Assembly (NCBI GenBank): GCA_020073165.1
Contig: JAIQFP010000001.1
Coordinates: forward strand, 248,001-312,000
Direction of reading: 5' to 3'
Length of the DNA: 64,000 nt
Origin: Terriglobia bacterium
GTDB taxonomy: Bacteria > Acidobacteriota > Terriglobia > Terriglobales > Acidobacteriaceae
Below are positions 1 to 64,000 of this stretch, piece by piece (positions within the stretch are counted from its first letter, which is position 1; the number at the start of each line of letters is the position of its first letter). The position numbers and the translations under genes are program-made. The notes under the pieces are model-generated. The model worked only from the letters and a program-made list of their open reading frames with translations. It did no database searches and had not been told where the DNA came from.

Positions 1-1
1 C

Positions 2-583
2 CGCATCCTGCGCGAGCACAACAGCGTGTTCGGCATGCTGAACCGGGTTCCTAACCAGGTTGTATGGACGGAGATCAAGCCGGGAGAGAGTTTTCCCGTG
101 GCCTCGGTGGACGGCGAAGACTCGGGATTGTGCTGCGAGCCGTTCTCGCTGGGCAGCCGGTATCCCACCTACGTCGCTGATCGCTCCGCTGACCTGTCAC
201 CAGACGAAGCTTCGCTGGGACTGTTGCTGTCATCCTCCTCCGGTGGACGATTGGCTTATCTCCCGGCCGTTCCCAAGGTGGACGACGCCCTGCTGCGCCG
301 TCTGGATACCGCCGATCTGCTGCTGTTCGACGGCACCTTCTGGAGCGATGATGAGCTGATTCGAGTGCAAGGCCAGGGCGCGACGGCGCGAGAAATGGGC
401 CATATCCCTGTCTCCTCGCCCGAAGGCAGCTTGCGGAAGCTGGCCGCGCTGCGCCGCCCCCGCAAAATCTTCTTGCATGTGAACAATACGAATCCCATGC
501 TGAACGAGTCCAGTCCGGAAAACGCTCAGGTGCGGGCGGCTGGGTGGGAGATCGCCGAGGATGGGTGGGGGTTCGAGTTATGA
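2..583 (+). CDS. pqqB: PqqB, PQQ biosynthesis protein (5' end outside window)
   Basis: This is the C-terminal two thirds of PqqB, a cytoplasmic metallo-beta-lactamase-fold protein needed for pyrroloquinoline quinone formation; it has been proposed to hydroxylate the peptide-derived intermediate or to help move the product. The reading frame is open from the first bases, so the N-terminus with the metal-binding histidines lies upstream of the window. The visible part matches the end of the family well: a LLLFDGTFWSDDEL stretch, a MGHIPVSS segment and the HVNNTNPML motif near the C-terminus. It is followed after about 95 bases by pqqC in the same direction. The precursor peptide gene pqqA is not in the window and would be expected upstream. 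Confidence 0.93.
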   Translation, partial: RILREHNSVFGMLNRVPNQVVWTEIKPGESFPVASVDGEDSGLCCEPFSLGSRYPTYVADRSADLSPDEASLGLLLSSSSGGRLAYLPAVPKVDDALLRRLDTADLLLFDGTFWSDDELIRVQGQGATAREMGHIPVSSPEGSLRKLAALRRPRKIFLHVNNTNPMLNESSPENAQVRAAGWEIAEDGWGFEL

Positions 584-585
584 CA

Positions 586-662
586 AGTTGCGAGTTGCGA
601 GTTGCAAGTTGCGGGCAGCAAGCCTCTTGGTTGCTTGCAAGTCGGCACTCGGTACCCGCAAC
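586..662. repeat. Heptamer tandem repeat with inverted arms between pqqB and pqqC
   Basis: Four consecutive 7-base units (AGTTGCG, AGTTGCG, AGTTGCA, AGTTGCG) occupy 586-613. A CCCGCAACT arm at 653-661 can pair with the AGTTGCGGG that ends the array (607-615). The repeat begins directly behind the pqqB stop codon and ends just before the pqqC ribosome-binding region. Similar short-unit repeats built from other heptamers occur at 21787, 25543 and 46176. Confidence 0.7.
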
Positions 663-677
663 TCTTGAGAGTGAATC

Positions 678-1436
678 ATGAAAGCGGCTGCCGGGACATC
701 GACCGACGCAACACTTCTTTCGCCCGAGGAACTGCACGCCCGCTTGCGTCAGGTGGGCGAAGAGCGCTATCACCATCGTCATCCTTTTCATGTGATGATG
801 CATGAGGGCCAACTCAGCCGCGGTCAACTGCAGGCCTGGGCCTTGAACCGCTATTACTACCAGAGCCGCATCCCTATCAAGGATGCCATCATTCTCTCGC
901 GCAGCGAGGACGCCGAGTTCCGCCGGGCCTGGCGCAAACGCGTGGTGGACCACGACGGCGACGCCACTCACGAAGGCGGCATCGAGCGCTGGATCAAACT
1001 GGCAGAAGCCACCGGCCTCGATCGCGAACGCGTTCTCCGCGGCGCAGAGGTGCTGCCGGCGACGCACTACGCTGTGGACGCCTATCTCGAGCTGGTAAGA
1101 GGCCGCACCTTCCTGGAAGCGGTGGCATCTTCTCTAACCGAACTATTTTCACGTGATCTGATCGCCCTGCGTATGGACCGTCTGCGCCAGCACTATCCCT
1201 GGCTGTCCGGCGGGCTGGACTACTTCACCGCGCGTCTCGACCAGGCGCCCGAGGATGCGCGCTTTGCATCGCAGTGGGTCATCGAGCACGCGCACACGCG
1301 CGCCGAGCAGGAACTGGCCATCGCCGCGCTGCGCGCCAAGTGCGACATCCTGTGGGCGCAACTGGACGCGCTCTATTTTGCCTACGTGCAGCCGGGATGG
1401 CCGCCTCCAGGCGCGTTTCGCATCGAGGAGTCGTAG
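678..1436 (+). CDS. pqqC: PqqC, pyrroloquinoline-quinone synthase
   Basis: PqqC is the cofactor-free oxidase that performs the last step of PQQ synthesis, ring closure and eight-electron oxidation of AHQQ (EC 1.3.3.11). The 252-residue product matches the usual length of about 250. The all-helical TENA/THI-4-like fold is indicated by the histidine-rich YHHRHPFH motif at residues 31-38, the RYYYQSRIPIKDA stretch at 58-70, a central DHDGDATHEGG segment near 91-101 and a C-terminal EHAHTRAEQE helix. These regions supply the basic and aromatic residues that line the PQQ pocket in known structures. The start is the first ATG after the repeat. pqqD follows after 2 bases, so the genes are very probably co-transcribed. 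Confidence 0.96.
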   Translation: MKAAAGTSTDATLLSPEELHARLRQVGEERYHHRHPFHVMMHEGQLSRGQLQAWALNRYYYQSRIPIKDAIILSRSEDAEFRRAWRKRVVDHDGDATHEGGIERWIKLAEATGLDRERVLRGAEVLPATHYAVDAYLELVRGRTFLEAVASSLTELFSRDLIALRMDRLRQHYPWLSGGLDYFTARLDQAPEDARFASQWVIEHAHTRAEQELAIAALRAKCDILWAQLDALYFAYVQPGWPPPGAFRIEES

Positions 1437-1438
1437 GC

Positions 1439-1714
1439 ATGGCCCGGCCGCTGGGTTCGAGTCAGCCGCGCTTCGCTCCCGGATGTCGCTGGGGCAAGCA
1501 AGGCGACGACCAGGTCGTACTTTTTCCCGAGGGAATGATTCGGTTGCAAGGCACCGGCCAGAGCGTGCTGGAACTGTGCGACGGAGAGCGTACCGTCGAG
1601 GAGATTGTCGGAGTGCTCGCGGGCCGATTCAACAGCGCTGATCCGGCAAAGATTCGAGAAGACGTCACCGCGTTTCTGGAGGCCCTGCAACAGAAGCGCA
1701 TCGTGGACTATTGA
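1439..1714 (+). CDS. pqqD: PqqD, PqqA-binding chaperone
   Basis: PqqD is the small peptide chaperone (RiPP recognition element) that binds the PqqA precursor and presents it to the radical SAM enzyme PqqE. The product has 91 residues, the usual size. The N-terminal RFAPGCRWGKQGDD region forms the beta strands of the family, and a winged-helix part with ELCDGERTVEEIVGVL and the final LEALQQKRIVDY helix follows. I chose the ATG 2 bases after the pqqC stop; the frame is open further upstream, but that part overlaps pqqC. Its stop codon overlaps the pqqE ATG by one base (TGATG), implying translational coupling of the two interacting proteins. Confidence 0.93.
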   Translation: MARPLGSSQPRFAPGCRWGKQGDDQVVLFPEGMIRLQGTGQSVLELCDGERTVEEIVGVLAGRFNSADPAKIREDVTAFLEALQQKRIVDY

Positions 1715-2802
1715 TGATTCCCAACCCTCTGGCGCTCATTGCCGAGATCACGCACCGCTGCCCGCTGCATTGCGTCTATTGCTCGAACCCCCTGCAAATG
1801 GCTGGCGCGAAGGAAGAACTGGCAACGGGAGGCTGGCTGCGTGTTTTTCAGGAGGCTGCCCGGCTGGGAATTCTTCACCTGCATCTGACGGGCGGTGAGC
1901 CGCTGGCCCGCTTGGATCTGAAGGAGTTGGTCGCGGGTGCGCACGCATGCGGTCTCTACAGCAACCTGATTACGTCAGGCATCGGCCTCTCCGAAACTCG
2001 TTTGAAGGAAATAGTGGAGGTAGGGCTCGACCACATCCAACTGAGCTTCCAGGATGCCCGGGAGGGACCCGCCAACTGGATTGCCGGGGCGAAGGCCCAC
2101 GCTCACAAGGTTGCGCTGGCTGCCACGATTCGCCGGTTCCCGATCGCGTTCACGGTCAACCTGGTCGTACATCGTCAGAATCTCGATTGTCTTGAGGAGA
2201 TGATCACTTTCATCGAGCAACTTCAACCCGAGCGGGTGGAGATCGCTCACGCCCAGTATTACGGCTGGGCGCTGAAGAACCGCGATAGCCTGATGCCCAC
2301 TCGGGAGCAACTGGACAATTGCTTGCGCATCGTCGAGGCCGCTCAGCAGAGGCTTTCGGGGACTATGCGTATCGATTGCGTCGTGCCCGACTATTACGCG
2401 CGTTATCCCAAGGCCTGCATGGGCGGCTGGGGACGCCGCCTGATGCTGATCGATCCTGCCGGACGCGTGCTCCCGTGCCACGCCGCCGGCGTCATTCCCG
2501 GCATGCAGTTCGACAACGTGCTCGAGCACCCGTTGGAATGGATCTGGACGGATTCATCCGCCTTCCAGCGCTTTCGCGGGGAAGACTGGATGCCGGACCC
2601 CTGCCGCAGTTGTGACCGCCGGAGCGAGGATTTCGGCGGTTGCCGCTGCCAGGCGTTTCTGCTCACCGGCGATGCCAGCGCCACGGACCCAACGTGCTCG
2701 TTAGCGCCCATGCACAATGTAGTGGAAAACGCGCGCCTGCAAGCTGCAGGCCAAGGGAGCGCCTCCGAGGTGGTCTGGCTCTACCGGCCCAATCCGGAAT
2801 AA
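1714..2802 (+). CDS. pqqE: PqqE, radical SAM PqqA peptide cyclase
   Basis: PqqE is the radical S-adenosylmethionine enzyme that makes the carbon-carbon bond between the Glu and Tyr side chains of PqqA, the first step of PQQ synthesis (EC 1.21.98.4). The 362-residue product has the radical SAM cluster motif CPLHCVYC with Cys16, Cys20 and Cys23, a TGGEPL glycine motif near residue 55, and a SPASM domain at the C-terminus. The SPASM cysteines are visible in CMGGWG, LPCHA, CRSCDRR and GGCRCQAF and ligate the auxiliary iron-sulfur clusters. The ATG overlaps the pqqD stop; a TTG one codon upstream is possible but less likely. It is the last gene of the operon and is followed by a GC-rich hairpin. 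Confidence 0.97.
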   Translation: MIPNPLALIAEITHRCPLHCVYCSNPLQMAGAKEELATGGWLRVFQEAARLGILHLHLTGGEPLARLDLKELVAGAHACGLYSNLITSGIGLSETRLKEIVEVGLDHIQLSFQDAREGPANWIAGAKAHAHKVALAATIRRFPIAFTVNLVVHRQNLDCLEEMITFIEQLQPERVEIAHAQYYGWALKNRDSLMPTREQLDNCLRIVEAAQQRLSGTMRIDCVVPDYYARYPKACMGGWGRRLMLIDPAGRVLPCHAAGVIPGMQFDNVLEHPLEWIWTDSSAFQRFRGEDWMPDPCRSCDRRSEDFGGCRCQAFLLTGDASATDPTCSLAPMHNVVENARLQAAGQGSASEVVWLYRPNPE

Positions 2803-2807
2803 TGAAA

Positions 2808-2829
2808 GGGCGGCAGGCTTCTGCCGCCC
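2808..2829 (+). terminator. Hairpin at the end of the PQQ operon
   Basis: GGGCGGCAG and CTGCCGCCC form a perfect 9-bp stem with a GCTT loop six bases after the pqqE stop. There is no T-run after it, so it may act as an RNA 3'-end stabiliser or a weak terminator. Confidence 0.55.
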
Positions 2830-2832
2830 CCG

Positions 2833-2854
2833 GAGACGCAGCAAGCTGCATCTC
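2833..2854. repeat. GAGACGCAGC-type palindrome
   Basis: GAGACGCAGC, AA, GCTGCATCTC forms a 10-bp stem with one mismatch. It has the same plan as the two palindromes at 24141 and 24180, so it is a third copy of that family. It lies between the convergent ends of pqqE and the beta-propeller gene. Confidence 0.6.
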
Positions 2855-2874
2855 TGCAGAATCATCTCAAGCGC

Positions 2875-4137
2875 CTAACCAATCGGGGAAAACAGGACCA
2901 GGGTCTTTGGCAGCTGCAGGAACCCGTCCTCGAAATCAATCCCGAAGCGCGACGCGCCACCCACACTCCATACATCGGTCGTCCCCGGCAGAACGAAGAT
3001 TCCGTTCAGTTGTTGCGCCAGGCCCCGGGTCGGGCTGGGAATGATCGTCCAAGTATTGCCATCGAAGTGTTCGATCAGGGTGGTGTGCTGTCCTGCGGTT
3101 GCGGCGGTCTCATAAAAGCCGGCGGCATAGAGGTCGCTTCCCGATACCGCTGCGACCCCGTGAAGCGTGTTCAGGTCTCCACGGGCCTCACCCTGGTTGG
3201 GGCTCGGCACCACCGACCATTGGGTTCCATTCCAGTGTTCGATCAGGGTCAAGGTGTTCTGTGCGTTGGCATCGGCGATGAAGCCGACCGCGGTGACGTC
3301 GTTGGCCGCAACCGACTGGACGCTGAGCAGTACATTCTGGTCGAGAAATTGCTTGGGCAGCGGGTTAGGCGTAGAAACGGTTTTCCAGGTGGCGCCGTCA
3401 AAATGCAGAGCCAGGGTCTGGACGGACACGGTGGCCTGGTCGGTCGAGTTGCCGACCGCCCAGATGTCGGTGGCGGAGCTCGCCGTGACCGCGGAAAGCA
3501 GGTTGCCGGTGGGGCTGGGATTGGGGCTGGGCACAACGCTCCAGGCGGTGCCATCCCAGTGCTCGATGAGGGTCAGTACGGCACCGTTGGAGGCAGGTTG
3601 GTAACCGACCACGTAAATGTCGTTCGCGGCCAGGGCCACAATGCCATTCAAGGCAGCGTTGTCGTTGGTATTCAGCGCGGGAGTATGCACCGGCGTCCAC
3701 GCCGTACCGTCCCAGTGCAACACCATCGGTTTAAGCAGCGCGTTACAAGTAAAGAAGAAACCCACGGCCCACACGTCGTTAGGGGCAACTGCCGCCACCG
3801 CATTCAGGACGTTTCCGCTGTTGCCCTGGCAGTGCGAGCCGGGATTTGGGGTGCGCACCAGCTTCCACTGGCTTCCGTCCCAATGCATGGCGAGGGTTCG
3901 GGAGTCGTTGAGATTGTTGTCGTTCTGGTAACCGACCGCCCAGGCATCACTCGTGGAAAGTGCCGCCACCGCATTGAGGGTGTTCCCCTGAACGTTGGGG
4001 CTGGGGCTGTTCTGAATCGCGAATATGGAGGTTTGCGCAGTGGACGGAACCGCTAATCCCAGCGCGCCAAGCAGGACCACAACAATGACTGTCCGATGGA
4101 CTGGAAGATGTCGCTCATAAAGCGTCGAGTAGTTCAC
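2875..4137 (-). CDS. Secreted seven-bladed beta-propeller protein, function unknown
   Basis: The 420-residue product begins with a basic segment and a hydrophobic stretch (about residues 17-33, ending PSTAQ), a likely signal peptide. The rest is a tandem array of units of about 50-55 residues. Each unit contains a D-x-W-A-V-G-like strand (seven copies, from DAWAVGY to DVWSVGG) and, in six of the seven, an HWDGxxW core followed by a PSPNP-type turn. Seven such units, with the extra PSPN strand at the N-terminus closing the ring, fit a secreted seven-bladed propeller. No catalytic residues can be named; a surface binding role is an inference. A GTG start is used, with GGGAG 8 bases upstream. 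It is convergent with the PQQ operon and divergent from the regulator gene. Confidence 0.75.
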   Translation of the reverse strand: MNYSTLYERHLPVHRTVIVVVLLGALGLAVPSTAQTSIFAIQNSPSPNVQGNTLNAVAALSTSDAWAVGYQNDNNLNDSRTLAMHWDGSQWKLVRTPNPGSHCQGNSGNVLNAVAAVAPNDVWAVGFFFTCNALLKPMVLHWDGTAWTPVHTPALNTNDNAALNGIVALAANDIYVVGYQPASNGAVLTLIEHWDGTAWSVVPSPNPSPTGNLLSAVTASSATDIWAVGNSTDQATVSVQTLALHFDGATWKTVSTPNPLPKQFLDQNVLLSVQSVAANDVTAVGFIADANAQNTLTLIEHWNGTQWSVVPSPNQGEARGDLNTLHGVAAVSGSDLYAAGFYETAATAGQHTTLIEHFDGNTWTIIPSPTRGLAQQLNGIFVLPGTTDVWSVGGASRFGIDFEDGFLQLPKTLVLFSPIG

Positions 4138-4420
4138 GGTTTCACTCCCAAAGGTGAGTAGTCTATTACCGAAGGTAAGCTAGTGCTGCCCAAAGCAGTG
4201 AATGTCTGCAGCTTGTAAAAAGATTGTCAACAATAGGTTTACAGCCACTTTGGCAGGGGAAATTGATAGTAAGCTTGATCCGTCGACAAGACATTTGCCC
4301 GAAAAAAGGACTTACGGAGCGTCTATGATTAGAGTCGAAGGAAGTGGGGAGTCAGCCGTCCTGCGAATCCCGGAAAGCCCGCGCGAAGGTTATTCCCACC
4401 TTGACGCGGGGGCCACCACC

Positions 4421-5098
4421 ATGGAACGAATTCTGGTTGTCGAAGATGACCGTGCGGTACAGCGCGCACTTAAGCGCCTGTTTGAGACCGAAGGCTTTGC
4501 TGTGGAGATCAGTTCGGACGGAAAGTCGGCCTTGGAGGCCTTCCGCACGACCGCTCCCGCTGCCATCGTGCTCGACCTGCGTCTTCCTGCTATGTCGGGC
4601 CGCGACGTCTGCCGCGAAATCAAGCAGCAGTCGCCCTCGCTCCCTATTATTGTTCTGAGCGCGACCAGCGATGTTTCGGACAAAGTGCTGCTGCTCGAGC
4701 TCGGCGCCGACGATTACGTGACCAAGCCTTTCAGCCCGCGCGAGTTATTGGCCCGGGTGCGGGCCGCGTTGCGGCGCAACGTGCGCACCGGCACCGGCGA
4801 GATATTTGCCTTCGCCGGGATCTCCGTGGATTTCACCAAGATGGAAGTGAACCGCGATGGCGAGCCGGTGGCGCTCACCGCCCAGGAATTCAAGACCTTG
4901 AAATTCCTGGTGCAAAATGCGGAACGGGTTATCTCCCGTGATGAGCTGCTCAATGAAGTCTGGGGCTACCAGAATTACCCCTCGACCCGCACCGTGGACA
5001 ACCACATCCTGAAGTTGCGGCAGAAGCTGGAGAAGGATCCCGCGAATCCGGTACACTTCCGGACCGTTCACGGGATGGGCTACAAATTCGTACGCTAA
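4421..5098 (+). CDS. OmpR/PhoB-family response regulator
   Basis: A two-component DNA-binding response regulator of 225 residues. The receiver domain (residues 1-120) shows the acidic pair Asp9/Asp10, the phospho-acceptor Asp52 in VLDLRLP, Ser80 and the conserved Lys102 in TKPFSP. The C-terminal winged helix (about 130-225) has the family's LTAQEFKTLKFL start, the TVDNHILKLRQKLE recognition helix and the GMGYKF ending. The chosen ATG gives the usual family length. An in-frame ATG at 4325 with GGAG 7 bases upstream would add 32 residues with no domain similarity I recognise, and remains possible. The sensor kinase gene follows after 55 bases, so the two form a pair. The signal and target genes cannot be read from the sequence; the adjacent barrel and cupredoxin genes are plausible targets. 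Confidence 0.93.
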   Translation: MERILVVEDDRAVQRALKRLFETEGFAVEISSDGKSALEAFRTTAPAAIVLDLRLPAMSGRDVCREIKQQSPSLPIIVLSATSDVSDKVLLLELGADDYVTKPFSPRELLARVRAALRRNVRTGTGEIFAFAGISVDFTKMEVNRDGEPVALTAQEFKTLKFLVQNAERVISRDELLNEVWGYQNYPSTRTVDNHILKLRQKLEKDPANPVHFRTVHGMGYKFVR

Positions 5099-5153
5099 TG
5101 GAAGAGCAGGGAGCGGGACAGGTACAGCCGGGCTGTGGGGCAGGAGAGCAGGC

Positions 5154-6968
5154 ATGGTGAAACTTCGGATGCGGACCAAGTTCCTGCTCTCCATGCTGCT
5201 CATCTCCGCCGGGCTCACCTCCACCAGCCTTCTGCTGGTCCGCCGCAGCGTCCAGGCGCAGGTCAGGAACTCCCTGTTCTCCGACCTGCGTAATTCGGTC
5301 ACTACCTTTCAGAATTTCCAGCGGGAACGCGAACTTACCCTCACCCACTCGGCGGAGTTGCTCGCCGACCTGCCCAACCTGCGGGCCCTGATGACGACCC
5401 AGGACGAGGCTACCATTCAGGATGCGTCCGACGATCTGTGGCGCTTGGCTGGCACCGACCTGTTTGTGCTGGCCGACCGGACGGGAAGAGTGGTCGCCCT
5501 CCATACCGCATCCCCTGGTTTTACCCGCACCATGGCCCAGGATGCGCTGGGCACCGCCTTGAACCAGGAAGCTCCCGGCCACTGGTGGTTCGGCGCCAAC
5601 CATCTTTATGAGAGTTTTCTCAAGCCGATCTATTTTGGTCCCGCTAAGGACAACCGCCTGCTGGGTTTCCTGGTCATTGGCTATGAGATCGACGACAGGG
5701 TGGCTTCGCAGGTCAGCCGCATCGCGGCCAGCCAGGTCGCGTTCTACTACGGCGACACCATCGTTCGCAGCACCCTCACCCCGGAGCACGAGGCGGAACT
5801 GGCCCGCCTGCGCGGGCTTCATTCCACTCCCGGCGCGGCTGAGCCCGAACAGGTGCAACTAGGGGACGAGCGTTTTCTGGGCACCTCGCTGGAATTGGCT
5901 TCAGAAAAAAATCCTTCTGTGCGTCTGAGCGTCCTCAAGTCGTACGACCGGGCGACCGCCTTCCTGGACAGTCTGAACCGGCTCCTGCTGGCTCTTGGCC
6001 TGGCTGCCGTGCTCGGAGGCAGCGCGCTGGTCTTCTTTATCTCCCACACCTTTACCCGGCCGTTGGGAAATCTGGTGGCCGGGGTGCGCGCCCTGGAAAC
6101 GGGAGATTTTACCTATGCCCTCGATGCGCGCGGCGGCGATGAGGTGGCGGAGGTCACGGGAGCCTTCGACCGCATGCGCAACAGCCTGCTGAAAACCCAG
6201 CAGGAGTTGTTGGAGGCGGAACGGCTCGCCACCATTGGACGCATGGCGAGCTCGATCTCCCATGATCTGCGCCATTCCCTCGCCGCCATCGTGGCCAACG
6301 CGGAGTTCCTCTGCGAGAGCCGGCTGACCTCTGAACAGCGCGAGGATCTCTACCACGAGGTCCGGGTCGCCGTGAACCAGATGACCGACCTCATCGACTC
6401 GCTGCTGGAGTTCTCCCGCACCCGCGAGTCACTGCGCCCGACCTATGGCAGTGTCAAAGAAACCGTGGAGCGCGTGGTCCACAACATTCGGTCGCATCCC
6501 GAATTCCACCCCGTGCAGATCGCGGTGAACCAGACCGGCAGCAGCATCGGCTGGTTCGACCCCAAGAAGCTGGAGCGCGCTCTTTACAACCTCCTGCTCA
6601 ACGCCTGCGAGGCGGTGAGCGGCAACAACGGGCGCATTGACATCGACTTAAGCGAGTTTCCCGGGGGCGTCGAGGTTCGGGTGGCTGACAACGGCCGTGG
6701 CATTCCCGAATCCATTCGGGGCAAGCTCTTTGAACCGTTCGTGAGCTATGGCAAAGAGAATGGCACCGGATTGGGTCTCACCGTGGTGCAGAAGATTGTG
6801 CAAGATCATGGAGGTGACGTCACGGTGGAAAAAACGTCCAAAGAGGGGACGATTTTCCGGCTGGTGCTTCCGCTCGCCTCATCTTCCAACGGTGGCCCCG
6901 ATAGCCGTGGCGAAGGCAAGACCGCCACGCCACCACTGGTTCGGACAAAGCGGGCCCAGTCGGAGTAG
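5154..6968 (+). CDS. Membrane sensor histidine kinase
   Basis: A 604-residue inner-membrane histidine kinase, the probable partner of the preceding regulator. Transmembrane helix 1 covers about residues 9-29. A periplasmic sensor region of about 240 residues follows, with a LFVLADRTGRVVALHT segment typical of Cache/PAS-like folds, then helix 2 at about 275-298, a HAMP linker (300-350), a HisKA domain with phospho-acceptor His370 in SISHDLRHS, and a HATPase domain. The ATPase domain has the N-box LLLNACEAV, the G1 box DNGRGIPE and the G2 box GTGLGLTVV. All catalytic motifs are intact. The input signal is unknown; the sensor domain is soluble and periplasmic. Confidence 0.93.
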   Translation: MVKLRMRTKFLLSMLLISAGLTSTSLLLVRRSVQAQVRNSLFSDLRNSVTTFQNFQRERELTLTHSAELLADLPNLRALMTTQDEATIQDASDDLWRLAGTDLFVLADRTGRVVALHTASPGFTRTMAQDALGTALNQEAPGHWWFGANHLYESFLKPIYFGPAKDNRLLGFLVIGYEIDDRVASQVSRIAASQVAFYYGDTIVRSTLTPEHEAELARLRGLHSTPGAAEPEQVQLGDERFLGTSLELASEKNPSVRLSVLKSYDRATAFLDSLNRLLLALGLAAVLGGSALVFFISHTFTRPLGNLVAGVRALETGDFTYALDARGGDEVAEVTGAFDRMRNSLLKTQQELLEAERLATIGRMASSISHDLRHSLAAIVANAEFLCESRLTSEQREDLYHEVRVAVNQMTDLIDSLLEFSRTRESLRPTYGSVKETVERVVHNIRSHPEFHPVQIAVNQTGSSIGWFDPKKLERALYNLLLNACEAVSGNNGRIDIDLSEFPGGVEVRVADNGRGIPESIRGKLFEPFVSYGKENGTGLGLTVVQKIVQDHGGDVTVEKTSKEGTIFRLVLPLASSSNGGPDSRGEGKTATPPLVRTKRAQSE

Positions 6969-7074
6969 GATTTCCCAGGTTATGCCCGGGGTGCGCGCGA
7001 AATGCAGACCCCGCGGGTTCACTGAAACGTCATAGAGACAAGGTACTTCCCTAGTCTTCTTCGGGAGGCGAACT

Positions 7075-8715
7075 GTGAAGCACAAGAATGGTTTGTCTGG
7101 TTGCATTCGAGCATCCGGCACGCTGGGATTGCTTCTGCTGGCCTTCAGTGGTTCGGCGTGGACACAACAGGCCAGCCCGCCGCCCGCCGCCCCACCGGCC
7201 CCGCAGCAGGATTCCATGGTTGCCGCTATCCACGAACTGCAGGAACAGGTTCGCGAGTTGCGCTCCGCGGTGGAGGAGATGCGCGCCGAGGCTGCGCAGT
7301 ACCGCGCCGAGACCTCAGAGCTGCGGCGTGAACTGCAAGCTACTCGCAACGAGGGGGCGGTGGCATCCAACGGTGCGCCTCCGCAGGCGAGCTCGTATTC
7401 TGCTCCTGCGGCCACGGCCGCCGAACCCGTATTCCCGAACCCCAATTCCAAGCTGCCTCAGGAAGCCAGCGCCACACCCTCCGGATCTTTGGAGGACCGT
7501 GTCGCCGCCCTGGAAGACTCCACACAACTGCTCAGCAGCAAGGTCGACGACCAGTACCAAACCAAGGTCGAAAGCGCCTCCAAGTACAAAGTCAGGCTTT
7601 CCGGCATTGTGTTGTTGAACGCTTTCAGCAATCGGGGCGTGACCGACAATCAGGACGTTCCCAACTGGGCCAGTCCGCGGGCCCCGTTCGAACCCCAGGG
7701 GAATTTCGGCGCCACCATGCGGCAATCCGAGCTGGGGCTGGAGGTCTTCGGTCCCCGCCTGGCAGGGGCCAGAACCAGCGGGAACTTACAGTTGGACTTC
7801 TCCGGAGGGTTCCCGGTCACAGAAAACGGCGTGAATTTCGGAGTCGCCCGCCTGCGCATCGCCAGCATGCGGCTGGATTGGGATCACACCGCGATCGTTG
7901 CCGGCCAGGACAACCTGTTTCTGTCCCCGCTCTCCCCCACTTCCTTTGCTTCGCTCGCTCTACCTGAGTTCGCCTACGCCGGCAACCTTTGGGGATGGAT
8001 CCCACAGGTTCGCGTGGAGCATCGCTTCGATCTGTCCAGCAATCAGAGCGTCACTCTGCAGGGCGGCATCCTGGACAATCTGACCGGAGAGCAGCCTTAC
8101 CACACCTTTGACCGCAACCCGCAAGCGGGCGAAGCCTCGAGCCAGCCCGGTTTCGGAGTGCGCCTGGCCTGGACGCGGAACATCTTTGGTCGAAACCTGA
8201 CTCTGGGTGGAGCGGGCTACTACAGCCGGCAGAACTGGGGCTTCAACCGGCATGTCGATGGCTGGGCGGGGATGACAGACTGGGAAATTCCGCTCGCTTC
8301 CCGAGTCACGGTCTCGGGAGAGTTCTATCGCGGCCTGGCAGTCGGCGGATTCGGGGGCGCCGTCGGACGAAGCGTCCTGTTTGACCTGAATCCGATGCGG
8401 CCGGATGCGCAGTTGCGGGCGCTGGATTCCATCGGCGGGTGGTCGCAGTTGAAGGTCAAGGCCACAGCCAAACTGGAGTTCAACGGGGCCTTCGGCCTGG
8501 ATAATCCCTACGCGGAAGACGTTCGACCCTTCTCTGCCGTGCAGAGCTATTTTGGTTTGCTCTCGCAGAATCGCGGCGCTATGGTGAACGTCATCTACCG
8601 GCCGCGGTCGAACTTGCTGTTGTCCACCGAGTATAGACACTTGAAGACGTATGCGATCGACTCCGGCAACTCGACGGCCGACCAGGTGAACATGATGATG
8701 GGGATCCTTTTCTGA
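7075..8715 (+). CDS. Outer-membrane porin-like beta-barrel with N-terminal coiled coil
   Basis: The 546-residue product has a signal peptide (basic start, then LGLLLLAFSGSAW), a Pro/Ala-rich spacer and a coiled-coil segment at about residues 45-95 rich in Glu, Arg and Ala heptads. A second short helix precedes a long region of alternating polar and hydrophobic strands that ends in phenylalanine (MMGILF), the usual C-terminal signature of outer-membrane barrels. The layout resembles porins whose coiled coil reaches through the periplasm toward peptidoglycan. The transported substrate is unknown. The start is a GTG with GGGAGGCG just upstream. The cupredoxin gene starts 2 bases after its stop codon, so the two are one transcription unit. 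Confidence 0.8.
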   Translation: MKHKNGLSGCIRASGTLGLLLLAFSGSAWTQQASPPPAAPPAPQQDSMVAAIHELQEQVRELRSAVEEMRAEAAQYRAETSELRRELQATRNEGAVASNGAPPQASSYSAPAATAAEPVFPNPNSKLPQEASATPSGSLEDRVAALEDSTQLLSSKVDDQYQTKVESASKYKVRLSGIVLLNAFSNRGVTDNQDVPNWASPRAPFEPQGNFGATMRQSELGLEVFGPRLAGARTSGNLQLDFSGGFPVTENGVNFGVARLRIASMRLDWDHTAIVAGQDNLFLSPLSPTSFASLALPEFAYAGNLWGWIPQVRVEHRFDLSSNQSVTLQGGILDNLTGEQPYHTFDRNPQAGEASSQPGFGVRLAWTRNIFGRNLTLGGAGYYSRQNWGFNRHVDGWAGMTDWEIPLASRVTVSGEFYRGLAVGGFGGAVGRSVLFDLNPMRPDAQLRALDSIGGWSQLKVKATAKLEFNGAFGLDNPYAEDVRPFSAVQSYFGLLSQNRGAMVNVIYRPRSNLLLSTEYRHLKTYAIDSGNSTADQVNMMMGILF

Positions 8716-8716
8716 T

Positions 8717-9448
8717 ATGAACCCCACCCTTCCCTACCGCCGTTGGTGGTGCGCCCTGCTCCTTAGCAGCGCGCTGGCCTGCGCGCAGGAGGTCACCCTC
8801 TCGGCGCATGTGGCCCTGGTGAATCGGCATAGCTCCAGCCGCACTCCCAAACCTGGAAACGTAGTTCTGTGGCTGACGCCCATCGCCAGCCAGGCCGACC
8901 CCGATCCTGCGCCTCCGAGTTTGCAACCTCTCCGCTTGGTGCAGCACAACAAGAGCTTCGATCCCCATGTGCTGGTGGTACCGGTCGGTTCGCTGGTCGA
9001 ATTCCCCAACCGCGATCCTTTCTTTCACAATGTCTTCTCCCTATTCGAGGGCAAGCGCTTCGACCTTGGGCTTTACGAGGCTGGAAGCACCCGCAAGGTG
9101 CGTTTCGACAAGCCCGGCATCTCCTACATCTTCTGCAATATCCATGCTGAGATGAGTGCTGTGGTCATTGCCCTCGATACTCCGTACTACGGAATCTCCG
9201 ATTCCCGCGGGGAGGTCGCCATTTCCCATGTGCCCGTAGGCCGCTACCGGCTACATATTTGGTATGAGGAGGCAGTGCCGGACACGCTGAGGGCTCTGAC
9301 CCGGGAGATCACGGTATCCGACAGCGATGCCACGCTCGGCACTTTGCGCTTAGCCACCGCTGACTTGCCTCTGACGCATAAGAACAAGTACGGTCGCGAC
9401 TATGACCCGCCCGCTCCGACGGATAACCCGGCCTACCCGCACCCCTGA
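8717..9448 (+). CDS. Periplasmic cupredoxin-like (methylamine-utilisation type) protein
   Basis: A 243-residue exported protein: a signal peptide (about residues 10-24, ending ACAQ), then a plastocyanin-like domain and a short carboxypeptidase-regulatory-like domain (SDSRGEVAISHVPVGRYRLHIWYEE). The cupredoxin part contains PFFHN and later FCNIHAEM, giving the His, Cys, His, Met order of a type 1 copper site. Proteins of this architecture are often annotated as methylamine-utilisation proteins, although many have no link to methylamine. It probably carries electrons or copper in the periplasm. One base separates it from the upstream barrel gene, so joint function at the envelope is likely. Confidence 0.8.
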   Translation: MNPTLPYRRWWCALLLSSALACAQEVTLSAHVALVNRHSSSRTPKPGNVVLWLTPIASQADPDPAPPSLQPLRLVQHNKSFDPHVLVVPVGSLVEFPNRDPFFHNVFSLFEGKRFDLGLYEAGSTRKVRFDKPGISYIFCNIHAEMSAVVIALDTPYYGISDSRGEVAISHVPVGRYRLHIWYEEAVPDTLRALTREITVSDSDATLGTLRLATADLPLTHKNKYGRDYDPPAPTDNPAYPHP

Positions 9449-9539
9449 GGCCCGCCCCTTCTTTACAAACAAATGACAAATTGATGAAACCGCTGTGACA
9501 ACTACTCTCCCCTGCCGGATTAGGCTTTGAGCAATCGAG

Positions 9540-9761
9540 CGGGCGCCGCTGCTGGCCTGCTCCCAATGATTGGTCCCGGGACCTCAGTTTCGGTTTCTTG
9601 ATGTTTGGGCGAACCGGCCCGGCATGTAGTACTGCCAGCCGAGACAACTCGGCTGGCACGGTCCGGTGATTGCGCCTGGGTGAGCGGTCTTATCAAAGGG
9701 TCTTCTTCTCTCTCCTAACTCTGCCGTGAGGCATCGGCCAGCTGCCGAGCTGGCCTTTTTT
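9540..9761 (+). ncRNA. Candidate structured small RNA or long 3' UTR
   Basis: The 354-base gap 9449-9802 has no convincing reading frame but ends in a textbook terminator at 9736-9761. Upstream, 9633-9658 forms an 11-bp stem closed by an ACAA loop. Outside it, ACCGG and CCG (9613-9621) pair with CGG and CCGGT (9659-9667) around an 11-base one-sided bulge (9622-9632), so a single arm of about 55 bases results. A weak promoter-like pair, GTGACA at 9495 and GATTAG at 9518 with 17 bases between, lies upstream. The next gene is on the opposite strand, so this is either a free-standing RNA or the 3' end of the cupredoxin transcript. The 5' end given here is approximate. I did not recognise a known RNA family. 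Confidence 0.4.
9736..9761 (+). terminator. Rho-independent terminator
   Basis: GGCCAGCT, GCCG, AGCTGGCC forms an 8-bp perfect stem followed directly by six T residues on the plus strand. It ends the transcript described at 9540-9761. No T-run exists on the other strand, so it does not serve the convergent methyltransferase gene. Confidence 0.85.
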
Positions 9762-9802
9762 CATGCCAGGCGTTCTTCGGGAACCTGTCGGGTTCGCCGG
9801 GA

Positions 9803-10807
9803 TTAACGCTTCTTCCCGGTGCCGGTCGCTTGATCGTGCCCGTAGTACTCATAAGCCGACATGGGTTTCTCGCCGCCCTTCTTCCACACCCGGCTGTCTT
9901 CCGCCACCTTGCCCAGCACCCGGGCCATCTCGCGGATGTGGATGGCGACCGAGCCGCAGCAGGCGCCGATGTAGTTGATGCCGATCTCCCGCGCCTGCCT
10001 GGCGTAGTCTCCCATCTCTTTGCGGGTGAGCTGCAAGGGATCGAGCGCATAGGGGAATTCCGGCAGGCTGGTGAAGTCGGGCTTGTCCCTGGGGGTGCGG
10101 TACGCCACCGGTTGGCAGGCTAGGTATCCCGATACCGCCTTCCTCATCTGTTCCATCGGCCCCAGCATATGTTCCGGCGGGCGCAGGCAATTCATGCCGA
10201 CAATATCCGCGCCCGCATCGAGCAGTGTTTTGGCGGCCTCGGCGGCACTCTTGCCCTCCGCAGTTTCATCTTTGTTCTCGAAGCAGATGGTCACCATCAC
10301 CGGCAGACCGGTCTTCTTCGCGCGCTCCACCGCCAGCAAGGCTTCTCCCAGCCAGGAGAAAGTTTCGCCTATGATGAAGTCCACGCCTTCTTCCACCTGT
10401 ACTGCCAGTTGCTCGTCGAACGTCTTGCGCACGCGATCGGCTGCGGCCGCACTGTTCGGCTCGTACATCCAGGTCAGACTCAGATTGCCCGCCACCAGGC
10501 AGCGGTCGCCTGCCACCTCGCGCGCGATCCGCACCGCAGCCCGGTTCAGATCCTCCAGGCGATTCTCCAGCCCGACTGTGGCCAGCTTGTCGCGGCTGGC
10601 GTAAAAGGTCAGCGCTTGCAGGACATCGGCCCCGGCCTCGCGAAACTCGACATGCAGTTCCCGCAGCGCGTCGGGATGAGTAAGCACCACTTCTGGTGTG
10701 AAGGGACCTGCCCGCACCCATCCCCGTTTTTCCAGTTCCAGCAGGTAACCGCCATCTCCCAGAACCGGGCCCTCTTTCAAGCGCTCCAGAATGCCCTTCT
10801 TTGTCAT
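9803..10807 (-). CDS. Betaine-homocysteine / homocysteine S-methyltransferase family protein
   Basis: A 334-residue zinc-dependent methyltransferase of the BHMT/homocysteine S-methyltransferase family, which moves a methyl group from betaine or a related methylated amine or sulfonium compound to homocysteine. The three zinc cysteines are visible as Cys207 in GMNCLRPPEH and Cys283/Cys284 in GACCGS, spaced as in BHMT; the N-terminal LGDGGYLLELEKRGW is the family start. I chose the ATG with GAAGGAG a few bases upstream; a longer frame adds 19 residues without similarity. It is the last of three minus-strand genes, behind two FAD oxidoreductases, with the Rieske gene close by. That context suggests a betaine-like substrate rather than S-methylmethionine; this is inference. 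Confidence 0.82.
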   Translation of the reverse strand: MTKKGILERLKEGPVLGDGGYLLELEKRGWVRAGPFTPEVVLTHPDALRELHVEFREAGADVLQALTFYASRDKLATVGLENRLEDLNRAAVRIAREVAGDRCLVAGNLSLTWMYEPNSAAAADRVRKTFDEQLAVQVEEGVDFIIGETFSWLGEALLAVERAKKTGLPVMVTICFENKDETAEGKSAAEAAKTLLDAGADIVGMNCLRPPEHMLGPMEQMRKAVSGYLACQPVAYRTPRDKPDFTSLPEFPYALDPLQLTRKEMGDYARQAREIGINYIGACCGSVAIHIREMARVLGKVAEDSRVWKKGGEKPMSAYEYYGHDQATGTGKKR

Positions 10808-10888
10808 ACGTGCTCCTTCGTTTCTTTCTAAGGGACGGGGTCGCGCCAGCTGTCGTGGGGGCACCTTGCCCTCACAGTGGGTAGCTGG

Positions 10889-12073
10889 CTAGTCGTCCTT
10901 GTATTCATACTCCGCCTTGATCGGCTGGCCTTCTGCAAACCGACTGGGGCGGAATGCGGCGATGTCCACGGTCTTTGCGCGGCCATCGAGCAACAACTCT
11001 GCCATCACCAGTCCGATGGCTGGAGAAATCTTAAATCCCATGCCGGAGAATCCGGCACACACATAGAGCCCATCCATTCCTGGGATTTCGCCCAGAATCG
11101 GCCGCGAATCAGGCGTCATGTCATAGACCCCGGTCACGCCGCGCATGACCTCCGCATTCTCCAGCTTGGGGATGCGGCGGCAAGCGCGCTCGATCATTTC
11201 TTCCAGCAGGTCGTCGGAAGCCCGCTGCGGAAAGTTATCAGGATCGACTCCTCTCTGCCCGTAGAAGTCGCCCACCAGAAACTTGTCCTGTCCATCGGAG
11301 CGGAAATAAGTCGCGGTCACCGAATCAATGCAGGCACAGCCGCCGCCTTTCATGGCGGGTGCGTTCTTCAGGATGGCAACCTGGTGGTACTCGTTCTCGA
11401 TCGGCAGGTCGTAGCCTGCGTTTTGGCACATTGGCCGGGTCCACGGCCCGGTCGCTGTCACCACGACCGGAGCGGAGATCTCACCATGATCGGAGACCAC
11501 GCCCCGGATCCGTCCGCCGTCCGCACGCACGGCGGTAACCTGTGTCTTGGGCAGGTAAGTAACGCCCAGGTCGCGGGCGCGGCTGAGGAAATCATTGGCA
11601 ACACCGGCGCCGTCACCGTAGCCCGAGTCCGGCTCGTAGGCGGCGAGATCGACCTCATCTACCGCCCAGTCTGGCTCCAACTTCTTCAGCTCTGTGCGCG
11701 AGATGAGTTGCACGTTCACTCCCAGGCCTTGCTGCATCTCCACGTTCAGCTTAAGCCGGGCGCTTTCGTTGGGGTGAACGATGCGCACGAAGCCAGTCTT
11801 GCGGAAATCTCCCGGTTCGCCCACGACTTCACGCCAGTGCTGGAACACGTGCAGGCTGACCACCGCCAGTTGCACCTCCGGCGGAAAACTGTAGTGCATG
11901 CGGATGAGCGCCGAGGATCGGCCGCTGCCGCCGCTTCCGACGTGGTCCTTATCGATGACCAGGATCTTCCCCGGGTTGCGTTGTGCCAGGTGAAAGGCGA
12001 TGGAGGCGCCCATAACCCCGGCGCCGATGATCACGATGTCGGCCGTCTTGGGCTGGGAGTTGCCGTGGCTCAT
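10889..12073 (-). CDS. FAD-dependent amine oxidoreductase (DadA/sarcosine-oxidase family)
   Basis: A 394-residue flavoprotein of the D-amino-acid oxidase/sarcosine oxidase/dimethylglycine oxidase superfamily, which oxidises C-N bonds of amino acids or N-methyl amines. The N-terminal dinucleotide fold has IVIIGAGVMGASIAFHLA (about residues 13-30), followed by an acidic VIDKD for the ribose. The C-terminal DSRPILGEIPGMDGLYVCAG and FSGMGFKISPAIG segments close the FAD site. No covalent-flavin cysteine can be assigned with certainty. Its ATG overlaps the stop of the upstream oxidoreductase by 4 bases, so the genes are translationally coupled. Next to a BHMT-like enzyme, dimethylglycine or sarcosine is a reasonable but unproven substrate. 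Confidence 0.83.
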   Translation of the reverse strand: MSHGNSQPKTADIVIIGAGVMGASIAFHLAQRNPGKILVIDKDHVGSGGSGRSSALIRMHYSFPPEVQLAVVSLHVFQHWREVVGEPGDFRKTGFVRIVHPNESARLKLNVEMQQGLGVNVQLISRTELKKLEPDWAVDEVDLAAYEPDSGYGDGAGVANDFLSRARDLGVTYLPKTQVTAVRADGGRIRGVVSDHGEISAPVVVTATGPWTRPMCQNAGYDLPIENEYHQVAILKNAPAMKGGGCACIDSVTATYFRSDGQDKFLVGDFYGQRGVDPDNFPQRASDDLLEEMIERACRRIPKLENAEVMRGVTGVYDMTPDSRPILGEIPGMDGLYVCAGFSGMGFKISPAIGLVMAELLLDGRAKTVDIAAFRPSRFAEGQPIKAEYEYKDD

Positions 12074-13698
12074 GCGGCCACCTCCTTGAAACGTCCCTTC
12101 TTCCAGTCACGCAGCGCCTGCTGCGCCGCATTGTGGCCGGGGGCTCCGGTGACGCCTCCGCCGGGATGCGCGCCCGCTCCGCACAGATAAAGGCCGACAA
12201 CTGGCGTGCGATATTGCGACCATCCCGGCACCGGACGCATAAAGAAGAGCTGTTCCAGGCTCAGGTCGCCATGAAAGATGTTGCCCTCGGTCAGACCATA
12301 GGTGCGCTCCAGATCGAGCGGCGTCAGCACCTGGCGCGCCACGACCGCGTTCGGCACATTGGGTGCATACTCGGCAATCTTTTTGACCACGCTGTCGCCC
12401 AGCGCCTCGCGCTTCTCATCCCACGTGCCTTGCCGCAGCCGGTATGGCACATACTGCACGAAGCAGGTCAAGATGTGCTTGCCGGCAGGCGCCAGCGAGT
12501 CATCGGCATTCGACGACACTACGCAATCCACCCAAAGCTCTTCGGGAATCTCGCCGAACTTCGCGATGTCGTAACAGCGCTCGGCAAATTCCAGCGACGG
12601 CACCAGGGTGTAGAACGTGCGCTCAAGCGGCGTGGCCCTCGCCGGGGTCCCGGTAAAGCGCGGCTCCTCGGCCAGCACCAGGTTGACCTTGGCGCAAGGG
12701 CCGTCCATCTTGATTCCGCGCACGGCATGTGTGAACTCTTCGGGAAGCTCACGCGCCGGAACCATGCCCAGGAAGGTCCGCTTGGGATCGGCGTTGGAGA
12801 GCACCATGCGTGCACGGATTTCGGTGCCATCCTCCAGCGCTACGCCACGCGCCCGCCCGTTGCGAACGTCAATCTGCGCGACCGGCGCCGACGTGCGAAT
12901 CTCGACTCCCAACTTCCGTCCCGCGGCTGCCAGAGCCTGGGTGATGGCGCCCATCCCGCCCATCACATGTCCGTAGAAGCCTTGCAGTTCGTGCTCCCCG
13001 CCGCTGAGCAGGTGAAACAGCAAGCCCAGCGCGCTTCCCGGCTGGTACGGGCCGCCGTGCTTGCCGTACACGTTGTTGGCGAGGAACAGGGTCTTGATGA
13101 CGTTCGACTCGTAATTGCGATCCAGGAATTCGCCCAGGCTGCCGGTGAGGAACGAAATCAATTGCGAGATCTCGCTGCTGGAAATTCCGCGAAAGCGTTT
13201 GCCGACGCGGAACAGGCCGGTCCAGCCTTGCAAGTTGTTCGTCCCGATGTCCGGAGGCGGCTCGAGGAAAAACGGTTGCAGGTAGCGAGCCAACTTCTTG
13301 AGCCGCTCATCCACGCGGACAAATGTGTCGGCATCCTTTGGCGAGAATTTGCGGAACTCCGCCACAGCCTGGTCTCGGTTCGCCCACCACGAAACCACTC
13401 GCCCGTCGGGGAAGGGAACCTGGATGGCAGGATCGCAGGGCACCATGCGCAAGCCATGCTGGGCGAGGTTGAGGTCTTTAATCACCTCCGGCCGCAGCAT
13501 GCTGGCAATATAAGAGGTAGTGGAGGCGCGGCAACCGGGCGCAATTTCTTCGGTCACACAGCATCCGCCGACAATTTCGCGCCGCTCCAGCACCAGTGTG
13601 GACAGTCCTGCGCGTGCCAGGTAAGCGGCAGCGGTCAGCCCGTTGTGGCCTCCACCGACCACAATGGCGTCATAAATTTTCTGAGAGTTGAACCCCAC
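12070..13698 (-). CDS. Phytoene-desaturase-like FAD oxidoreductase (PYROXD2 type)
   Basis: A 542-residue member of the CrtI/PYROXD2 flavoprotein group. The N-terminus has the dinucleotide motif IVVGGGHNGLTAAAYLARAG followed by VLERREIVGGCCVTEE, the usual start of the group. Residues near the C-terminus (GLYLCGAGAHPGGGVTGAPG) form the second FAD signature. Despite the CrtI resemblance, no carotenoid genes are nearby; in this family many members are uncharacterised amine or alcohol dehydrogenases. It is the first gene of the three-gene minus-strand operon and overlaps the next by 4 bases. The start is a GTG; the only upstream purine-rich stretch is weak. The divergent TetR gene begins about 125 bases away and probably controls it. 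Confidence 0.8.
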   Translation of the reverse strand: MGFNSQKIYDAIVVGGGHNGLTAAAYLARAGLSTLVLERREIVGGCCVTEEIAPGCRASTTSYIASMLRPEVIKDLNLAQHGLRMVPCDPAIQVPFPDGRVVSWWANRDQAVAEFRKFSPKDADTFVRVDERLKKLARYLQPFFLEPPPDIGTNNLQGWTGLFRVGKRFRGISSSEISQLISFLTGSLGEFLDRNYESNVIKTLFLANNVYGKHGGPYQPGSALGLLFHLLSGGEHELQGFYGHVMGGMGAITQALAAAGRKLGVEIRTSAPVAQIDVRNGRARGVALEDGTEIRARMVLSNADPKRTFLGMVPARELPEEFTHAVRGIKMDGPCAKVNLVLAEEPRFTGTPARATPLERTFYTLVPSLEFAERCYDIAKFGEIPEELWVDCVVSSNADDSLAPAGKHILTCFVQYVPYRLRQGTWDEKREALGDSVVKKIAEYAPNVPNAVVARQVLTPLDLERTYGLTEGNIFHGDLSLEQLFFMRPVPGWSQYRTPVVGLYLCGAGAHPGGGVTGAPGHNAAQQALRDWKKGRFKEVAA

Positions 13699-13807
13699 GT
13701 TCCGCTCTAACCCGCAGTCACAACTGCTGTCTGGCGGGCAACCTACATTACCGCAGACTCCCGCTAAATTGAATTGAAATTGTGATCAATTCTAGGGTAC
13801 AGTCTCA

Positions 13808-13820
13808 TGACTTGAGGTCA
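13808..13820. promoter_or_regulatory. Candidate operator between the oxidoreductase operon and tetR
   Basis: TGAC, five bases, GTCA forms an inverted repeat just before the TetR start. It overlaps a second, wider pair, CTCATG at 13804 and CATGAG at 13823. A divergent TetR promoter region commonly holds such a site; this one was picked by eye only. Confidence 0.35.
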
Positions 13821-13823
13821 GAC

Positions 13824-14510
13824 ATGAGTGGGATAGGCAGCAATCTGGTTTCTCCGCCGCGCTACCGTCACATGCCTCCACGGCCCCGTTCCGAGGGCAA
13901 GCGCACCCGCATCATTGACGCCGCCATGCGTCATTTTGCCGAGCAGGGCTACCATGCGGCCCGCGTCGGGGACATTGCTTCCGAATTGGGTATCGCCAAG
14001 GGATCTATCTTCCAGCACTTTGGCAGCAAAGATGGCCTGTTCTTTGAAGCCTACAAGAAGGCGGTGCGGTCCTTCCCCCGTTACCTCGATGCGCCTGCGG
14101 ACGTGCAAGGAAAGGGTTTCTTCGAGATACTGCGTTACTGGCTGGCATGCACTGAGCATCTCATCCACGAGGACTGGATCCCTTACCGTGTTTCGCTGCT
14201 GGGCAATTACGGCACCGACCTCACACTGAAGCGCGAGATCAACCGGTTTCTGCTGGCGGAAGACCCCTACGGCACGGTCGCCTTCGTGCGCTTCGGCCAG
14301 GAGCGTGGAGAGCTTCGCCAAGACCTGGATCAGGAGATGATCGTGTCCATCCTGGACTGGACCATGGAACGCTTTCAGGACGCGTTGCTTACCGAAGAGC
14401 TTGACCCCGGGCTCTTCCGCCGCCACGGAGACGTGGCAGAGAAAAAAGAAGCCCGCATCACCCAGTTTCTCGACGTGCTGCGAAGGGCAATCGGCATCGC
14501 CGAGCCGTAG
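13824..14510 (+). CDS. TetR/AcrR-family transcriptional regulator
   Basis: A 228-residue one-component repressor-type regulator. The N-terminal helix-turn-helix domain (about residues 25-72) is clear: RIIDAAMRHFAEQGYHAARV, then the DIASELGIAKGSIFQHFGSK turn and recognition helix and the KDGLFFEAY third helix. The remaining 150 residues are the ligand-binding dimerisation domain, with no recognisable ligand signature. The ATG at 13824 has GAGGT 5 bases upstream; an earlier GTG (13782) and a later ATG (13872) are possible. It sits between the divergent oxidoreductase operon and the Rieske gene (46 bases downstream, same strand), so it probably senses the amine substrate and controls both. Confidence 0.9.
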   Translation: MSGIGSNLVSPPRYRHMPPRPRSEGKRTRIIDAAMRHFAEQGYHAARVGDIASELGIAKGSIFQHFGSKDGLFFEAYKKAVRSFPRYLDAPADVQGKGFFEILRYWLACTEHLIHEDWIPYRVSLLGNYGTDLTLKREINRFLLAEDPYGTVAFVRFGQERGELRQDLDQEMIVSILDWTMERFQDALLTEELDPGLFRRHGDVAEKKEARITQFLDVLRRAIGIAEP

Positions 14511-14556
14511 CGCCGGCTGTTCTCCGGCCATAAGTGAGCAGGGGACAACAATAATA

Positions 14557-15693
14557 ATGAGCATGCCAACGTCGCTACAAGATATCTTCGCCAGCTACAA
14601 CGACCGCGCCCCGCTGTCGGAAGCCTCAACCATCCCCGCCCCCTGGTATGTAGACGCCCGTATCGGGGAACTGGAACGCCAAACGGTCTTCAGTAATGCC
14701 TGGCAAATGGTCGGCCGCGTTGACCAGGTGGAGAAGCCCGGCCAGTTTGTCACCGCGACCGTGGCGGGAGAGCCGATTGTGGTGGTTCGCGGCAACGATG
14801 GCGTGCTGCGCGGCTTCTTCAACGTCTGCCGTCACCACGCCGCTGCGGTCGTGACCGAGCCCTGCGGCCAGGCCTCCATCCTGCATTGTCCGTATCACGG
14901 GTGGAACTACGGTCTGGACGGCTCGCTGAAGGGCATGCCCGAGTTCGAAGGGGTGAAGGATTTCGACCGCCAGCAGAATGGGCTGGTCCCCGTCAAGGCA
15001 GAGATCTGGGAGAAGTTTGTATTCATCAACCTTGATCCCAAGGCCGCTCCATTGCGGGATTTTCTCGGCGGTTTGGTCAAGCGGGTTGCGCCGCTGGGCG
15101 TTACTCGGACGCATTACTTCGACAGTCGTACCTACGACATCCATTGCAACTGGAAAGTCTTCGTAGACAACTACCTCGACGGTGGATACCACGTCCCCCA
15201 TCTGCACAAGGGCCTGAGCTCGGTGCTCGACTACAAGCAGTACACCATCGAGAACGAAGACCGCTATTGCCTGCAATCCAGTCCCATGGTGGCTTCCGAC
15301 GAGGATGCCGCTACCGGCGCCACCCGCAAGGGTGACCGCGCCTGGTACTTCTGGCAATATCCCAACCTGATGATCAACTGCTACGAGGGCTACATGGACA
15401 CCAACCTGGTGCTGCCCCTCGATGTGGATCATTGCCGCGTGATTTTTGACTTCTACTTCGCCGACGTGAGCGAGGCGCGGCGCGAGTACAACCAGCAGAG
15501 CGTAGAGGTCGGCGCGCGGGTCCAGGATGAAGACCTGGGTATCTGCGAAGCAGTGCAGCGAGGACTGAAGTCGCGGGCCTACGGCGCGGGCAGGCTCTCA
15601 GTGCGGCGCGAGGCGGGGGAACATTTGTTCCATCGCCTGCTGGCGGGCGATTTGAAGCGGGGATTGGGAATCACGGCTGCGGCGGCTGATTGA
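14557..15693 (+). CDS. Rieske non-heme iron oxygenase, choline-monooxygenase-like
   Basis: A 378-residue aromatic-ring-hydroxylating-dioxygenase-type alpha subunit of the group that oxidises quaternary amines (choline monooxygenase, glycine betaine, carnitine and stachydrine demethylases). The Rieske cluster ligands are Cys91, His93, Cys111 and His114 (C-x-H-x17-C-x2-H). The mononuclear iron site is the motif DNYLDGGYHVPHLH with His212 and His217, and Asp208 as likely bridge between sites. The ATG is preceded by a GGGGA purine stretch. No reductase partner gene lies in the window, so electrons must come from elsewhere. With the BHMT-like enzyme and flavoproteins it suggests N-demethylation of a betaine-like compound. 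Confidence 0.88.
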   Translation: MSMPTSLQDIFASYNDRAPLSEASTIPAPWYVDARIGELERQTVFSNAWQMVGRVDQVEKPGQFVTATVAGEPIVVVRGNDGVLRGFFNVCRHHAAAVVTEPCGQASILHCPYHGWNYGLDGSLKGMPEFEGVKDFDRQQNGLVPVKAEIWEKFVFINLDPKAAPLRDFLGGLVKRVAPLGVTRTHYFDSRTYDIHCNWKVFVDNYLDGGYHVPHLHKGLSSVLDYKQYTIENEDRYCLQSSPMVASDEDAATGATRKGDRAWYFWQYPNLMINCYEGYMDTNLVLPLDVDHCRVIFDFYFADVSEARREYNQQSVEVGARVQDEDLGICEAVQRGLKSRAYGAGRLSVRREAGEHLFHRLLAGDLKRGLGITAAAAD

Positions 15694-15766
15694 AGAGGCG
15701 GAGTCAACGCACTCCCGCGCGTCTCCGGTGGTTCATTCTTTGCAGAATCCTGATCGAGGTGACGTT

Positions 15767-17041
15767 TTGAAAACAGCTCTTGCACTCTTGCTGGGTGTCT
15801 CGCTGATGTGTGCCCTCGCTCCCGCCCAGGTCACCGCCATCAAAGCCGGTCGCCTCGTCGATCCTGACGCCGGCGCCGTTCTCACCGACCAGATCATTCT
15901 CATCCGCGACAACAAGATTGAAGCCGTCGGCAAGACCGTCGCCATCCCCGGCGAAGCCAAGGTCATCGACCTCTCCAAGATGACCGTCCTGCCCGGCCTC
16001 ATTGACTGTCACACTCACGTGGCCGACGCCGGAGACGCAGAGCCCATGGACGTGCTGAAGCATACTGCTTCGGAAACTGTTCTGGCCGCGATTCCCAACG
16101 CCCGCAAGATGCTGGAATCCGGCTTCACCACGGTGCGCGACGTGGGAACGTACCGCGCCCTAAACGACGTTGCGCTGCGGGACGCCATCGCCAAAGGCTA
16201 CGTGATCGGTCCGCGAATGTATGTCGCCGGAGCCTACATCACCATTACCGGAGGCGCCGGGGCCATGACCGGCATGGCGCCCGACATCCAGCTTCCCTGG
16301 GACCTGCGGTACGGCGAGGCCAACAGCCCCTGGGAGGTACGCCAGAAGGTTCGCCTGCTCGCCCATGATGGCGTGGACCTCATCAAGGTCCTCTCCAGCG
16401 GCGCCGTCCTCACCCACGGCAGCAATCCCAAGTCGCAGGAGTTCACGCCTGAGGAGTTGCACGCCGCCGTGGACGAGGCCAGCCAGTTCGGGCTCAAAGT
16501 TGCTTCCCACGCGCATTCGCCGCAGGGCATCAAGAACGCCATCCTCGCCGGAGTCGCTTCGGTCGAGCACGCCACCATGATTGATGACGAGGGCATCGCG
16601 CTCGCCAAACAGCACGGCACCTATCTCGACATGGATATCTACGACGAAGAGTGCATCCAGCAGGCAGGAAGGGAAGGGAAAGAACCCAAAGATTTCCTCG
16701 AGCACGACGCCGAGTTAGGCCAGATCCAGCGCGACAACTTCCGCAAAGCCGTCAAAGCCGGGGTGAAGATGGCGTTCGGCACCGACGCCGGAGTCTGTCC
16801 CTACGGCACCAGCGGCAAACAGTTCGCCCTCATGGTGAAGTACGGCATGACCCCGATGCAGGCCATCCAGGCCGCCACCACCAACGCCGCCGATCTGCTT
16901 GGGCACTCGGACGTGATTGGTTCCATCAAGCCGGGAAAGTACGCGGACATCGTCGCGGTGTCGGGCGATCCGCTCTCAGACATCAACGTGCTGGAGAATG
17001 TGCAGTTGGTCATGAAGGATGGGAAGGTGTACAAACCGTAA
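15767..17041 (+). CDS. Exported metal-dependent amidohydrolase (Xaa-Pro dipeptidase / imidazolonepropionase-like)
   Basis: A 424-residue amidohydrolase-superfamily enzyme with a signal peptide (KTALALLLGVSLMCALAPAQ), so it acts outside the cytoplasm. The TIM-barrel metal ligands are visible: His82 and His84 in DCHTH, a likely carboxylated lysine in DLIKVLSSG, histidines in VASHAHS and VEHATM, and the catalytic aspartate in FGTDAGV. The C-terminal GSIKPGKYADIVAV is the usual end of the composite beta domain. The start is taken as TTG with GAGGTGAC about 6 bases upstream because this exposes the signal peptide; a GTG at 15728 would hide it behind 13 residues. The substrate is probably a dipeptide or cyclic amide, not determinable here. 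Confidence 0.87.
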   Translation: MKTALALLLGVSLMCALAPAQVTAIKAGRLVDPDAGAVLTDQIILIRDNKIEAVGKTVAIPGEAKVIDLSKMTVLPGLIDCHTHVADAGDAEPMDVLKHTASETVLAAIPNARKMLESGFTTVRDVGTYRALNDVALRDAIAKGYVIGPRMYVAGAYITITGGAGAMTGMAPDIQLPWDLRYGEANSPWEVRQKVRLLAHDGVDLIKVLSSGAVLTHGSNPKSQEFTPEELHAAVDEASQFGLKVASHAHSPQGIKNAILAGVASVEHATMIDDEGIALAKQHGTYLDMDIYDEECIQQAGREGKEPKDFLEHDAELGQIQRDNFRKAVKAGVKMAFGTDAGVCPYGTSGKQFALMVKYGMTPMQAIQAATTNAADLLGHSDVIGSIKPGKYADIVAVSGDPLSDINVLENVQLVMKDGKVYKP

Positions 17042-17147
17042 TCGGGGCGGAGACGACGTGACTAAGGATTTGCGTAGATAGATTCGAAATCGCTTGATTA
17101 CGGAAACCGCCTCGTCGCACCTTACGAATTTTAGGCCGAAAGTCTCG

Positions 17148-17176
17148 TTGACATCTTACGGTGCAAGGGTAAGATG
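17148..17176 (+). promoter_or_regulatory. Sigma70-type promoter with overlapping inverted repeat
   Basis: TTGACA (17148-17153), 16 bases, TAAGAT (17170-17175). The spacer and -10 box are embedded in an inverted repeat, CATCTTAC (17152-17159) and GTAAGATG (17169-17176). The nearest gene downstream is the GloVer-repeat protein at 17270. The same -35/-10 pair and spacing occurs upstream of mraZ. Confidence 0.6.
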
Positions 17177-17269
17177 CTTTGCGTCAGCGGGGGCGGTTAT
17201 GAGAACGCCGTCGACTGAGGGCCCAGCCTTCACCCGTTCCCCTGACGTTCGCGTGCAGGAGGGCCCGCC

Positions 17270-18523
17270 ATGGCATCGAAAAGAGCGACCTCTGCTCTCA
17301 CACGTGTCGGAGCATCCCTCGGGCTAGCCATGATGCTAGTGACCAGCGCAAGAGGGGCGGTAGCCGAGACCGTGTTGCACAGCTTCACCCGATTTCCCGA
17401 CGGACACCATCCCAGAGCGACCTTGATCTTCGACCCGGCGGGTGATCTTTACGGCACGACGTCCGACGGCGGAACCAATAACTCTGGCACAGTCTTCGAA
17501 TTGACACCCTCCAGTAGCGGCTGGACGGAGAGCGTATTCTACAGCTTCTGCTCTGCAGATCTCTGCAGTGATGGCTCTTCTCCCCTTGGCCCGATGGTGC
17601 TTGACGCTGCAGGCAATCTCTATGGCGTGACCTACAATGGTGGTGCGAATGGCTTCGGCGCCGTGTTCGAACTGGTGCACTCAAGCAACGGTTGGACAGA
17701 GAGCGTGCTTTACAGCTTCGAGGACGGAAACAGCGACGGCGCCAATCCCATTGGCGGGCTGATTTTCGACAGCGGAGGCAACCTTTACGGCACCACCGAC
17801 TACGGTGGCACGAATAATTTCGGTACAGTGTTTGAGCTGAGGCACTCCAGCGGCGGCTGGACGGAGAGCGTGCTTTATCGCTTCACTGGGGGCAGCGATG
17901 GGGGGAACCCCGTTGGAGGTGTCGTTTTGGACCATGAAGGCAATCTTTACGGCACGACCTACGGTGGCGGCGCGAGCTTCGGGGGGACCGTGTTCGAACT
18001 GACACCCGGAAGTGCTGGCTGGACAGAAAGCGCGCTCTACAGCTTCACCGGAAGCATCGACGGGAGTGGTCCCAGCGCTGGGCTGGTCCTCGACGGCCAA
18101 GGCAATCTTTATGGCACAACCCACTATGGCGGTGCGCACACCTTCGGCAATGTGTTCGAGCTGACCCCGACAAGTGGGGGCTGGACGGAGACTGTGCTTT
18201 TCAACTTTCGCAGGCACAGCGGGGTCTATTCCGACGCCGGGGTGATTTTAGATAAAGCAGGCAATCTCTACGGCACGACTACCGAGTTCGGCGCGCACAA
18301 CTTCGGCACGGTTTTCGAACTAACGCCCTCCCAAGGCGGCTGGGCGGAAAGGGTGCTCTACGCCTTTGGGGGAGACGCCAAATATGGAGCGAGTCCTGAT
18401 GCAGGCCTAACCCTCGATGCGGTCGGAAATCTCTACGGCACGACCGAATTCGGTGGGGATACCCACTGCCACCCCCCAAATGGTTGCGGAACTGTCTTCG
18501 AGTTGCTCAGGTCTTCTTTTTGA
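17270..18523 (+). CDS. Secreted GloVer-type tandem-repeat protein
   Basis: A 417-residue exported protein. After a signal peptide (about residues 10-32, ending GAVAE) comes an array of roughly eight units of about 50 residues. Each unit has a G-N-L-Y-G-T-T core, then a GG turn, a G-T-V-F-E-L-T strand and a GWTExxLYSF ending. This is the GloVer-type tandem repeat family that is abundant in Acidobacteria and some planctomycetes; it is expected to fold as a beta-propeller on the cell surface. No catalytic function is known. The ATG lies about 95 bases behind a promoter with an inverted repeat, so expression may be controlled separately from the amidohydrolase upstream. Confidence 0.85.
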   Translation: MASKRATSALTRVGASLGLAMMLVTSARGAVAETVLHSFTRFPDGHHPRATLIFDPAGDLYGTTSDGGTNNSGTVFELTPSSSGWTESVFYSFCSADLCSDGSSPLGPMVLDAAGNLYGVTYNGGANGFGAVFELVHSSNGWTESVLYSFEDGNSDGANPIGGLIFDSGGNLYGTTDYGGTNNFGTVFELRHSSGGWTESVLYRFTGGSDGGNPVGGVVLDHEGNLYGTTYGGGASFGGTVFELTPGSAGWTESALYSFTGSIDGSGPSAGLVLDGQGNLYGTTHYGGAHTFGNVFELTPTSGGWTETVLFNFRRHSGVYSDAGVILDKAGNLYGTTTEFGAHNFGTVFELTPSQGGWAERVLYAFGGDAKYGASPDAGLTLDAVGNLYGTTEFGGDTHCHPPNGCGTVFELLRSSF

Positions 18524-18648
18524 AGAAGCCTGCGACAAGAGGGAACCCTCCCACCTCCGATTGGTCGCGCATCCCGCTTCCCAGAGGAGATTGAAGTTAT
18601 CTCAGGGCAATGTGGGCGGTGAGTGTGATCGCTCGCTTTACCAACAGC

Positions 18649-19380
18649 CTATGTTCCCCGCAACACATAAACAACCCACGGTGCAATCGCAGTCTCACTG
18701 ACCCAAGCGTACGGCTCATCACCCTTCGCCAGCGGCTTATAGCTTTGGACTACCGCCAGTCCCGCCTTGCCAAAGACCTCGCGATAGGCCTCATCTGTCC
18801 AGACAATGTCCTCGACCGGCCTGCGGTCCTCGTGGTCGGTTACAACGATCTTGACCACGTCTCCGCTGTGGGCCAGCCTGTTCTGAGGAAAATCTTTGGT
18901 GGAGAAGGACGCCCATTCACGTAGGTAAATCTCAGGCGACGAGACCACTATCACGATGCGGCCTTCCGGATTCAGCAGGCTCCTGAGTTGTTGAAAGAGG
19001 CGAACCTTCTTCTCGATAGTGGCAATGTTGTCAAAGGTGAATGCCGCGAGCACCAGATCGTAAGTCCCGCGCTGGAACTGGCGGAAGTCGCCATCCTCGA
19101 TTAGACGATAATCTCCGTCCGGACTTACTTGCCGCGCCTTGCGGATCATGTCCTCGGAGATGTCAACGCCGGTGACCTGGAAACCATGGTCTCGCAGGAA
19201 CCGGGTGGAGCGGCCGGTGCCGCAACCGAAATCGATCGCTTCTTTTCCCTTGACGTGTTCCGCGAAGACTGCAGGAAGATCCCGATAGGCCAGGTAGTAG
19301 GTGCCGGCAAACTCCAGCTTGGCATAGGCCTCAGCACGCTTCTGATCTGCGTAGCAGTTGACGAATTCGTTGGCTTCCAC
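18649..19380 (-). CDS. Class I SAM-dependent methyltransferase
   Basis: A 243-residue methyltransferase. Motif I is AIDFGCGTGRSTRFL, followed by the acidic VTGVDISEDMI loop that binds the ribose of S-adenosylmethionine, and motif IV-like DLVLAAFTFDN. The substrate is not predictable; the fold resembles small-molecule methyltransferases of the Methyltransf_11/25 type. The GTG at 19380 is preferred because GGGAGGGAG lies 7 bases upstream; a longer frame adds 17 unsupported residues. Its upstream neighbour is the palindromic element at 19459-19636. It is convergent with the GloVer gene and shows no obvious operon partner. Confidence 0.85.
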   Translation of the reverse strand: MEANEFVNCYADQKRAEAYAKLEFAGTYYLAYRDLPAVFAEHVKGKEAIDFGCGTGRSTRFLRDHGFQVTGVDISEDMIRKARQVSPDGDYRLIEDGDFRQFQRGTYDLVLAAFTFDNIATIEKKVRLFQQLRSLLNPEGRIVIVVSSPEIYLREWASFSTKDFPQNRLAHSGDVVKIVVTDHEDRRPVEDIVWTDEAYREVFGKAGLAVVQSYKPLAKGDEPYAWVSETAIAPWVVYVLRGT

Positions 19381-19458
19381 CGCAGACTCCCTCCCCGCAG
19401 CCCATCTCGCGACCGGTGTTCGGGAAAACACGGCCTCACAGGCTGTGGAAACGTCCGG

Positions 19459-19636
19459 TTTGGGGTGGCGCAGCGCTTTAGCGCCGCGGATATGTGCCTT
19501 TCAATGAGTGGCTTTAGCCACCGCGGTACCTGGTTTTCGTTTCTCGGCAACCTCGCCAGCCGAATACCTCAGCGGCTGAAGCCGGGACAAGTTCAAGAAC
19601 AGTTATCGCAGCGCTGAAGCACTGCGCCACCCAAAA
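19459..19636. repeat. 178-bp MITE-like element with 30-bp terminal inverted repeats
   Basis: The ends 19459-19488 and 19607-19636 are inverted copies matching at 26 of 30 bases. Inside are short palindromes of one plan: GCGCTTTAGCGC (19473), GTGGCTTTAGCCAC (19508), CGGCTGAAGCCG (19573) and a GCGCTGAAGC half (19611). There is no reading frame of note and no clear target duplication. The element fills most of the 343-base gap between the methyltransferase and the CocE-type hydrolase genes; the rest of that gap shows nothing else. Confidence 0.7.
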
Positions 19637-19723
19637 TCGCAGATGTTCGCACCCTCTGAGCCTCGAGGAAAGTTAGCACAGCTCAACTAAGGACCGCTGT
19701 GACAGGGCGCACAGGAAGCAGTC

Positions 19724-21772
19724 TCACTGGTGGTCGCGGGGAATCGTTTCCTGCCAGGTTTTGGTCTTGAGCAACTTCCCGTCTTTCAGCAGCTCGCGGG
19801 TGTACTTGTAATAAAAGTTGCGCGCGTCGCTGGTGACCGAAAGGTGTCCCCGGTACGACAGCACGCGTACTTTCAGCGCGAAGATGCTCTCGGTCTCCCC
19901 GTGGACTGCGTTGGCCTCGGGATGGGCGTCGTCGAGGTCGTACTGCATACTTTCGAAGTCGTTCTCCCTGCCCCAGGGGAACTCGGCTGCGTCTTTGCCT
20001 TTCCAATGGACGGTTGTCTTCTGCCGTGCCTCGTCGCGCTCCACGGTCCACTCGCCGGGCCAGGGGAAGCCTTCGCTGCGAATGTCCTTACGCTCTTCTT
20101 CCGGTTCAGGCGGTGCAAACGCAGGCGGAGTCGCGCCCTTGACTGGAACGACCGGCAGCACCACTCGTGACCCGTCTGCGCCGCCCAGCTCCAGCGACGT
20201 GGTCATCGCATACGGCGTTGGCCATGTCATTGGCCACAACGCATTGGAGACTGCCACGCGAATGCGATGTCCCTTTGGAAAGACCCATGAGGTGAGGTGC
20301 ATTTCGATGTCGAGCGGATAAACCTTCCCCGGCTCCAGATCGTGTGGCTCGGTCATTGAATCGCGCTGCGCCCCGTTCAACCCCGCGCCGGTAATCTGCG
20401 TTACCGAACCATCAGGCGCCACATCGGAGAGGCGCACAAACCACTCCGCCAGCGGGACCGGTGCCGAAGCGCGCAGCAACGCATGCGGCCTTCCCAGGAT
20501 TGCCAGCTCTTCCTGCAACGGGGCCGAGTCATAGACCAGGCTGAAAGCGTCCACCGGCCGAACGTCGCTCAACAGTTCCCCCCACCAGAAGCCGGCCTCC
20601 ACCCCGATCGATGGCACATACTTGAGCTGGTGCACCGCTTCCAGCGAAGCTCCGTCCGCCAGCGTGTGATTCGCTTGCAGGAACATCGCCTGGTTCTGCG
20701 CATCCGGCGGAGGCCAGCTATCTTCTCTTCGCCACTCGCCGGGCACAGTCTCAAGATTCGGATCGGGCGGCCGCCAGTGCTGCATGAAAACGACCAGCTT
20801 CGGGTCCTGCAACACGCCCGTGTCTTTCCCTTTGAGCCAGTAGTCCCACCAGCGCACCGCATGATCGCGCCACTCCACGCGGGGGCCGAAGTCGGCATTG
20901 TTGGGGAAGGAGTGGTTCCAGGGGCCCATGATCGCCTTTACCGGGGCTTTGGTTTGCGCCAGCATGTCGGTGACGCTGTCGCGATATCCGTCCTGCAACC
21001 CGCCGATCACAAAGCATGGAATCTTGATCTCGCTGTAAGGCCACACCGGACTGCGCCAGAACGGGCCATCATGCTGATGCTTCATGTAGAGCAGCGACCA
21101 TGGAGCGGCATCGAAATGCGGGCCCAGCACTTTTTCATCGAGTGGGTAGTCGGGGGCTCCGGTAAACCCGGGCGCCAGGTCCATATTCAGTTCGAACTCG
21201 TCAATGTGCATCATGCCGTCCATGTAGTGGACGTCGTCGTGAAACAGTTCGGCGGTGGCATCCACCGCAATGATGGCCTTCAATTCCGGCGGATGCCGCA
21301 TGGCCATCTGCAGGGCGTTGAAGCCTCCCCACGAAATCCCGAACATGCCCACGTTGCCGTTCGACCACGGCTGGGTCGCCAGCCAGTGGATGATTTGTTC
21401 GCCGTCAATTTGTTCCTGCTCGGAATACTCGCGATCGGTGGGAGCGCCTTCGCTGGCGCCAAAGCCGCGGATATCCACGCGCGCGCCCACGTATCCGCGA
21501 CGCGCAAAGTAAGCGTGCTTGGGATAGTCCCCGGCAGCCGTGCCGTCGTCCTTGCGGTAGGGAAGGTACTCGAGCAGGGCGGGGAATTTCTCTCCCGGCT
21601 TGGCGCCGTCGGGCATGTAGAGAGTTGCCGCCAGCCGCACGCCGTCTTGCATCGGAATCCAGGTGCGCTCCATGCGCACGCCGTAGGCCGGCGGCGAAGG
21701 AGGTTCCACTGCAAAGCCGGGCAAACTCGCCGCCGCGGCCAGCAGGCATACATCAACCAGTCGTCGGACCAA
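19724..21772 (-). CDS. Exported CocE/NonD-type alpha/beta hydrolase (S15 family)
   Basis: A 682-residue enzyme of the CocE/NonD family, related to X-Pro dipeptidyl-peptidases and cocaine esterase. A signal peptide (residues 1-21) is followed by the alpha/beta-hydrolase domain, with nucleophile Ser147 in GISWGG and a family RGFGASEG segment at about 102-109. The C-terminal jelly-roll domain (about 400 onward) contains the MHLTSWVFPKGHRIRVAV strand typical of the group. The substrate may be an acyl-amino-acid, peptide or ester. The start is TTG 21772, with GGAG 8 bases upstream; an upstream TTG would translate the AT-rich repeat at 21787-21815 and is unlikely. The RpiR-type regulator gene lies 77 bases upstream in the same direction. 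Confidence 0.88.
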   Translation of the reverse strand: MVRRLVDVCLLAAAASLPGFAVEPPSPPAYGVRMERTWIPMQDGVRLAATLYMPDGAKPGEKFPALLEYLPYRKDDGTAAGDYPKHAYFARRGYVGARVDIRGFGASEGAPTDREYSEQEQIDGEQIIHWLATQPWSNGNVGMFGISWGGFNALQMAMRHPPELKAIIAVDATAELFHDDVHYMDGMMHIDEFELNMDLAPGFTGAPDYPLDEKVLGPHFDAAPWSLLYMKHQHDGPFWRSPVWPYSEIKIPCFVIGGLQDGYRDSVTDMLAQTKAPVKAIMGPWNHSFPNNADFGPRVEWRDHAVRWWDYWLKGKDTGVLQDPKLVVFMQHWRPPDPNLETVPGEWRREDSWPPPDAQNQAMFLQANHTLADGASLEAVHQLKYVPSIGVEAGFWWGELLSDVRPVDAFSLVYDSAPLQEELAILGRPHALLRASAPVPLAEWFVRLSDVAPDGSVTQITGAGLNGAQRDSMTEPHDLEPGKVYPLDIEMHLTSWVFPKGHRIRVAVSNALWPMTWPTPYAMTTSLELGGADGSRVVLPVVPVKGATPPAFAPPEPEEERKDIRSEGFPWPGEWTVERDEARQKTTVHWKGKDAAEFPWGRENDFESMQYDLDDAHPEANAVHGETESIFALKVRVLSYRGHLSVTSDARNFYYKYTRELLKDGKLLKTKTWQETIPRDHQ

Positions 21773-21786
21773 GTGTGAACTCCGGG

Positions 21787-21815
21787 TTCTCAAATTGGCA
21801 ATCCGCAATTGAGAA
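21787..21815. repeat. Short inverted repeat of the CAATTGG class
   Basis: TTCTCAA (21787-21793) and TTGAGAA (21809-21815) flank two related ATTGGCA and ATCCGCAA words. It resembles the larger hairpin at 25543-25608 in base composition and vocabulary. It lies between the RpiR gene and the CocE-type hydrolase gene. Confidence 0.5.
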
Positions 21816-21849
21816 TCAGACTGTACCCTCAATCAGTTCTTATCCCGGC

Positions 21850-22716
21850 TTAGGTCTCATACCATCGGAAGCCGTGCCGCTCCTCCTGCGCCACCTTTTT
21901 CAGCACGGCCAGAGTTCGGGAACGCCGGTAATTGGCGCAGGCCATCACGATGACATTGAGCAGCGCCATGGCCGCGACATAGGAATCGCCAAACGAAGGC
22001 GTGTCCACCGAGGTGAGAAAGCATTCGTCGGCGAACTGGCTGATCGGCGAGACCAGGGTGTTGGTCACGCCCACGCAGTAAGCCCCGTTGGCATGGGCTT
22101 GCCGCAGACCTTCCACGGTCTGACGCAGGCCGCGCCGGTAGGTAACCGCAATGACCACATCCTTCTTGCCCAGGAATCTCATCTTGTGCACCACCTCGGC
22201 GGGTGAAGTTGCACTTGACACCGGCAATCCGAGAATCATCAGGTGGTGTTCCAAGAACTTCACCAGGTTGGTGGCCAGGTCGCCTCCGAGCAGAACGACG
22301 CGCCGCGCCCCATAGATGCGCCGGGCCAGCGCAGCAACCCGTTTGGCATCGAAGTTGCGGATCAGTTGATTCAGGTTCTTCACGTCCTGGTCCAGCGACC
22401 TGCGCACCTGCACTGGGATCGCGAATCCCCTGCCGTTGCCGGTTTGCATGCTGTCCAGCGAAGTGGAGTAGGCGATGGACAGTTCGTGGAGGTAGTGCTG
22501 AAACTGCCGGTACGAACCAAACTGCATCCCGCGCACGATCCGCACCATGGTTGCGGGATCGGTCTTGAGGCGCTGCGCTGCGGCCCGCACACTGAGCAGA
22601 ACAAACTCCCGCGGGTGTTCCAGCGCCGGCCGGATAATCTGCTGGCGTTTGGGACTAAGTAAGTTGAGGCGGGCCGACAAACTGAGCAGAGGAACTTTCT
22701 TCTTGCGTCCTGCCAT
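21850..22716 (-). CDS. MurR/RpiR-family transcriptional regulator
   Basis: A regulator of 288 residues with an N-terminal RpiR helix-turn-helix (about residues 15-90, LSVRAAAQRLKTDPATMVRI) and a C-terminal SIS domain (about 120-265) that normally binds a phosphosugar. In the SIS part, RRVVLLGGDLATNLV and VVIAVTYRRGLRQTVE occupy the places of the sugar-binding loops, but the usual Ser/Thr-rich SxSG loop is replaced by TYRRG, so the ligand may not be a phosphosugar. The ATG at 22716 was chosen; an upstream TTG at 22755 adds 13 residues and neither has a good ribosome-binding site. It is divergent from the aminotransferase gene and upstream of the CocE-type hydrolase, and may control either. Confidence 0.85.
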   Translation of the reverse strand: MAGRKKKVPLLSLSARLNLLSPKRQQIIRPALEHPREFVLLSVRAAAQRLKTDPATMVRIVRGMQFGSYRQFQHYLHELSIAYSTSLDSMQTGNGRGFAIPVQVRRSLDQDVKNLNQLIRNFDAKRVAALARRIYGARRVVLLGGDLATNLVKFLEHHLMILGLPVSSATSPAEVVHKMRFLGKKDVVIAVTYRRGLRQTVEGLRQAHANGAYCVGVTNTLVSPISQFADECFLTSVDTPSFGDSYVAAMALLNVIVMACANYRRSRTLAVLKKVAQEERHGFRWYET

Positions 22717-22881
22717 CGGGCTGAAAGCATCGGCCAAAGGCGAGGCACTTGTCAAGAGCTTGGGCCCCTGGCGCCCGGACCCAGGTCACATTAGTCGGTG
22801 ATTTAAGTCACCCTGCGGTTGACGCACATCACAGAAGCCTGGCTTGCAATCTTCTAGAGTAGGCTGTTGAGGAGGGAAACG

Positions 22882-24135
22882 ATGTCGACTGCCTGGACGT
22901 CCCGCTACGCACAGCGCACCAAGGGTCTCAAGAGTTCGGCCATCCGGGAATTGCTGAAAATCACACAAAATCCCGAAATCATCTCCTTTGCCGGCGGCCT
23001 GCCCGCCCCGGATGTGTTTCCCACGGCCCGCTTTCAGGAAGCCTGCCGCAACGTCCTGGAGCGCAATGCCCACCAGGCCCTGCAATACGGCGCGACCGAG
23101 GGCTATGAGCCCCTGCGGCAGATGATCGCGCGCCACATCGCCCGTTACGGCATCAAGGCCCAGACCGATAATGTCCTCATCACTTCGGGTTCCCAGCAAG
23201 CCCTGGATCTGATCGGCAAGCTGCTGATCAATCCCGGTGACCGCGTGCTGGTGGAAGCCCCCACCTACCTCGGCGCCCTGCAGGCCTTCAATGTATACGG
23301 CGCGGAGTATGTCAGCGTGCTCAGCGACCAGGACGGCTTGCGCACCGATCTGCTGGACAAGCCGCTGCGTTCCGGCCCCAAGTTCATGTACGTGCTGCCC
23401 AACTTCCAGAACCCCGGCGGCACCACGCTCTCCGCCGGCCGCCGCCACGAACTGGTGCTGCAGGCTGACCGCTATGGTATTCCAATCATTGAGGACGATC
23501 CCTACGGCCAGCTTCGCTATGAGGGCGAGCACCTTACGCCCCTGGTAGTGCTCGATCGCGAGAACCTGCGCCGCGACGACGGCTACTCCATCGGCAACGT
23601 CATTTACCTGAGCACGTTCTCCAAGACGCTGGCTCCTGGCATCCGCCTGGGGTGGATCGTCGCCCCGCCGGAGGTCATTGCCAAGCTCGTGCAGCTCAAG
23701 CAGGGCGCGGACCTGCACACCTCGACCTTTACCCAGATGGTCGCTTACGAGGTCGCAAAAGACAACTTCCTCGACGAGCACGTGAAGCTGATTCGCAAGG
23801 TCTACCGCGAGCGCCGCGACGTGATGCTCGAATCGCTGAAGCAGTACTTCCCGCCGGAAGTGACCTGGACCCATCCCCAGGGCGGCCTGTTCCTGTGGGT
23901 GACCTTGCCTGAGGGCATGAGCTGCCAGAAGCTATTCCAGGTCGCGCTGAAAGAAAACGTAGCCTTCGTTCCCGGCGATTCTTTCTACGCCCCGAATGGC
24001 TTCACGGAAGAAGCCAGCCGTCACTTCCGGCTGAACTTTTCCTACGGTCAACCCGAACAGATCCGCGAAGGCATCCGCCGGCTGTCAGTAGCGGTGAAAC
24101 ATCAGATGGAAGAGCTGCACGCGGTGGCGCATTGA
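22882..24135 (+). CDS. PLP-dependent class I aminotransferase (2-aminoadipate / aromatic type)
   Basis: A 417-residue fold-type I aminotransferase of the subgroup with LysN, 2-aminoadipate and valine-pyruvate transaminases. The N-terminal EIISFAGGLPAPDVFP is the characteristic substrate loop; the PLP lysine is Lys248 in FSKTLAPGIRLGW; NPGGTTLSAGRR and IIEDDPYGQLRYEG hold the ring-stacking and pyridine-binding residues. No GntR DNA-binding domain is fused, so it is an enzyme, not a MocR regulator. The ATG has GGAGGG 5 bases upstream. It is divergent from the RpiR regulator, and two strong palindromes follow its stop codon. Confidence 0.92.
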   Translation: MSTAWTSRYAQRTKGLKSSAIRELLKITQNPEIISFAGGLPAPDVFPTARFQEACRNVLERNAHQALQYGATEGYEPLRQMIARHIARYGIKAQTDNVLITSGSQQALDLIGKLLINPGDRVLVEAPTYLGALQAFNVYGAEYVSVLSDQDGLRTDLLDKPLRSGPKFMYVLPNFQNPGGTTLSAGRRHELVLQADRYGIPIIEDDPYGQLRYEGEHLTPLVVLDRENLRRDDGYSIGNVIYLSTFSKTLAPGIRLGWIVAPPEVIAKLVQLKQGADLHTSTFTQMVAYEVAKDNFLDEHVKLIRKVYRERRDVMLESLKQYFPPEVTWTHPQGGLFLWVTLPEGMSCQKLFQVALKENVAFVPGDSFYAPNGFTEEASRHFRLNFSYGQPEQIREGIRRLSVAVKHQMEELHAVAH

Positions 24136-24140
24136 CCGGA

Positions 24141-24164
24141 AGAGACGCAGCACGCTGCGTCTCT
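24141..24164. repeat. Perfect palindrome, AGAGACGCAGC type
   Basis: AGAGACGCAGC, AC, GCTGCGTCTCT: an 11-bp perfect stem. First of two such units between the convergent aminotransferase and M24 peptidase genes. It can act as a terminator hairpin in both directions. Confidence 0.75.
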
Positions 24165-24179
24165 ACTAAATAGTCCTGA

Positions 24180-24203
24180 AGAGACGTTGCTTGCAACGTC
24201 TCT
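24180..24203. repeat. Perfect palindrome, AGAGACGTTGC type, with T-rich tail
   Basis: AGAGACGTTGC, TT, GCAACGTCTCT: an 11-bp perfect stem followed by TTTTCTTA. The outer AGAGACG arm is identical to the unit at 24141 while the inner arm differs, so the units diverged with compensatory changes. Likely terminator of the aminotransferase transcript. Confidence 0.75.
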
Positions 24204-24207
24204 TTTC

Positions 24208-25491
24208 TTACCCCGCTCCGAATGGGTTTTCCAGCGAGGGGCTCTGGGGCGTAAATAATTCCGCGCCGTTTTCTGTAATGTGCATGTCGTCTTCCAGCCG
24301 CACCCCGAATTCCCCGCGGATATAGATTCCCGGCTCGTCACTGAACGTCATATTGGCCGCCATTGGTAGCGCGTCACCGCGAACCAAGTAAGGCCACTCG
24401 TGCCCGTCCATGCCCATGCCATGGCCGACGCGATGAGTGAAGAACTTGTAGTCCGGTCCGTACCCGGCGTCAGTGATCACCTTGCGTGCGGCCGCATCCA
24501 CCGCCTGGCACTCCAGTCCCGGACGAGCCATCTTGAGCGCGCTGTCTTGCGCGCGGTGTACGATGTCGAACACCTTTTTCATCTTGTCGGACGCTTTACC
24601 TAACACGAACGTCCGCGAGATGTCGGAGCAGTAGCCCTCAACTTTGCACCCACCATCCATCAGGACGATCGTTCCTTCGCGAATCACCTGTGGAGTAATG
24701 GAGCCGTGCGGCAACGCCGAGTACTCACCTACCTGGACGTCCGCCCCGCCGGAGAATCCCAACTGAGTATGCGCGGCTTCGACCAAGTCTTCGAATTGCG
24801 GTTGCGTCATCCCTTCCTTCAGCCCCCGGTAGGCGGCTTCGTAGGCGGCCAGCGTGACCTTGGCTGCCAGGCGCATTAATTCGACTTCGTGTTCGCTCTT
24901 GACCATGCGGCAACCAGCCGTGACCGGAGTGCCGCTGGCGATCTTCACTTGCGGGGCGGCTTTCGCAATTCCGTCACTGAACACGAAGTGCACCGCCTCC
25001 TCGACTCCCAGCACACCGGTCGCAATCCCGCGATCTTTCAACCCCTGCGCCACCCGGTGGTAGGGACTGTCATCCTCCTGCCAGGTGCGCACATCCGCGT
25101 GTTCTCCTCCCGGCGCGTTGGCCAGTTGCTCCCGCGCTCTGCCTTCCTCAAAGGCCGGACACACATAGAACGCCGCTCCCTGGGCGGGAAGCACCATGGC
25201 GAACAACCGCTCCCCGCCCCACCAGCGCACGCCGGTGAAGTAGGTGAGTGACGTCCCCTCCATCAACAGGATTGCATCCAGTTGATTGGCTTCCATTAAT
25301 CGCCGTGCCTTCTCCTGCCGGTCGCGCCGTTCCTCGCGGGTGATCGGCTTGGCCTGGTCTTTCATGGATTTCAGCTTGGCGATCGAAGGCGGCATCGGCA
25401 GGCAGCCATCGCCAGCGGCAAAAGATCGTGAGGCCAGCGTCAAGCCCGCAGCAACTGTACCTGCCTGCAGAAAACGGCGTCGGGAGACCAT
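24208..25491 (-). CDS. Tat-exported M24-family Xaa-Pro peptidase
   Basis: A 427-residue metallopeptidase of the creatinase/prolidase family. The N-terminus MVSRRRFLQAGTVAAGLTLA is a twin-arginine signal, so the folded enzyme is exported. The N-terminal creatinase-like domain contains LTYFTGVRWWGGERLF. The pita-bread domain has all five metal ligands in order: two aspartates in MDGGCKVEGYCSDISRTF, His in HRVGHGMGMDGHEWP, Glu in SDEPGIYI and Glu in RLEDDMHITENG. The ATG at 25491 has GGAGG 5 bases upstream; an earlier frame would translate the CAATTGG repeat. With the amidohydrolase and CocE-type enzyme it suggests periplasmic peptide use. Confidence 0.92.
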   Translation of the reverse strand: MVSRRRFLQAGTVAAGLTLASRSFAAGDGCLPMPPSIAKLKSMKDQAKPITREERRDRQEKARRLMEANQLDAILLMEGTSLTYFTGVRWWGGERLFAMVLPAQGAAFYVCPAFEEGRAREQLANAPGGEHADVRTWQEDDSPYHRVAQGLKDRGIATGVLGVEEAVHFVFSDGIAKAAPQVKIASGTPVTAGCRMVKSEHEVELMRLAAKVTLAAYEAAYRGLKEGMTQPQFEDLVEAAHTQLGFSGGADVQVGEYSALPHGSITPQVIREGTIVLMDGGCKVEGYCSDISRTFVLGKASDKMKKVFDIVHRAQDSALKMARPGLECQAVDAAARKVITDAGYGPDYKFFTHRVGHGMGMDGHEWPYLVRGDALPMAANMTFSDEPGIYIRGEFGVRLEDDMHITENGAELFTPQSPSLENPFGAG

Positions 25492-25542
25492 GCATCCTCC
25501 AGCAATCGGGAAACCCGCCATTATAGAGGTAACCCAATCTCC

Positions 25543-25608
25543 GATTGCCAATTTCCAATTGAAAATCACAAGCTGGTTCGGCCACTTTTCAATTGGCAAT
25601 TGGCAATC
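25543..25608. repeat. 23-bp inverted repeat hairpin, CAATTGG class
   Basis: 25543-25565 and 25586-25608 are inverted copies identical at 22 of 23 bases around a 20-base loop. The arms are built from GATTGCCAATT-like words; a further GGCAATTGAAAA follows at 25609. It lies between the divergent M24 peptidase and cysteine-rich protein genes, so it could influence either promoter. Confidence 0.7.
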
Positions 25609-25627
25609 GGCAATTGAAAATGAGTTT

Positions 25628-25807
25628 GTGCAGGCCGCCTTCCAATGCGCCGGCTGTGGACAGCGGAACGAAACCAGCGTGGACGAGTCCGCCGGCCAGA
25701 GCCAGTCCTATATCGAAGACTGCCAGGTATGCTGTAAACGGAACGTCCTGCGCCTCCACTACGACCGGCTGGAACAGGTGTTTGTGATTTCTGCCGATTT
25801 GGAGTAA
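25628..25807 (+). CDS. CPXCG-type cysteine-rich small zinc protein
   Basis: A 59-residue protein with two CxxC pairs, Cys7/Cys10 in QCAGCGQ and Cys32/Cys35 in EDCQVCCKR, separated by an acidic VDESAGQSQSYI segment. This pattern and length fit the CPXCG motif-containing family, small putative zinc ribbons of unknown role; the first pair here is CAGC rather than CPYC. The start is a GTG just after the inverted repeat and lacks a strong ribosome-binding site, so the first residues are uncertain. The YbjQ-type gene follows after 48 bases on the same strand. Confidence 0.8.
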   Translation: MQAAFQCAGCGQRNETSVDESAGQSQSYIEDCQVCCKRNVLRLHYDRLEQVFVISADLE

Positions 25808-25855
25808 TTTCGCGGCACAATCCGTGAGCTGTTTCGCGGGGAAAGGTGATTCTCA

Positions 25856-26221
25856 ATGGCGATGGGTTCCAACGTACCCGGCCGCATGGTCGCCCACACC
25901 ATGGTGACCACGCAGTTCGAACTGGATGGTTTCCGCATCGTGCGTACCCTCGGAGTGGTGCGCGGCATCGTGGTGCGCTCCCGTTCCATCTTCGGCACCA
26001 TCGGCGCGGGCCTGCAGACCATCCTCGGCGGCAACATCACGCTGCTGACCAACCTGTGTGAGAAAACCCGCGCTGAAGCCTTTGACCTGATGCTGCAACA
26101 CGCCGCGGAACTGGGCGGAAACGCCGTAGTCGGTGCCCGCTACGATGCCACAGAGATCATGCAGGGCGTCACGGAGGTGCTCGCCTACGGCACTGCTGTG
26201 GTCGTCGAGCCATCAAAATAA
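25856..26221 (+). CDS. YbjQ/UPF0145-family protein
   Basis: A 121-residue protein of the YbjQ (UPF0145) family, a small pentameric beta-rich fold often labelled heavy-metal-binding, without a proven function. The family core is clear: [21 protein letters not shown], a Gly-rich [15 protein letters not shown] turn, [24 protein letters not shown] and a final [14 protein letters not shown] strand. The ATG has a GGGGAAAGGTG purine stretch upstream. It follows the cysteine-rich protein gene and may share its transcript. Confidence 0.9.
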
Positions 26222-26284
26222 GCTTGCTCGTGCGATGGCTATCACTGAGGGAGGCCCCCGGTTCGCACACCCAAGCTGGCGCCG

Positions 26285-26818
26285 CTACGGTCGCTTTCCC
26301 TGCAGCAATCCCTCCAGCGCCGACTGCCGGTAAGCGAAGATCTTTCGAAACTGGCGCGCAACAAACAGCTTTTGCGCCAATGCGCCTAAGAATCCAAAGC
26401 CAATCTCATAGGCAATCACATCGCGCACTCTTGTTCCTTCAACCCCGTTGCGGGTCTCAGCCTCGAATTCGTGCCGGTGCTGAAAGCGCCGGAACGGTCC
26501 CTTCTTTTGCACGTCGGCGAAGTGATGGTTCCACTCGAATTGGGTAATCAGAGCGATCCACTGAGCGCGGAAGGGAAGGAATGGAAGGACGCGAAAACTG
26601 GTCACCAGCTCCGACCCCGCGCCAGCCAGCGGCTGGTGATCGGTGATCATAGACTGTTCGTTGGCCACCCCCGGTGGTGGCACCAGGTGCACGCGAACCA
26701 CCTCGGTCCCGGTCGCAGGAGGCATGATGCGCGGCAGATTGCCCGGGTTGGTAAAGAACAGGAACACCTGCTCCAAGGGCACCGGCACCCACTGTTCGAA
26801 CTGTCCGTCATAGGTCAT
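26285..26818 (-). CDS. SRPBCC-family (START-like) ligand-binding protein
   Basis: A 177-residue single-domain protein of the SRPBCC/polyketide-cyclase superfamily, a helix-grip fold with a hydrophobic pocket. The N-terminal FEQWVPVPLEQVFLFFTNPGNLPRIMP is the typical first strand and helix; ALITQFEWNHHFADVQKKGPF and HRHEFEAETRNGVEGTRV fit the later strands, and a long C-terminal helix closes the pocket. Relatives are often found as CDP-paratose epimerase-like or cell-division-inhibitor domain proteins, but the ligand is unknown. The start is ATG 26818; a TTG two codons upstream is equally possible. It is convergent with the YbjQ gene and divergent from the dehydratase gene. Confidence 0.8.
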   Translation of the reverse strand: MTYDGQFEQWVPVPLEQVFLFFTNPGNLPRIMPPATGTEVVRVHLVPPPGVANEQSMITDHQPLAGAGSELVTSFRVLPFLPFRAQWIALITQFEWNHHFADVQKKGPFRRFQHRHEFEAETRNGVEGTRVRDVIAYEIGFGFLGALAQKLFVARQFRKIFAYRQSALEGLLQGKRP

Positions 26819-26890
26819 GTCCAACTGTGTCTGCCGAGATTGTACCCGCTTGTGTAGGATGCATTATCGTCCCTTGGCCTGGTCGCGAGC

Positions 26891-27877
26891 ATGTATCTGC
26901 CATTCTCCGCCATCCGTGACGCGCGGCTGTACCTGAGCCGCTATCTTCCGGTCACCCGGCTGCTGCCCGCGCCTTCACTTGGCCGTTTAACCGGCAGCAA
27001 GGTTTATCTGAAGCTGGAGAGCGAACTGCCCACCGGTTCCTTCAAACCCCGCGGCGCGCTCTACGCACTTTCGCTGAACCTGCAGCGGCGCAACCTCACG
27101 GAAGTGGTCGCATCCAGTACGGGAAATCATGGCGCAGCGGTGGCCTACGCTGCCAAACTACTGCAGGTGCCGGCGACGATTTTTCTGCCAGAAAATCCCA
27201 ATCCGGTGAAGCGCGCACGCATCGCGGAACTGGGCGCGAAGATCGTGGAGCAGGGCAGCGGCGATCTGGCCGAAGCATTTGAGCAGGCCTCGGCTTACGC
27301 CCAAACCGAGGACATTTACTTCCTGAACGATGCCACCGATCCTGACCTGCCCGCCGGTCCGGCCACCATCGCCTGCGAGATTCTGGAGCAACTTCCCGAG
27401 GCCGATGCCCTCTACGTACCCATGGGTGACACTGCCCTGATTCGAGGCGTGGCGGCCGCGGCAAAGCATCTCTCGCCCAGGGTCAAGATCGTCGGCGTAC
27501 AGGCCGAGCGCGCGCCCGCCTATTACCTCTCCTGGAAACAAGGTCTGGCAGTGCGCACCGATGATTGCGACACCATCGCCGACGGCCTGGCCACGCGCAC
27601 CCCCGATATCAACAACGTTCGCGCCATCCGGGAGCTGGTGGACGATATGCGCCTGGTCAGCGAAGAACAGATGCTTACCGCCATCCGCCACCTGCTTTTC
27701 GAAGAACATCTTGTGGTCGAACCCGCGGGGGCGGCCACAACCGCCGCGCTGCTACAGGCTCCCGAACCTTCGGCACGCAACGTGGTGGCACTGGTGACCG
27801 GCAACAACATCTCGCCGGAGGTCTTACGCTCCGCGGTGTGCAGCAATGGGGTAGACGCGACGCTCGGATCGCGATAA
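26891..27877 (+). CDS. Threonine/serine dehydratase-like PLP enzyme
   Basis: A 328-residue fold-type II PLP enzyme of the threonine/serine dehydratase group, without a regulatory ACT domain. Lys52 in TGSFKPRGA forms the Schiff base; SSTGNHGAAVAYAA is the substrate-binding Ser/Asn loop; the C-terminal VTGNNIS holds the residue near the pyridine nitrogen. The phosphate-binding loop is unusual: VPMGDTALIRG at about residues 177-186 instead of the canonical run of glycines before Leu. It may therefore act on another hydroxy-amino acid or related substrate. The cyanophycinase-like gene starts 13 bases downstream, so the two are probably one operon. Confidence 0.85.
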   Translation: MYLPFSAIRDARLYLSRYLPVTRLLPAPSLGRLTGSKVYLKLESELPTGSFKPRGALYALSLNLQRRNLTEVVASSTGNHGAAVAYAAKLLQVPATIFLPENPNPVKRARIAELGAKIVEQGSGDLAEAFEQASAYAQTEDIYFLNDATDPDLPAGPATIACEILEQLPEADALYVPMGDTALIRGVAAAAKHLSPRVKIVGVQAERAPAYYLSWKQGLAVRTDDCDTIADGLATRTPDINNVRAIRELVDDMRLVSEEQMLTAIRHLLFEEHLVVEPAGAATTAALLQAPEPSARNVVALVTGNNISPEVLRSAVCSNGVDATLGSR

Positions 27878-27890
27878 ATTGTCACGCCTC

Positions 27891-28901
27891 ATGTCTCGCG
27901 GAAAAATACGCTCGGCCCTCCCGCTTCTGATCGCAACCCTGTGGCTTCACTCCGCGGCTCTGGGCGCCTCCTACAAGTACTTTCGCCAAGGCGAGAAGGT
28001 AGACCGCCAAGCCACCCCGGTCTTTGGAATCGCCATGATGGGTGGAGGCGAGGATCTGGACGACGCTTTCCGTTGGCTGTGCGAAAAAGCTCGCGGCGGT
28101 GACTTCCTCATTCTGCGCGCGCGCGGTGATGATGACTACAACCCCTACGTGAAGGGTTTGTGCAAGTTGAACTCGGTGGCGACACTGATCATTCCCAGTC
28201 GCAAGGCCGCTCAGGATCCCAAAGTTGCGGAAATCATTCGCCACGCGGAAGCAGTCTTCATCGCTGGCGGCGACCAGTCCCGCTACGTGAACTTCTGGAA
28301 GGGCACGCCCGTACAGAATGCGCTCAATGCTAACATCGCCGCCGGCAAGCCGATTGGTGGTACCAGCGCCGGACTCGCGGTCCTGGGAGAATTTGCCTAT
28401 GGCGCTCTGGGGGACAAGCCGCACGATAACGATCTTTCTTCCCCCGAGGTCCTGCGAGACCCTTTCTTTCCGCGCGTGACCCTGGTGCGCGACTTCCTGA
28501 AGATTTCACTGCTCGAGAACACGCTCACCGACACCCACTTCGCCAAGCGCGACCGCCTGGGCCGTACGCTTGGCTTTCTGGCGCGCCTGATGCAGGACGG
28601 CTGGTCCACCATGCCGCGCGAGGTTGCAGTGGACGAAAAGTCTGCGGTACTAGTCGAGGCCGACGGCAAGAGCACAGTCGTGGGTTCCGGCCGGGGAGCC
28701 TACTTCCTCCGGCCCACGGAACCGCCGGCGGTTTGCCGCAAAGGAACGCCGCTTACCTTTCAGAGCATCGCCGGATACCACGCCCCTGCGGGCGGGCGCT
28801 TCGATCTGCCGGCGTGGAGCGGCGACGGGGGCAGCGCCTATGCGCTCTCGGTGGATGCAGGGGTGATTCACAGCACCCAGGCGGACGGTTCTCTTTACTA
28901 G
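27891..28901 (+). CDS. Exported cyanophycinase-like peptidase (family S51)
   Basis: A 336-residue serine peptidase of family S51. A signal peptide covers about residues 1-26. The family motifs are GGGEDLDDAF near 51, AGGDQSRYVNFW at 125-136 and the nucleophile Ser159 in GGTSAGLAVLG. S51 exocyanophycinases split the aspartyl-arginine storage polymer cyanophycin, but the family also contains other exported hydrolases. The C-terminal 100 residues (after about 240) form a beta-rich extension. It follows the dehydratase by 13 bases, which suggests amino-acid scavenging. The ATG at 27891 gives a proper signal peptide; a TTG 12 bases earlier is possible. Confidence 0.85.
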   Translation: MSRGKIRSALPLLIATLWLHSAALGASYKYFRQGEKVDRQATPVFGIAMMGGGEDLDDAFRWLCEKARGGDFLILRARGDDDYNPYVKGLCKLNSVATLIIPSRKAAQDPKVAEIIRHAEAVFIAGGDQSRYVNFWKGTPVQNALNANIAAGKPIGGTSAGLAVLGEFAYGALGDKPHDNDLSSPEVLRDPFFPRVTLVRDFLKISLLENTLTDTHFAKRDRLGRTLGFLARLMQDGWSTMPREVAVDEKSAVLVEADGKSTVVGSGRGAYFLRPTEPPAVCRKGTPLTFQSIAGYHAPAGGRFDLPAWSGDGGSAYALSVDAGVIHSTQADGSLY

Positions 28902-29316
28902 CATCGGAGTGCGGTTTTCTTTGCGTCCTCCGCGAATCCTCCGCGCACTCTGCGGTGAAAGGCCTTTCTTGCCTCAAACCCGAAGCTAGCGGGGATTCTC
29001 CGACTGCGCCATCGTGGGTCAAGGTTCCCGATTGACTTCGTTCAGATTTTTTGACACACTGCCGCGGTCTTCACGCGAAGCTCGGCGTCGTGACGATACC
29101 GTCTCTTCCGCGTTGTCTTGCGCTCTGTACTTTGGCGCAAGTGGCTCGCCTGGTCGCCACCGGCAAGCTCGAGTCCGGTCTGTGATCCCCTCTTCATCCC
29201 TGGCAACTTCCTTGTGACAGTCCCACTGTTTTGTGTGATTTAGCGCACAGACAATGTCCCGAAGTCTAACCTAACATTTCGAACTCAGTGGGCAGTGATC
29301 CGTAAAGGAGCTGGCT
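28902..29316. other. 415-base intergenic region upstream of the TonB receptor gene
   Basis: No reading frame with coding character. It holds TTGACA at 29051 without a convincing -10 box, and closer to the gene an AT-richer stretch (29215-29280) that is the more likely promoter region. GGAG lies just before the receptor ATG. I see no structured RNA or repeat with confidence. Confidence 0.5.
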
Positions 29317-32300
29317 ATGAAATCTTCCCGCTTCATCATTAGTGTCTTAGTGGCCCTGCTGACCTCTGCAACGCTTCTCTCCGCGCAGACGTCGCAAGGG
29401 CGCATCACCGGACGGGTGCTGGATTCCACCGGCGCCATCATCGTTGGAGCCAAGGTGACCATCGAGAACACCGGCACCCACGTGAGACGTAATCTCGAGA
29501 CCAACAGCACGGGGGATTACGTGGCCCCCGGCCTCGAGCCCGGGTGGTACTCAATTTCCGTCGAGGCGCCCAATTTCCGCAAGGCGATACGAGAGCGGGT
29601 ACAGATCGAGGTGGCGAACGATCTCAGAATTGACTTCCAGCTTGTTCCGGGCGCCGCCAGCGAAACCGTGGAGGTGAAAGGCGAGGCCCCCCTGGTGGAC
29701 GCCACCACCACCACCCTGAGCGGAGTGTTATCCAACACTGCGATTAATGAGCTTCCGCTCCAGGGGCGCGACTTTCAGAATCTGCTGGCGCTCCATCCGG
29801 GCGTTCAGCGTGACCCCGGTGGAGGGTTCCACTCGGTGACCTCCAATGGCATGCGGCCGGATGACAACAATTTCACCATCGATGGGGCCAACGACAATGA
29901 TGTCTACTGGGGCGAAACAGTAGTGAACGACGCCGGCATTCTGGGCACACCTGCCAGCACGCTTCCGCTCGACGCCATCCAGGAATTCAACACCCAGGAA
30001 CATCCGCAAGCGGATTATGGAGAGAAGCCGGGAGTCGTGGTCAACATCGGAATCAAGTCTGGGACCGATACGATCCACGGAACGGGATATTACTTCACCC
30101 GCAATGCCGCAGTGGATGCCCGCAACGTCTTCAACCCCAGTCCGCAACCGGTCGCCGATCTGATTCTTCACCAGTTCGGGGGTAGCATCGGCGGTCCGAT
30201 CGTCAAGGGCAAGTGGTTCTACTTCGCCAACTACGAAGGAGTTCGTTCCAAAGTAGGGAATCCCTACAACGCCTTCAGCCCAGTCACCACGTTATTGTCG
30301 GACGAGGTCGACCCCGACTCCCGCCTCAGCATCGTGAACGCGTTGGCTGCCACCGGCTGCGACAAGGCTCCTCTGCCCCCGGAGTGTAGCCAGCTGAGTC
30401 TGAATCTGATCCAGTTCTTCCCTAACAACCCAGGTTTCACAGCGGACCCGAACGATCCCACGGTGATTAACTTCAACTTCGATAACCAGAACCGCGCCGA
30501 CAACCTGGTCTTCAAGAGCGATTATCATCCCAGCGATCACCACGCATTTTCCGGCCGTTATATTTACGCCAACAGCAATCAGACCGAAGAGGATGCGGTG
30601 CCGCTGCGCCCGGAGTGGCTCTCGCATGCTGCTCCCATTACCCAGGTATTCGGCGGAGATTGGACCTGGACACCGAACTCGCGCTGGATCAATACCGCCC
30701 GCTTCAGCTTCAACAGTTTCTCCGAGAAGATCGCACCCCTGGATGCGAACGTGAATCCCACCGCCTACGGTCTGAACACTGGAATTACAGATCCACGGCT
30801 GTTTGGCTTTCCGACTATCAACCCCGGCACAGCGAATTTCGATTACCTGGGCGGGAGCTCCACCTGGCCGGCCTACACCTCGCCCAGCCATACCTGGGAC
30901 ATTTCCGACAGCGTTGCCTACACCAAGGGCAAGCACGCCTTGCGCTTCGGCGGCGATTTCAGCGATGGAGGCGTGGAGTACTACCGCGCTCCCTATGGCC
31001 GCGGCCGCGTGTACTTTCACTACCTCACGGATTTTCTTATGGCCACCGATCCAGCCAACATTCGCTCTTGGCGGTTGCTCTACGGAGATCCGTCGCGCAG
31101 CGTGACCATGAAATCCCTCGGCTTCTTCTTGCAGGATGATTTTCGCGCGACACGGCGCCTGACCTTGAATCTTGGGGTGCGTTATGACGTCACGCTTCCC
31201 ATCAAGGACTCGCAGAACCGGCTGGCGAACTTCGTGCCATCCCAGGGAATCGTGCAGGTCGGATACGGCATCAGCGAGCCCTATCAGACCAACTGGAAGA
31301 ATTTCTCGCCGCGTGTGGGTTTCGCCTACGACGTATTTGGCACCGGGAAAACCATACTCCGCTCCGGCTTCGGCATGATTTACGTGCAGCCGTCCATCCG
31401 GACTTTCATGTTCAGCAGCGGCGGGCTGCAGTTGAATCCCAGCGCCCTGATTAACCCCGGCGCCAACGGCACTATCAAGTCCTACCTGTTGTCCGGCGCC
31501 GATACCTCTTTGCTCAACTGGAGCGTCGCCGGGCCGATCTTCCCGGTGAACAATACCTCTCTCAACACCTGTGACGCCAGCAATCCCTGCGACATGTTTG
31601 GCGTGGACCAGCACCTGAAAACTCCGTACGTGCTGAATTGGAATGCAAGCCTGCAGCAGGAACTGTCGCCCAGTACAGTGCTACAGATGGCATACGTGGC
31701 CAATCGGGGAGTCCAGTTGTACAGCACTGTGGACCTGAACCAGGCTCCCCCGAACCCCGATGGCTTTGACTCAATCAACCGCCCCATGACGGCCAGTTGC
31801 GCGCCGCCAGTAGGCCTGGGCGTCGGCAAAGCACCCTGCTATCCCTATATCGGCTTTCTGAACTTCCTCGGCAACCAATCCACATCCTCGTACCATAGCC
31901 TGCAGGTCACGCTCACCAAGCGTTATTCCCACGGGCTTTACCTGCTTGCGGGGTACACCTGGCAGCACGCCATCGATACCGCGGGAAATACGAATAACCT
32001 GGGTTATGTTCCCCAGGACAGCTTCAACTACGCCGCCGAGAAGGGCGACGGCGACTATGATATCCGCCACCGCTTTACCCTCTCGGCTACTTACGATCTG
32101 CCTTCACGCAAGTCATGGGGCCAGATGCTCGAAGGCTGGCAGGTCACCAGCATCCTGAGTTGGCAGAGCGGTGCTCCCGTCCTTCTCTACGACGACACTT
32201 GGGACTTATCGGGAACCGACGAGGGGCCCGACGATTTCAGCAACGAGCGCTGGAACATCAAGGGCGACCCGTCGAGACTGCACTGGTCGGCGAAGGCCCC

Positions 32301-32754
32301 CATTCCGTTCCTGCAGAACGAGTACGACGATGACGGAAACCTGATTTCGTACAATCCAACCTGCGCATCCGTAGCCAAGACGCAGGCGTTACTGGATTCG
32401 CTGGCCTATGTCGGCGGCTGCTTCGCGCAGAATGGCACCATCATGTATCCGCAAGCCTTTGGCACCTTCGGCAATATGGGGCGGAACATCATGCGTGGGC
32501 CCGGTTTCATCAACTGGGACGCCTCGGTTTCCAAAGTGTGGAAGCTCACGGAGCGGGTCAACCTGCAGCTGCGCGGCGAGATGTTCAACGTGGCCAACCA
32601 TGCCAACTTCGCCGGCGGCTCGATCGGGGGCGAACTCGGCGACCCGGCCAGCCTGGGACGCGCCAATGCTACACCTGATGTTCAGGCCGCCAATCCCGTC
32701 ATCGGCTCCGGCGGCTCGCGGCATATTCAGTTGGGAGTGAAGTTCATCTGGTAA
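29317..32754 (+). CDS. TonB-dependent receptor with carboxypeptidase-regulatory-like N-terminal domain
   Basis: A 1145-residue outer-membrane protein of the large acidobacterial receptor type. After the signal peptide (about 1-23, ending LLSAQ) comes a carboxypeptidase-regulatory-like beta-sandwich (about 27-115: GRITGRVLDSTGAIIVGAKV), then a plug region (about 125-250, with LPLQGRDFQNLLALHPGV and the FTIDGANDNDVYWGE segment) and a beta-barrel ending in aromatic KFIW. Such proteins are presumed importers of plant polymer breakdown products or siderophores, but the substrate is not visible and no hydrolase genes adjoin. The ATG has GGAG upstream and a strong terminator follows, so it is a single-gene unit. 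Confidence 0.93.
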   Translation: MKSSRFIISVLVALLTSATLLSAQTSQGRITGRVLDSTGAIIVGAKVTIENTGTHVRRNLETNSTGDYVAPGLEPGWYSISVEAPNFRKAIRERVQIEVANDLRIDFQLVPGAASETVEVKGEAPLVDATTTTLSGVLSNTAINELPLQGRDFQNLLALHPGVQRDPGGGFHSVTSNGMRPDDNNFTIDGANDNDVYWGETVVNDAGILGTPASTLPLDAIQEFNTQEHPQADYGEKPGVVVNIGIKSGTDTIHGTGYYFTRNAAVDARNVFNPSPQPVADLILHQFGGSIGGPIVKGKWFYFANYEGVRSKVGNPYNAFSPVTTLLSDEVDPDSRLSIVNALAATGCDKAPLPPECSQLSLNLIQFFPNNPGFTADPNDPTVINFNFDNQNRADNLVFKSDYHPSDHHAFSGRYIYANSNQTEEDAVPLRPEWLSHAAPITQVFGGDWTWTPNSRWINTARFSFNSFSEKIAPLDANVNPTAYGLNTGITDPRLFGFPTINPGTANFDYLGGSSTWPAYTSPSHTWDISDSVAYTKGKHALRFGGDFSDGGVEYYRAPYGRGRVYFHYLTDFLMATDPANIRSWRLLYGDPSRSVTMKSLGFFLQDDFRATRRLTLNLGVRYDVTLPIKDSQNRLANFVPSQGIVQVGYGISEPYQTNWKNFSPRVGFAYDVFGTGKTILRSGFGMIYVQPSIRTFMFSSGGLQLNPSALINPGANGTIKSYLLSGADTSLLNWSVAGPIFPVNNTSLNTCDASNPCDMFGVDQHLKTPYVLNWNASLQQELSPSTVLQMAYVANRGVQLYSTVDLNQAPPNPDGFDSINRPMTASCAPPVGLGVGKAPCYPYIGFLNFLGNQSTSSYHSLQVTLTKRYSHGLYLLAGYTWQHAIDTAGNTNNLGYVPQDSFNYAAEKGDGDYDIRHRFTLSATYDLPSRKSWGQMLEGWQVTSILSWQSGAPVLLYDDTWDLSGTDEGPDDFSNERWNIKGDPSRLHWSAKAPIPFLQNEYDDDGNLISYNPTCASVAKTQALLDSLAYVGGCFAQNGTIMYPQAFGTFGNMGRNIMRGPGFINWDASVSKVWKLTERVNLQLRGEMFNVANHANFAGGSIGGELGDPASLGRANATPDVQAANPVIGSGGSRHIQLGVKFIW

Positions 32755-32769
32755 AGACAACAGAAGCTA

Positions 32770-32796
32770 AGCCCCGGCGGGAGCCGGGGCTTTTTT
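32770..32796 (+). terminator. Rho-independent terminator of the TonB receptor gene
   Basis: AGCCCCGG, CGGGAG, CCGGGGCT forms an 8-bp stem followed by T residues, 15 bases after the receptor stop codon. Confidence 0.9.
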
Positions 32797-32813
32797 GTGC
32801 TCGTAATCCAGCG

Positions 32814-33239
32814 CTATTCCTTATACAACCATCCCGCCACCAGCGTGGCCAGGATTGCGCCTACCCACAGCTCCAGCATCCAGCCCAGCGGAAACATGCG
32901 CTCAAACGGCGCCCAGGTGGCGGTGCCGAAGTTGGTCGGGAACCCGGCAGCAAAGCCCACCAGAAATCCAACTTTCAGCGCAGTGCCGGGACCGGGCCCC
33001 AGCGTCTGCCGCACCCAGGCATAGAGGTGCGCCAGGATGATCGCCAAAATGAACAGCAGCACGACCCACTGCACTTGGAAAGCTGGATAGCGCGGCTCTT
33101 TCAGGAACTGTCCGGCGTTCTGCGCCGCCTGATAGCGTCCCATGCCAATGATCAGAAACTGAACCGCGACACTCCAGACGTTCCACACTACTCCGCCCAG
33201 CAGGCCTCCCAGAAAAACACGACCGCGATTCACGCCCAT
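32814..33239 (-). CDS. Small integral membrane protein, unknown function
   Basis: A 141-residue protein with four predicted hydrophobic helices, at about residues 8-32, 54-76, 85-105 and 115-138. The GGLLGGVVWNVWSVAVQFLI start and the FPLGWMLELWVGAILATLVAGW end are notable. Two short polar loops contain YPAFQVQW and TATWAPFERM. I do not recognise the family. The start is secure: ATG with GGAGGTGATGC immediately upstream. It is convergent with the TonB receptor and shares no operon with the next gene, which ends on the same strand 172 bases away. Confidence 0.7.
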   Translation of the reverse strand: MGVNRGRVFLGGLLGGVVWNVWSVAVQFLIIGMGRYQAAQNAGQFLKEPRYPAFQVQWVVLLFILAIILAHLYAWVRQTLGPGPGTALKVGFLVGFAAGFPTNFGTATWAPFERMFPLGWMLELWVGAILATLVAGWLYKE

Positions 33240-33411
33240 GCATCACCTCCGAGGTGAAGTAAAAAGAAAGCGGGGAAAAGAGGATGGCGGGAGTTTACCA
33301 CCAAAGTGCAACCCTGATGGGTTTTGCCGACGACCTCCCGGGCGCAGCGCGAGGCGGTATCCGTGGTGCCGCACCGAACCGCGGGCGTACGCTCGCGACT
33401 TGGAGGCAGGG

Positions 33412-35685
33412 TCAGCGCAAGATCACCAGGACCTTGATGGCGCCGCTTCCCGCGGCCAGCGGCTCCATCGCCTTTCCCACCACCGCCCCCAGCATCTGCC
33501 GCGGGTTGGTGGCTCTCATGGCATATCCCGGTCGAGATGACGTGACCAGCAAATCGCCAACCTGGATCGGGCCGTTCTCGGTGGTCACCTTGGCGGGGAC
33601 AATTCCCGTGATGGCGACGGGAACGTCATCCGCATCCACCCGCGAAACACCTCCCTTTTCCGCTCCCAGGACCGCGGGTCGAGTGGAATAGACACCCACC
33701 ACACGGCGCGAGTAGCGGACGGTAGTCCTCTGCACGCTCTTGCCGTCGCTCGACATGACCAGCACATCGCCGGGCTCGTAGAGCTCACGCTGGCTGTGGA
33801 CCGGCAGAGCTTCGGCAAAGTCCGAGCCGGCCACGAAAGTGCCGGCAGTCGTGATGTGGCACTTGCGGGTGCCGTCGGGGATGTGACACTCGAGGAAGTT
33901 GGAGGTTGAGCTGGTGGGCAACACCAGCTTGACCACTGCCGAGTGATTGCCGGATTGGGTGTGCGCCAGCCACGCCACTTCGCCGTTACTGCCGGCATTC
34001 TCGGCCTGAAGCGCCGCCAGCGTTCCGGGACTGGTCAACGAATCCTTGGTGAAGGAGGCAGCATTATTGGCGCTCGAGCTGTTGCTCGTGACCTCCCCGG
34101 TCGCGGTCACGCTGAAGACTTGGCCCGAGGGGCCGACTGCCGCAAATGGAATGGGGCTGGTGCCGTTAGGGGAGAAGCCTTCCACAAGAATCGGAGAGCC
34201 GGTGGTGGAGTCGGTGAACCCCATCACGCCAACGCGAGCGCCCGTATCGGAGGTGGTAAACCCCGCCACGCCAATCCCATTGGGGCCATCTGCCCTTCCG
34301 AGGACGCCGAAACCTTGATTCGTACCCGTGGTGTCGGTATTGAGTCCAACAACACCCGTTCCGGAAGATTGAGTCGAGATGCCGAAGACGCCGCCAAGGT
34401 TGCTGGTGGCGTACACCCCGACACCGTTGCTGGCGGTGGCGTACACCCCATAACCGGAATCGCTGGTTGCAGAGATTGCTTTCCCGGAAACCGTCTGTGA
34501 CATCGCCGTTATGCCATCGCCGTTCGCATTGTTGACGCTCAAATTGCCGAGGATGCTCTGACTGGTAAGAAAGGAATTCATAGCGCTCAGCTGCGCATAG
34601 CGGGCGTCCGTCTTCGTGGTATCCAGGTTCAGCGTGACATCTCCGCTGTTTCCGCCGCCAGTCAGATCCGTTCCCGCGGTCACACTGGTGATCGTGCCCG
34701 TCCCCGGAAACGTCTGCCCGGGCGCGAAGGTAAGCTGTCCGTTGCTGGCGATGTTGAACCCGGTTTCCATCGGTTGCCCGCTGCCCGTGGCATAGAGCAG
34801 GTTCAGCGATCCGGAAGCATTGGCGGTGTTGTTGCCCACCGGCTCCGCCTGCCAGCGGAATGTCTGAGCCACGGGGGACTGCGTGGTGCTGTTGAACACC
34901 GACGCGCCCAGGTTGAACGGCTGCGAGTTCTTGCCGGCCGTCGCGTTGGCGGTCCCGGTGGCGGGCAGAGTCACGTTGCCTCTTAGGGCCGTAGCCCCCT
35001 TTACATCCAAGGTCGCGCTGGGCGCAGTAGTTCCCACGCCGATCTTGGCGGAGCTTCCGCTGCCGCTTTGAAACAGGGTGGAGTTGCCCAGGGTCCCGGC
35101 ATTGTCCGCGAAAAGGGGAATGAAATTCTTAGTGATTGTGTCAGGGTCTACCGGGTTCGCTGGAGCCACCACCGGAGCGGGCGTTCCGCCGTTCTCGGGA
35201 GAAGGGCTCGGGCCGCCGCTGGGTGGCGCCGCCAGCACAAACGCGGAAGCCGGCAAGCCGCCCACAGTTTCTGCGTCCGCTGCCTTCAGGGCATAGGGCA
35301 CGCTCAGCAGCAACACCCGCGGCTGCTCGGGTTGCCCGGAGGGTTGCACGCCCAGCCAGCGGGCCTCGCCAGAGCTGAACAGTTCCATCGGCAAGCCATC
35401 GCTCTGCGTCGCCCCCAGCGACACCGTGTAGTGCCCATTGGCGTCGGGAGTGACGTTTTGGGTCTCCAGCCACAGCGGGGAGCCGCCCGACTCGTCGGCG
35501 TATAGGGCAAAGGTGATCCCAGTGATGCCAGTCAGCGGTTTTCCCTGGACGTCGTGCAGGGTCCCGCTGAACTTGACCAGGCGGGGCACGGTCGCGGTCA
35601 CGCTGGCAACTTGACTCTGTGCTTGGGCCAGATGGCTGAAGCACAACCCGAGAAACATCAACCACCAACAGGAAGCCCTTTTCAT
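33412..35685 (-). CDS. Large secreted beta-rich protein with tail-fibre-like C-terminal region
   Basis: A 757-residue exported protein. Signal peptide: about residues 1-22 (KRASCWWLMFLGLCFSHLAQA). Residues 35-140 form a beta-sandwich-like domain (FSGTLHDVQGKPLTGITGI). A Pro/Ser/Gly-rich linker follows, then a long region of Gly-, Thr- and Ser-rich repeats with many GVYATS-type short strands. The last 150 residues (SDFAEALPVHS, GDVLVMSSDGKSV, VPVAITGIVPAKV, GDLLVTSSRPGYAM) resemble the C-terminal autoprocessing domains of phage tail spikes and related surface proteins; cleavage is not shown. The ATG has GGAG upstream, while the longer frame lacks a signal peptide. Role probably surface display or adhesion (inference). 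Confidence 0.75.
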   Translation of the reverse strand: MKRASCWWLMFLGLCFSHLAQAQSQVASVTATVPRLVKFSGTLHDVQGKPLTGITGITFALYADESGGSPLWLETQNVTPDANGHYTVSLGATQSDGLPMELFSSGEARWLGVQPSGQPEQPRVLLLSVPYALKAADAETVGGLPASAFVLAAPPSGGPSPSPENGGTPAPVVAPANPVDPDTITKNFIPLFADNAGTLGNSTLFQSGSGSSAKIGVGTTAPSATLDVKGATALRGNVTLPATGTANATAGKNSQPFNLGASVFNSTTQSPVAQTFRWQAEPVGNNTANASGSLNLLYATGSGQPMETGFNIASNGQLTFAPGQTFPGTGTITSVTAGTDLTGGGNSGDVTLNLDTTKTDARYAQLSAMNSFLTSQSILGNLSVNNANGDGITAMSQTVSGKAISATSDSGYGVYATASNGVGVYATSNLGGVFGISTQSSGTGVVGLNTDTTGTNQGFGVLGRADGPNGIGVAGFTTSDTGARVGVMGFTDSTTGSPILVEGFSPNGTSPIPFAAVGPSGQVFSVTATGEVTSNSSSANNAASFTKDSLTSPGTLAALQAENAGSNGEVAWLAHTQSGNHSAVVKLVLPTSSTSNFLECHIPDGTRKCHITTAGTFVAGSDFAEALPVHSQRELYEPGDVLVMSSDGKSVQRTTVRYSRRVVGVYSTRPAVLGAEKGGVSRVDADDVPVAITGIVPAKVTTENGPIQVGDLLVTSSRPGYAMRATNPRQMLGAVVGKAMEPLAAGSGAIKVLVILR

Positions 35686-35993
35686 GTGCCTGCTCCGTAG
35701 AAAGGACGTTGGGGAGGGAACTGTCTGAACCGGAGTCGCCCCAGGAATGAGGATTGCTGGGCACGCCCCCCCACCCGGCAGCCGCGCATGGTAGCGCAGG
35801 AACCTGCCCGGCGCAGAAGTTTTTTCCACAACCGCTTTTCTCGCCTCAAGCTAAAGCGAACAAAAGACGAAGCTTGCTTTCGCGACCCAAGTTTCTAAAC
35901 CCTACCTATTGTGGTCACCCAATCAGTAAGCCGCAAGCTGTCGTAGTTTTGTCCTTTAGCATTGGGGGGGGTATGTGACCTACAACTTTGTTG

Positions 35994-36021
35994 TTGACAA
36001 CAAAAGCTTTAGGCGTAAGAT
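35994..36021 (+). promoter_or_regulatory. Probable promoter of the dcw cluster
   Basis: TTGACA (35994-35999), 16 bases, TAAGAT (36016-36021). The -35 box lies inside the palindrome TTGTTG-A-CAACAA at 35991-36003. Transcription would start near 36028, about 200 bases before the mraZ ATG. Confidence 0.7.
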
Positions 36022-36080
36022 GTGGACAAAAGTGGTAGAAAGTGGTCGCAACGGTAGCGGTGGTGGGCAGCGGTGACTTG
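36021..36080 (+). promoter_or_regulatory. Candidate MraZ-binding repeats
   Basis: Six consecutive 10-base units start at 36021, 36031, 36041, 36051, 36061 and 36071. The first three hold GTGG at the same phase (36022, 36032, 36042) and the others hold looser CGGT- and GTGG-like words. Known MraZ boxes are tandem TGGG-like repeats with 10-base periodicity just downstream of the mraZ promoter, and this ladder overlaps the predicted transcription start. Autorepression of the cluster is the expected role. Confidence 0.6.
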
Positions 36081-36229
36081 TTGAGAGGCGCCAGTGGAAT
36101 TAAAGACTGACACCCCAAAAATCAGCCCAGACAAACCGAAGACGACCGACATTTTGACCGCTTTTACCTCCCTCATAGTTTTTGCGGTAGCTGCAAAGCA
36201 GTCTCAGGCCCCAATAAAGGGCAAGGCAC

Positions 36230-36670
36230 ATGTTTCGCGGCAATCATCCAACTCGCGTCGACGAAAAGGGACGGCTAAAGATCCCCGCGGAATTCAAGCG
36301 GGTCATCGACGAGAAGTACGGTACGCAATTTTACATCACCAGTCTGGATGGGAAGGTTGCTCAAGTATATCCCTTCGAGGAATGGGAGCGGATCGAGCAG
36401 AAGTTGGCCGGGCTCTCCACCTTCAATCCTACGAAGAAAAAGTTTCTGGACCGGGTGAACTACTACGGGCAGATGGTGGAAATGGATGGGCAGGGGCGGT
36501 TGCTGATGCCGCAACTGTTGCGCGATGCGGCGGAAATCAAGGGCGAAGTGGCAGTCACGGGCAATTTGACGCACCTGCTGGTTCGCAACCTGGATGCCTA
36601 CCGCAAGGAAATTCAAGAGCAACCGTTCACTGCTGAGGATGAGAAGACGCTCGACGATCTGGGCATCTAG
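36230..36670 (+). CDS. mraZ: MraZ, transcriptional regulator of the dcw cluster
   Basis: A 146-residue DNA-binding protein, first gene of the division and cell-wall cluster. It has two SpoVT/AbrB-like halves: RGNHPTRVDEKGRLKIPAEF at the N-terminus (about 3-22) and VEMDGQGRLLMPQLLRDAA in the middle (about 83-101), each with the conserved D-x-x-G-R-L/I core. MraZ assembles as a ring and represses its own promoter by binding direct repeats, which fits the 10-base ladder upstream. The ATG lies behind an AAGG purine stretch. Its stop codon overlaps the GTG start of rsmH by one base. Confidence 0.97.
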   Translation: MFRGNHPTRVDEKGRLKIPAEFKRVIDEKYGTQFYITSLDGKVAQVYPFEEWERIEQKLAGLSTFNPTKKKFLDRVNYYGQMVEMDGQGRLLMPQLLRDAAEIKGEVAVTGNLTHLLVRNLDAYRKEIQEQPFTAEDEKTLDDLGI

Positions 36671-37608
36671 TGGGCGAGGGTTCAACACACACCCCTCAGG
36701 GGGTTGGGCATGGCGGCAGGGAAGTTGGCCATGTGCCGGTTCTTTTAAAAGAAGCGATCGACTTTTTGGCTATCCGACGCGGCGGGACCTATATCGACGC
36801 CACCGTGGGCCTGGGCGGACACAGTTACGAAATCGCAAGACGCCTCGGCGCACCGGGTCATTTGATTGGGCTCGATAAAGATCCTGCCGCTTTGAATGTA
36901 GCCCGCGCAAGGCTGGCCGTTGGCGAACAACAAACGGACTGGCCTGAGGTCACCTTGCTGCACCGGTCATTCGCAGAGATTGCGAACGACCAACGACCAG
37001 CGACCATCGACGGTTTACTGGCCGACCTGGGCGTAAGCAGCCTGCAGTTCGGCGACCCGGCGCGCGGCTTCAGTTTTCAGGCGGAAGGACCGCTCGACAT
37101 GCGGATGAACCCGCAAGCCGAGCTGACCGCCGAACAAGTGGTAAATCAGGCGGACGAGGTCACACTCGCCAATCTGATTTACGAATTCGGTGAGGAAAGG
37201 AGGTCGCGGAGAATCGCCAGAGCCATTGTCCGGTCGCGGCCGATACGAACTACCGCACAACTTGCGGATGTGATATCAGCCGCGGCCCGGCCAATGAATC
37301 AGGCAGAACGTAGGATTCATCCCGCGACGCGCACCTTTCAAGCTCTCCGAATCTTCGTAAACCGCGAACTGGACGATCTGCGGGTGCTGCTGGAAGCAGC
37401 CCCGCAGCTGCTGAAACCGGGCGGACGGCTGGTGATCATCAGCTTCCACTCGCTGGAGGACCGCATCGTGAAAGATGCCTTCCGCGATGGAGTGAAGCAA
37501 GGTCACTACCGCCTGCTGACCAAGAAACCGGTGACGGCGACGGACGAAGAGGTCGATCGCAACCCGCGCTCCCGCAGCGCGAAGCTGCGAGCGGCGGAAA
37601 GAATTTAG
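36670..37608 (+). CDS. rsmH: RsmH, 16S rRNA (cytosine(1402)-N4)-methyltransferase
   Basis: A 312-residue methyltransferase that N4-methylates C1402 in the ribosomal P site; the gene is a constant member of dcw clusters. Motifs: GHVPVLLKEAIDFL at the N-terminus, the SAM loop YIDATVGLGGHSYEIARR, LIGLDKDPAAL, the LADLGVSSLQ catalytic segment and the C-terminal VIISFHSLEDRIVK. The start is GTG overlapping the mraZ stop; about 20 residues precede conserved sequence, so a later start cannot be ruled out. Three hairpins follow its stop, before the small gene. Confidence 0.97.
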   Translation: MGEGSTHTPQGVGHGGREVGHVPVLLKEAIDFLAIRRGGTYIDATVGLGGHSYEIARRLGAPGHLIGLDKDPAALNVARARLAVGEQQTDWPEVTLLHRSFAEIANDQRPATIDGLLADLGVSSLQFGDPARGFSFQAEGPLDMRMNPQAELTAEQVVNQADEVTLANLIYEFGEERRSRRIARAIVRSRPIRTTAQLADVISAAARPMNQAERRIHPATRTFQALRIFVNRELDDLRVLLEAAPQLLKPGGRLVIISFHSLEDRIVKDAFRDGVKQGHYRLLTKKPVTATDEEVDRNPRSRSAKLRAAERI

Positions 37609-37610
37609 GT

Positions 37611-37707
37611 TTGTGTGGGATCGGGTCTCAGACCCGCCGCCACACACAAGTTTAGCCTCGGAGAAACTGCCGAGGGTCCCGGCACGACTCAGGGAAGGCG
37701 TGCCGGG
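37611..37707. repeat. Three successive hairpins after rsmH
   Basis: CGGGTCT, C, AGACCCG (37622-37636) lies inside outer TTGTGTG and CACACAA arms (37611-37649). CCTCGG and CCGAGG form a second stem near 37657-37676. CCCGGCACG (37678-37686) and CGTGCCGGG (37699-37707) form a third. None has a T-run, so they probably shape RNA processing between rsmH and the downstream small gene rather than stop transcription. Confidence 0.55.
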
Positions 37708-37760
37708 GCAAGGCATCCAGGAGCTCTGTGGTAGAGCTCAACGGAGTACGGAGGTTGGTG

Positions 37761-37916
37761 ATGTACACGGGCACATTGATTGACGATCTGATCAGGACGG
37801 TGGAGTGCGCCGAACAGCGCACCCACCAAGCGGCCGATCCAGTCGAACTGGAGCACTGGTACGCCGCATCGCACGAACTCATGCCGGTCGAACCCAGTCT
37901 AGTCGGGGTGGCCTAA
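37761..37916 (+). CDS. 51-residue small protein between rsmH and ftsL, unknown function
   Basis: A short acidic soluble protein (51 residues) without membrane helix or cysteine motif. Its first half is a likely amphipathic helix (TLIDDLIRTVECAEQR) and the second holds LEHWYAASHELMPVEPS. I do not recognise it. Evidence that it is real: the strong GGAGG ribosome-binding site 6 bases before the ATG, and the stop codon TAA directly followed by the ftsL ATG, with no base between. That junction suggests coupled translation with a divisome protein. A GTG at 37728, also behind a GGAG, would give 62 residues. Confidence 0.65.
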   Translation: MYTGTLIDDLIRTVECAEQRTHQAADPVELEHWYAASHELMPVEPSLVGVA

Positions 37917-38375
37917 ATGTCGGCAGCGGCGACTTGCGCAGCACCGGCTCGCCGGCGCCGGCCCTGCTGGACTGGAACGCCGGAGATCTATTTCGCCAAG
38001 CCCATCGACAACTCGCGCATGGTCAAGCTGGAGGATCCTCGCCGCAGCCGGGAAATGCGCCAGTTCGGCGTCGCACTCGGTTGCTTGTTCCTGCTGGTCA
38101 TGGTTTTTGCCTGGCAGCACTACAAGGCGATCGAATACGGGTACCAGATCGAAGGCCTGAAGGCGCAGCGCAACGGGATGATCGAAATCAACCGCGCTCT
38201 GCACTTGGAAGAGGCTTCGCTCCGCGATCCCTCGCGCGTTGACATCTGGGCGCGCGAGCACGGTCTGCAGCCGCCGCAAGCCGGCCAGATCATCCGCATG
38301 GATACGGTTCTGCCGGACAACGGTGCACCGGTCATGGCCAGCATGGCCCCGGTCTCGGTAGTGTCGGTGAGGTAG
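37917..38375 (+). CDS. ftsL: FtsL-like divisome protein
   Basis: A 152-residue bitopic protein. The N-terminal 50 residues are cytoplasmic and basic (ARRRRPCW, PRRSREMR). One membrane helix spans about residues 50-67 (GVALGCLFLLVMVFAW). A periplasmic coiled coil follows (IEGLKAQRNGMIEINRALHLEEA) and then the DPSRVDIWAREHGLQPPQAGQ segment typical of FtsL ends. FtsL forms the FtsQLB subcomplex and activates the FtsWI synthase. Assignment rests on position before ftsI and on topology, since FtsL sequences are poorly conserved. Its ATG abuts the stop of the small gene. Confidence 0.85.
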   Translation: MSAAATCAAPARRRRPCWTGTPEIYFAKPIDNSRMVKLEDPRRSREMRQFGVALGCLFLLVMVFAWQHYKAIEYGYQIEGLKAQRNGMIEINRALHLEEASLRDPSRVDIWAREHGLQPPQAGQIIRMDTVLPDNGAPVMASMAPVSVVSVR

Positions 38376-38392
38376 CAAAGGCAGTGTGGGGG

Positions 38393-38428
38393 CGGGCGAC
38401 TCGCCCGTCCAGGCCGAGCAAGCTCGGC
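38393..38428. repeat. Tandem hairpins between ftsL and ftsI
   Basis: CGGGCGA, C, TCGCCCG (38393-38407) and GCCGAGC, AA, GCTCGGC (38413-38428) are two perfect 7-bp stems in the only sizeable spacer between ftsL and ftsI. The first has the same plan as the CGGGTCT hairpin after rsmH. Confidence 0.55.
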
Positions 38429-38493
38429 AGGGCACTTTGGTTGGCGGCTCCTCCAGGTGAGTGGGCCGCCATGTTTGTCTGAGGATCATACCG

Positions 38494-40683
38494 GTGGCAG
38501 CCAGCACAGACCGCAACCGCACCCACCTCAGGCTCTACCTGCTGGGCGGAATCCTGGTGCTCTGGTGTCTTGCCATCTGTCTCCGCCTGGTCTGGTTGCA
38601 GATCTTCCAATACGGACAATTCGAACAGCGCGCCCAGCGCCAGCAACAGCGCACCACCGAAGTCGCCGCCAAGCGCGGTATCATCTACGACCGCTCCGGC
38701 CACGAACTGGCCATGTCGATTTCGGTGGATTCCGTCTTTGCCGTTCCCACGGAAATCCACGATCTTGGACAAACTGTTTCCCTGATTGCCGGCATTACCA
38801 AGGCCGATCCTCGCGAGCTACTGGCCCGCTGCAAGGCTGGCCGCACCTTCTGCTGGGTCGCCCGCAAGCCCGATGCCGAGACCGCCGACCGGATTCGCGC
38901 CCTGAACCTCCGCGGCATTTATTTTCAGAAAGAGTCCAAGCGCTTCTATCCCAAGCGTGACCTTGCCGCCCAGGTGCTGGGCTACGTGGGCATGGACGAT
39001 GAGGGCCTGAGCGGCATCGAGCGCGAATATGACGACCAGCTGCGCGGCAAGCCCGGCCGCCTGCTCATCTCGGTTGATGCCCGCAAAAAGTGGTTTGGCA
39101 GTGTGGAGAAGCAACCCGAGCCCGGCGAGAACGTAGTTCTCACCGTCGACCAGCAAATCCAATACATCGCCGAGCGCGAGCTGAAAGCTGCCATGCAGCA
39201 GACCCACGCCGAATCGGGCACGGTGATCGTGGAGAATCCCCACACCGGCGAAATTCTGGCGCTGGCCAACTGGCCGACGTTCAACCCCAATCTTTCGCGG
39301 GAGATTACGCCCGAGCGCCTGAAAAATCATGCGGTCAGCGATGTCTACGAACCGGGCTCCACTTTCAAGGTGGTCACCATCTCGGCCGCGCTCAACGAAA
39401 ATCTCACCAACCCTGACGAGAAGTTCGACTGCCAGATGGGATCAATCGTCATCAACGGGCGCCGGATCCATGACTGGCACCCGTTTGGTGTCATGCCGGT
39501 GTCCGATATCCTGGCCCATTCCAGCGACGTCGGCGCCATCAAGATCGCTCTCCGTCTCGGAGAGGAACGCCTTTACAACTACATCCGTGCATTCGGGTTT
39601 GGCCAGCAGACCGGCATTGAGCTGCCGGGGGAAACCCGGGGCATGACCAAGCCGGTCAACCGCTGGTCGAAGGTGTCCATCGGGGCCATCTCCATGGGAC
39701 AAGAGATTGGCGTTTCTCCTCTGCAACTGGCCGCCATGGTCTCCACCATCGCCAACGATGGAGTCTGGACTCCAGCCCGCATCGTGGCGGCTACGATCCA
39801 GCCGCAAAGTACGCCGCAGACGATCGCCTTCCACCCCGCCCAGGAACGGCGGGTGCTCTCCCCCCTCAGCGCCGCCGAGATGAAGCAGATGATGCAAGGC
39901 GTCGTTCTGCGCGGCACCGGGCGCAAGGCGATTCTCGAAGGCTACAGCTCTGCGGGCAAGACCGGGACCGCGCAGAAGGTTGACCCTGCGACCCACACGT
40001 ATTCACGCACCAAGTACATCGCCTCGTTCGCTGGATTCGCCCCGGTGAACAACCCGGTCATCACCGTAGGGGTGATTCTCGATTCACCGGTCGGCGGGCA
40101 CCACGGCGGAGAAGTTGGCGCCCCCGTATTCAACCGCATCGCCCAGCAGGTTCTGGAATACCTGCACACTCCACACGACGTCGAACTGCCGCCCAATCGC
40201 CAGCTATTGCTGGCTAGACAGCGAGTGAAACAGCAGGACCTCGAGGAAGGGTCCCCGGATCATTTGGGAGAAACCCTGGATGCGGCCGATGCCAGCGCTG
40301 CCGACGCGGGGTCAATTCCGCTGGCTCCCTCGCAATCAACCCCCGAAGTGGCCGGCAACGCTGTAATCCCGGCAGGGTTGCGCGAGCGGGTTCCTTCGTC
40401 GTCGGACGAGGAGAAGCCGGCGGCGCCGGCAACCACCGCAGGGCGCACGCCCGATGCTCCCGCTCACCTCCCGTCCAGCGGCACGGTTGTGTTGGACGTC
40501 GAGCAGGGTGGCGTCGTGGTCCCGTCCTTTTTGGGGAAGAGCGTGCGCACCGCGATAGAAATGGCTGAAGAAAGCGGGCTCGACCTGGAAGCCATCGGCA
40601 GCGGTACCGCCCGCGAGCAATCCCCCGCACCCGGAGCGCATCTGCCACCGGGTTCGCGGGTGACGGTGAAGTTTGAGCGCTGA
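38494..40683 (+). CDS. ftsI: FtsI/PBP3, septal transpeptidase with C-terminal PASTA domain
   Basis: A 729-residue class B penicillin-binding protein that cross-links septal peptidoglycan. One N-terminal membrane helix (about 10-32), the dimerisation domain with AAKRGIIYDRSG, and the transpeptidase domain. Active-site motifs: Ser289-x-x-Lys292 in PGSTFKVV, Ser343-Ser344-Asp345 where SxN is usual, and KTG at 489-491 in AGKTGTAQK. A low-complexity linker (about 580-670) leads to one PASTA domain (about 672-729, VVVPSFLGKSVRTAIEMAEE). PASTA domains bind muropeptides or beta-lactams and are usual in Gram-positive PBPs. The GTG at 38494 has GAGG upstream; a GTG at 38461 adds 11 residues. Confidence 0.93.
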   Translation: MAASTDRNRTHLRLYLLGGILVLWCLAICLRLVWLQIFQYGQFEQRAQRQQQRTTEVAAKRGIIYDRSGHELAMSISVDSVFAVPTEIHDLGQTVSLIAGITKADPRELLARCKAGRTFCWVARKPDAETADRIRALNLRGIYFQKESKRFYPKRDLAAQVLGYVGMDDEGLSGIEREYDDQLRGKPGRLLISVDARKKWFGSVEKQPEPGENVVLTVDQQIQYIAERELKAAMQQTHAESGTVIVENPHTGEILALANWPTFNPNLSREITPERLKNHAVSDVYEPGSTFKVVTISAALNENLTNPDEKFDCQMGSIVINGRRIHDWHPFGVMPVSDILAHSSDVGAIKIALRLGEERLYNYIRAFGFGQQTGIELPGETRGMTKPVNRWSKVSIGAISMGQEIGVSPLQLAAMVSTIANDGVWTPARIVAATIQPQSTPQTIAFHPAQERRVLSPLSAAEMKQMMQGVVLRGTGRKAILEGYSSAGKTGTAQKVDPATHTYSRTKYIASFAGFAPVNNPVITVGVILDSPVGGHHGGEVGAPVFNRIAQQVLEYLHTPHDVELPPNRQLLLARQRVKQQDLEEGSPDHLGETLDAADASAADAGSIPLAPSQSTPEVAGNAVIPAGLRERVPSSSDEEKPAAPATTAGRTPDAPAHLPSSGTVVLDVEQGGVVVPSFLGKSVRTAIEMAEESGLDLEAIGSGTAREQSPAPGAHLPPGSRVTVKFER

Positions 40684-40740
40684 TGCCCGGTAGGGACGCG
40701 GTTGGTCGGGGCAGCACGGCCGTGACCTATAATTCGTCCA

Positions 40741-42264
40741 ATGACCTTCCTCGATCTCCTGCATGGCGCGGAAATCCTCTCCCAGACCGGGAACCCGAGC
40801 GTTACCGGCCTGAAGTATGACTCGCGCCGGGTGAAGCCCGGAGACGTGTTCGTTGCCATGCGGGGAGAATCGAGCGACGGAAACCAGTTCATCGACAAAG
40901 CCATTGCCGCGGGAGCCGTGGCTGTAGTTACCGACTCCGCCAGCGAGCAGCCCCGCCCCAACGTCGCGTGGGTGCAGGTCCCGCACGGACGTCGCGCCCT
41001 GGCGCGCCTCAGCGCCAACTTCTACAAACGTCCCGCGGAAAAGCTGGCCACCACCGGCATCACCGGCACCAACGGCAAGAGCACAAGCAGTTTCCTGCTG
41101 GAATCAATCCTTACCGCCGCCGGGCGCAAGAGCACGCTGATCGGAACCATCGAGTACCACGTGGCGGGCAGGATTCTGCCCGCGCCCCACACCACACCCG
41201 AGGCCCTCGAATTGAACCAGATGCTGCGTGAGGCGCTGGGCCATGGCGCGACCGAGGCGGTGATGGAAGTCTCCTCCCATGCCCTGGCCCAGCAGCGCAT
41301 CTTTGGGATTCCCTTTGATGTTGCCGTCTTCACCAACCTGACCCGCGACCACCTCGACTATCACCACACGATGGAAGAGTATTTTTCCTCCAAGAAGGCG
41401 CTCTTCGCGGGCGTCGGTACCGATGCTCCGCGCGCCGCAGTCCTCAACCTCGACGACCCGTCCGGCGCCGCCCTGCTGACCTTCAGCAAGAAGCACAGCT
41501 CCGAAGTCCTGACCTACGGGTTGACCCAGGGCGACTTCCACGCCGAAAAACTTGACATCGCCCCTCGAGGCACACGCTTTGATCTGGTCACGCCGCAGGA
41601 AACCATCCCGTTGTTTTCGCCGCTGATCGGCAAAGTGAATGTCTACAACATTCTTGCCGCCGCCGCGGCAGCCTATGCCCGCCGTTGCCCGCGCGAGGCT
41701 ATCGTGCACGGTGTCGAGACCCTCACTCGCGTGCCCGGCCGCTTCGAGCGTGTGGATTGCAAGCAGCCGTTTACGGTCGTGGTGGACTACGCTCACACCG
41801 ACGATGCCCTCCGCAACCTGACAGCGCTGGCGCGTGAATTCGTTGATCGGGCCGGACACAAAGCCCGAGTGATCACAGTCTTCGGCTGTGGCGGCGACCG
41901 CGACCGCGCCAAGCGTCCGCTGATGGGCGAAGCCGCCGGACGCGGCAGCGATTTTGCGGTGTTGACCTCCGACAACCCCCGAAGTGAGGATCCCCTCGCC
42001 ATCATCAACGACGCTATGGTCGGCCTGCAGCGCTCCGGCGCAAAATACAAGGTCGAGCCCGATCGCAGAAAAGCCATCACGCTGGCGATTCACGAGGCCG
42101 GCCCCGGCGACATCGTGCTCATCGCCGGCAAAGGCCACGAAAAGGTGCAGGTGACCCGCGAGGGCCCCATTCCGTTCGACGATGTGGAAGTCGCCCAGCA
42201 GGTTTTGCGCGCCGCCGGATACGACTGCGTAGCCGCCCAGGCCGGGGCAGGAAAGATCGGATGA
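40741..42264 (+). CDS. murE: MurE, UDP-MurNAc-tripeptide synthetase (meso-diaminopimelate type)
   Basis: A 507-residue Mur ligase adding the third amino acid to UDP-MurNAc-L-Ala-D-Glu. The ATP loop is GITGTNGKSTSSFL (Ser where Thr is more usual), HALAQQR and the TNLTRDHLDYH segment mark the central domain, and the C-terminal domain has TVVVDYAHTDDALRN. The signature SDNPRSEDP contains the DNPR motif specific for meso-diaminopimelate (EC 6.3.2.13), so this organism should make DAP-type peptidoglycan. The start ATG is 57 bases after ftsI. Its stop overlaps the murF ATG by 4 bases. Confidence 0.97.
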   Translation: MTFLDLLHGAEILSQTGNPSVTGLKYDSRRVKPGDVFVAMRGESSDGNQFIDKAIAAGAVAVVTDSASEQPRPNVAWVQVPHGRRALARLSANFYKRPAEKLATTGITGTNGKSTSSFLLESILTAAGRKSTLIGTIEYHVAGRILPAPHTTPEALELNQMLREALGHGATEAVMEVSSHALAQQRIFGIPFDVAVFTNLTRDHLDYHHTMEEYFSSKKALFAGVGTDAPRAAVLNLDDPSGAALLTFSKKHSSEVLTYGLTQGDFHAEKLDIAPRGTRFDLVTPQETIPLFSPLIGKVNVYNILAAAAAAYARRCPREAIVHGVETLTRVPGRFERVDCKQPFTVVVDYAHTDDALRNLTALAREFVDRAGHKARVITVFGCGGDRDRAKRPLMGEAAGRGSDFAVLTSDNPRSEDPLAIINDAMVGLQRSGAKYKVEPDRRKAITLAIHEAGPGDIVLIAGKGHEKVQVTREGPIPFDDVEVAQQVLRAAGYDCVAAQAGAGKIG

Positions 42265-43640
42265 AGCTCCCACTCTCTCGCGTCGCCGAGTTCCTCTCGG
42301 CCACTGGTGAATTCGACCACAACGCCGTGGCCCAGGGTTATTCCATCGACTCCCGCACGCTTCAGCCGGGAGAACTCTTTTTCGCGGTCAAAGGCGAGCG
42401 CATGGACGGCCACGACTTCGTGGAGCGGGCGCTGGAAAAAGGGGCAGTAGCCGCCGTGGTTCGCAAAGACCAGTTGGCCCGCTACCCGGTGAAAGCTCGC
42501 CTGGTGGCGGTGGACGACACGCTGGTAGCGCTGCAGACCTTGGCCGCTGCTGTGCGCCGCTTGTGGGGTAAACCTTTGATCGGCGTCACCGGGTCGGTCG
42601 GCAAGACCACCACGAAAGAGGCCATCGCACATCTGCTCTCCACACGTTTTCGCGTCCTCAAGTCGGAGGGCAACTTCAACAACCATTTCGGGCTCCCTCT
42701 GATGTTGCTGAAGCTCGAACCCGGCCACGAGGCTGCCGTCATCGAGTTGGGCATGTCACACACGGGAGAGATCGCCGCGCTGGCCAGAATCGCCCAGCCC
42801 GAGGTCGGGGTCGTGACCTGCGTGGCGCCGGTGCATCTGGAATTCTTCAAGTCGGTGGCTGAAATCGCCCGCGCCAAGTACGAGTTGATTGAGTCTTTGC
42901 CGGCCGGAGGGACTGCGGTGCTGAATGCCGACGATGAATACGTTTCCCAGTTCGGCCGCGATTTCCGCGGCAAAGTCATCACCTTTGGATTGCGGGCTTC
43001 CGCTGACGTCCGTGCTGAAAATATCGAATCCCGCGGGCCTGCCGGTTCGGCGTTCGACATGGTTGTGGGGTCATGCCGCGAAAAAGCGGTATTGCCCCTG
43101 GTGGGCACGCACAACGTCTACAACGCCCTGGCCGCGGTCGCCGTTGCCCTGGAGCGCGGCCTGACTCCCTCGGAAGCCGTCGCTGCCCTGGCCACGCTCA
43201 CTCCCGCCGACAAGCGAGGACAGGTTCTCCAACTCGGCAACATCACGGTGATCAACGATTGCTACAATTCCAATCCGAAGGCTCTCGAGGCCATGGTGGA
43301 TGCGCTGTCGGCCATGCCGGCCAAGCGACGCATTGTGGTCGCGGGTGAGATGCTGGAACTGGGCCCCACCGGCGAAGAGTTGCACCGCCAGTGCGGTCGC
43401 CACATCGCGGAGAAGAGAATCGATGTGCTGGTGGGAGTAAGAGGTCTTGCGCAACCTATGGTCGAGGCCGCGAAAAAGGCGGGCATGCAGGCGGAGTTTG
43501 TAGCCACTCCTGAAGAAGCCGGCCAGTGGCTCGCGCGCGAAGGCCGCGACGGAGACGTGATCCTGCTGAAAGCGTCTCGAGGCGTGAAGTTGGAAAAGGC
43601 GCTGGAAACCTGGAGAGGGCATCGGGCCGTGGCCCGCTGA
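42261..43640 (+). CDS. murF: MurF, UDP-MurNAc-tripeptide:D-Ala-D-Ala ligase
   Basis: A 459-residue Mur ligase (EC 6.3.2.10) that completes the UDP-MurNAc-pentapeptide by adding D-Ala-D-Ala. The N-terminal domain has YSIDSRTLQPGELFFAVKG. The ATP loop is GVTGSVGKTTTKEAIA, followed by FNNHFGLPLMLL and ELGMSHTGEIAAL in the central domain, and VINDCYNSNPKALEAMVDAL in the C-terminal domain. The ATG overlaps the murE stop as ATGA, so the two are translationally coupled. The D-Ala-D-Ala ligase that supplies its substrate is not encoded in this cluster. Confidence 0.97.
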   Translation: MKLPLSRVAEFLSATGEFDHNAVAQGYSIDSRTLQPGELFFAVKGERMDGHDFVERALEKGAVAAVVRKDQLARYPVKARLVAVDDTLVALQTLAAAVRRLWGKPLIGVTGSVGKTTTKEAIAHLLSTRFRVLKSEGNFNNHFGLPLMLLKLEPGHEAAVIELGMSHTGEIAALARIAQPEVGVVTCVAPVHLEFFKSVAEIARAKYELIESLPAGGTAVLNADDEYVSQFGRDFRGKVITFGLRASADVRAENIESRGPAGSAFDMVVGSCREKAVLPLVGTHNVYNALAAVAVALERGLTPSEAVAALATLTPADKRGQVLQLGNITVINDCYNSNPKALEAMVDALSAMPAKRRIVVAGEMLELGPTGEELHRQCGRHIAEKRIDVLVGVRGLAQPMVEAAKKAGMQAEFVATPEEAGQWLAREGRDGDVILLKASRGVKLEKALETWRGHRAVAR

Positions 43641-43666
43641 CTCCTGACTACTGCCCTGGAGGCTGA

Positions 43667-44800
43667 TTGCTTTATTGGCTCTTATACCTGAAGCTGTTCC
43701 ATTACTTCCCGCCGTTCCGAATTTTCCGTTACCTCACGTTTCGCACCGCTTTCGCCAGTTTGACCGCGCTGTTTACCGGACTGATCGTCGGCCCGCTGGT
43801 CATTGGACGCCTGCGCGAATTCCAGATCGGCCAATACATCCGCGAAGAAGGCCCCAAGGCCCATCAGAAAAAAGCCGGAACGCCCACCATGGGCGGCCTG
43901 CTGATTGCCATCTCCATCATCGTTCCCACCCTGCTCTGGGCCGACTTGAGCAACCGCTTTGTCTGGGTCGCCGTCGGCGCCACCGCTGCTTTTGCCGCCA
44001 TTGGTTTTGCCGACGACTACATCAAGGTTGTGCATCGCAGAAACCTGGGGCTCACGGGGAAAGCCAAGCTCGGCTTGCAAATTCTCACCAGCATCCTGGT
44101 CGCCGTGGTGCTGATTACGATGCAGGCTCGTGGCATGTACTCCACCAAGCTGCTGGTACCCTTCTTTAAACAATTCCGGCCCGATCTGGTCATCGAAAGC
44201 CTGGAGCATAATCCCCATCTCTGGCCGCTGGCGTTTATTCCATTCATCATCTTCGTGGTGCTGGTGATCGTAGGTTCCAGCAACGCCGTGAACCTCACCG
44301 ACGGTCTGGACGGCCTCGCCATCGGCTGCACGGTGATTGCTGCGGGCGCGCTGGCTGTGCTGACCTACGTCAGTGGCCACGCCACCTTCTCCGCATACCT
44401 GGAATTGCAGCGCATGCCGCAAGTGGGCGAACTGACGATTTTCTGCGGTGCCATGGTGGGCGCAGCCATTGGCTTCCTCTGGTACAACGCCCATCCCGCG
44501 GAAGTCTTCATGGGCGACGTGGGTTCGCTCGCCCTGGGTGGCGCCATCGGCACAGTTGCGGTGATGATCAAGCAGGAACTGTTGCTGCCCTTTATTGGCG
44601 GCATCTTCGTGATCGAGGCGGTCTCGGTGATCCTGCAAGTTGCCTCCTACAAACTGCGCAAGAAGCGTATCTTCAAAATGGCGCCGCTGCACCACCACTT
44701 CGAATTGCTGGGCTGGTCGGAGTCGAAGATCATCGTGCGTTTCTGGATTGCGAGCCTGGTGTTCGCCCTGTTCGCGCTGACCACCCTGAAACTGAGATAA
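43667..44800 (+). CDS. mraY: MraY, phospho-MurNAc-pentapeptide transferase
   Basis: A 377-residue integral membrane enzyme (EC 2.7.8.13) that moves phospho-MurNAc-pentapeptide to undecaprenyl phosphate to give lipid I. About ten membrane helices. Family motifs: [19 protein letters not shown], the metal-binding [20 protein letters not shown], and the C-terminal [15 protein letters not shown]. The start is TTG with GGAGG just upstream, which gives the conserved N-terminus [10 protein letters not shown]. It follows murF by 26 bases and precedes murD by 14. Confidence 0.97.
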
Positions 44801-44814
44801 GAATTTTCTGCGGA

Positions 44815-46179
44815 ATGGACGTAAACGGCAAACGCGTTCTCGTTGTCGGCCTCGGCAAATCGGGCGTAGCCTCGGCGCTCTTTCTCAAAGCCCGAGGCGC
44901 CCGGGTCACCGTCTCCGACACCAAGACCGAAGACGAGCTCCGCGGAGAGATTCCCGTACTCCTCGACCAGGGCATCGCGGTTGAAACCGGAGGCCACGGC
45001 GAACGTACCTTCCGCGGACAGGATTTGATTGTGGTCAGCCCGGGTGTCCCCGTGGACGCTCCGCCGCTGGTACAGGCCCGCGCCCTGGGCGAAACCGTCA
45101 TCGGCGAAATCGAACTGGCCGCCCAGTTTCTGCCGGGCCCCATCGTCGCCATCACCGGCTCCAACGGCAAGACGACGACCACGGCGCTGGCGGGTGAGGT
45201 GATCGCGGCCGGCGGCTACCCCGCCGTCGTCGGTGGCAACATCGGCACGCCCGCCATTTCGCTCGTCGAGCGGGCAAAGCCCGACACCATCTCGGTTCTT
45301 GAAGTTTCCAGCTTCCAACTCGAAACCATCCAAACGTTCCGTCCGAAGGTTGCGGTCGTCCTGAACGTCACTCCCGACCACCTAGACCGCCACCGCACCT
45401 TTGCCGCTTACACCGACGCCAAGGCTCGCATCTTCGAGAACCAGACTGGCGAGGATTTTGCCGTGCTTAATGCGGACGATCCCACCTGCGCCGAACTGGC
45501 CGGCCGCACCCGCGCCCAGGTTTTCTGGTTCAGCCGCAAGAAAGAGGTAAAGCAGGGAGCCCACGTCGCCAGTGGCCGGGTTCTCTTCCGCGATACCGCC
45601 GGGCAGCGCGAGATCATGCTGACCTCCGAGATACCGCTGAAAGGCGCCCACAACGTGGAAAACGCTCTGGCGGCGGTGTGTGTGGGCATGTTGATGCGCT
45701 GCGCCCCGGACAAGATTGCCCACGCGATTCGAAACTTCAAGGCGGTTGAGCATCGCCTGGAGTACGTCGCCACCGTCCACGGGGTCGAGTACTTTAACGA
45801 CTCCAAAGCCACCAACGTTGACGCCACCGTCAAAGCCCTTGAGTCTTTCCCTGCCAACATCCACATCATCCTCGGCGGCAAGGACAAGGGCAGTGACTAC
45901 ACGGTGCTCAACGACCTGCTGCGCCAGCGCGTCAAGCGGGTTTACACCATCGGCGCCGCCGCCGACAAGATAGAGTCCCACATCAAGGGCGCTGCCGAGA
46001 TCGTCCACGCCGAAACCCTCGACAACGCCATCAAGCGTGCCGCCGCCGTCGCCCAGCCCGGAGACATTGTTCTGCTCGCTCCCGCCTGCGCCAGTTTCGA
46101 CCAGTTTCAGAACTACGAGCATCGCGGAAGGGTGTTCAAGGAAGTGGTGCGGGGACTGGTGGAGCAGAAGAATTCTTGA
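44815..46179 (+). CDS. murD: MurD, UDP-MurNAc-L-Ala:D-Glu ligase
   Basis: A 454-residue Mur ligase (EC 6.3.2.9) that adds D-glutamate to UDP-MurNAc-L-Ala. N-terminal Rossmann-like domain with VLVVGLGKSGVASALFL; ATP loop AITGSNGKTTTTALAG; the central NVTPDHLDRHRTFAAY; the C-terminal EYFNDSKATNVDATVKAL and LLAPACASFDQFQNYEHRG. All family motifs are intact and the length is normal. Its stop codon lies inside the first arm of the 14-bp inverted repeat that separates it from ftsW. Confidence 0.97.
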   Translation: MDVNGKRVLVVGLGKSGVASALFLKARGARVTVSDTKTEDELRGEIPVLLDQGIAVETGGHGERTFRGQDLIVVSPGVPVDAPPLVQARALGETVIGEIELAAQFLPGPIVAITGSNGKTTTTALAGEVIAAGGYPAVVGGNIGTPAISLVERAKPDTISVLEVSSFQLETIQTFRPKVAVVLNVTPDHLDRHRTFAAYTDAKARIFENQTGEDFAVLNADDPTCAELAGRTRAQVFWFSRKKEVKQGAHVASGRVLFRDTAGQREIMLTSEIPLKGAHNVENALAAVCVGMLMRCAPDKIAHAIRNFKAVEHRLEYVATVHGVEYFNDSKATNVDATVKALESFPANIHIILGGKDKGSDYTVLNDLLRQRVKRVYTIGAAADKIESHIKGAAEIVHAETLDNAIKRAAAVAQPGDIVLLAPACASFDQFQNYEHRGRVFKEVVRGLVEQKNS

Positions 46180-46238
46180 TTGTTGATTGAGAGACAAAGA
46201 ACATGCGACCGGAACCAACCTGGCCAATCAACAATCAA
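46176..46238. repeat. 14-bp perfect inverted repeat between murD and ftsW
   Basis: TTGATTGTTGATTG (46176-46189) and CAATCAACAATCAA (46225-46238) pair perfectly around 35 bases; a degenerate AACAGTCAACAATC tail follows. The arms are made of TTGATTG heptamers, the same construction as the repeats at 586, 21787 and 25543. The murD stop codon lies in the left arm. Confidence 0.7.
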
Positions 46239-46267
46239 CAGTCAACAATCTAAAATGACGAGTTCCC

Positions 46268-47359
46268 ATGGCCAAGCGCGTCAGTGTCGATCGCTGGTTG
46301 TTCACCGTCACCCTGTTCCTGGTCTTCATCGGCCTGGTGATGGTCTTCAGCGCCTCGGCGGTCATGGCCAAGGAGCGCTACGGCTCCGGCTACACTTTTC
46401 TCTTGCGCCAACTGGCCTGGGCCGTGGGCGGCATCGCAGCCATGGTCGTCGCCATGAAACTGGATTACCGCCGCTACAAGCACCCCGCGGTGGTCTTCTC
46501 GTTTCTCGGCGTAACTTCGCTGCTGCTGATCTCGGTCTTCCTGCTCGATCGCGCCCACAACACCCATCGCTGGATTCACTTTGGAGGCCTCTCCTTCCAG
46601 CCCTCGGAAATGGCCAAGCCCGCGCTCATCCTGTTTCTGGCATTTTTCCTGGAGAGCCGTACCAACTCCATGCGCGACTGGCGCAACACGCTGCTGCCCG
46701 CAGTCGCGCCCACGCTCGTCTTCCTGGGACTGATTGTCTTTCAGCCTGATCTGGGCACCGCCATCGCGTGCGCCGCCATCACCGCTTGCATGATGTTCGT
46801 TGCCGGTCTGGATCTGCGTTACCTGGGATACGCCTTCGTGGCCTCGCTGCTCCCGCTTTATTTCCTGATCTTCCATGTCGCCTACCGCCGCGACCGCGTC
46901 ATGGCCTTTCTCAACCCATACTCCGACCCACAAAGAAGCGGCTTCCACATTATTCAATCCATGATCGCGGTCTCGACCGGAGGCATCACCGGCGTGGGCC
47001 TGATGGAAGGCAAGCAGAAGCTGTTCTACCTGCCCGAGCCGCATACCGACTTCATTTTCGCCGTGACCGCGGAAGAACTGGGCCTGGTGGGCTCACTGAT
47101 CGTGATCGCCCTATTCGCGATTTTCCTCTGGCGCGGCCTGCGCACCGCCGTGCGCACCCAGGACATGTTCGGACGTTTTCTCGCCGTGGGGATCACCAGC
47201 ATGGTGGTGGTACAGGCGTTCATCAACATCAGCGTGGTGCTCGGCATGATGCCCACCAAGGGCATCCCGCTGCCCTTCGTCTCTTATGGAGGATCGTCTT
47301 TGTTTGTGACGCTGGCGTGCGTCGGGGTGCTGCTGAATGTCAGCAAACAGGCGGAGTGA
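46268..47359 (+). CDS. ftsW: FtsW, septal peptidoglycan glycosyltransferase
   Basis: A 363-residue SEDS-family membrane protein with about ten helices, which polymerises lipid II at the septum together with FtsI. The key motifs are FSASAVMA near the N-terminus, WIHFGGLSFQPSEMAKPALI, the catalytic-loop QPDLGTA with its aspartate, EPHTDFIFAVTAEELGLVGS and the C-terminal GIPLPFVSYGGSSL. The ATG sits 29 bases after the inverted repeat. Assignment to FtsW rather than RodA rests on the cluster position. Confidence 0.95.
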   Translation: MAKRVSVDRWLFTVTLFLVFIGLVMVFSASAVMAKERYGSGYTFLLRQLAWAVGGIAAMVVAMKLDYRRYKHPAVVFSFLGVTSLLLISVFLLDRAHNTHRWIHFGGLSFQPSEMAKPALILFLAFFLESRTNSMRDWRNTLLPAVAPTLVFLGLIVFQPDLGTAIACAAITACMMFVAGLDLRYLGYAFVASLLPLYFLIFHVAYRRDRVMAFLNPYSDPQRSGFHIIQSMIAVSTGGITGVGLMEGKQKLFYLPEPHTDFIFAVTAEELGLVGSLIVIALFAIFLWRGLRTAVRTQDMFGRFLAVGITSMVVVQAFINISVVLGMMPTKGIPLPFVSYGGSSLFVTLACVGVLLNVSKQAE

Positions 47360-47442
47360 GGAAATTTACGAAGGACGAAGTACCAGGTGTTCGGGGCGAC
47401 TCACCCATTACACTTCGTGAGAAAACTCCTTAACTAAAATCC

Positions 47443-47469
47443 TGTCATCCTGAGAGAAGCGAAGGACCT
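47443..47469 (+). repeat. TGTCATCC-type repeat, short copy (ftsW-murG spacer)
   Basis: Begins TGTCATCCTGAG and ends GAAGGACCT with an AGAAGC core. It is the smallest member of the family seen at 48690, 48860, 54460, 54627 and 55095, with a minimal central hairpin. The rest of the 232-base spacer holds nothing else I recognise. Confidence 0.7.
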
Positions 47470-47591
47470 GCTTTCTGCCTGCGCCATCTCGCCGGTTGTT
47501 GCGCAGGGCAGTCCGCCCCGCTTCTGCGGGCGCAACCGAACCGTTAACTCTGCGGCGACTTTCCTCGTGAACCCTGGTTTATAGTCACTGC

Positions 47592-48671
47592 ATGCGGGCT
47601 ATTCTGGCGGGAGGTGGAACCGGCGGACACGTCATTCCCGCCCTCGCGATCGCTCAGGAACTGCAAAAGCGATATGGCGCGGAGGTGCTGTTCATCGGCA
47701 CCGCCCGCGGCATCGAGAACCGCCTGGTCCCCGCTGCCGGATTTGCACTGCGTCTAGTCGAAGTCGGCGCCCTCAAGAACGTCAGCCTCGTCACCCGCGC
47801 CAAGACGATGTTCGATCTCCCCCGCGCCGTGTGGGAAGCCCGCCGCATTCTTTCCGAGTTTCGACCCAACGTGGTGATTGGCGTGGGCGGTTACGCTTCT
47901 GGCCCCGCCATGCTGGCTGCAATCCTCAAAAAGATTCCCACCCTCGCCTTTGAGCCCAACCTGGTTCCGGGATTCGCCAACCGCCTGGTGGCGCGCCGGG
48001 TATCCGCCGCCGCGGTTCACTTTGCCGAGACCGCAAGATTCTTCCGCCGTGCCGAGGTCACCGGCGTGCCGGTGCGCCGGGCCTTTTTCGACATCGCCGG
48101 CCCGGTACCAAGCGGCAATCCCACCCTGCTGGTCTTCGGCGGCAGCCAGGGGGCACACGCCATTAATAAGGTAGTGATGGAATCGGTTGCGGCCCTGCGC
48201 GACCGCCTTCCGCAACTTCACATCGTCCACCAGACCGGCGAGCGTGACTATAATGACGCTGCCGCCGCCTATGCGGGCTTAGGTGATTCAATCGAAGTCT
48301 TCAAGTTTATTGACGACATGCCGGGCTTCTTCGGGCGCGCTGACTTGTTGCTGTGCCGCTCTGGAGCGAGTACCGTGGCCGAGGTGACGGCAGCAGGGAA
48401 GCCGGCCATCTTTGTCCCGTTTCCTCGCGCCGCCGACGATCACCAGAAGCGCAACGCCGAAGCCCTGGAGCGAGCCGGAGCCGCGGTGATGCTGGAGGAA
48501 TCCAGGCTGAACAGCGGCACGTTGGTTGAGGCTGTCGCATCGCTATTGAGTGATCGGGCCCGCCTGGAACGCATGGGCGAAGCGGCGCGCAAGCTGTCGC
48601 ACCCCCACGCCGCGAGCGATATCGCAAGCATGGCAGCGACGTTGGCAGGAGCGACTGGACAAGCCTTGTGA
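47592..48671 (+). CDS. murG: MurG, lipid II synthase (GlcNAc transferase)
   Basis: A 359-residue peripheral GT-B glycosyltransferase (EC 2.4.1.227) that adds GlcNAc to lipid I on the cytoplasmic membrane face. The N-terminal [16 protein letters not shown] is the lipid-binding glycine loop; [13 protein letters not shown] and [13 protein letters not shown] follow, then the UDP-GlcNAc site [13 protein letters not shown] and [31 protein letters not shown]. All motifs are intact. The gene stands between two repeat-filled spacers. Confidence 0.97.
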
Positions 48672-48689
48672 GGTCTGTACTTATGGGTT

Positions 48690-48920
48690 GTCATCCTGAG
48701 CGGAGCAGGAACTTCACGCAGTGAAGTCCCTGCGGAGTCGAAGGACCCCGGAGTTGTTCAATCCTTCGGGAGCACTTCAAGGCATTCTCACCGGGACGTT
48801 GTTTGGCGAGATTACAGGTGAGAATGCCTGGACGCGACATGGGCGCAGCCAACCGCGTAGGGATCCTTCGACTCCGTTTCTGCTTCGCGAGGCGAAGCAG
48901 AAACGGCGCTCAGGATGACA
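48690..48920. repeat. Composite inverted element of two TGTCATCC repeats (murG-murC spacer)
   Basis: Two copies of the TGTCATCC repeat face each other: 48690-48749 forward and 48860-48920 reversed. Each has identical outer bases (TGTCATCCTGAGCG and GGAGTCGAAGGA) around its own, unrelated hairpin (arms GACTTCAC in one, TTTCTGCTTCGC in the other). Between them AGGCATTCTCACC (48780-48792) and GGTGAGAATGCCT (48817-48829) form a perfect 13-bp stem. The whole 231-base unit is a nested palindrome without coding capacity and nearly fills the spacer. Confidence 0.75.
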
Positions 48921-48965
48921 ATGGAGAGTTTGCACTAATCTGCAAGAGTCCGCGGGCAAGATTTC

Positions 48966-50357
48966 ATGTTTGCCAAGATCCAACGCATTCATTTCGTCGG
49001 CATTGGCGGCATCGGCATGAGCGGTATCGCCGAGGTGCTGCTCAACCTCGGCTACAAGGTCTCCGGCTCCGATCTGAAGGCCTCGGCCATCACCCAACGC
49101 CTTGCCGGGCTGGGCGCCACTATTTTTGAAGGCCATCGTGCGGAAAACGTGTCCGGCGCCGAAGTCGTGGTCGCCAGTTCCGCCATCACGGCCGACAATC
49201 CCGAACTCGCCGAAGCCCACGCGCAGCACATCCCCGTCATCCAGCGCGCCGAAATGCTGGCCGAGTTGATGCGCCTGAAGTACGGCATCGCCATTGCCGG
49301 CATGCACGGCAAGACCACCACGACGTCGATGGTGGCGGCAGTGCTGGCCGCCGGAGAGCTAGATCCTACTATCGTTGTCGGCGGCCGCATCGACGCCATC
49401 GGCTCCAACGCGCGCCTCGGCAAGTCGCAGTACCTGGTAGCCGAAGCGGACGAGAGCGACCGCTCCTTCCTGAAGCTATCGCCCATTCTCGCCGTCGTAA
49501 CCAACATTGATCGCGAGCACATGGACTGCTATCGCAACATGCGCGACGTCAAGCGCGCCTTCCTTGACTTTATGGATCGCGTGCCCTTCTACGGCATGGT
49601 GGTGGTCTGCAACGACGATCCGCTATTGCGCCGTATGCTTCCGCAGATTCGCCGCCGCACCCTGACCTATGGCACGCGCAAGGGGTCAGATTTCCGGATC
49701 AAGGCCGCCCCGCTCGAGCGCCAGCCTGACGAGAACGCCTGCCTTAGCCGCTTCCACGTGATCTACCGCGGGCAGGACCTGGGCGAGTTCCAACTGCATG
49801 TGCCCGGTGTACACAACGTCTTGAACGCAACTGCCGCCGTTGCCGTGGGTATTGGTCTCGACATCAAGCCAGATCAGATCCACTCAGCTCTTGAGAACTT
49901 CCGCGGGGTGGACCGACGTTTTCAATTGCGCGGCAAGGCCGCAGGGGTGAGCGTCATCGACGACTACGGCCATCATCCCACGGAAATTCTCGCCACGTTG
50001 GCCGCCGCCCGGCAGTGCGGCTATGACAAGATCCACGTTGTCTTTCAGCCGCATCGCTACACCCGCACCCAGTCGCTGATGGATGAATTCGCCAAAGCCT
50101 TTGACGCCGCCGACTCGCTGTTCGTCCTCGATATTTACGCTGCCAGCGAGCCGCCGCTCGAAGGGATTACCAGTGAGGCGCTGGTGGCGCGGATGAAAGA
50201 GGTTGGAGCGCGGGACGCCCGCTACATTGGCTCCTTCGCTGAAGCTGCCACGGCGGCGGCTGCCGCCGCCCAGCCAGGAGACATGATTCTCACCCTCGGC
50301 GCCGGCAGCGTCTCGCAACTGGGGCCGATGATCCTGGAAAAGCTGCAGGCGAAGTAG
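48966..50357 (+). CDS. murC: MurC, UDP-MurNAc:L-alanine ligase
   Basis: A 463-residue Mur ligase (EC 6.3.2.8) that adds the first amino acid to UDP-MurNAc. The N-terminal IHFVGIGGIGMSGIAEVLL is the UDP-binding loop; the ATP loop is AGMHGKTTTTSMVAAVL; EADESDRSFLKLSP and TNIDREHMDCY lie in the central domain; IDDYGHHPTEI and FQPHRYTRT in the C-terminal domain. Length and motifs are normal. In many bacteria murB and ddl follow murC; here a 151-base spacer leads straight to ftsQ. Confidence 0.97.
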   Translation: MFAKIQRIHFVGIGGIGMSGIAEVLLNLGYKVSGSDLKASAITQRLAGLGATIFEGHRAENVSGAEVVVASSAITADNPELAEAHAQHIPVIQRAEMLAELMRLKYGIAIAGMHGKTTTTSMVAAVLAAGELDPTIVVGGRIDAIGSNARLGKSQYLVAEADESDRSFLKLSPILAVVTNIDREHMDCYRNMRDVKRAFLDFMDRVPFYGMVVVCNDDPLLRRMLPQIRRRTLTYGTRKGSDFRIKAAPLERQPDENACLSRFHVIYRGQDLGEFQLHVPGVHNVLNATAAVAVGIGLDIKPDQIHSALENFRGVDRRFQLRGKAAGVSVIDDYGHHPTEILATLAAARQCGYDKIHVVFQPHRYTRTQSLMDEFAKAFDAADSLFVLDIYAASEPPLEGITSEALVARMKEVGARDARYIGSFAEAATAAAAAAQPGDMILTLGAGSVSQLGPMILEKLQAK

Positions 50358-50508
50358 CCCTGGCGTCCCGCCGGTCAAGTTGCCGTGAGCGAGGAGTCGC
50401 CCCTACCAGTCTGTGCAAAACGTACCCAACTTTGGTCTATCTCAATCCTTGAAAAGCAGTTATAGTGTTTCCGCTCAGCGATTCCCTGACGACAACTGAC
50501 CTGGTTTG

Positions 50509-51888
50509 ATGGCGCGGAAATCTGCCCCCACCATCTCGCAGGAAGAGTTGTATCCACCGCCCGACGAGCCTACGCGTGACGATTTGGACGATGCGCGCTC
50601 GCTCGACCTGGACGTGGAACAGGAATCGCCCTTCCTGCGGGCCCAGAAACGCGTCTCCGTCCGCCGTGGCACCCTTCCGAAACGAACCGCTACCCGCCTC
50701 ACTTGGACCGCGGTGGCAGCGGTGGCTCTGGTGTTTTGTGCCATCGCCACCAGCGCCCTCTACCACTACGGCGAGCACTCGTGGCGCTTCCGCGTTGACT
50801 CCAGCGACGACATTGAGGTCACTGGGGTGGAGAATGTCACCCGCTCACAGGTGACGGAGGTCATGGGTGGCGACATCGGGCGCAACATTTTCTTTATCCC
50901 CCTGGCCCAACGCGAGGCCGAACTGGAGCGCATTCCCTGGGTCGAATCGGCCAGCGTCATGCGCTTTGTCCCCAACCGTGTGCGCGTGGACATCCGCGAG
51001 CGCACTCCGGTTGCCTTCGCGCGCGTGGGCTCGAAGATCCTGCTGGTCGATTCCCTCGGCACTCTGATGGATCTCCCCGGGCCTGGAAAGAAGAAATATT
51101 CCTTCCCTGTGATTCTCGGCATCAACCCGGGCGAGCCGCTCTCCACCCGCGCCGCCCGCATGAAGATCCACAACGAAGTCATGCGCCAGCTCGACTCAGG
51201 AGGAACCCGTTACTCGCAGGACTTGAGCGAAGTGGACCTGTCCGACCCTGAGGATGTGAAGGTTCTCGCCAACAACCCCGGCGGTGAGGTGCTGGTGCAC
51301 CTCGGGTCCTCGAATTACCTGGATCGCTACAGGATTTACGTCGCCCACGTACAGGAATGGCGCCAGCAGTTCGACAGGCTGGAGTCGGTGGACCTGCGTT
51401 ACGACCGCCAGATCGTGGTCAACCCCGACTTGCGCGGAACGGCAAAGCAGCCGCCACTTGCCCCCTCGGTGGCGAAAGCCGCCATGGCCGCGGGAGTGAA
51501 GCCGGCCGCGCTGATCACCCATGAGAAGATCGGCCCCAAGCCGCTTCCCGTGGCAGCACCAGCCACTAACAAGACAGCCAGGTCAGTTGCGAAGGCAAAG
51601 AAGAAACTCGCTAAGAAACACAGCCGTAGTGCCGGCGTCCCGCCGGCAAAGCCAGCTGTGACCACGGCCCGAAGCCCCGTTGCGAGTAGCGCATCAGTCA
51701 AGCAACCGTCGAACACCATGAGCGCAACTCTCAACCCGGCTCTCGCCAAGGCGACAGCACCGGCGCCCCAGAGTGCATTGCCAAAAACCAATCCATCCGC
51801 GCCCGCCAAACCGGCGACGGACGCGGCCAAGGCAGCCAAGAAACCAAGCCCGGCAATAACCAGGCACAACGACCAGGATCATCCATAG
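50509..51888 (+). CDS. ftsQ: FtsQ divisome protein with long Ala/Pro/Lys-rich C-terminal tail
   Basis: A 459-residue bitopic protein. An acidic cytoplasmic part (about 1-65), one membrane helix (about 66-84, TWTAVAAVALVFCAIA), the POTRA domain (about 100-165, with IEVTGVENVTRSQVTEVMGG) and the FtsQ beta domain (about 166-305, VRVDIRERTPVAFARV, VDLRYDRQIVVNPDL). FtsQ anchors FtsL and FtsB and regulates the synthase. Odd feature: the last 140 residues or so are a low-complexity tail of Ala, Pro, Lys and Ser, making it far longer than usual (about 270-300). Part of the tail is encoded by a repeat-like sequence at 51626-51662. ftsA follows after 2 bases. Confidence 0.92.
   Translation: MARKSAPTISQEELYPPPDEPTRDDLDDARSLDLDVEQESPFLRAQKRVSVRRGTLPKRTATRLTWTAVAAVALVFCAIATSALYHYGEHSWRFRVDSSDDIEVTGVENVTRSQVTEVMGGDIGRNIFFIPLAQREAELERIPWVESASVMRFVPNRVRVDIRERTPVAFARVGSKILLVDSLGTLMDLPGPGKKKYSFPVILGINPGEPLSTRAARMKIHNEVMRQLDSGGTRYSQDLSEVDLSDPEDVKVLANNPGGEVLVHLGSSNYLDRYRIYVAHVQEWRQQFDRLESVDLRYDRQIVVNPDLRGTAKQPPLAPSVAKAAMAAGVKPAALITHEKIGPKPLPVAAPATNKTARSVAKAKKKLAKKHSRSAGVPPAKPAVTTARSPVASSASVKQPSNTMSATLNPALAKATAPAPQSALPKTNPSAPAKPATDAAKAAKKPSPAITRHNDQDHP
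51626..51662. repeat. Repeat-like palindrome inside the ftsQ tail
   Basis: GCCGGCG TCC CGCCGGC (51631-51647) is followed by AAAGCCAGCTGTGAC. Nearly the same word, GCCGGCGAAGCCAGCCGTGAC, occurs in the non-coding gap at 62563-62583. The ftsQ copy is read in frame as part of the low-complexity tail, so an intergenic-type repeat seems to be embedded in coding sequence. Confidence 0.5.
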
Positions 51889-51890
51889 GC

Positions 51891-53111
51891 ATGGCGAACC
51901 AGTACGAGCACCTTCTGACGGCGATTGATGTAGGTAGTAGCAAGACTTGCGCGTTGGTGGCGGAGATCACCGACTGCGGCCTGCGCTATCGCGCTCACGG
52001 TGTGGCCGAATCGCGCGGTTCACGCAAGGGAGTCATCGTCGATCTGGACAAGGCGGTGGGCTCCATCCAAAAAGCGATCGAGCAAGCGGAGGATATTGCC
52101 GGCGCCCCCATCGAGCGCGCCCTGCTGGGTGTTGCCGGCTCGCATGTGCGTGGCTTGAACAGTCATGGCGGCGTGCCCTTCGGTACCCGTCCGCGCGAGA
52201 TCGGCCGCGAAGAGATTCGCCTGGCCGTGGACAAGGCCCGCGCCATCCCGTTTCCCGCTGACCGCGAAATCCTGCACCTGCTACCGCAGGAGTTCATCCT
52301 CGACGACCAGAACGGCGTTCACGACCCCCTGGGCATGATGGCCACGCGGCTGGAAGTACGCGTTCACATGGTGACCGCTGCCTCGAGCGCCACCCAGAAC
52401 GTCGTCACCGCGGTAAACCGCGCCGGCGTCCACGTGGACGACACCGTCTTCGAGCCGCTGGCCTGCGCCGATGCTGTCCTTCGATCGGATGAACGCGAGC
52501 TTGGCGTCTGCCTCGCCGATCTCGGCGCCGGCTCCACCAACCTCATCGTCTTCCTCGAGGGCGCCGTGGCGCACACCGCTGTCATTCCCATCGGCGGCGA
52601 TCACTTCACCAGCGACCTCTCGGTGGGCCTGTGCACTCCTCTCGCCGAGGCGGAGAAGATCAAGAAGGTATACGGCCACGCCATACCCACGTTTATTCCT
52701 GAGGGTAATGAGGTCGAGGTGCCTTCGGTCGGCGATCGCCCGTCGCGACTGATCGCTCAGCGCATGATTGGAGAAATCCTGGAGCCGCGCGCCCGCGAAC
52801 TGTTCGAGATGCTGCGCGACAATCTGCGCCACTCCGGCCTGCTCGAACTGTGCGTCGGAGGCATCGTGCTCAGCGGAGGCGCCTCGCGTCTGCCGGGAAT
52901 TCTCGACATTGCGGACTCGGTCTTGCGGCGGCCGGTGCGACTGTCCTGGCCGACACCACTCGCGCGGATGCCATCGACCTTGGCCGAGCCGGAATTCGCC
53001 ACGGTGCTTGGCCTGGTCTTCTACGGACATCGCGCCCGCACTGCCCGCGGCATCCAGGATGACCGTTGGAGTTCACGCTTGATTTCACTGTTTGCACGGA
53101 AAGGTGCATAG
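51891..53111 (+). CDS. ftsA: FtsA, actin-like divisome membrane anchor
   Basis: A 406-residue actin-fold ATPase that tethers FtsZ to the membrane and recruits later divisome proteins. Phosphate-1 loop [14 protein letters not shown] at the N-terminus, the SHV-type 1C domain ([36 protein letters not shown]), phosphate-2 loop [15 protein letters not shown], adenosine loop [14 protein letters not shown], and a C-terminal amphipathic helix ([13 protein letters not shown]) that binds the membrane. Two bases separate it from ftsQ, and 34 from ftsZ. Confidence 0.96.
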
Positions 53112-53145
53112 AGACTGCACGGAAATTTACTTGAAGGTGGCGTAC

Positions 53146-54381
53146 ATGAAAAAAGAAACCGACATTCGCATCAGCTTCAACGAAGAGCCCCGCAACGATG
53201 CCAAGATCAAGGTCATCGGCGTGGGTGGCGGCGGAGGCAACGCGGTGAACCGCATGATTGATGCCGGTATGGAAGGCATCGAATTCATCACCGCCAACAC
53301 CGACCTCCAGGCGTTGCGCATGTCGCGCGCCCCCATGAAAATCCAGCTCGGCGTCAAGCTCACCAACGGTCTGGGCGCGGGCGCCAATCCCGAAGTCGGC
53401 CGCAAGGCCGCGCTCGAAGATTCCGACAAAATCATCGAAGCCCTCGAAGGCTCCGACATGGTCTTCGTCACCACCGGCCTGGGTGGCGGTACCGGCACGG
53501 GTGCTGCTCCCATCATTGCCTCGCTCGCCAGCGAGATGGGCGCGCTTACGGTAGCGGTGGTGACCAAGCCATTCGCCTTCGAAGGCAAACGCCGCATGCA
53601 GCAGGCCGAGCGCGGCATCGCCGAGCTGATGGATTCGGTGGACACCACCATCGTCATTCCCAACGAGAAGCTGCTCGCCGTCGCCCAAGACGCCGGCTTT
53701 TTCGAGTCCTTCCGCGTCGCCGACGACATCCTCCGCCAGGGCGTGCAGGGCATCTCCGACATCATCACGATTCCGGGGATCATCAATCGCGATTTCGCCG
53801 ACGTGAAGGCGATCATGGCGGGCATGGGCTACGCCGTCATGGGCACGTCCACCGCCGCCGGCGCCCGCCGCGCCACCGAGGCTGCCCAGAAAGCCATCGC
53901 CTCGCCGCTGCTCGAAGCCGGCGCCATCGACGGCGCCCGCGGCATCCTCATCAACATCACCGGCTCCGCCTCGCTCAAGCTTGCCGAGGTGCAGGAGGCC
54001 TGCACCATCATCCAGAGCGCCGCCCACGAGGATGCCAACATCATCTTCGGCGCGGTCATGGACGAGAAGATGAAAGACGCGGTCAAGATCACGGTCATCG
54101 CCACGGGTTTCAAAGATGGCGAGACGCGCCGCCGCCAGCGCGAGACCACCCCCAGTTTCGTGGTTCCCCGCCAGTCCGACGACTATCGCGAACCCGAGCC
54201 GGAGTTCGATCCCGAGCCGCCGCCGCCGCCCATGGTGATGGAGCAGGCCGCCCCGCAGGCCGGAGGCGCCGCCAACGAGGTCATCTCCCTCGACAGCATG
54301 CGCAACGCCATGATCGCCAACTTCGAGCAGGAGGACCTGGACGTGCCGGCCTTCCTGCGCAAGAGAAGCGAGCCGATCTAG
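53146..54381 (+). CDS. ftsZ: FtsZ, tubulin-like cell-division GTPase
   Basis: A 411-residue GTPase that forms the Z ring. The N-terminal [17 protein letters not shown] (from residue 22), the tubulin signature GGGTGTG at residues 113-119, the T7 catalytic loop NRDFADV at 214-220, and the conserved C-terminal peptide [10 protein letters not shown] that binds FtsA are all present. A variable linker (about 340-395) contains a run of prolines. The ATG has AAGGTGG about 6 bases upstream; the longer frame overlaps ftsA and is not used. It is the last gene of the cluster and is followed by a GGACAGGCG hairpin. Confidence 0.98.
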
Positions 54382-54458
54382 GCAAAACTCACGTAGGGAC
54401 AGGCGCCTCGCCTGTCCACCGAGCGAAGCGAGGCCCCGGGCACAGCCCAAAATTTCAT

Positions 54459-54585
54459 GGCGTCATCCTGGGTGGCCGTCCAGGCCACGAAGGACCTCGC
54501 GCGCAGTGGCAAGACCGCAGGGCGCTGCCCCTCCACGCCGGATCCCTCGCCCGGCTGGAGAAAGCGCCGGGCTTCGGGATGACGC
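54459..54585. repeat. Inverted pair of TGTCATCC-type repeats
   Basis: GCGTCATCC at the left end and GGATGACGC at the right end are exact inverted copies. The left unit carries GTGGCC, GTCCA, GGCCAC and ends in AAGGACCT; the right, reversed, unit carries the CCGGC-type arms at about 54551-54571. The arrangement matches the composite at 48690-48920. Confidence 0.65.
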
Positions 54586-54626
54586 CGTCTGAAGATAGGG
54601 GTGCCACCAACATTCCTTTTTGCGGG

Positions 54627-54663
54627 CGTCATCCTGAGTGGCCGTCCAGGCCACGAAGGACCC
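54627..54663 (+). repeat. TGTCATCC-type repeat, single copy
   Basis: CGTCATCCTGA, then GTGGCC, GTCCA, GGCCAC, then GAAGGACCC. The central hairpin is identical to that of the unit at 54461-54497, 166 bases upstream, so these two are recent duplicates. Confidence 0.7.
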
Positions 54664-54682
54664 GGCGTGGAGCGGCACGGTC

Positions 54683-55018
54683 TCACTTCCCCGCCTTCCC
54701 CCGTTCCGCCGCGTCCACCCGCCGCTGCATCTGGTCGAGCAGCGCCTGCCACATATCAATGTCCAACTCAAACTGATGTTTGAGCGGATTCGTGGTGGTG
54801 GTCACAAACGCCAGGTTGGTCCGCATCTGGTTGAGGACGATCCGCATTCTGGCGATGTCCGCCTTCGTGGCCTGCAACTCGCCCGCATCGGACGCCGCAG
54901 GCGCGGCTTCTGCACTCGCGCTCTGTCCAGTTTGCGGCGAACCCGCCACCGCACTACGCACCGCGCCTGCCGTCGCCAGGCAGACAACAAGAATCAAGCC
55001 ACTGGTCAATCTCAGCAT
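54683..55018 (-). CDS. Small exported protein, unknown function
   Basis: A 111-residue protein. The first 26 residues are a signal peptide (LRLTSGLILVVCLATAG). An Ala/Ser-rich spacer follows and the rest is a predicted helical region, with ATKADIARMRIVLNQMRTNLAFV and IDMWQALLDQMQRRVDAAE, probably a coiled coil in the periplasm. I do not recognise a family. The ATG at 55018 has GGAGG 5 bases upstream, which supports the gene. It is convergent with ftsZ, with the repeat-filled gap between. Confidence 0.7.
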   Translation of the reverse strand: MLRLTSGLILVVCLATAGAVRSAVAGSPQTGQSASAEAAPAASDAGELQATKADIARMRIVLNQMRTNLAFVTTTTNPLKHQFELDIDMWQALLDQMQRRVDAAERGKAGK

Positions 55019-55483
55019 GGGGCCCTCCACAGCTCTTCTGGTTCCCATTCTAGAAGCATCGCGTAGACTTTCCACCCACGGAGATTCCCACCCGTTGTCA
55101 TCCCGACCGGAGCCAGATCATTCGCCTTGCGAATGATCTGCGGAGTGGAGGGACCTTGGGTTTTCCTCCCAGCGGTACCCGGCCCACTGCTCCCATCACC
55201 ACTACTTCCGGTGGGCACGGGTCATGTCGGACAAGAAGCCCCGCGAAGTGCTGGAGCCGCACAAAGCAACCGCTCCCGGCGATTGCAAGCGGCGACTGTT
55301 CCCCTGACGATCCCAAGTCGGCAGTCGCGTCAGTGACCAGCGAACCCCTCCGGCCAAGCGGAGCTTGGACGGGCCACCCTTCGGAGTCAGGATGGACGCG
55401 AAGCCTGGTCCCCACCCGGCACGGTTATCTACTCAGTCCAGCTTTTCTAGTGTGGTGGCGGCATTCCGGGAATCACGCCGATG
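55019..55483. other. 465-base gap with a TGTCATCC repeat
   Basis: Apart from the repeat at 55095-55156 I see only short open frames without ribosome-binding sites and no recognisable protein fragment. Base composition is like the neighbouring intergenic DNA. A decayed gene cannot be excluded. Confidence 0.5.
55095..55156 (+). repeat. TGTCATCC-type repeat with an 11-bp hairpin
   Basis: TTGTCATCCCGACCGGAGCC leads into AGATCATTCGC (55115-55125), three bases, GCGAATGATCT (55129-55139), then GGAGTGGAGGGACCT. The ends are conserved with the other copies and the central stem is unique. Confidence 0.7.
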
Positions 55484-56398
55484 TTATCCGGTAGAGCTTT
55501 GTCGGGGTCCGCCAGAAGATGGTTTGTATATGTACTGCCGCCCTGCCACATCATAGAACGAAAGCGCAATTTTGGCACCGCGGAGGGTCCTAACCCTCGG
55601 GGCGATGCGTGGAAACCGGAATATTACAAAACCTGATTTGCTGCCACCTTGAGGAACAGGATCGCTAGCCGTCACATTAGGAAGATATGCCTCAGCATAT
55701 GGCAGACTCAACATCCGTTTTCCATCGGGCAAATAGATGTTCAGATTCGATTTGCCGGTTATCCCCGGGAACTCTGCCAAATATCCAGGCGTACCAATAG
55801 TGTCGTCAGGCATGACCAGCTTAATCTCCCATTGCTTTGTTATGCTCGGCCCGCCGGCGTTTGTCAGCAAACCCGTGATATAGAACACAAGATCGTCTGC
55901 GTATTCATCTTTATATGGCAGTGAGGTCTTGGGCTTAATGCTGAGAGTAGCTAGGTTATAGAACTCCCAATGGAAGTCAGGACTCAACTCGCCGGTCGGC
56001 TTTGGTGATGCAGTTGAAGGTAGGCGATCTTGATGGCGCTTGATCGCATAGGGAATACCCACGGTAAACGCTGCTATGCCTAGCAGCGCTATGCCTCCTA
56101 GACCGACCTTCCAAGCGAACGACCTGCCGCTTCGATATCGACTACCGTAGTCCCACACAGCCAGCCAGAGCAGGACCGTTGCCCCTGCAGCCAACGCAAG
56201 TTCGCCAAGAAAAAAAGCGAGCAGCTCTACCAACAAGCCGAATCCGGCCAGTAGATAGTCACGGCCGTGGTGGACTACCGCCTCCTGTTTGGCCTCCTCG
56301 GTTCCGGACTGGACTTTTGGTCTCTCAGTTCCGGAGTCTAGTCTGCGCTTCGCCACGGCCCGCTGGTGACTGTTTCCGCTTCCTCTCCTAGTGCCCAT
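55484..56398 (-). CDS. Membrane protein with C-terminal soluble domain, unrecognised
   Basis: A 304-residue protein. The N-terminal 45 residues are basic and hydrophilic, then hydrophobic helices at about 49-82 (probably two, YLLAGFGLLVELLAFFLGEL and the next) and 96-118, then a soluble, probably beta-rich domain of about 185 residues (SPDFHWEFYNLATLSIKP, VFYITGLLTNAGGPSITK, SNLNIYLPDGKRML, KIALSFYDVAGRQYIYKP). I recognise no family. Base composition is lower in GC than the neighbours, a hint of later acquisition. The ATG at 56398 is one of several possible starts; a longer frame adds 42 residues. Divergent from the next membrane-protein gene, with about 200 bases between. Confidence 0.65.
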   Translation of the reverse strand: MGTRRGSGNSHQRAVAKRRLDSGTERPKVQSGTEEAKQEAVVHHGRDYLLAGFGLLVELLAFFLGELALAAGATVLLWLAVWDYGSRYRSGRSFAWKVGLGGIALLGIAAFTVGIPYAIKRHQDRLPSTASPKPTGELSPDFHWEFYNLATLSIKPKTSLPYKDEYADDLVFYITGLLTNAGGPSITKQWEIKLVMPDDTIGTPGYLAEFPGITGKSNLNIYLPDGKRMLSLPYAEAYLPNVTASDPVPQGGSKSGFVIFRFPRIAPRVRTLRGAKIALSFYDVAGRQYIYKPSSGGPRQSSTG

Positions 56399-56598
56399 TA
56401 TGACAAATCTTATCAAAGCACGAAACCGAGGGAGCCGCCCGCCGTTCCCGCCTGTTGGCGACCATGTGAGCCGATCTGAACGTGTCGTAGCCGAGTGCCC
56501 CACCCCTTCGCGGTTTTCAAACAAGGGTTGTGTGCGGGCGGCCCGGGTACGCTTTTCGATTGTCGGTCGGTATATCTGGGAGTAGAGTTTCCTGTCAT

Positions 56599-57375
56599 AT
56601 GGCGGAAGACCTCAAACCGGAAGGACTCCGGGGCCTCCTTTTGGGGCCACTTGTTCTCTTGGCTGAATTGGTGGGAGCACTCATTCCGGGGGTGCTGTTC
56701 CTGATACTCCTAATTGTGAAGCGTGTGCCAGAAGCGACAGCCGCAATTGGCACGACCTTCATTGGGTATAGAACAAAGATAGCCTGCGGACTAGTGATCT
56801 CCTTTCTGATAGGTAGGCTGTTTCTCATCCCAGCAAACCTCTTGCAAGCTCGGCTCCTTTCGTTTGGAACGCAAGACTTAAACTTGTTCGACGCCAACAA
56901 ACAGGGATCAATCTTCGATAAGCTAACCAAGGAAGGCAAGAAACTTCTCGGGGGTGCGCTGATGACCGGATTTCTTCGTGGAGCGACTCCTTGGGAGCAT
57001 TACATGGTCGCAATGTCTGAGGGCGGCTTTCGACTCTCGACCGGATTTGCACTTCTGGTCGCGTGCTTGATCCCCGGAGATGGCAGAATGAGGACCGTTG
57101 AACTCCTCGGTGGTATGTTCTTCGTCGGGTTTGGGGTGCTTCACGGGCGAGCGACGCGTGGTCTTGCCCTCGCATTGATCGGGAGTTCTGCTGCTGAGGG
57201 ATTCCTAAGCCTTACTGAACAACAGCGAACATTAGTCTTCACGCTCGCCAGAATACTCCTACCCTCTCAAACACAGGCTGCCCCGCCGCCATTGGTCGCA
57301 AAGGAGCCAGGGAAAGGATCTCTGGCTCCCCAAGCGCCGCCCGGCGCTGTGGCAGAAACGACTCCCAAGAAATGA
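56599..57375 (+). CDS. Multi-helix membrane protein, unrecognised
   Basis: A 258-residue protein with hydrophobic segments at about residues 12-40, 60-82, 150-170 and 176-198, a polar loop around 88-130 (FGTQDLNLFDANKQGSIFDK, TKEGKKLLGGALM) and a Pro/Ala/Lys-rich cytoplasmic or periplasmic tail from about 225. I recognise no family or catalytic motif. Like its divergent neighbour it is lower in GC than the surrounding genes. Start at the ATG 56599; an upstream in-frame start would add 23 residues without clear support. Confidence 0.65.
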   Translation: MAEDLKPEGLRGLLLGPLVLLAELVGALIPGVLFLILLIVKRVPEATAAIGTTFIGYRTKIACGLVISFLIGRLFLIPANLLQARLLSFGTQDLNLFDANKQGSIFDKLTKEGKKLLGGALMTGFLRGATPWEHYMVAMSEGGFRLSTGFALLVACLIPGDGRMRTVELLGGMFFVGFGVLHGRATRGLALALIGSSAAEGFLSLTEQQRTLVFTLARILLPSQTQAAPPPLVAKEPGKGSLAPQAPPGAVAETTPKK

Positions 57376-57746
57376 TATGTGTTAGGGAGTAACCCCCGGG
57401 TGCCTGCTCGCGATTTTCGAGCGTGGTTGCACGCACCAGCACACTCTACGGTCACCCTAACACACCCCTCCGTGACCCCCGTCACAGACAATCCCCGTCC
57501 TTCGCAGTAACTTATAGTTATTGACATGAAACACAAATTATCTTACAGGGCAATCGCCCCCGAAGCCCGCCGCCACCGCTCCGCCTCCGCCAGTTCCCTA
57601 TCCACCCACCCCCAGCCACCCACCCCGCAACCCCTTTGTTCCTAAGATATTCTGCAACTACCATGAATTCATTGATTTACACACACTAGCACCCCTAACC
57701 CGCTGATTCCAGAGAATCGCAGGGGGAGGGGAGGGTACTCATACTT
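57376..57746. other. 371-base leader with a strand-biased C-rich tract
   Basis: About 57560-57640 is strikingly C-rich and G-poor on the plus strand, with many CCACCC words, between two AT-rich stretches (57505-57550 and 57645-57690). TTGACA at 57521 with a TATCTT 12 bases behind is a poor promoter match. A 39-codon frame from 57526 crosses the tract but has no ribosome-binding site. The gap probably holds the promoter of the zinc-finger gene. Confidence 0.5.
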
Positions 57747-58568
57747 ATGGCTTCTACGACCAGCGTTCCACGATGTCAGCACATTAAGGTCAACGGCGTG
57801 CAGTGCGGTTGCCCCGCGCTCCGCCAGAAAAAGTACTGCTACTTCCATCACACCTGGCGCGAGAAAACCAATCCGCACTCCACCAACCGTCGTCGCGCTC
57901 AACGCCGCACTAACGGCCAAACCGCCATCATGCTGCCTCCACTCGAGGATGCCAACGCCATCCAGATGGCCATCATGGAGGTCCTCTACCAGCTCGCGGA
58001 GGGTCACATCGCCAGCAAGCAGGCCGGACTCATGCTCTACGCCCTGCAAACTGCCAGCGTCAACCTCAAGCACCTCAGCTTTGAGCCCGAGTGGCGCAAA
58101 GTGGTCGTCAATCCCGGCGCGGCCCGCTTCAGCGCTGTGGACATTTCCCAGGGCGCGAGCGACCACGATTGCAAGCGCTCCGGCGACGAACTCACCCGCC
58201 TAGCGGACGACGTGGAGGCCGAGATGAATCCCGAACTCGCCGTGGTCCTACAGAAACCCGATCCCGCCAAGTCCGCCACCGCAGTGGTTGAGGAGACCGC
58301 TCAATTCCGTCATGCTCTCCCCATGTCCCCCAAAGCGTGGGAAGACCTCAAAGGCGCCGATCTCACGGCTTACCTGTTGTCCACCCTGGCCCTCAAGGCC
58401 GACGACGGCTTCTATCTGAATTTCGTTCGCGGCTTGGCCGGCAGGCCCAACGATATGACGCCATGGATTGAGGCGGGCCGCAACCCGGAGGCGGAGGATG
58501 GGAAAAAGTTTTCCACAATGGAAGAGGATGGGAGGGTAATGGCGGAGCTGATTACGAAAGACCTATGA
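57747..58568 (+). CDS. Putative zinc-finger protein of an acidobacterial paralogue type
   Basis: A 273-residue cytoplasmic protein. Its N-terminus carries a Cys/His cluster: RCQHIKVNGVQCGCPALR, then KKYCYFHHTW, giving a Cys-x-His, Cys-x-Cys, Cys-x2-His pattern that could bind zinc. A helical region follows with LPPLEDANAIQMAIMEVLYQL and SKQAGLMLYALQTASVNL. The C-terminal half is less ordered. I know similar N-terminal sequences as hypothetical proteins in acidobacterial genomes, often in several copies, but no function is established; a nucleic-acid-binding role is a guess. ATG start; the preceding GGGGAGGGG stretch lies about 15 bases upstream. Confidence 0.75.
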   Translation: MASTTSVPRCQHIKVNGVQCGCPALRQKKYCYFHHTWREKTNPHSTNRRRAQRRTNGQTAIMLPPLEDANAIQMAIMEVLYQLAEGHIASKQAGLMLYALQTASVNLKHLSFEPEWRKVVVNPGAARFSAVDISQGASDHDCKRSGDELTRLADDVEAEMNPELAVVLQKPDPAKSATAVVEETAQFRHALPMSPKAWEDLKGADLTAYLLSTLALKADDGFYLNFVRGLAGRPNDMTPWIEAGRNPEAEDGKKFSTMEEDGRVMAELITKDL

Positions 58569-58747
58569 CCGCCGCCAAACTTGGGTTAAAATCCATCCCC
58601 CCATGGGGTTACACAGATTGGTGCGGGCTGGCGAGAAAAGCGGTTTTTGGTTGCGACGGTGGGGGTAAGTCTCATAGTATCGAAGGGTTGCGGGAATTTT
58701 GCCGGCAGGCATGGATCGCTGGCAAGGTTCTTGCATCGTAAACACTT

Positions 58748-60016
58748 GTGAACTCCGGGGATGGGTACAGGGAAGTGATAGCGAACAAGGGTTCTTTTGC
58801 GCTGATTCGTCTGGTCTTTGCCTTCACGCTGGCGCTGCTGCTCTGCGAGAGCGGCATGGCCGCCACGGTCAACACACGCTCGCTGACCTCGAGCAAGAAA
58901 TCACAAAAAGTCAGTGAAGGGCAGCATGCGAAAAAGCGCATGAGGCGGCTGGCGCGCAGCCGGAGTGCGACGCCGCGGAAAGCGACCCTGGTGCGCACCA
59001 GCCATCGCCGGCGCCGGTATTACGAGCGCTTCAAAGCCAGTTCATTCGCCGAGGATGTGACCGAGGGCGATGTGGGGACGGGCGAAGATCCGGTGGTGCG
59101 CCAGGCGGCGGTGGACGCGCTGGGCAACATGAACGGCACCGTGCTGGCGATCGAGCCCACCAGTGGCCGGGTGCTGGCCATGGTGAATCAGAAGCTGGCG
59201 CTGTCGAGCGGAGCGCAGCCCTGCTCGACCATCAAACTTTCCGTGGCGCTGGCCGCGTTGAGCGAAGGCCTGGTCACTAAGGACACCGAGATCAAGCTGG
59301 GGCGGCGCAGCCGCATCAACCTGACCGAGGCGCTGGCGCACTCCAATAACGCCTATTTCGAGGCGGTGGGGCGGCAACTGGGATTTGAGAAAGTCAGCTA
59401 CTACGCGCACCAGTTCGGGCTGGGCGAACTGTCGGGCTACGACATTCGGGGCGAGCAACTGGGGACGTATCCCGACGAAGTGATTCCTGCGAAGCTGGGC
59501 GGCGTCGGCAAAATGTGCTCGTTCGGCGAAGGCATTTCGATGACGCCGCTGCAACTGGGCGCGCTGGTCTCGGCCATCGCCAATGGCGGGACGCTTTATT
59601 ATTTGCAGCACCCCACCACTGCGGACGAAGTGGCTGATTTCCAGCCGCGGGTGAAGCGGCATCTGGACATCGCTCCCCTGATTCCGGAAATTTCTGACGG
59701 CATGGCGGGAGCAGTGGCCTACGGCACCGCGCGCAGCGTGCGCCTCAACTTCAACGAAGAAGAGATTCTGGGCAAGACCGGAACCTGCTCGCGCGCCGGA
59801 ACCCGCTTCGGCTGGTTTGCTTCCTACGCCAACACCGACGTGGGACGCATCGTGACTGTCGTGTTCCTACAGGGTGGGCGGCCAACGTTCGGCCCCAAAG
59901 CGGCTGAGATTGCGGGACGGATGTATAAGAATCTCTACGACCACCAGTTCTTCGTAACCCGGCCGGTAGTGCCGACCGACTCCGCCGGAGTAAAAACGGT
60001 CGGTACCTCGCAATAG
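58748..60016 (+). CDS. Small penicillin-binding transpeptidase with basic linker
   Basis: A 422-residue protein with a signal or anchor helix (about 19-38, LVFAFTLALLLCESGMAA), then an extremely Arg/Lys/Ser-rich linker (about 45-98, including KKRMRRLARSRSATPRK and TSHRRRRYYERF), then a transpeptidase domain. Motifs: Ser-x-x-Lys in PCSTIKLSV, SNN in AHSNNAYFE, and KTG in LGKTGTCSR, so it should be catalytically competent. The dimerisation domain of class B PBPs is missing. It may cross-link or trim peptidoglycan, or act like a class D beta-lactamase. The start (GTG 58748) is uncertain; GTG 58775 is an alternative. A hairpin terminator follows. Confidence 0.85.
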   Translation: MNSGDGYREVIANKGSFALIRLVFAFTLALLLCESGMAATVNTRSLTSSKKSQKVSEGQHAKKRMRRLARSRSATPRKATLVRTSHRRRRYYERFKASSFAEDVTEGDVGTGEDPVVRQAAVDALGNMNGTVLAIEPTSGRVLAMVNQKLALSSGAQPCSTIKLSVALAALSEGLVTKDTEIKLGRRSRINLTEALAHSNNAYFEAVGRQLGFEKVSYYAHQFGLGELSGYDIRGEQLGTYPDEVIPAKLGGVGKMCSFGEGISMTPLQLGALVSAIANGGTLYYLQHPTTADEVADFQPRVKRHLDIAPLIPEISDGMAGAVAYGTARSVRLNFNEEEILGKTGTCSRAGTRFGWFASYANTDVGRIVTVVFLQGGRPTFGPKAAEIAGRMYKNLYDHQFFVTRPVVPTDSAGVKTVGTSQ

Positions 60017-60040
60017 AAGTGAAGAGTTCCCGGTTCCCAA

Positions 60041-60066
60041 AAAAGCCTCTCGCGAGAGAGGCTTTT
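60041..60066. terminator. Bidirectional terminator between the PBP and ABC ATPase genes
   Basis: AAAAGCCTCTC, GCGA, GAGAGGCTTTT forms an 11-bp perfect stem with A- and T-runs at its ends, so it works for the plus-strand PBP gene and for the minus-strand ATPase gene. Confidence 0.85.
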
Positions 60067-60086
60067 GATTTTTCTGAGTCGAATGA

Positions 60087-60836
60087 CTAGCGGCGGGCTT
60101 TCCGCTCGTCACCGGCAATGACGCCGTCTTTGATGTGGATGACGCGATGCGCGTATTCGGCGATGTCGTGCTCGTGGGTGACCAGCACGATGGTATTGCC
60201 TTCGGCATGCAAGCGATCGAACAGCGCCATGATTTCCAGGCCGGTCTGCGAGTCCAGGTTGCCGGTGGGTTCGTCGGCCAGGATGATGGACGGCTTGTTG
60301 ACCAGGGCGCGGGCGATGGCGACACGTTGCCGCTGGCCGCCAGAGAGTTCGTTGGGCTTGTGCATCATGCGCGATTCCATGCCCACCGCGATGAGCGATT
60401 CCTTGGCGCGCGCGGTGCGTTGTTCGGTGGGCATTCCGGCATAGATCAAGGGAAGCTCCACGTTGTGCAGCGCGGTGGCGCGGGCCAGCAGGTTGAAGGT
60501 CTGGAAGACGAAACCAATCTCCTTGTTGCGGATGCGCGCCAGTTCGTCGTCATCGAGCTCGCTGACCAGTTGGGCGTTGAGCCAGTACTGGCCTTTGGTC
60601 GGCGTGTCGAGGCATCCGATGAGGTTCATCAGGGTAGACTTGCCGGAGCCGGAAGGGCCCATGATGGCCACGTACTCATTGCGCTGAATGCGGAGATTGA
60701 CGCCGCGCAGGGCGTGGACCTGTTGTTCGGAGTCCATGTCGTAGGTCTTCCACAGGTCGACGGTGGAGATCATGCACGAGTCGGGAGGGGCCGACACTTG
60801 GGGTTGCGCGATGTTGATCACCTCTGCGGTTGCCAT
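60087..60836 (-). CDS. ABC transporter ATPase (MacB/LolD type)
   Basis: A 249-residue nucleotide-binding subunit of the family with MacB and LolD. Walker [11 protein letters not shown]-loop FVFQTFNLL, signature [15 protein letters not shown], Walker [14 protein letters not shown] and the H-loop [13 protein letters not shown] are complete. In this family the ATPase pairs with an FtsX-like permease to drive export or lipoprotein release from the inner membrane. No permease lies in the window. The ATG at 60836 has a GAGGAGAAGAGG purine stretch just upstream. The membrane-fusion protein gene lies 75 bases upstream in the same direction. Confidence 0.93.
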
Positions 60837-60911
60837 CCTCTTCTCCTCTTCGGACACCTGCCCGCTCCGATCCTAGCCGGCTCTCTATTGGACGAGCCAC
60901 TCCGGGGAAAG

Positions 60912-62309
60912 TTATGAGCCTTCTTCCTCTTCCTTCTTTGGGGCTGTGTTGTCCACCTTGACGCCGGCTCCGGGGCGCAGGGTGCGCAGTACCTTGTAGC
61001 TGCCGGTCACGATTTCGTCGCCTTCCTTGAGGCCGCTGAGCACCTCGATATCCGTAGTGCCGGCGATGCCGGTATTGACCGGCACGAATTCCGCCTTGTG
61101 GTTGCGAACTACAAAGACGCCTTGAATCTCGTCCTTGTCTTTATCTTTGTCCTTCGATGCGGGCTTCTGCGGCGCGGCGGCCTCAACCGATCCCTTGTCG
61201 TTACTCTTCGCTTCCAGATCGGCCTGGCGGCGGACGGTCAGGGCTTGAATGGGGATGGTAATCGCGTTGCTGCGGGTGGCGGTCGTGACCTTGGCGGTGG
61301 CGGAAAGACCGGGGCGCAGGTTATCCGGGGGGTTCTGCAGGGTCACCACGACCTTGAAGTCTTTCGCCTCCTGGCTGGCGGTGGTCTGCTGCGAGGTAGC
61401 GAGGCCGGTGGAGCGCACAATGGCATTGTTGCCGATCTCGGTGACGACTCCGGGGAAGATCTTCTTGGGGATGGCGTCGATGGTCACGTCGGCAGGCTGG
61501 CCCAGCTTGACGTTGACGATGTCGGTTTCATCCACTTGAACTTCGGCGGTGATGACCGACATGTCGGCAAGCGACATCAGCGTGCTGCCTGGGGAATTCT
61601 GGATGCCGATGACCACGGTCTCGCCTTCGCGGACGGGCAGGTTGGTGATCATGCCGTCGAAGGGAGCCTCGTAGGTAGTTTTCTGCAGGACGTCAGAGAC
61701 ACGGGTGAGGTTGGCGCGAGTCTGGGCGACGCGCCGATCGGCGGATTCCTTTTGCGCCTTGGCCTGAGCAATGCGGGCCTGGGCCTGGGCCAAACCGGAG
61801 TCAGCCGATTCCCAGGCGTTCTTGCGCATGTCGTATTCGGACTTGGCGATCAGGGCTTCCTGGTAAAGGCCCTGGGCACGGTCCCAATCGAGCTTCATGC
61901 GCTCGGCATCGGCTTTGGCGCGGTTCAGGTCAGCCATGGCTGTCTTCAGAGCAGCGTCGGCTGCGATGGCATCGGTCTGGGCAGCTTCCAGCGCCGCGCG
62001 GGTAGCGTTGACGTCGGCCTCCGATTGCACGTTTTCCAGTTGCGCCAGCAATTGACCCTTCCTTACGCGGTCGCCCTCTTTGACGTACAACCGGGTGATC
62101 TTGCCAAAGGCGTTGGCACCGATGTTGACATAGGTTTTAGGCTTGATTTCACCCGAGGCGCTAACCACCGCGGTCAAATCCAGCCGCTGGACTTTGCCGG
62201 TCTGCACCGTGACCACGTTCTTGTGGCTCTGGTAGACGGTGAAGCCGACGATGGCCAGGAGAAGACCTGCCACCCCGGCGCCGATTGCAATTTTTTTCCA
62301 AGTGCTCAT
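60912..62309 (-). CDS. Membrane-fusion protein (MacA/HlyD family)
   Basis: A 465-residue periplasmic adaptor. One N-terminal membrane helix (about 6-26, IAIGAGVAGLLLAIVGF), then a beta-hairpin lipoyl part (GEIKPKTYVNIGANAFGKI), a long alpha-helical coiled-coil hairpin (about 100-205), a second lipoyl half (ETVVIGIQNSPGSTLMSLADM) and a beta-barrel domain. The C-terminal 60 residues before the end hold a Lys/Asp-rich insertion (SKDKDKDKDEIQG). It would link the ATPase-permease complex to an outer-membrane channel. It is the first gene of the pair; TATAAT on the minus strand at 62481-62486 is a likely -10 box. Confidence 0.92.
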   Translation of the reverse strand: MSTWKKIAIGAGVAGLLLAIVGFTVYQSHKNVVTVQTGKVQRLDLTAVVSASGEIKPKTYVNIGANAFGKITRLYVKEGDRVRKGQLLAQLENVQSEADVNATRAALEAAQTDAIAADAALKTAMADLNRAKADAERMKLDWDRAQGLYQEALIAKSEYDMRKNAWESADSGLAQAQARIAQAKAQKESADRRVAQTRANLTRVSDVLQKTTYEAPFDGMITNLPVREGETVVIGIQNSPGSTLMSLADMSVITAEVQVDETDIVNVKLGQPADVTIDAIPKKIFPGVVTEIGNNAIVRSTGLATSQQTTASQEAKDFKVVVTLQNPPDNLRPGLSATAKVTTATRSNAITIPIQALTVRRQADLEAKSNDKGSVEAAAPQKPASKDKDKDKDEIQGVFVVRNHKAEFVPVNTGIAGTTDIEVLSGLKEGDEIVTGSYKVLRTLRPGAGVKVDNTAPKKEEEEGS

Positions 62310-62692
62310 TGCGTCCCTGTCATGCCCTGAAACCTGGCCACATAACCCTCATGTTCTCAGTCTGCCGGGTGACGGGGCGCACTCCAGCAGATACGGCCAG
62401 GCCACGCAAAAAGTTCCCCCAGCCGCGCCTAAAGCGCCCACGAACCCCTGCGATCGGGGAGGGTTAACGGACAACAGTTGATTATAACGTGCCGGTTTCC
62501 CGGAAAAGGCCAGGCAACTCAGTGGCGGGGACGCCAGCCCCGGGGGCCGGGCAACCCGGGGGGCCGGCGAAGCCAGCCGTGACACTGGACAACCCCCCAC
62601 AATTTGTTTACATCGCATGACTTAGCCTTGCTTTGCCAGGCCGTAAGACATAGAATGTCGCTACCGGCGCGTCACGTGAGGAGTGCCCCGTC
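62310..62692. other. 383-base divergent intergenic region
   Basis: Holds the minus-strand -10 box for the adaptor gene (62481-62486), a GC-rich palindromic stretch near 62530-62570 including GGCCGGG, CAA, CCCGG arms, and the repeat word shared with ftsQ (62563-62583). The promoter of the next gene is listed separately. No gene seen. Confidence 0.55.
62628..62656 (+). promoter_or_regulatory. Promoter of the GWxTD-protein gene
   Basis: TTGCTT (62628-62633), 17 bases, TAGAAT (62651-62656). The transcript would start near 62663, followed by GAGGAG (62678-62683) and the ATG at 62693. Confidence 0.55.
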
Positions 62693-64000
62693 ATGTTCAG
62701 GGTAGGTACAGGAAATCGCGTTCTTCTCCCTTTTCTACTGATCTCGCTGCTGGCGCTGGGGTCCGTGGCGGTGGCGCAAGCCACGAAGGCAGACGGCGAT
62801 CAAGCCGGAACCGCTTCCCAGGGGCAACCAGGCCAGGGAGACCAGCAAACCGACCCCCTGAAACGTCCGATCAGCGAGAAGCAGAGAAAACAGAATGCCA
62901 AGTCGCTGAAGGTCGAGTTGAGCAAGACCTACAAGAAGTGGCTGGATCAGGACGTTCCCTGGATCATCACAGACGAGGAACGGGCCGCTTTTAAGCAGCT
63001 TTCCAACGACGAAGAGCGCGACAATTTCATCGAAGCCTTCTGGCAGCGCCGGGATCCCACGCCGGATACGGTGGAGAACGAATTCAAAGAAGAACATTAT
63101 CGGCGCATCGAATACGCGAACGAACATTTTGCCGCCGGGATACCCGGATGGAAGACGGACCGCGGCCGCATGTACATCATGTACGGCCCCCCGGACGAGA
63201 TTGACGCGCATCCTTCCGGCGGTACCTACGACCGTCCGATGGAAGAGGGCGGCGGCAGCACTTCGACCTTCCCGTTTGAAGACTGGCGCTATCGCTACCT
63301 GGAGGGCCAGGGGCTTGGACAGGAAGTCATCATAGAGTTCGTGGACACGTGCATGTGTGGCGACTACCACATGACCATCGATCGCTCGGAAAAAGATGCG
63401 CTCAAGTACACGCCGAATGGCGGCTTGACGCTGTTCGAATCCATGGGTCTGGCGAACAAGACGGACCGGTTCACACACGGGGGCATTGAGCAAATCGGAA
63501 CAGGTGTTCTGAATGGCGGCGTGGACACCCAAACGAAAGAGTTTGATCGCCTGGAGCAGTTCTACGCGCTCCAGAAACCGCCAGCGGTGAAGTTCAAGGA
63601 CCTGGAGGAGGTTGTCAGCCACAAGATCAACGTGAACCTGATGCCGTTCGACGTGCGCGCGGATTTCATCCGAGTGACGGGCGATACGGTGCTGGTTCCA
63701 GTCACGGTGCAGGTAAAGAATCGCGACGTGACCTTCGTGAACAAGGACGGAGTGCAGCGCGGAACGGTCAACATTTTTGGCCGAGTCACGACCCTCAGCG
63801 GCCGCATTGCGCAGACGTTCGAAGACACCGTGCAACAGGACATTCCGGCGGAACTGCTGCCCAAGGTCACGGAAAACTCTTCGGTGTACTGGAAGGCGCT
63901 CCCGCTACGGCCGGGGCGCTACCGGTTTGACGTCGTGGTAAAAGATGTCAACGGAGACCGGGTCGGCACGTGGAGCAAGGGAATCGTGGTGCCGGACTTT
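62693..64000 (+). CDS. GWxTD-domain secreted protein (3' end outside window)
   Basis: The frame is open from the ATG at 62693 to the window end, 436 codons, so the gene continues. Signal peptide: about residues 1-27 (LLPFLLISLLALGSVAVAQ). A charged Gly/Gln-rich spacer leads to the GWxTD region: KKWLDQDVPWIITDEERAAF with FIEAFWQRRDPTP, then EHYRRIEYANEHF, GIPGWKTDRGRMYIMYGPPD and WRYRYLEG. Domains of this kind occur in exported proteins of Acidobacteria and Bacteroidetes without known function. A beta-sandwich-like part (from about 310) follows. GAGGAG lies 9 bases before the ATG. Confidence 0.88.
   Translation, partial: MFRVGTGNRVLLPFLLISLLALGSVAVAQATKADGDQAGTASQGQPGQGDQQTDPLKRPISEKQRKQNAKSLKVELSKTYKKWLDQDVPWIITDEERAAFKQLSNDEERDNFIEAFWQRRDPTPDTVENEFKEEHYRRIEYANEHFAAGIPGWKTDRGRMYIMYGPPDEIDAHPSGGTYDRPMEEGGGSTSTFPFEDWRYRYLEGQGLGQEVIIEFVDTCMCGDYHMTIDRSEKDALKYTPNGGLTLFESMGLANKTDRFTHGGIEQIGTGVLNGGVDTQTKEFDRLEQFYALQKPPAVKFKDLEEVVSHKINVNLMPFDVRADFIRVTGDTVLVPVTVQVKNRDVTFVNKDGVQRGTVNIFGRVTTLSGRIAQTFEDTVQQDIPAELLPKVTENSSVYWKALPLRPGRYRFDVVVKDVNGDRVGTWSKGIVVPDF

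Follow-up and report, generated by a model that had tools for sequence, protein, structure and literature searches.

A BHMT-like methyltransferase, two FAD oxidoreductases, a TetR-family regulator and a Rieske oxygenase form one conserved, co-regulated unit in a Terriglobia bacterium, and the parts of this unit belong to known enzyme families. On balance, the locus is probably half of a regulon, under TetR control, that demethylates an imported quaternary amine step by step; this amine would be either a betaine or some N-trimethylated amino acid. No description of such a unit was found in the accessible portions of the literature searched, which included Acidobacteria combined with betaine, PYROXD2, PurU and homarine.

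The window analyzed here is a 64,000-nucleotide stretch of DNA in which all five open reading frames are present and intact, arranged around one divergent regulator as an earlier, sequence-only reading had described. On the minus strand lie the BHMT-like homocysteine S-methyltransferase (334 aa, 9803-10807, likely ATG start at 10807; PF02574, 166 bits), a DAO-family, sarcosine-oxidase-beta-like FAD oxidoreductase (394 aa, 10889-12073; PF01266, 222 bits) and a PYROXD2/CrtO-like FAD oxidoreductase (542 aa, 12070-13698; Amino_oxidase PF01593, 70 bits), the stop of the last sharing four bases (12070-12073) with the start of the DAO gene. The plus strand carries the TetR-family regulator (212 aa, 13872-14510; TetR_N PF00440, 64 bits) and a Rieske/mononuclear-iron oxygenase of the quaternary-amine (group V) type (378 aa, 14557-15693; Rieske 66 and Ring_hydroxyl_A 113 bits). 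These searches agree at the superfamily level with the family names given previously. The PYROXD2 label, also used in the sequence-only reading, is a presumptive family name for the window protein. The earlier statement that no Rieske reductase is present is correct for the locus, but three genes elsewhere in the genome encode a PF00175 reductase domain, none of them identified as the partner. One weak sigma-70-like promoter match was found against 0.3 expected, and we draw no promoter conclusion from it.

Linkage of these genes exceeds chance. With the BHMT-like protein as query we collected 50 loci in 48 assemblies, each titled Acidobacteria or a subgroup, and across them the genes are not unlinked in all relatives. 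A PYROXD2-like gene lies upstream of the BHMT gene in 41 of the 44 loci that reach far enough, TetR lies upstream in 30 of 38, and a Rieske gene is found in 30 of 38. The DAO gene is optional (upstream in 20/47). Of the 44 BHMT loci whose upstream sequence spans 6 kb or more, eight are without Rieske or TetR (L094, L099, L102, L108, L111, L133, L134 and L135), and three of these (L102, L111 and L134) also lack the PYROXD2-like gene. One genome with BHMT (G012) has no close Rieske ortholog. In a genome from another family (G331), the unit has a 45% Rieske protein and is joined by DAO, a further Rieske gene and an APC permease.

The sequence-only reading of the pathway was incomplete, as a second locus with a folate-linked enzyme lies about 155 kb away, outside its sight. 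There, a GcvT-like folate enzyme is accompanied by two PYROXD2-like genes, which together with that of the window are the only three in the genome. All 14 of the 14 relatives that have a close Rieske ortholog carry the GcvT-like gene, compared with 4/47 others; at the phylum level the figures are 13/13 and 29/383, counts that ignore kinship in both cases. At 10 of the 17 Rieske loci without BHMT, Rieske and GcvT-like genes lie in one fetched stretch. The best match of the GcvT-like protein (P0007) is the THF domain of TMAO demethylase (185 bits to 9q5a, 290 bits to NF053776); unlike that domain it stands alone, scores under the 1100-bit cut-off and has its gene at the second locus, outside the window. 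PurU, its family confirmed, adjoins the Rieske gene in relatives with BHMT (L125-L128, L139) and without it (L075, L077, L080), and no PurU ortholog was found in the bacterium's own genome. An APC permease gene neighbors BHMT in some relatives; in this genome, one neighbors the GcvT-like gene. Among nine plasmid places with PYROXD2-like genes, four (L141-L144) have a PYROXD2-like pair with a GcvT-like gene and one (L146) has a single PYROXD2-like gene with a 30% GcvT match; no GcvT match was found at L145, L156, L157 and L158. On alphaproteobacterial plasmids the pair and the GcvT-like gene are accompanied by genes for Rieske proteins, an aminotransferase and polyamine-type transporters. A Gemmatirosa locus (L140) has the Rieske gene as the only one of the set, and among plasmids the BHMT-like protein found only seven distant homologs, of 29-31% identity.

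The region between the divergent units contains an exact TGAC-N5-GTCA palindrome, TGACTTGAGGTCA (13808-13820, unstranded), which occurs once in the window, and a degenerate second copy with one mismatch (13708-13720, unstranded). We presume the palindrome to be the TetR operator; the likely TetR start is the ATG at 13872, and a longer TetR frame would enclose it. At least one copy is present in 37/37 of the intergenic regions between TetR and the PYROXD2-like gene, and two exact copies in 32/37 of the relatives' regions. In all, these regions hold 69 sites, compared with 0.04 expected from genome density and none for the reversed control. The palindrome also occurs in the divergent region between the GcvT-like gene and its PYROXD2-like neighbor in 4 of 15 loci (0.04 expected; Poisson P 1e-7), the exact form being absent from the other 11, and the second locus of the bacterium's own genome has neither an exact nor a one-mismatch copy. 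Per-genome totals show no genome-wide enrichment: in none of eight genomes did the palindrome outnumber its reversed control.

The Rieske oxygenase has all the group V features, namely the CxH-CxxH cluster, a 2-His-1-Asp iron site and a bridging carboxylate. The motif C-x-H-x17-C-x2-H is found in the window protein, the iron ligands H212/H217/D326 (gene numbering) are kept in 53/53 Rieske sequences, and the bridge is Asp in 52 and Glu in one. The best solved match is CntA (6y9c, 176 bits), and by E-value the predicted model is nearest to CntA and then to stachydrine demethylase. Fold, metal ligands and bridging carboxylate are shared with both the Vb enzymes GbcAB and Stc2 and the Va enzymes CntA, CMO and OxyBAC (excerpts of PMC7948474). 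At the position of CntA Y203, 48 sequences have Tyr and five Phe; according to the same excerpts, an aromatic here marks group Va (carnitine, choline, benzalkonium), not the demethylating group Vb, in which the glycine-betaine and stachydrine demethylases have Asn. The window enzyme has Tyr here. It differs from GbcAB and Stc2 in having this aromatic instead of Asn, and it scores 130 bits against a cut-off of 670 with the glycine betaine monooxygenase GbcA model (NF058607). It differs from known group V enzymes in that the bridge is mostly Asp, not Glu, and no reductase gene adjoins, and from CntA in that the F258 position is Ala and the Y315 position Gly, Ser or Ala. Pocket comparison was by sequence position, as the model loop 210-225 has pLDDT below 50.

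The group Va aromatic, the nearness of CntA and the human type of the BHMT are in line with a choline route, in which a CMO-like Rieske enzyme would form betaine aldehyde, a dehydrogenase encoded elsewhere would act on it, and BHMT and the flavoenzymes would take glycine betaine to glycine. However, of the spinach CMO2 aromatic box (Y281, Y295, F301; excerpts of PMC6157903), counted here from the His ligand and not from a CMO2 alignment, position 281 is aromatic and 301 is Tyr, but 295 is Leu in 53/53 sequences. The same paper, in its accessible part, holds choline to be an unlikely substrate of bacterial CMO-like proteins, and a betaine-aldehyde dehydrogenase was not found among the examined ORFs of the locus. 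We regard this route as rather unlikely.

The BHMT-like protein is, by sequence and predicted fold, nearer to human BHMT than to any other solved family. Human and rat BHMT match it at 231-235 bits, versus 107 bits for the best MetH, and Foldseek ranks 1-14 for the predicted model are all BHMT, human BHMT being nearest (TMq 0.79-0.81 for the top seven, except one 8d45 chain at 0.78). The bacterial Bmt model NF005718 (PRK07534) scores 99.8 bits, below its curated cut-off of 338. The zinc cysteines C207, C283 and C284 (human C217, C299 and C300) are present in 48/48 aligned acidobacterial sequences, window included, and the zinc ligands are invariant in 15/15 down to 48% identity; with the Rieske results above, this bears out the earlier report of intact metal ligands. 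The human substrate site comprises D26, G27, G28, W44, F76, Y77, E159, Y160, F261 and F267 (Evans 2002, quoted in excerpts of PMC9713302). Eight of the ten are retained, most aromatic ones among them (F267 is F251 here), but W44 is Phe and Y160 is Thr in 48/48 acidobacterial sequences. These two replacements would suit a sulfonium donor, S-methylmethionine or DMSP, both used by family members (excerpts of PMC12366255), with the neighboring enzymes acting on something else. We find this improbable, because MmuM is the more remote structure (TMq 0.65-0.71, 18% identity) and linkage to N-demethylating flavoenzymes and Rieske enzymes recurs, distant relatives included. True sarcosine oxidase, monomeric-sarcosine-oxidase-type or GbcA-like Rieske enzymes adjoin distant BHMT relatives, and demethylase-type neighbors were found at 6 of 8 such loci inspected (L175-L177, L179-L181; L178, L179 and L180 are one genus and non-independent). 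L179 has true soxA/soxB near a 51% BHMT relative, the L178 contig stops short of where two relatives of its genus have sox-like genes, and L134 has no demethylase-type neighbor within the fetched stretch. The GcvT-like gene, PurU and, next to distant BHMT relatives, true sarcosine oxidase all indicate N-demethylation and the transfer of one-carbon units.

The DAO protein shares its fold with heterotetrameric and monomeric sarcosine oxidases (best PDB chain 1y56_B, 161 bits), but differs in scoring 137 bits against the soxB cut-off of 529 (TIGR01373). The top NCBIfam model for the PYROXD2-like protein is CrtO (NF045689), and Rieske domains are often ring-hydroxylating, yet a role outside amine catabolism, in which a carotenoid-like or aromatic compound is oxidatively modified and the methyltransferase serves general methionine supply, is improbable given a CrtO score of 288 bits against a cut-off of 1000, a Rieske protein nearest to quaternary-amine enzymes, and GcvT-like and PurU partners.

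Under the favored regulon reading, homocysteine would become methionine by accepting one methyl group that the BHMT-like enzyme takes from the quaternary nitrogen. The Rieske enzyme would use O2, and electrons supplied by a reductase whose gene lies elsewhere, to attack the quaternary amine or some bulkier precursor of it. Oxidation of the N-methyl groups that remain would fall to the two flavoenzymes, PYROXD2-like and DAO, the GcvT-like enzyme would pass one-carbon units to tetrahydrofolate, and PurU may be the formyl-THF outlet in some relatives. We infer these reactions, their order and TetR binding to the palindrome. The original proposal, demethylation of a betaine-like amine with methyl transfer to homocysteine, agrees with the conserved unit, the BHMT kinship and the demethylation-type partners, but W44F/Y160T make betaine less certain as the donor, and the group Va residue makes demethylation by the Rieske enzyme less certain. 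Both features count against the regulon, as do the second locus lacking the palindrome, the missing PurU, the BHMT loci without Rieske or TetR, G012, and the absence of a reductase from the locus.

The SAR11 glycine-betaine pathway consists of bhmT, dmgdh and sardh (excerpts of PMC3160333), and is alike in that a human-type BHMT gives the first methyl to homocysteine and folate-linked flavoenzymes take the others. Here, in contrast, there are a lone DAO and PYROXD2-like proteins, a separate GcvT-like protein, an added Rieske oxygenase with TetR and palindrome, and a soil acidobacterial host. In its accessible part, PMC12478193 proposes that only SAR11 couples glycine betaine demethylation to methionine through a single BHMT and that human binding residues are kept only in the SAR11-type enzyme. 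If our reading is true, soil Acidobacteria make methionine with a methyl from a quaternary amine by means of a human-type BHMT and without cobalamin, against the proposal that SAR11 is alone among bacteria in this, and the PYROXD2-like family gains a testable role, N-methyl amine oxidation, in organisms simpler than humans. With the palindrome and a small gene set, the substrate question is directly testable. It is possible, though doubtful, that PYROXD2-like proteins are N-methyl-amine oxidases and that through the regulon an N-trimethylated amino acid, for instance trimethyllysine, loses its methyls singly, homocysteine (through BHMT) and tetrahydrofolate (through the GcvT-like enzyme) being interchangeable sinks; relatives that lack BHMT would then manage with a Rieske, a GcvT-like and two PYROXD2-like proteins, with or without PurU. 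Human PYROXD2 is associated with N6-methyllysine and related metabolites (excerpts of PMC8109053), no enzymatic activity for it was found in the accessible literature searched, and the trimethyllysine reading, if true, would hint at its job.

Finally, two hydrolase genes lie downstream of the Rieske gene. An Xaa-Pro dipeptidase-like amidohydrolase (15806-17041; NF051886, 522 bits, cut-off 500) was left out of the unit because it is unneeded for demethylation and absent from more than half of the loci (nearby in 15/37). A CocE/NonD hydrolase (19724-21673; TIGR00976, 252 bits, cut-off 66) was left out because no demethylation step needs it, and the hint of proline betaine given by the pair was set aside on the same grounds; the CocE/NonD gene is nearby in 27/36 loci.

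The five open reading frames at 9803-15693 are as the sequence-only reading described them, coordinates and family searches being in agreement. On the minus strand, the PYROXD2-like gene (13698-12070) comes first and overlaps DAO (12073-10889) by 4 bases, and the BHMT-like gene (10807-9803) is last; divergently, on the plus strand, TetR (13872-14510) is followed by the Rieske gene (14557-15693). We file the locus as a set of known enzyme families in a layout not found described, a variant of the betaine/quaternary-amine demethylation pathways. No description of this layout was found in a literature search that covered few subscription journals.

By sequence, the solved proteins closest to the BHMT-like protein are rat and human BHMT (231-235 bits; top MetH, 107). 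Every one of Foldseek ranks 1-14 for its predicted fold (mean pLDDT 85) is a BHMT, and TMq is 0.72-0.78 for MetH and 0.65-0.71 for MmuM. PMC9713302 gives the human substrate-site residues as D26, G27, G28, W44, F76, Y77, E159, Y160, F261 and F267. All are kept here except W44, which is F, and Y160, which is T, in 48 of 48 aligned BHMT-like sequences; F36 and T149 (BHMT-like numbering) are unchanged among homologs down to 48% identity. The absence of an aromatic cage, which would speak against the betaine-like amine proposed earlier, was not borne out, because the aromatic positions of the site are mostly kept. According to PMC12478193, S. meliloti-type homologs lack the GBT-binding residues and the SAR11 type alone retains them; the protein studied here is intermediate between the two.

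The Rieske enzyme has all of its metal ligands intact, and its closest solved protein is carnitine monooxygenase CntA, both by sequence (176 bits) and by Foldseek E-value, with stachydrine demethylase next in Foldseek at a similar TM-score. The position of CntA Y203 is Tyr in 48 of 53 sequences and Phe in 5, which is the group Va mark by the criterion in PMC7948474. CntA Y225 and N270 are retained, Y295 is F, F258 is A and Y315 is G, S or A. Since the group Va substrates named in that source are carnitine, choline and benzalkonium (PMC7948474), demethylation by this enzyme is only our guess. Choline is not favoured as its substrate because its residue at CMO2 position 295 is Leu.

A genome-collection scan with the BHMT-like query returned 50 loci in 48 assemblies, every one titled Acidobacteria or a subgroup. 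Among loci reaching far enough upstream, a PYROXD2-like gene was present in 41/44, TetR and Rieske each in 30/38, and DAO in 20/47. TetR or Rieske was missing at eight loci (L094, L099, L102, L108, L111, L133, L134 and L135), and L102, L111 and L134 had no partner gene of the unit at all. At L175, in a genome outside the window's family (G331), APC, a 45% Rieske and TetR on the minus strand face PYROXD2-like, DAO, BHMT and a second Rieske on the plus strand. BHMT orthologs (at least 80% identity) occurred in 7 genomes among 61 relatives, and matches at E<=1e-60 in 8 of 396 phylum genomes.

Common flanks of the unit in relatives are an Xaa-Pro dipeptidase-like amidohydrolase (15806-17041, plus; 15/37 loci) and a CocE/NonD hydrolase (19724-21673, minus; 27/36). 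Response regulator and histidine kinase genes form a block with two more ORFs at 4421-9448 (plus); its members are kept at 6 loci each, and it also adjoins BHMT at L102 and L111, where the other genes of the unit are absent. A PQQ synthesis cluster (753-2802, plus), some 7 kb away from the locus, contains PqqC (313 bits, cut-off 240), a small ORF and PqqE (514 bits, cut-off 381).

The palindrome TGAC-N5-GTCA lies between the divergent units in 37/37 regions (the window plus 36 loci with TetR adjoining a PYROXD2-like gene), in two copies in 32 of them, spaced 76-77 or 98-103 bases apart. These regions hold 69 sites versus 0.04 expected from the density in eight genomes (191 sites in 35.5 Mb), and a reversed control motif gave 0 sites in them. 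The copy at 13808-13820 is the sole exact one within the 64-kb window, and a one-mismatch copy lies at 13708-13720. We infer that TetR binds this palindrome.

A second locus was found because Rieske genes of relatives without BHMT pointed there. Among 17 such stretches fetched (L073-L089), a GcvT-like gene accompanies Rieske in 10; a tandem PYROXD2-like pair is likewise present in 7, and PurU (387 bits, cut-off 286) in 3. The closest match of the GcvT-like protein is the folate domain of trimethylamine N-oxide demethylase. In the window's own genome (4.6 Mb), the second locus is on the same contig, about 155 kb from the five genes; two PYROXD2-like genes, the genome's only ones besides the window's, diverge from the GcvT-like gene, which is followed by an amino-acid permease whose group also occurs at 9 BHMT loci. 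A search of this genome found no PurU ortholog. The palindrome was not found in its GcvT/PYROXD2-like divergent region; such regions carry it at 4/15 loci (L085, L152, L153, L154) versus 0.04 expected (P 1e-7). Kinship ignored, the GcvT-like gene was present in 14/14 relatives with a close Rieske ortholog versus 4/47 others among the 61, and in a phylum draw in 13/13 versus 29/383, counts that include three partial Rieske and GcvT matches. One acidobacterial genome (G069:C1) has four genes homologous to this GcvT-like group, each matching at E<=1e-100.

The neighbours of more distantly related BHMT genes are a true sarcosine oxidase at L179 (tblastn shows this arrangement at L180 too), enzymes of the N-methyltryptophan/monomeric sarcosine oxidase type at L176 and L177, and a pair of GbcA-like Rieske genes at L181. 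The window's PYROXD2-like protein may be related to human PYROXD2, a link by name. Variants of the human gene account for up to half of blood N6-methyllysine variance, as stated in PMC8109053. On alphaproteobacterial plasmids (L141-L144), TetR occurs together with a PYROXD2-like pair and a GcvT-like gene; close by are Rieske, ABC transporter and PLP aminotransferase genes, the last exceeding the PRK07036 cut-off in 3/4. On Sinorhizobium meliloti pSymA (L155, 1204000-1222000), a 41% GcvT-like gene adjoins PurU and, as judged by eye on the ORFs, glyA-, metF-, serine-glyoxylate-aminotransferase- and VanA-like genes; this would be another one-carbon demethylation operon. On a Shinella sumterensis plasmid (L146), PYROXD2-like and gcvT genes are grouped with acyl-CoA genes and one for a 3-keto-5-aminohexanoate cleavage enzyme, perhaps a carnitine-type pathway.
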